Of a DNA stretch of 8,009 bases, positions 1 to 8,009 are shown piece by piece. A model generated the notes under the pieces. That model saw only the letters and a program-made list of their open reading frames with translations. It searched no databases and had not been told where the DNA came from. Position numbers and translations under genes: made by a program. Each line of letters begins with the position of its first letter. The first letter of the stretch is position 1. Source of the stretch: Gammaproteobacteria bacterium (GTDB lineage Bacteria; Pseudomonadota; Gammaproteobacteria; Chromatiales; Chromatiaceae); contig JAGVUH010000450.1 of NCBI GenBank assembly GCA_019136395.1, forward strand, positions 1 through 8,009. Direction: 5' to 3'.

Positions 1-226
1 CATCGATAATCGCCTGGCCACTGGCATTAAAGAACCCATGAACGACACCCAAAATGCTTATTTGCGCGAATCGAGAGATTATCTAGATCAAATAAAATAC
101 CTAACAGAATTGCTGGTCGTCGCCAAGAGCTATGAAGTCGGATATACCGGCTCGATCGCCAACCATACCATTGCCATTACTGGGAGTCTGGTAACCGATT
201 ATCTCAAGAGCATCGATAATCGCCTG
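1..226 (+). repeat. Direct repeat of 16 bp inside the tape measure gene (1-16 and 211-226)
   Basis: CATCGATAATCGCCTG is present at 1-16 and again at 211-226. The spacing is 210 bp, a multiple of three, so both copies encode IDNRL in the same frame. Tape measure proteins often contain in-frame internal repeats, and more copies may lie upstream of the window. Confidence 0.6.
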
Positions 227-697
227 ATTGCCCTTGCTAGCATCAAAACCTACACAGAAAATACTAAAGATCGGCTTGGCGCGTCCGAGAGCACAAGTGG
301 CATCTGGCGCGAAGTCTGGCGCTCCGCGCAAAATCTCTACCTCATCGCCATGAATATGACAAAACAGGGCTACGCCACCGGCGGCATCGCTACCGGCCCC
401 CTATCCGGCTATGGCGTCACCCTGCACGGTACCGAGGCCATCATCCCCCTGGGCGATGGCAACACCGTCACCGCGCAGCTCCAGGCCCCGCTACCACCCC
501 CGCCCAACCTCATCGCCAACGAGGCCGGCGACAGCCTGGCCCTGCGCCAGGCCCTGGCGGAACTGCAAGCCGAGGTCCATGCCCTGCGCGCCGAGGCCCA
601 GGTGGCCAGCGCCGCCACCGTCGGCGAACTCAAGGATCACAACCGCCGCGAGCGCCGCCGCGACGTAGTGGGGGCCAAGGTGGAGGTCATCAGCTAA
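2..697 (+). CDS. Tail tape measure protein, C-terminal part (5' end outside window)
   Basis: The frame is already open at base 2 (IDNRLATG...), so this is the tail end of a longer gene and the ATG at 38 is probably internal. The segment around bases 364-460 encodes GYATGGIATGPLSGYGVTLH followed by GTEAIIPLGDGN. This glycine-rich pattern is typical of the C-terminus of phage tape measure proteins, which set tail length and line the tail tube. It is followed by a proline run and a charged helical stretch rich in Ala, Leu and Glu, then a basic end. IDNRL occurs twice, 70 codons apart. The first 340 bases are visibly more AT-rich than the rest of the gene. The stop overlaps the next start by one base (TAATG). 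The tape measure call rests on the motif and on the position before tail-tip genes; the missing N-terminus is not seen. Confidence 0.72.
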   Translation: MDNRLATGIKEPMNDTQNAYLRESRDYLDQIKYLTELLVVAKSYEVGYTGSIANHTIAITGSLVTDYLKSIDNRLIALASIKTYTENTKDRLGASESTSGIWREVWRSAQNLYLIAMNMTKQGYATGGIATGPLSGYGVTLHGTEAIIPLGDGNTVTAQLQAPLPPPPNLIANEAGDSLALRQALAELQAEVHALRAEAQVASAATVGELKDHNRRERRRDVVGAKVEVIS

Positions 698-1620
698 TGC
701 GCGTCACCGCCCCCCTCGCTCTGACCCTGGTCAGCACCTCGGTCGCGGAAACCAGCTTCGACGAATGGAACGTCGCCACCGCCTACGACGTCGGCGATCA
801 GGTCTATTACGACCCGGATGAGGCCCTGATCTTCCACGAGTTCGAGGCCCTCACCGCCCATACCGGCCAAACCCCGGCCATCGGCGGCACCAGCGACTGG
901 CTGGATCTCGGGCCGGCCAACAACCGCCGCATGTTCGACAGCCGTACCGGCACCCTCACCACCGATAGCGAAGAGATCGACGTCACCGTCGCCCCGGGAG
1001 ATTTCTTCGACCACGTTGCCCTAGTGCGCCTGGAGGGATGCCTCACCGTTCAGATCATCGTCTCCCGCGGTACCGGCCCGAGCTATGAGGAGTTCTACGA
1101 CCAGACCTTCGACGTCACCGAGGACGCTACCGCCTGGTCCGATTACTTCTTTGGCGACGACAGCGCCATCCGCACCGCCCTGACCATCACCCCGGAGATC
1201 TTCTACAGCGATGCCCAGGTGCGCGTCATCCTCACCGGCGCCACCGGCTCCACCGTCGGGCTTGGCCTGCTCCTCGTCGGCCGCGGCCGTGACCTGGGCG
1301 ACACCCTGGCTGACCCGACGGTCGGCATCGAGGACTACTCCACCAAGGAGCGCGATGCCTTCGGTGTCGCTTACCTGCTGGAGCGCGAATACGCCGACCG
1401 CGCCAGCGTGCAGATCGCTCTGCCACCCGCCCAGGTCGATGCCGTACGCCGCACCCTGGCCGCCTATAGGGCCACCCCGGCCCTCTACGACTTCAACAAC
1501 GCCGACGCCAGCGAGCGCTGGGACAGCCTGGTGATCTTTGGTACTTACGAAAACTTCGAGGTCAGCCTGGCCTATCCCGGCATTGCCTATTGCTCGCTGA
1601 CCGTGCAGAGCCTGATCTGA
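697..1620 (+). CDS. Phage tail-associated protein with carbohydrate-binding-like N-terminus
   Basis: A 307-residue protein whose ATG overlaps the tape measure stop by one base, with GGAGG at 682-686 as a plausible ribosome binding site. Residues 24-72 contain W24, TAYDVGDQVYY (28-38), FEALTAHTGQTP (49-60) and DWLDLG (67-72). That spacing of aromatic residues and glycines resembles the small CBM5/12-like carbohydrate-binding modules found in phage tail-tip proteins. It is followed by NNRRMFD (75-81), a phrase I associate with phage structural proteins. The remainder is beta-rich and acidic, with no membrane segment. Its place between tape measure and fibre suggests a distal-tail or baseplate component, possibly contacting surface sugars. 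The function is inferred from position and from a short motif only. Confidence 0.6.
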   Translation: MRVTAPLALTLVSTSVAETSFDEWNVATAYDVGDQVYYDPDEALIFHEFEALTAHTGQTPAIGGTSDWLDLGPANNRRMFDSRTGTLTTDSEEIDVTVAPGDFFDHVALVRLEGCLTVQIIVSRGTGPSYEEFYDQTFDVTEDATAWSDYFFGDDSAIRTALTITPEIFYSDAQVRVILTGATGSTVGLGLLLVGRGRDLGDTLADPTVGIEDYSTKERDAFGVAYLLEREYADRASVQIALPPAQVDAVRRTLAAYRATPALYDFNNADASERWDSLVIFGTYENFEVSLAYPGIAYCSLTVQSLI

Positions 1621-1668
1621 GGTTGATCCGCATCACCGCCTCCCATTTTCACCCGCCCGGAACGCGCT

Positions 1669-3645
1669 ATGTCCATTACCAAGACCATCACCGCCCTGCC
1701 CACGCCCCCCAGCCGCAGCGACCCCACTAACTTCGACAGCCGCGCGGATACCTTCCTCGGCGCCCTGCCCACCCTGGCTACCGAGATCAATACCTGGGCC
1801 ACCCAGGCCAACAGCACCGCCAGCACCGTCAACAGCGACAAGATCGCCGCGCAAACCGCCAAAACCAACGCCGAAACAGCGGAAACCAACGCCGAAACCG
1901 CCCAGGGCCTGGCGGAGGATGCCCGCGACGCCGCCGCCGCCAGCGCGGGCAGCGCCGCCACCAGCGCCGCCACCGCCACCAGCCAGGCCGCCAACGCCGC
2001 CGCCAGTGCCAGCAGCGCCGCCGCCTCCGCCCTTAGCGCCCAAGCGGCCGCCGCCGATGCCGTCGCCGTGGTCACCGGCGGTACCGCTAGCCTGGCCCCC
2101 GCCGCCGGCAAGATCCCCCTGGCCGGGGCCGATGGGCGCATCGATGCCGCCTGGCTGCGCCTGGCCAGCAATGACATCGGCACCCCGGGGCAGCAAGGCT
2201 TCGGCGTCGGCATCTGCCCCGACCTGCCCGCCGGTTACAGCCTCTTGTCCGGCACCACCGATCCCAGCAGCGACAACTACGGCAACTACCAGTATCAGGA
2301 TGGCAGCATTATGTGCTGGATTCCGGCGATCTGGGTCAAGTACACCGCCGGCGAGCCCAGCGACGTCAAGCCGCTCGGCTACTTTGTCGACGAGGCCGCG
2401 GCCAATGCCGCCGGCTATGTCAGCCACCGCGCTGACTGGGATGCCGGCACGCATCAGCCGGGGCAGTTCGTCGACAAGTACAAGTGCAGCCTGGGCAGCT
2501 ATGGCGGCTCCCCGGTCGCCTCCTCCCTGGCCAATGGCGTGCCCCTGGTCTCCGGCCCCGGCGCCGTGGGCCAGGTGGGCTTTGCCGCCGTGGGCGCCAC
2601 CAACGCCTACCACGGCGCCATCGTCGCCGCCAAAACGCGCGGCGCCAAATTCTTCTGCAACAGCCGGGCCATCCGCGCCAAGCTGGCCCTGCTCAGCCTG
2701 GTGCACGGCAAGGCCGCCACCGGCACCACTTATTGCGCCTGGTACAATGCCGCCGGCACCACCAACTTCCCCAAAGGCTGCAACAACAACAGCCTGCGCG
2801 ATACCAACGACACCAGCGTCCTCTACACCGCCGCCGATCCCCTCGGCACCTATCCCACCGCCCCCACCACCGGCAGCGGCGTGCCCTTCGCCAAAACCAC
2901 CCACAACGGCCAGGCGTGCGGCGTGGCCGACCTCAATGGCGGCTATTACGAGATCGAACTGGGCCTGACCTGCGTCGCCAGCGCCAAGAGCATCAGCGCC
3001 GCCACCCAGGCCAACCCGGTCGAAATCACCGCCACTGCCCATGGCTTCAGCAGTGGCGACCTGGTGATGATCACCGGCGCCGCGGGCATGACGCAGATCA
3101 AGGATAAGCTGTTTCGCATCACCAAAACCGGCGACAACACCTTCACCCTCGACGGCGTCGATGGTACGACGTTTGGCGCCTACACCGGCAGTGGCACCGC
3201 CACCAAGGGCGCCTGGTACGCCACGGACACCGATGTCGCCATGGCCAGCTATACCAGTGGCACCACCCTGGCCACCGATCACTGGGGCGCCACCGGCATC
3301 GCTGCCACCATGTCGCCCCTGGCCCTGGAGTTCGCCACCACCTATCCCAACAACGGCTTTGGGCAACGCTTTGGCGGCAGTGGCGCCACCTTCGCCGGAG
3401 CTACCAGTGGCGCCGGCTGGCACCTGGATGGCCTGGGGCTGCCCCAGGATACCGGCATCAGCACCAGCGGCACCAACCAATACGGGCAGGATTATTACTA
3501 CCAGTATGTGCGGGATCAGCTCTGCGTGATTTCGGGCGGCGGTTGGAACGACACCTCGTATGCTGGGGTGTGGGACGCCTTCCTGAGCCGCAATCGCACG
3601 GATGCCGACAACTCTGTGGGCTTCCGTGCCGCCTCGTATCTTTGA
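1669..3645 (+). CDS. Tail fibre / receptor-binding protein, DGR target with C-type-lectin-fold C-terminus
   Basis: A 658-residue fibre. Residues about 20-135 are extremely Ala/Ser/Thr-rich with regular AETAETNAETA-type repeats, as in trimeric shaft regions. A connector, GKIPLAGADGRIDAAWL (147-163), follows. From about residue 178 the chain resembles the formylglycine-enzyme-like C-type-lectin domains used as DGR targets (SIMCWIPAIWVKY; HNGQACGVADLNGGYYEIE). The end has GGGWND, VW, NRT and the closing GFR (651-653). Residues about 438-513 form a separate beta-rich insert. Residues 625-649 are the variable region, where 10 of 13 template Asn codons have been changed. The role is host-receptor recognition, analogous to Mtd of Bordetella phage BPP-1. 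The start at 1669 has only a weak GGA at 1659-1661. DGR-target status is certain from VR/TR; the receptor role is known for the family and inferred here. Confidence 0.93.
   Translation: MSITKTITALPTPPSRSDPTNFDSRADTFLGALPTLATEINTWATQANSTASTVNSDKIAAQTAKTNAETAETNAETAQGLAEDARDAAAASAGSAATSAATATSQAANAAASASSAAASALSAQAAAADAVAVVTGGTASLAPAAGKIPLAGADGRIDAAWLRLASNDIGTPGQQGFGVGICPDLPAGYSLLSGTTDPSSDNYGNYQYQDGSIMCWIPAIWVKYTAGEPSDVKPLGYFVDEAAANAAGYVSHRADWDAGTHQPGQFVDKYKCSLGSYGGSPVASSLANGVPLVSGPGAVGQVGFAAVGATNAYHGAIVAAKTRGAKFFCNSRAIRAKLALLSLVHGKAATGTTYCAWYNAAGTTNFPKGCNNNSLRDTNDTSVLYTAADPLGTYPTAPTTGSGVPFAKTTHNGQACGVADLNGGYYEIELGLTCVASAKSISAATQANPVEITATAHGFSSGDLVMITGAAGMTQIKDKLFRITKTGDNTFTLDGVDGTTFGAYTGSGTATKGAWYATDTDVAMASYTSGTTLATDHWGATGIAATMSPLALEFATTYPNNGFGQRFGGSGATFAGATSGAGWHLDGLGLPQDTGISTSGTNQYGQDYYYQYVRDQLCVISGGGWNDTSYAGVWDAFLSRNRTDADNSVGFRAASYL
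3519..3631 (+). repeat. DGR variable region (VR)
   Basis: This stretch aligns without gaps to the template repeat 690 bp downstream. Over 113 bp there are 14 mismatches, at 3541, 3542, 3550, 3559, 3574, 3580, 3581, 3587, 3589, 3590, 3601, 3607, 3613 and 3614. At each one the template has A; the VR has G eight times, T four times and C twice. No other base differs. Resulting residues at template-Asn codons are G625, N627, D628, Y631, D636, F638, S640, R641, N642, D645, D647, N648 and S649. The A-only pattern is the signature of mutagenic retrohoming. Confidence 0.98.
3615..3631 (+). other. Putative initiation-of-mutagenic-homology (IMH) block at VR 3' end
   Basis: The 17-bp run TGTGGGCTTCCGTGCCG contains no adenine and is identical in VR and TR (4305-4321). 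Just beyond it the two diverge (C at 3632 against A at 4322; G at 3636 against C at 4326). In Bordetella phage the equivalent GC-rich 3' block and its near-copy in TR set the direction of transfer. The 3632 difference is also at a template adenine, so the mutagenized tract may reach one codon further. Assignment as IMH is by analogy. Confidence 0.7.
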
Positions 3646-3691
3646 GCCCCCAAGCGGTAGCGCCGGGGGCGGCTGCCGGGCCGGGCCCGGC
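3646..3691 (+). other. GC-rich hairpin/cruciform-forming sequence just after VR
   Basis: GCCCCC (3646-3651) can pair with GGGGGC (3665-3670). GCCGGGCC (3675-3682) can pair with GGCCCGGC (3684-3691), and CGCCGGG (3661-3667) with CCCGGCG (3686-3692) as an alternative. These lie 10-60 bp after the VR. In Bordetella phage, DNA hairpins downstream of VR promote retrohoming, so a similar role is possible. No T-run follows, so it is not a typical terminator. In such GC-rich DNA some pairing is expected by chance. Confidence 0.45.
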
Positions 3692-3694
3692 GGC

Positions 3695-3699
3695 GGGAG
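3695..3699 (+). promoter_or_regulatory. Ribosome binding site of avd
   Basis: GGGAG lies eight bases before the ATG at 3708. It favours that start over the upstream ATG at 3543, which would place 55 unrelated residues encoded out of frame across the VR. Confidence 0.65.
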
Positions 3700-3707
3700 C
3701 GGCTAAC

Positions 3708-4205
3708 ATGGGCATTCATAGCGAGGCCCAATTAGATCAGCGCTTCCTAGCCTTCGCGCGCCTGCTGAATAAGTACTTGCAGCACTTTCCCAAGTTCGAG
3801 AAGTACGGCCTGGCCCTGGCCATCCGCCAGTGCGCCTATGACGTCTATGGCCTGATCGTGGAGGGCCAGAAGCGCTATTTCAAAAAAACCTCGTTGACCC
3901 AGCTCGACATCCGCCATGAGCAACTGCGCATGTTGGTGCGTCTGGCCCATGAGCTGGGCTACTTCGCTTTCCGCGCTGGCGCCGGCCAGGAAACCGGCGC
4001 CGCGCGGGCGGAACACCGCTATCTCACCCTGTCCCGGCACATCGATGAGCTGGGGCGGATGATTGGCGGTTGGCTCAGGGAGGAGAAACGCAAGGCCGCG
4101 GCCCCGGAAACCGCCCCACCGCTGGCGCCGCCGCCCCACCGGGCGGAAATCCGGTCGCCTGTCGCGCGGGGAACGGCGCCGGGCAAGCAAGGGGAGTGGT
4201 CTTAA
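3708..4205 (+). CDS. avd: DGR accessory variability determinant (Avd)
   Basis: A 165-residue protein whose first ~125 residues look like the four-helix Avd family: HFPKFEKYGLALAIR (26-40), VYGLIVEGQKRY (46-57), LDIRHEQLRMLVRLAHELGY (66-85) and YLTLSRHIDELGRMIGGWL (105-123). In the family Avd forms a positively charged pentameric barrel that binds the RT and the template RNA and is needed for cDNA synthesis. Arg and Lys are abundant here too. Residues about 126-165 add a Pro/Ala/Arg-rich, probably disordered tail beyond the usual helical core of roughly 120-130 residues. The start at 3708 is chosen for its GGGAG and because the helical core begins there. The stop at 4203-4205 lies three bases before the TR, the position avd holds in classical DGRs. 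Confidence 0.9.
   Translation: MGIHSEAQLDQRFLAFARLLNKYLQHFPKFEKYGLALAIRQCAYDVYGLIVEGQKRYFKKTSLTQLDIRHEQLRMLVRLAHELGYFAFRAGAGQETGAARAEHRYLTLSRHIDELGRMIGGWLREEKRKAAAPETAPPLAPPPHRAEIRSPVARGTAPGKQGEWS
4191..4196 (+). promoter_or_regulatory. Shine-Dalgarno-like site before the ATG that opens the template repeat
   Basis: GGGGAG within the last codons of avd sits ten bases before an ATG at 4207-4209. It could serve translation into the TR, or be coincidental purine content of the avd end. Confidence 0.35.
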
Positions 4206-4208
4206 CAT

Positions 4209-4321
4209 GCTCTGCGTGATTTCGGGCGGCAATTGGAACAACACCTCGAATGCTGGGGTGTGGAACGCCAACCTGAACAACAATCGCACGAATGCCAACA
4301 ACAATGTGGGCTTCCGTGCCG
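4209..4321 (+). repeat. DGR template repeat (TR)
   Basis: The invariant donor copy of the VR. It has 29 adenines in 4209-4320, 26 of them in 13 AAY codons; 14 of those 26 are changed in the VR and none of the other three is. AAY codons can mutate at both adenines to 15 amino acids without producing a stop. The TR begins four bases after the avd stop and lies 190 bp before the RT. It is read as RNA and copied by the RT with misincorporation at adenines. Confidence 0.98.
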
Positions 4322-4442
4322 ACTCCGCGCCTGATGGCCGTGGCGGCGTGGCCGCTGGCGTACTGGCGAAGAGGGAGACCCCTTCCCGTCCCGCCGTCCA
4401 CCAGGGCGGGGCAAAATCGTGGTCCACCCGGCTTTCCCCGGT

Positions 4443-4482
4443 CCGCCCTCACCCGGCGCCTGGGGTCAGTCGGGCGGTTTTT
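4443..4482 (+). terminator. Intrinsic-terminator-like hairpin between TR and RT
   Basis: CCGCCC (4443-4448) pairs with GGGCGG (4472-4477), directly followed by TTTTT (4478-4482). Inside the loop ACCC (4451-4454) can pair with GGGT (4463-4466), extending the structure. It lies 29 bases before the RT start. It could terminate or attenuate transcription, giving more template RNA than RT mRNA, or simply be structure of the DGR RNA. The loop is long, so termination strength is uncertain. Confidence 0.45.
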
Positions 4483-4501
4483 GCCACCCGCGGCCGGGCC
4501 C

Positions 4502-4505
4502 GGAG
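4502..4505 (+). promoter_or_regulatory. Ribosome binding site of the RT
   Basis: GGAG six bases before the ATG at 4512 supports that start over the in-frame ATG at 4419. The extra 31 residues from 4419 are low-complexity Pro/Gly-rich and fall in the spacer. Confidence 0.6.
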
Positions 4506-4511
4506 CCGCCC

Positions 4512-5564
4512 ATGACTGCCCCGCGTCCGGCCTTCAGTGCGATCATTGCCCCGGCCAACCTCTATCACGGCTATCTGGAGGCCCGCCGCCACAAGCGCGC
4601 CACCCGCGCCTGCCTGGCCTTCGAGAAAAGCATGGGGCAGGAGATCGCCACCCTGCACCAGGATCTGGCCAGCGGTCGTTATCGCCCCCGGCCCTATCAT
4701 CACTTTTGGGTCTATGAGCCCAAGCCGCGCCAGATCAGCGCCCCGGCCTTCCGCGATCGCGTCGTTCAGCACGCCATCTATCGCCATGTCCTGCCCGTGT
4801 TTGAGCCGGCCTTTATCGCCACCTCCTTTGCCTGCCGCCCGGGCAAGGGCACCCATGCCGCCGCCGATTACGTCCAGGCGGCCCTCCGCCGCGTCCCGCT
4901 GGATAGCTATGTGCTGCAACTGGATATTCGCCGCTACTACTACCGGATTCAGCATGCCACCCTGCGCGCCCTCATCGCCCGGCGCATCCATGACCCGGCC
5001 CTGCTCGACCTGTGGCTGGCCTTCGCCGATCCCGGCGACGGCGCCACTGTGGGCCTGCCCATTGGCTGCCTGCTCAGCCAGCTCAACGGCTTGATCTACC
5101 TCAATCCCCTCGACCACTTCATCAAGCGCGAGCTCAAAATCCATCATTACGCGCGCTATGTCGACGACCTGGTCCTCATCGGCCTGAGCCGCTCCCAGGG
5201 CGAAGCCTGCCTAAGTGCCATCACCGCCTTTCTGGCGGAGCGCCTGAGCCTGGAATTGTCGCGCGCCGACCTCTACCCCAGCCGCCGCGGCATCAACTTT
5301 GTCGGCTATCGCACCTGGCGCAGCCGTCGCTTCGTGCGCAAGCACAGTCTTTACACCTTCCGCCGCGCCGCCAAGGCCGGCGACATCCCGCGCCTGGTGT
5401 CCTGTATCGGCCATGCCCGCCGCACCGCCACCTGGCGCCACTACCACCGCACCCTGGCCCAATCATACCCCGCCCTGGTAGCCCAGTTACCCGCCCCGCT
5501 GCGCCACGATCATCACCGGCTCAGCAAGGAGCCGTCCTCCTCTCACGCCCTCACCCCCGGCTAA
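4512..5564 (+). CDS. DGR reverse transcriptase
   Basis: A 350-residue RT of normal DGR size. In order: fingers motifs around RPRPYHHFWVYEPKPRQI (58-75) and FRDRVVQHA; motif A LQLDIRRYY (135-143) with catalytic D138; the region IGCLLSQ (184-190), the hallmark (I/L/V)GxxxSQ that separates DGR RTs from group II intron and retroviral enzymes (QGxxxSP); YVDD (216-219) with catalytic D218 and D219; and GINFVGYR (260-267), followed by a basic thumb region. The enzyme copies template RNA into cDNA with errors at adenines, working with Avd. All catalytic residues are intact. The C-terminal ~20 residues are Ser/Pro/His-rich and probably disordered. Confidence 0.96.
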   Translation: MTAPRPAFSAIIAPANLYHGYLEARRHKRATRACLAFEKSMGQEIATLHQDLASGRYRPRPYHHFWVYEPKPRQISAPAFRDRVVQHAIYRHVLPVFEPAFIATSFACRPGKGTHAAADYVQAALRRVPLDSYVLQLDIRRYYYRIQHATLRALIARRIHDPALLDLWLAFADPGDGATVGLPIGCLLSQLNGLIYLNPLDHFIKRELKIHHYARYVDDLVLIGLSRSQGEACLSAITAFLAERLSLELSRADLYPSRRGINFVGYRTWRSRRFVRKHSLYTFRRAAKAGDIPRLVSCIGHARRTATWRHYHRTLAQSYPALVAQLPAPLRHDHHRLSKEPSSSHALTPG

Positions 5565-5641
5565 GTAACATCACCGCCGCCCACAAGCCACCCAATCAAC
5601 CGCTACGAGAAACCGCCACTAAACCGCAACCGGAAACCGCC

Positions 5642-6140
5642 ATGCCCAACGCCCAACTCTATCGCTACCAGCCCGCTATCGTCCACGGCCCCCATGGCCA
5701 TGACCCGCGCCCCCTTGGCCCCGATGGCGAGGATTACCACGATACCCTTACGGAACTCTGCGAGCTCGACGGCTGGCGTTACGTCGCCGTCCCCGCCGGC
5801 ATCGCCCCCCAGATCCCCGCAGCCCTCCCCCGCCGGCATCGCCCCCCAGATCCCCGCAGCCCTCACCACCTGGGAAGCCGTCGACCTGTCGCCCGCCTTG
5901 CGCGAAGCCATCAAGGCCGCCAGTCCGCACGCGCAACTGATCGCGCAGCGCGTCATTGATCTGATCCGTGCCAAGTATCCGTTGGATGAGGAGCTGTACT
6001 TTGCCAGGATCGCGGTCGGCGCCCTTCAGAATAGCTACACCCTGCTGCCTGGCGAGGCTGAGGCCCTGGCGCAGTACCAGACCGATGTTGAGGCTGCGCG
6101 GGAATGGGGTCGCACCGAACGGGCGAAGATCGGGCTATGA
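5642..6140 (+). pseudogene. Phage hypothetical gene split by a 37-bp tandem duplication
   Basis: The ATG at 5642 opens MPNAQLYRYQPAIVHGPHGH... up to VAVPAGIAPQIPAAL. In the current sequence this frame runs into low-complexity Arg/Pro/His and stops at 5957-5959 after 105 residues. The natural continuation, PAALTTWEAVDLSPALREAI to AREWGRTERAKIGL, is in another frame ending at 6140. Removing one 37-bp copy restores a single 153-residue frame. The product is not recognised: an N-terminal part with YHDTLTELCELDGWRYVAVP, then a helical part with RAKYPLDEELYFARIAVGAL. Its position after tail-fibre/DGR genes suggests a minor tail or assembly protein, but that is a guess. It may be truly broken, phase-variable, or an assembly error. 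Confidence 0.75.
5791..5864 (+). repeat. Exact 37-bp tandem duplication
   Basis: Two identical adjacent units, 5791-5827 and 5828-5864, each beginning CCCCGCCGGCATCG and ending CAGCCCTC. Because 37 is not a multiple of three, the second copy shifts the frame of the surrounding gene. Perfect identity suggests a recent event, by slippage or misassembly. Confidence 0.95.
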
Positions 6141-6241
6141 ACCGCCTCGACACGCACGACATCGCCTTTTGGTTCCTCGTTGCCAGCGTGCTGATGGCCC
6201 TCGCCGTGCAACTGAGCGCCTGGCTAGGGTGGACGCTGTGA
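6137..6241 (+). CDS. Small single-span membrane protein (34 aa)
   Basis: Starts in an ATGA overlap with the stop of the preceding gene and ends in a GTGA overlap with the next. After MNRLDTHDI the chain is hydrophobic (AFWFLVASVLMALAVQLSAW) and ends LGWTL, giving one membrane helix with a short polar N-terminus. No family is recognised. Tight overlaps and the neighbouring membrane genes suggest translation as part of a late-gene unit, perhaps lysis. A similar ending (AAWLGFEL) reappears at 6884-6931. Confidence 0.55.
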   Translation: MNRLDTHDIAFWFLVASVLMALAVQLSAWLGWTL

Positions 6242-6332
6242 CCGCCTACCTCGCCATTGGTGCGGCCCTGACCTACGGGGCCTGAGCGCGGCGGACGTGG
6301 ATGAGCTGTTCGAGTTGGCCGCCACCCTATGA
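6238..6332 (+). pseudogene. Small membrane-type gene with probable one-base deletion
   Basis: GTG at 6238 starts TAYLAIGAALTYGA and hits TGA at 6283-6285 after 15 residues. One base out of frame the sequence continues sensibly as LSAADVDELFELAATL to a TGA at 6330-6332. Adding one base near 6280-6282 would give a coherent protein of about 31 residues. A nine-codon frame (MNLSPREAD, 6329-6358) starts inside its stop and is not considered a gene. Confidence 0.4.
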
Positions 6333-6359
6333 ACCTCTCCCCACGAGAGGCCGATTAAC

Positions 6360-6443
6360 ATGGGTCGTGGCGTCATCGAGCCCGAGCGTCCGCGTCCCGT
6401 CAAGGTCACGGACCTGCTCACCCACCATGCGTGGGCGGAGTAA
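6360..6443 (+). CDS. Small hypothetical protein (27 aa)
   Basis: MGRGVIEPERPRPVKVTDLL followed by THHAWAE. The ATG is preceded by GAGAGG (6345-6350, nine-base spacing), a good ribosome binding site, and the TAA is one base before a strong hairpin. It is a short basic/proline-rich peptide without membrane segment or recognised family. The start signal and the hairpin after it are the main support. Confidence 0.4.
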   Translation: MGRGVIEPERPRPVKVTDLLTHHAWAE

Positions 6444-6444
6444 C

Positions 6445-6469
6445 GCTTGCGCCCATCATGGGCGCAAGC
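6445..6469 (+). terminator. Perfect 11-bp stem hairpin after a stop codon, terminator-like
   Basis: GCTTGCGCCCA and its exact reverse complement TGGGCGCAAGC are separated by three bases. The structure starts one base after a TAA. The only T-run nearby (TTTT at 6481-6484) is 11 bases downstream, so it is not a canonical intrinsic terminator. It may work as a weak terminator, an mRNA stabiliser or a boundary to the AT-richer gene that follows. Confidence 0.5.
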
Positions 6470-6513
6470 AGCCTAAACAATTTTCAGATTTTGCAACGTT
6501 TGTGGAAAAAGTG

Positions 6514-6852
6514 ATGACGAAATCAGACATTGGCTTACTCAAACGAGCAGCGAAGGCAGTGCGGAAAAAACACATCGCCCGCCCGCATGGCAATGAGCCT
6601 GGGCTGTTTGTCCTGATAGACGAAACCAGCGGGTATTACTGGAACCCGCTAAGCGATGACGGAGAAGCGTTTAGGCTGGCCATGCAGCTTAGCCTGTCTA
6701 TTGTGGTAGATGCCGAGCGCGGCGTGGCTCAAGTCGGTCGTCACGATTTCAAAAAAGATGTGCGCGTGGAAAACCACACTGGGCTGCGCGCGGCTGCCAG
6801 ACGCGCCATTGTAAAAGCCGCATCCAAAGTTTACCGGATGAAGAAAACATGA
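6514..6852 (+). CDS. Phage ABA-sandwich-like hypothetical protein
   Basis: A 112-residue protein with MTKSDIGLLKRAAKAVRKKH, then FVLIDETSGYYWNPLSDDGE, AFRLAMQLSLSIVVDA and a C-terminal helix LRAAARRAIVKAASKV. The WNPL-DDG-A-RLA pattern and the closing RRAIV are features I associate with small phage proteins of the 'phage ABA sandwich' type, function unknown. The start at 6514 is preferred over the in-frame ATG at 6301 because upstream codons are low-complexity Ser/Pro/Arg and cross other genes; GGAAAA lies just upstream. It is less GC-rich than its neighbours, which suggests separate acquisition. Confidence 0.6.
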   Translation: MTKSDIGLLKRAAKAVRKKHIARPHGNEPGLFVLIDETSGYYWNPLSDDGEAFRLAMQLSLSIVVDAERGVAQVGRHDFKKDVRVENHTGLRAAARRAIVKAASKVYRMKKT

Positions 6853-6934
6853 ACCTCGACCCGCCCGCCATGCCGCTTGCGCCCTGATCGCCGGCGCGGC
6901 GCAGCTTGCCGCGTGGCTGGGGTTTGAATTATGA
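6849..6934 (+). pseudogene. Remnant of a small membrane-protein gene
   Basis: ATG at 6849 overlaps the previous stop (ATGA) but reads only MNLDPPAMPLAP before TGA. One frame over, the sequence continues LIAGAAQLAAWLGFEL to a TGA (6932-6934) that overlaps the next start in ATGA. The organisation and the ending resemble the intact gene at 6137-6241 (ALAVQLSAWLGWTL). I read it as a frameshifted relative, although a non-ATG start for the second part cannot be excluded. Confidence 0.4.
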
Positions 6935-7374
6935 CTCGCGCCGAAGTTCGCCGGCTTCAGATCAATCTCAACGATCTTGGCTATGGGCCACTCACGGTTG
7001 ACGGCATCTATGGCCCCAAGACCGATGCCGCCTTCCGCAAGCAGACGCAAGAGAACATCACGCCCGAGGTGATTTATCCGCCAGTAGCCAAACCCTGGTG
7101 GACCAGTCGCGCCGCACTGGGGCTGCTAGCGAGTGTCCTGGCGCTGCTCGCCGGGCGCTTCGGCTTCGAGGTGAACGATGGCCAGATTACCGACATCCTG
7201 CTCAAGGCTGTCGAATTGGGTGGCTTGGCCCTCGCTGCCTGGGGCACGGTGCGCCGCAGTGCGCCGATTGATCCGACGCTCGTGGCTCGGGTTGGTACTC
7301 GTGATCTGCGGCTGCCAGTGCGCACCCACGGGGCGGCTGACAGCGATCCCCGCGGCGTTTTCCGAGATTCCTGA
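6931..7374 (+). CDS. Peptidoglycan-binding domain / membrane protein, holin-like
   Basis: 147 residues. Residues 5-36 (EVRRLQINLNDLGYGPLTVD, then GIYGPKTDAAFR) match the PG_binding_1 repeat pattern. After a Pro-rich linker, W56-W57 lead into a hydrophobic span (about 59-77), and a second moderately hydrophobic helix lies at about 87-105, ending in VRRS. This layout resembles small phage holin-type or cell-wall-associated lysis proteins. GGGG at 6919-6922 precedes the ATG by eight bases. The last ~37 residues overlap the following gene in another frame and look like unselected read-through, so the true C-terminus may once have been shorter. Confidence 0.6.
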   Translation: MTRAEVRRLQINLNDLGYGPLTVDGIYGPKTDAAFRKQTQENITPEVIYPPVAKPWWTSRAALGLLASVLALLAGRFGFEVNDGQITDILLKAVELGGLALAAWGTVRRSAPIDPTLVARVGTRDLRLPVRTHGAADSDPRGVFRDS

Positions 7375-7594
7375 GTCGACCGCGCTATTGCAACTCTTGC
7401 CCGCGATCATCGCTGCCATAAAGGCCATTGAAGAGGCTATCCCCGGCCAAGGCCAGGGGGAGGCCAAACTGGCGGCGATTCGTGAAATACTCGAATCAGT
7501 CAGCGGGCAAGCGACAACGCTCTGGCCATTCATTGAAAAGGCCATTGGCATATTGGTTGCGCTCTTCAACCGCACGGGCGTGTTCGCCAAATGA
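7259..7594 (+). CDS. Small lipoprotein of the lysis region
   Basis: GTG at 7259 gives a 111-residue protein with a clear lipoprotein-type signal: basic MRRLIRR, hydrophobic SWLGLVLVI, then C17-G18-C19 as a plausible lipobox with C19 as the lipidated residue. The mature part has LLPAIIAAIKAIEEAIPGQG (47-66), a second helical region and a hydrophobic segment WPFIEKAIGILVALF (89-103), ending NRTGVFAK. Similar short proteins occur near phage lysis genes; the exact family is not recognised. It overlaps the preceding gene by 116 bp in another frame and overlaps the next by four (ATGA). The ATG at 7178 is rejected because it lacks a signal-like N-terminus. Confidence 0.55.
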   Translation: MRRLIRRSWLGLVLVICGCQCAPTGRLTAIPAAFSEIPESTALLQLLPAIIAAIKAIEEAIPGQGQGEAKLAAIREILESVSGQATTLWPFIEKAIGILVALFNRTGVFAK

Positions 7595-7689
7595 GTGCCG
7601 CCCTCTTGCGCTACGTGCCCGTCTTCGCCCACGGCCTGCTCGCTGGGGCCTTGCTGGCATTAACCGCTTCCGGGTTCACCAATGGGTGA
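7591..7689 (+). CDS. Small single-span membrane protein (32 aa)
   Basis: MSAALLRYVPVFAHGLLAGA then LLALTASGFTNG. Starts in an ATGA overlap with the lipoprotein stop and ends eight bases inside the next gene. The whole chain is hydrophobic enough for one membrane helix. Overlaps on both sides support translation; the function is unknown. Confidence 0.5.
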   Translation: MSAALLRYVPVFAHGLLAGALLALTASGFTNG

Positions 7690-8009
7690 AGAGGAGCTGC
7701 GGAGACAATTGCACGACGATCAGATGGCGAAAATCCGCAGTCTGGAAATGCAGTTGATCTCCCTGGCCCGCGAAATGAGCGATGTGCGCACGCACACGCA
7801 GCACGAGCTGGACGACCTCAAGGAGGAGGTCGAGCGCTTCTGCACCTGGATGCAAACCGATAGTGCCCGAAGCGCTTGGTTTTATGGCGCCGAAAACGAA
7901 CTGCGTGAAGTGGTGGAGGGTAGTCAATGGCTGAAGAACACCAAGAGGCTGATTGTGTGGGCCAGCGGATTGCTGGCCGGGGTTATTATGGCGTGGAACG
8001 CCGTCGAGG
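7682..8009 (+). CDS. Coiled-coil / membrane-anchored phage protein (3' end outside window)
   Basis: ATG at 7682 opens a frame with no stop to the window end (109 codons). Residues 1-58 are highly charged and helical with coiled-coil spacing (EEELRRQL, MAKIRSLEMQLISLAREM, ELDDLKEEVERF). Residues about 88-107 (KRLIVWASGLLAGVIMAWNA) form a membrane helix. A coiled coil followed by one C-terminal span recalls XhlA-type holin-associated proteins, which fits the lysis-like neighbourhood, but the resemblance is architectural only. Confidence 0.6.
   Translation, partial: MGEEELRRQLHDDQMAKIRSLEMQLISLAREMSDVRTHTQHELDDLKEEVERFCTWMQTDSARSAWFYGAENELREVVEGSQWLKNTKRLIVWASGLLAGVIMAWNAVE

Follow-up and report, generated by a model that had tools for sequence, protein, structure and literature searches.

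Our analysis identified an almost certainly complete phage diversity-generating retroelement (DGR), with the architecture of the Bordetella phage BPP-1 element, in an 8,009-nucleotide stretch of DNA (hereafter, the window). A target gene with its variable repeat (VR), a hairpin, avd, a template repeat (TR), a spacer and a reverse transcriptase (RT) gene are arranged as follows:

1669..3645, + strand: DGR target gene, encoding a 658 amino acid tail-type variable protein with the VR at its C-terminus
3519..3631, + strand: VR, with 14 mismatches to the TR in 113 positions, 14/14 at TR adenines
3615..3635, + strand: IMH region, the VR counterpart of the 17-nt A-free run of the TR, plus GCCTC with a fixed C at 3632
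3646..3670, + strand: putative target-site hairpin/cruciform 3' of the stop codon (predicted fold, geometry common to relatives)
3708..4205 (stop included), + strand: avd, accessory variability determinant, 165 amino acids (phrog_3206, PF22296)
4209..4321, + strand: TR (VR/TR alignment)
4305..4440, + strand: TR 3' end (IMH*, GACT with A at 4322) and TR-RNA spacer (covariance model R1)
4512..5564 (stop included), + strand: DGR RT, 350 amino acids (phrog_1423, RVT_1, PDB, tree)

The first-pass annotation had proposed a complete DGR with VR, avd, TR and RT in canonical order; its coordinates, order and counts all hold, and an RT, an Avd, a TR/VR pair, a lectin-fold target, an IMH difference and a hairpin were each found. 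These data establish what the element consists of, its adenine specificity, the predicted fold of its target and the families to which it belongs; variation at the level of the lineage is supported by one close protein.

The repeat pair and the variable protein

VR and TR align over 113 columns with 14 mismatches, all at TR adenines, and without indels, a recount that reproduced the earlier figures. Adenines occupy 29 of the 113 TR columns, and all 29 fall at codon position 1 or 2 in the target frame. The ungapped similarity extends to 3635/4325 and takes in a 15th mismatch at 3632/4322, likewise at a TR adenine; we rejected this position as a further mutagenized site because the difference is fixed family-wide in relatives, so the repeat end at 113 columns is correct. 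There are no mismatches at the 84 non-adenine columns (95% upper bound of 3.5% per site), which had been read as suggesting recent operation of the element. The observation itself stands, but the same absence is common, being seen in 54 of 97 other loci (a count that leans toward adenine-only pairs because the pair finder scored non-A mismatches down and kept pairs with 75% or more of mismatches at the scored base). Taken alone, the absence of non-A drift is poor evidence of recent operation.

The target protein comprises a helical N-terminal part, a C-type lectin domain of the formylglycine-generating-enzyme (FGE) type interrupted by an FCCH-like insert, and the C-terminal VR. A first structure prediction from 21 full-length sequences (pLDDT 52.6) is the basis for the remark on N-terminal helices only. 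Fold comparison of a predicted model points to a C-type lectin like that of the Thermus aquaticus variable protein (TaqVP, 5vf4) with the VR at the C-terminus, and it is this predicted fold that would relate the variable protein to DGR targets. Its identity to TaqVP is 20%, and when the variable protein and Avd were searched by sequence against the PDB (E up to 1), neither returned a match named as DGR. TaqVP is a single-domain protein (PMC6328139) and has neither the FCCH-like insert nor the N-terminal part seen in the target of the window.

Comparison of the VR with a close relative, suggested earlier as a check on activity and run here at the protein level, placed all differences within the VR at adenine codons. 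The closest variable protein (P0001) differs from that of the window at 10 of 16 adenine codons and at none of the 21 other VR codons (Fisher 2.3e-5); before the VR, 18 of 617 residues differ (3.4e-11 against the adenine codons). All 37 residues of its VR are derivable from the TR of the window by A-to-N changes. Entropy over 117 sequences is 2.91 bits at A codons versus 0.84 at other VR codons, and among family contigs with identical TRs and near-identical surroundings, 107 of 116 VR differences lie at TR adenines and nine do not (10 pairs of fetched contigs, with pairs sharing members). Sequence comparison favours the view that the DGR has acted recently in the ancestry of this element, a statement about the lineage and not about this copy. 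When the final 130 residues were used to look for more VR variants of the same phage among proteins, the best match had 71% identity, the VR 5' end as an exact pattern had no match in viral contigs, and a scan of viral contigs for variable proteins confirmed none.

Reverse transcriptase, Avd and spacer RNA

The RT matched phrog_1423 (2.7e-100) and the RVT_1 domain, and its best solved relative in the PDB was 8ub7 (1.7e-55), followed by a group II RT (1.1e-23). It has all the motifs noted in the first-pass annotation: D138, IGCLLSQ (from 184) and YVDD (from 216). The expected placement among DGR RTs was borne out by a tree, in which the RT and five RTs of other loci with a TR/VR pair form a 100/100 set that is separate from two group II RTs. 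This tree of 46 rows held 40 RTs obtained from 42 loci hand-picked among 139 scanned, plus those of the window, BPP-1, Pseudomonas phage Bise, Ideonella and the two group II RTs. In motif 4, the RT carries Cys at a position occupied by Asn in 135 of 152 RTs; reading this residue as damage was rejected, as 16 of the 152 carry Cys there, including the window, P0121 and P0122. The RT also departs at three near-invariant columns of 149 other RTs (R3, 148; G5, 145; K160, 148) and has an altered N-terminus, with a different starting sequence. Since the RTs of P0121 and P0122 carry the same departures, these look like lineage traits rather than fresh damage.

Avd matched phrog_3206 (6.8e-24) and PF22296 bAvd (56.9 bits, above the cut-off of 40), scored under the cut-off of 80 with NF033474 (70.3 bits), and carries a C-terminal extension past the domain. 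Avd is usual, though not universal, in DGRs.

To analyze the spacer, we trained a covariance model (R1), with the window excluded, on an RNA alignment (A1) of 53 of 68 non-window stretches; 15 more divergent ones were left out by hand, and an earlier thinning had reduced 93 to 71. The spacer RNA of relatives covaries in the alignment. Searched in 28 sources, R1 gave 15 matches, whereas BPP-1, Ideonella, both group II stretches, L005 and eight loci with more distant RTs had no match at E up to 1. The spacer of the window scored lowest of the 15, with 20.1 bits (E 0.0024 over the 28 sources, 7.4e-5 on the window alone), part of which is the signal that R1 finds at the IMH of the VR alone (8.8 bits). 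L003 and L113 reach about 110 bits against the 20 of the window and, like the other high scorers L009, L010, L014, L018 and L030, are more than 90% like a training sequence; a fairer comparison set (L036, L037, L088, L093, L095, L099 and L140) scores 44-104 bits. The spacer of the window is missing the GTAG present in 53/53 training sequences, and its predicted first hairpin is enlarged. Rfam searches gave no family at the gathering score on the whole window; when the spacer was searched by itself (E up to 10), four weak matches to unrelated families came up and none to a DGR family. The Rfam DGR RNA family RF03022, which matches the BPP-1 spacer, had no match in the window even below threshold and none in seven relatives at threshold.

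Judged from these alignments, the TR-RNA spacer appears to have diverged, and the RT next to it has an altered N-terminus, a combination that we regard as mildly unusual. Tentatively, it is possible that spacer and RT N-terminus changed together in the phage lineage while the target continued to be mutated; if true, this would be a natural test of which DGR RNA parts are dispensable or co-evolve with the RT, and the departures from the spacer consensus are open to experimental test. We consider it unlikely that the DGR was recently active and has since lost its function in this copy, for example because its spacer RNA or RT has changed. The low spacer score, the missing GTAG and the long RT branch (0.86 in the tree) would fit such a loss, as would a 37-bp tandem duplication that puts a nearby phage gene out of frame, so that the record may represent a prophage in decay or contain an error of assembly. 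However, the RT is open over 350 amino acids with its motifs kept and five differences from P0121, none of the 84 non-A columns is mismatched between VR and TR, and the VR of P0001 has changed at A codons only.

Signals at the 3' end of the variable repeat

At the 3' end of its repeats, the window has GCCT in the VR and GACT in the TR, which constitutes the IMH/IMH* difference. Among 140 sequences, 109 had a repeat pair and 98 of these had the TR 500-720 nt after the VR; GCCT/GACT was present in 92 of the 98 (window included), one more had GCTT, and five were without GACT. The VR shows C in 93/93 sequences having GACT in the TR (window included), many of which are close kin and thus non-independent.

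The predicted hairpin at 3646-3670 has a 6-bp outer stem (GCCCCC/GGGGGC), a 2x3 internal loop, a 2-bp inner stem (8 pairs in total) and a GGTA loop, which fits the GRNA consensus of PMC3240598. L001 and L113 share this geometry, as does L003 except that its outer stem is 5 bp long; in these three loci, as in the window, the VR ends in GCCTCGTATCTTTGA. The interrupted form occurs in 49 of 93 sequences versus 0.9 in shuffles, and a scan for uninterrupted stems was positive in 15 of the 93, the window not being among them. A second hairpin, uninterrupted and with a 7-bp stem and CGG loop, lies at 3675-3691; the 3646-3670 hairpin is preferred because of its loop and shared geometry.

With more than 30,000 DGRs catalogued according to PMC8144416, one more is ordinary. 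Three regularities hold family-wide: (i) a single fixed A/C difference ending the rewritten tract; (ii) a covarying spacer RNA, to which RF03022 gave no match in the window and seven scanned relatives; and (iii) interrupted hairpins with GRNA loops 3' of the VR. They offer simple marks for judging the intactness of DGRs in raw sequence.

Relation to known elements and proposed mechanism

The BPP-1 DGR (mtd, avd/bbp7, TR, brt; L141) shares with the window its gene order with the TR directly after avd, VR/TR mismatches at A only, a hairpin with a GRNA-type loop after the VR, and an FGE-type lectin target. The two RTs are 39% identical, the BPP-1 hairpin has an uninterrupted 8-bp stem with GAAA, unlike the interrupted stem with GGTA of the window, and its IMH and IMH* differ at other bases. 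The RTs that form the 100/100 set with that of the window come from a Thiobacillus MAG and viral contigs (L113, L001, L002, L003 and L039); they are 56-58% identical to it and carry IGNLLSQ instead of IGCLLSQ. Bise (L140) is the best-ranked phage record by RT (48.8%) and has an annotated four-helix protein adjoining the RT and, like the window, the GCCT/GACT difference; its spacer matches R1 with 85 bits. Its target gene, unlike that of the window, encodes 364 amino acids (by its annotation), and its RT lies on a separate branch.

It is very improbable that VR and TR arose by plain duplication and divergence, with an adenine bias due to selection on the protein: selection does act on the VR, where other codons are conserved, but the chance probability of 14/14 mismatches at TR A is 2.8e-10, the same scoring gives 17/17 in BPP-1 and 9/9 in Bise, 97 other loci together have 1596 mismatches, of which 1536 lie at TR A (a count leaning that way because of the pair finder's scoring and 75% cut), and Avd and a DGR-type RT adjoin the repeats. 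We give as little credence to an RT belonging to a group II intron or defence system and adjoining the repeat by accident. The best NCBIfam RT model is a group II model (TIGR04416, 2.8e-35), but its 122 bits fall far short of the cut-off of 300; the RT has IGCLLSQ (IGxxxSQ) rather than the QGxxxSP of the two group II RTs, the tree sets it apart from them, and Avd and TR/VR are present.

By analogy with BPP-1, a complete DGR of this kind would produce an avd-TR-spacer RNA bound by RT and Avd, whose folded spacer would prime cDNA synthesis into the TR 3' end. Template adenines would be misread by the RT and the mutated cDNA would replace the VR, with place and direction probably set by three elements: the A-free run of the IMH, the difference between GCCT and GACT, and the hairpin at 3646-3670. 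Retrohoming by the BPP-1 element has been reconstituted in a laboratory E. coli reporter (PMC12875486). The outcome is a lectin-fold tail-type protein whose predicted C-terminal surface is unlike the TR only at adenine-encoded residues, and the purpose may be altered receptor binding.

Elsewhere in the window, we rejected a minus-strand tRNA-like call (751-844), which has no assigned amino acid and lies inside an ORF. Searching phages and plasmids for near-identical DNA gave no match to the window; a distant DNA search of phages picked up Bise, 29% covered, and two records of Faecalibacterium phages at 5%.

Layout and probable activity of the element

The window carries a complete, typical phage diversity-generating retroelement (DGR), the components of which are:

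1669-3645, target gene
3519-3631, variable repeat (VR)
3646-3670, hairpin with a GGTA loop, 3' of the target stop codon
3708-4205, avd (accessory variability determinant)
4209-4321, template repeat (TR)
4512-5564, reverse transcriptase (RT)

VR, avd, TR and RT thus follow the canonical order given in the first-pass annotation, and our recount agrees with its tally of the repeats: VR and TR form an ungapped alignment, 690 nt apart, and differ at 14 of 113 columns, the TR base being A at all 14. Since the TR holds 29 A in these 113 columns, the probability of 14/14 mismatches at A is 2.8e-10; in the target reading frame, none of the 29 adenines occupies a third codon position. In 96 of the 97 other loci compared the VR-TR offset is 538-634; the exception has 698, and Pseudomonas phage Bise 714. 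A putative reading frame (4207-4515) covers the TR and the spacer in the same frame as the target protein, its opening ATG overlapping TR base 1. To its parts we add the hairpin, the conserved spacer RNA and a fixed difference at the repeat ends, none of which the first-pass annotation lists. DGRs of this kind are known, and the window adds one further member. A metagenome study counts upward of 30,000 DGRs, spread over six lineages; within each group, 50-75% showed signs of having been active recently (PMC8144416).

The variable protein closest to that of the window (P0001; 658 aa, 21 member sequences in its 90% cluster) shows 28 differences in total. These affect 10/16 adenine-containing VR codons vs. 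0/21 other VR codons (Fisher 2.3e-5) and 18/617 residues before the VR (Fisher 3.4e-11 against the adenine codons), so that, at the protein level, VR change is confined to the adenine codons as anticipated for an active element. With the window's TR as reference, all 37 P0001 VR residues are reachable at this level by A-only changes. Across 117 sequences, entropy was 2.91 bits at adenine codons, 0.84 at other VR codons and 1.25 at residues 170-609. We also compared 14 contig pairs of the family with identical TR, 0.00 difference in the 400 nt after the TR and at most one difference in the 300 nt before the VR. The VR was identical in four pairs; over the other ten, which share members, 107/116 VR differences lie at TR adenines, although nine fall elsewhere and count as evidence to the contrary. 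The proportion was 17/17 between loci L008 and L009 and 14/14 between L037 and L043. Judged from these sequence comparisons, the first-pass description of a complete, apparently active DGR stands as to completeness, and activity appears well supported for the window's lineage and likely for its own copy.

Spacer RNA and the fixed pair at the repeat ends

The TR-RT spacer is a conserved RNA with a four-pair hairpin, in which both-side changes occur in 21-34 sequences per pair (53 relatives, window excluded). Among the DGR loci compared (L001-L131), which include Pseudomonadota and other groups, this covarying, strongly conserved RNA lies approximately 10-150 nt after the TR. The covariance model R1, built without the window, was searched in 28 sources and gave 15 matches. 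The one in the window's spacer (4305-4440) is the weakest at 20.1 bits (E 0.0024), against 43.6-120.2 bits for the remaining 14, some of which are near training sequences. Because the 3' end of the window's VR (IMH) by itself already yields 8.8 bits, the spacer proper contributes about 11 bits. GTAG, present in 53/53 training sequences, is absent from the window's spacer. This spacer RNA, in which the window has its one mildly unusual trait, is, with the RT departures described below, the weak point of the case. The Rfam DGR RNA family RF03022 matches BPP-1 (104.7 bits); at threshold it has no match in L113 (a Thiobacillus MAG), L082, L107, L030, L103, L099 or Bise, and up to E 10 none in the window, L113 or L103. 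In the proposed cDNA mechanism, RT-Avd is recruited by the spacer, cDNA synthesis at the TR 3' end (IMH*) is primed by an adenine within the spacer, and A-to-N errors follow (PMC12875486).

Among 98 sequences with the TR 500-720 nt after the VR (window included), 93 bear GACT at the TR 3' end. Since the VR has C opposite the A of GACT in all 93 (GCCT 92, GCTT 1), many of which are close kin and hence non-independent, we read the 3632/4322 pair as a fixed IMH/IMH* difference. At the TR adenines upstream of this pair, the VR carries A 1055 times, G 780, C 313 and T 305. Bise, outside the 93, has the same TR-A/VR-C pair as the window, whereas BPP-1 is without it. In BPP-1, IMH/IMH* differences set the direction of transfer and are said to prevent the TR acting as recipient (PMC3240598, PMC4891356); we claim no priority for the fixed A/C pair.

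Avd and reverse transcriptase

The window's Avd matches PF22296 above cut-off and phrog_3206 (6.8e-24), and falls below the cut-off of the NCBIfam Avd model (70.3 vs. 80). The Pfam match covers residues 11-125 of 165, and about 40 Pro- and Ala-rich residues lie beyond (4083-4205). The RT matches phrog_1423 (2.7e-100); its best relative among solved structures is 8ub7 (1.7e-55), which we take to be the BPP-1 DGR RT, followed by a group II RT (1.1e-23). A maximum-likelihood tree of 46 RTs bears out the predicted placement among DGR RTs: the window groups with the Thiobacillus MAG and four viral contigs (a set of six, 100/100), apart from both group II RTs. Its RT is 48.8% identical to that of Bise, top-ranked among 154 phage records, and 39.1% to that of BPP-1.

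The RT branch is long (0.86) and its start atypical, departing from Arg at position 3 (148/149 other RTs) and Gly at position 5 (145/149); five relatives inspected begin MKRHG. His replaces Lys at 160 (Lys in 148/149 others), and motif 4 has Cys where 135/152 RTs have Asn. We read these departures as probable lineage traits, since two related RTs, P0121 and P0122, share them. A plasmid stretch of Ideonella has two annotated avd and two RT genes adjoining an integrase gene, with an A-biased repeat pair of its own (17/18 mismatches at A).

Hairpins and a downstream duplication

Hairpins like that at 3646-3670, scored as a GRNA loop on an inner stem followed by an outer stem, with or without an internal loop between the two, occur in 49/93 sequences vs. 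0.9 in shuffles; a stricter scan (uninterrupted stem of at least 6 bp) found 15/93 vs. 0.1, the window not among them. In BPP-1, efficient homing depends on the hairpin (PMC3240598). Beyond the VR hairpin, positions 3675-3691 contain another inverted repeat, this one uninterrupted, with a 7-bp GC-only stem and a CGG loop.

Within a phage gene with its ATG at 5642, positions 5791-5864 form an exact 37-bp tandem duplication of two copies. As 37 is not divisible by three and the reading frames on the two sides do not agree, the gene is apparently disrupted, unless the assembly is in error.
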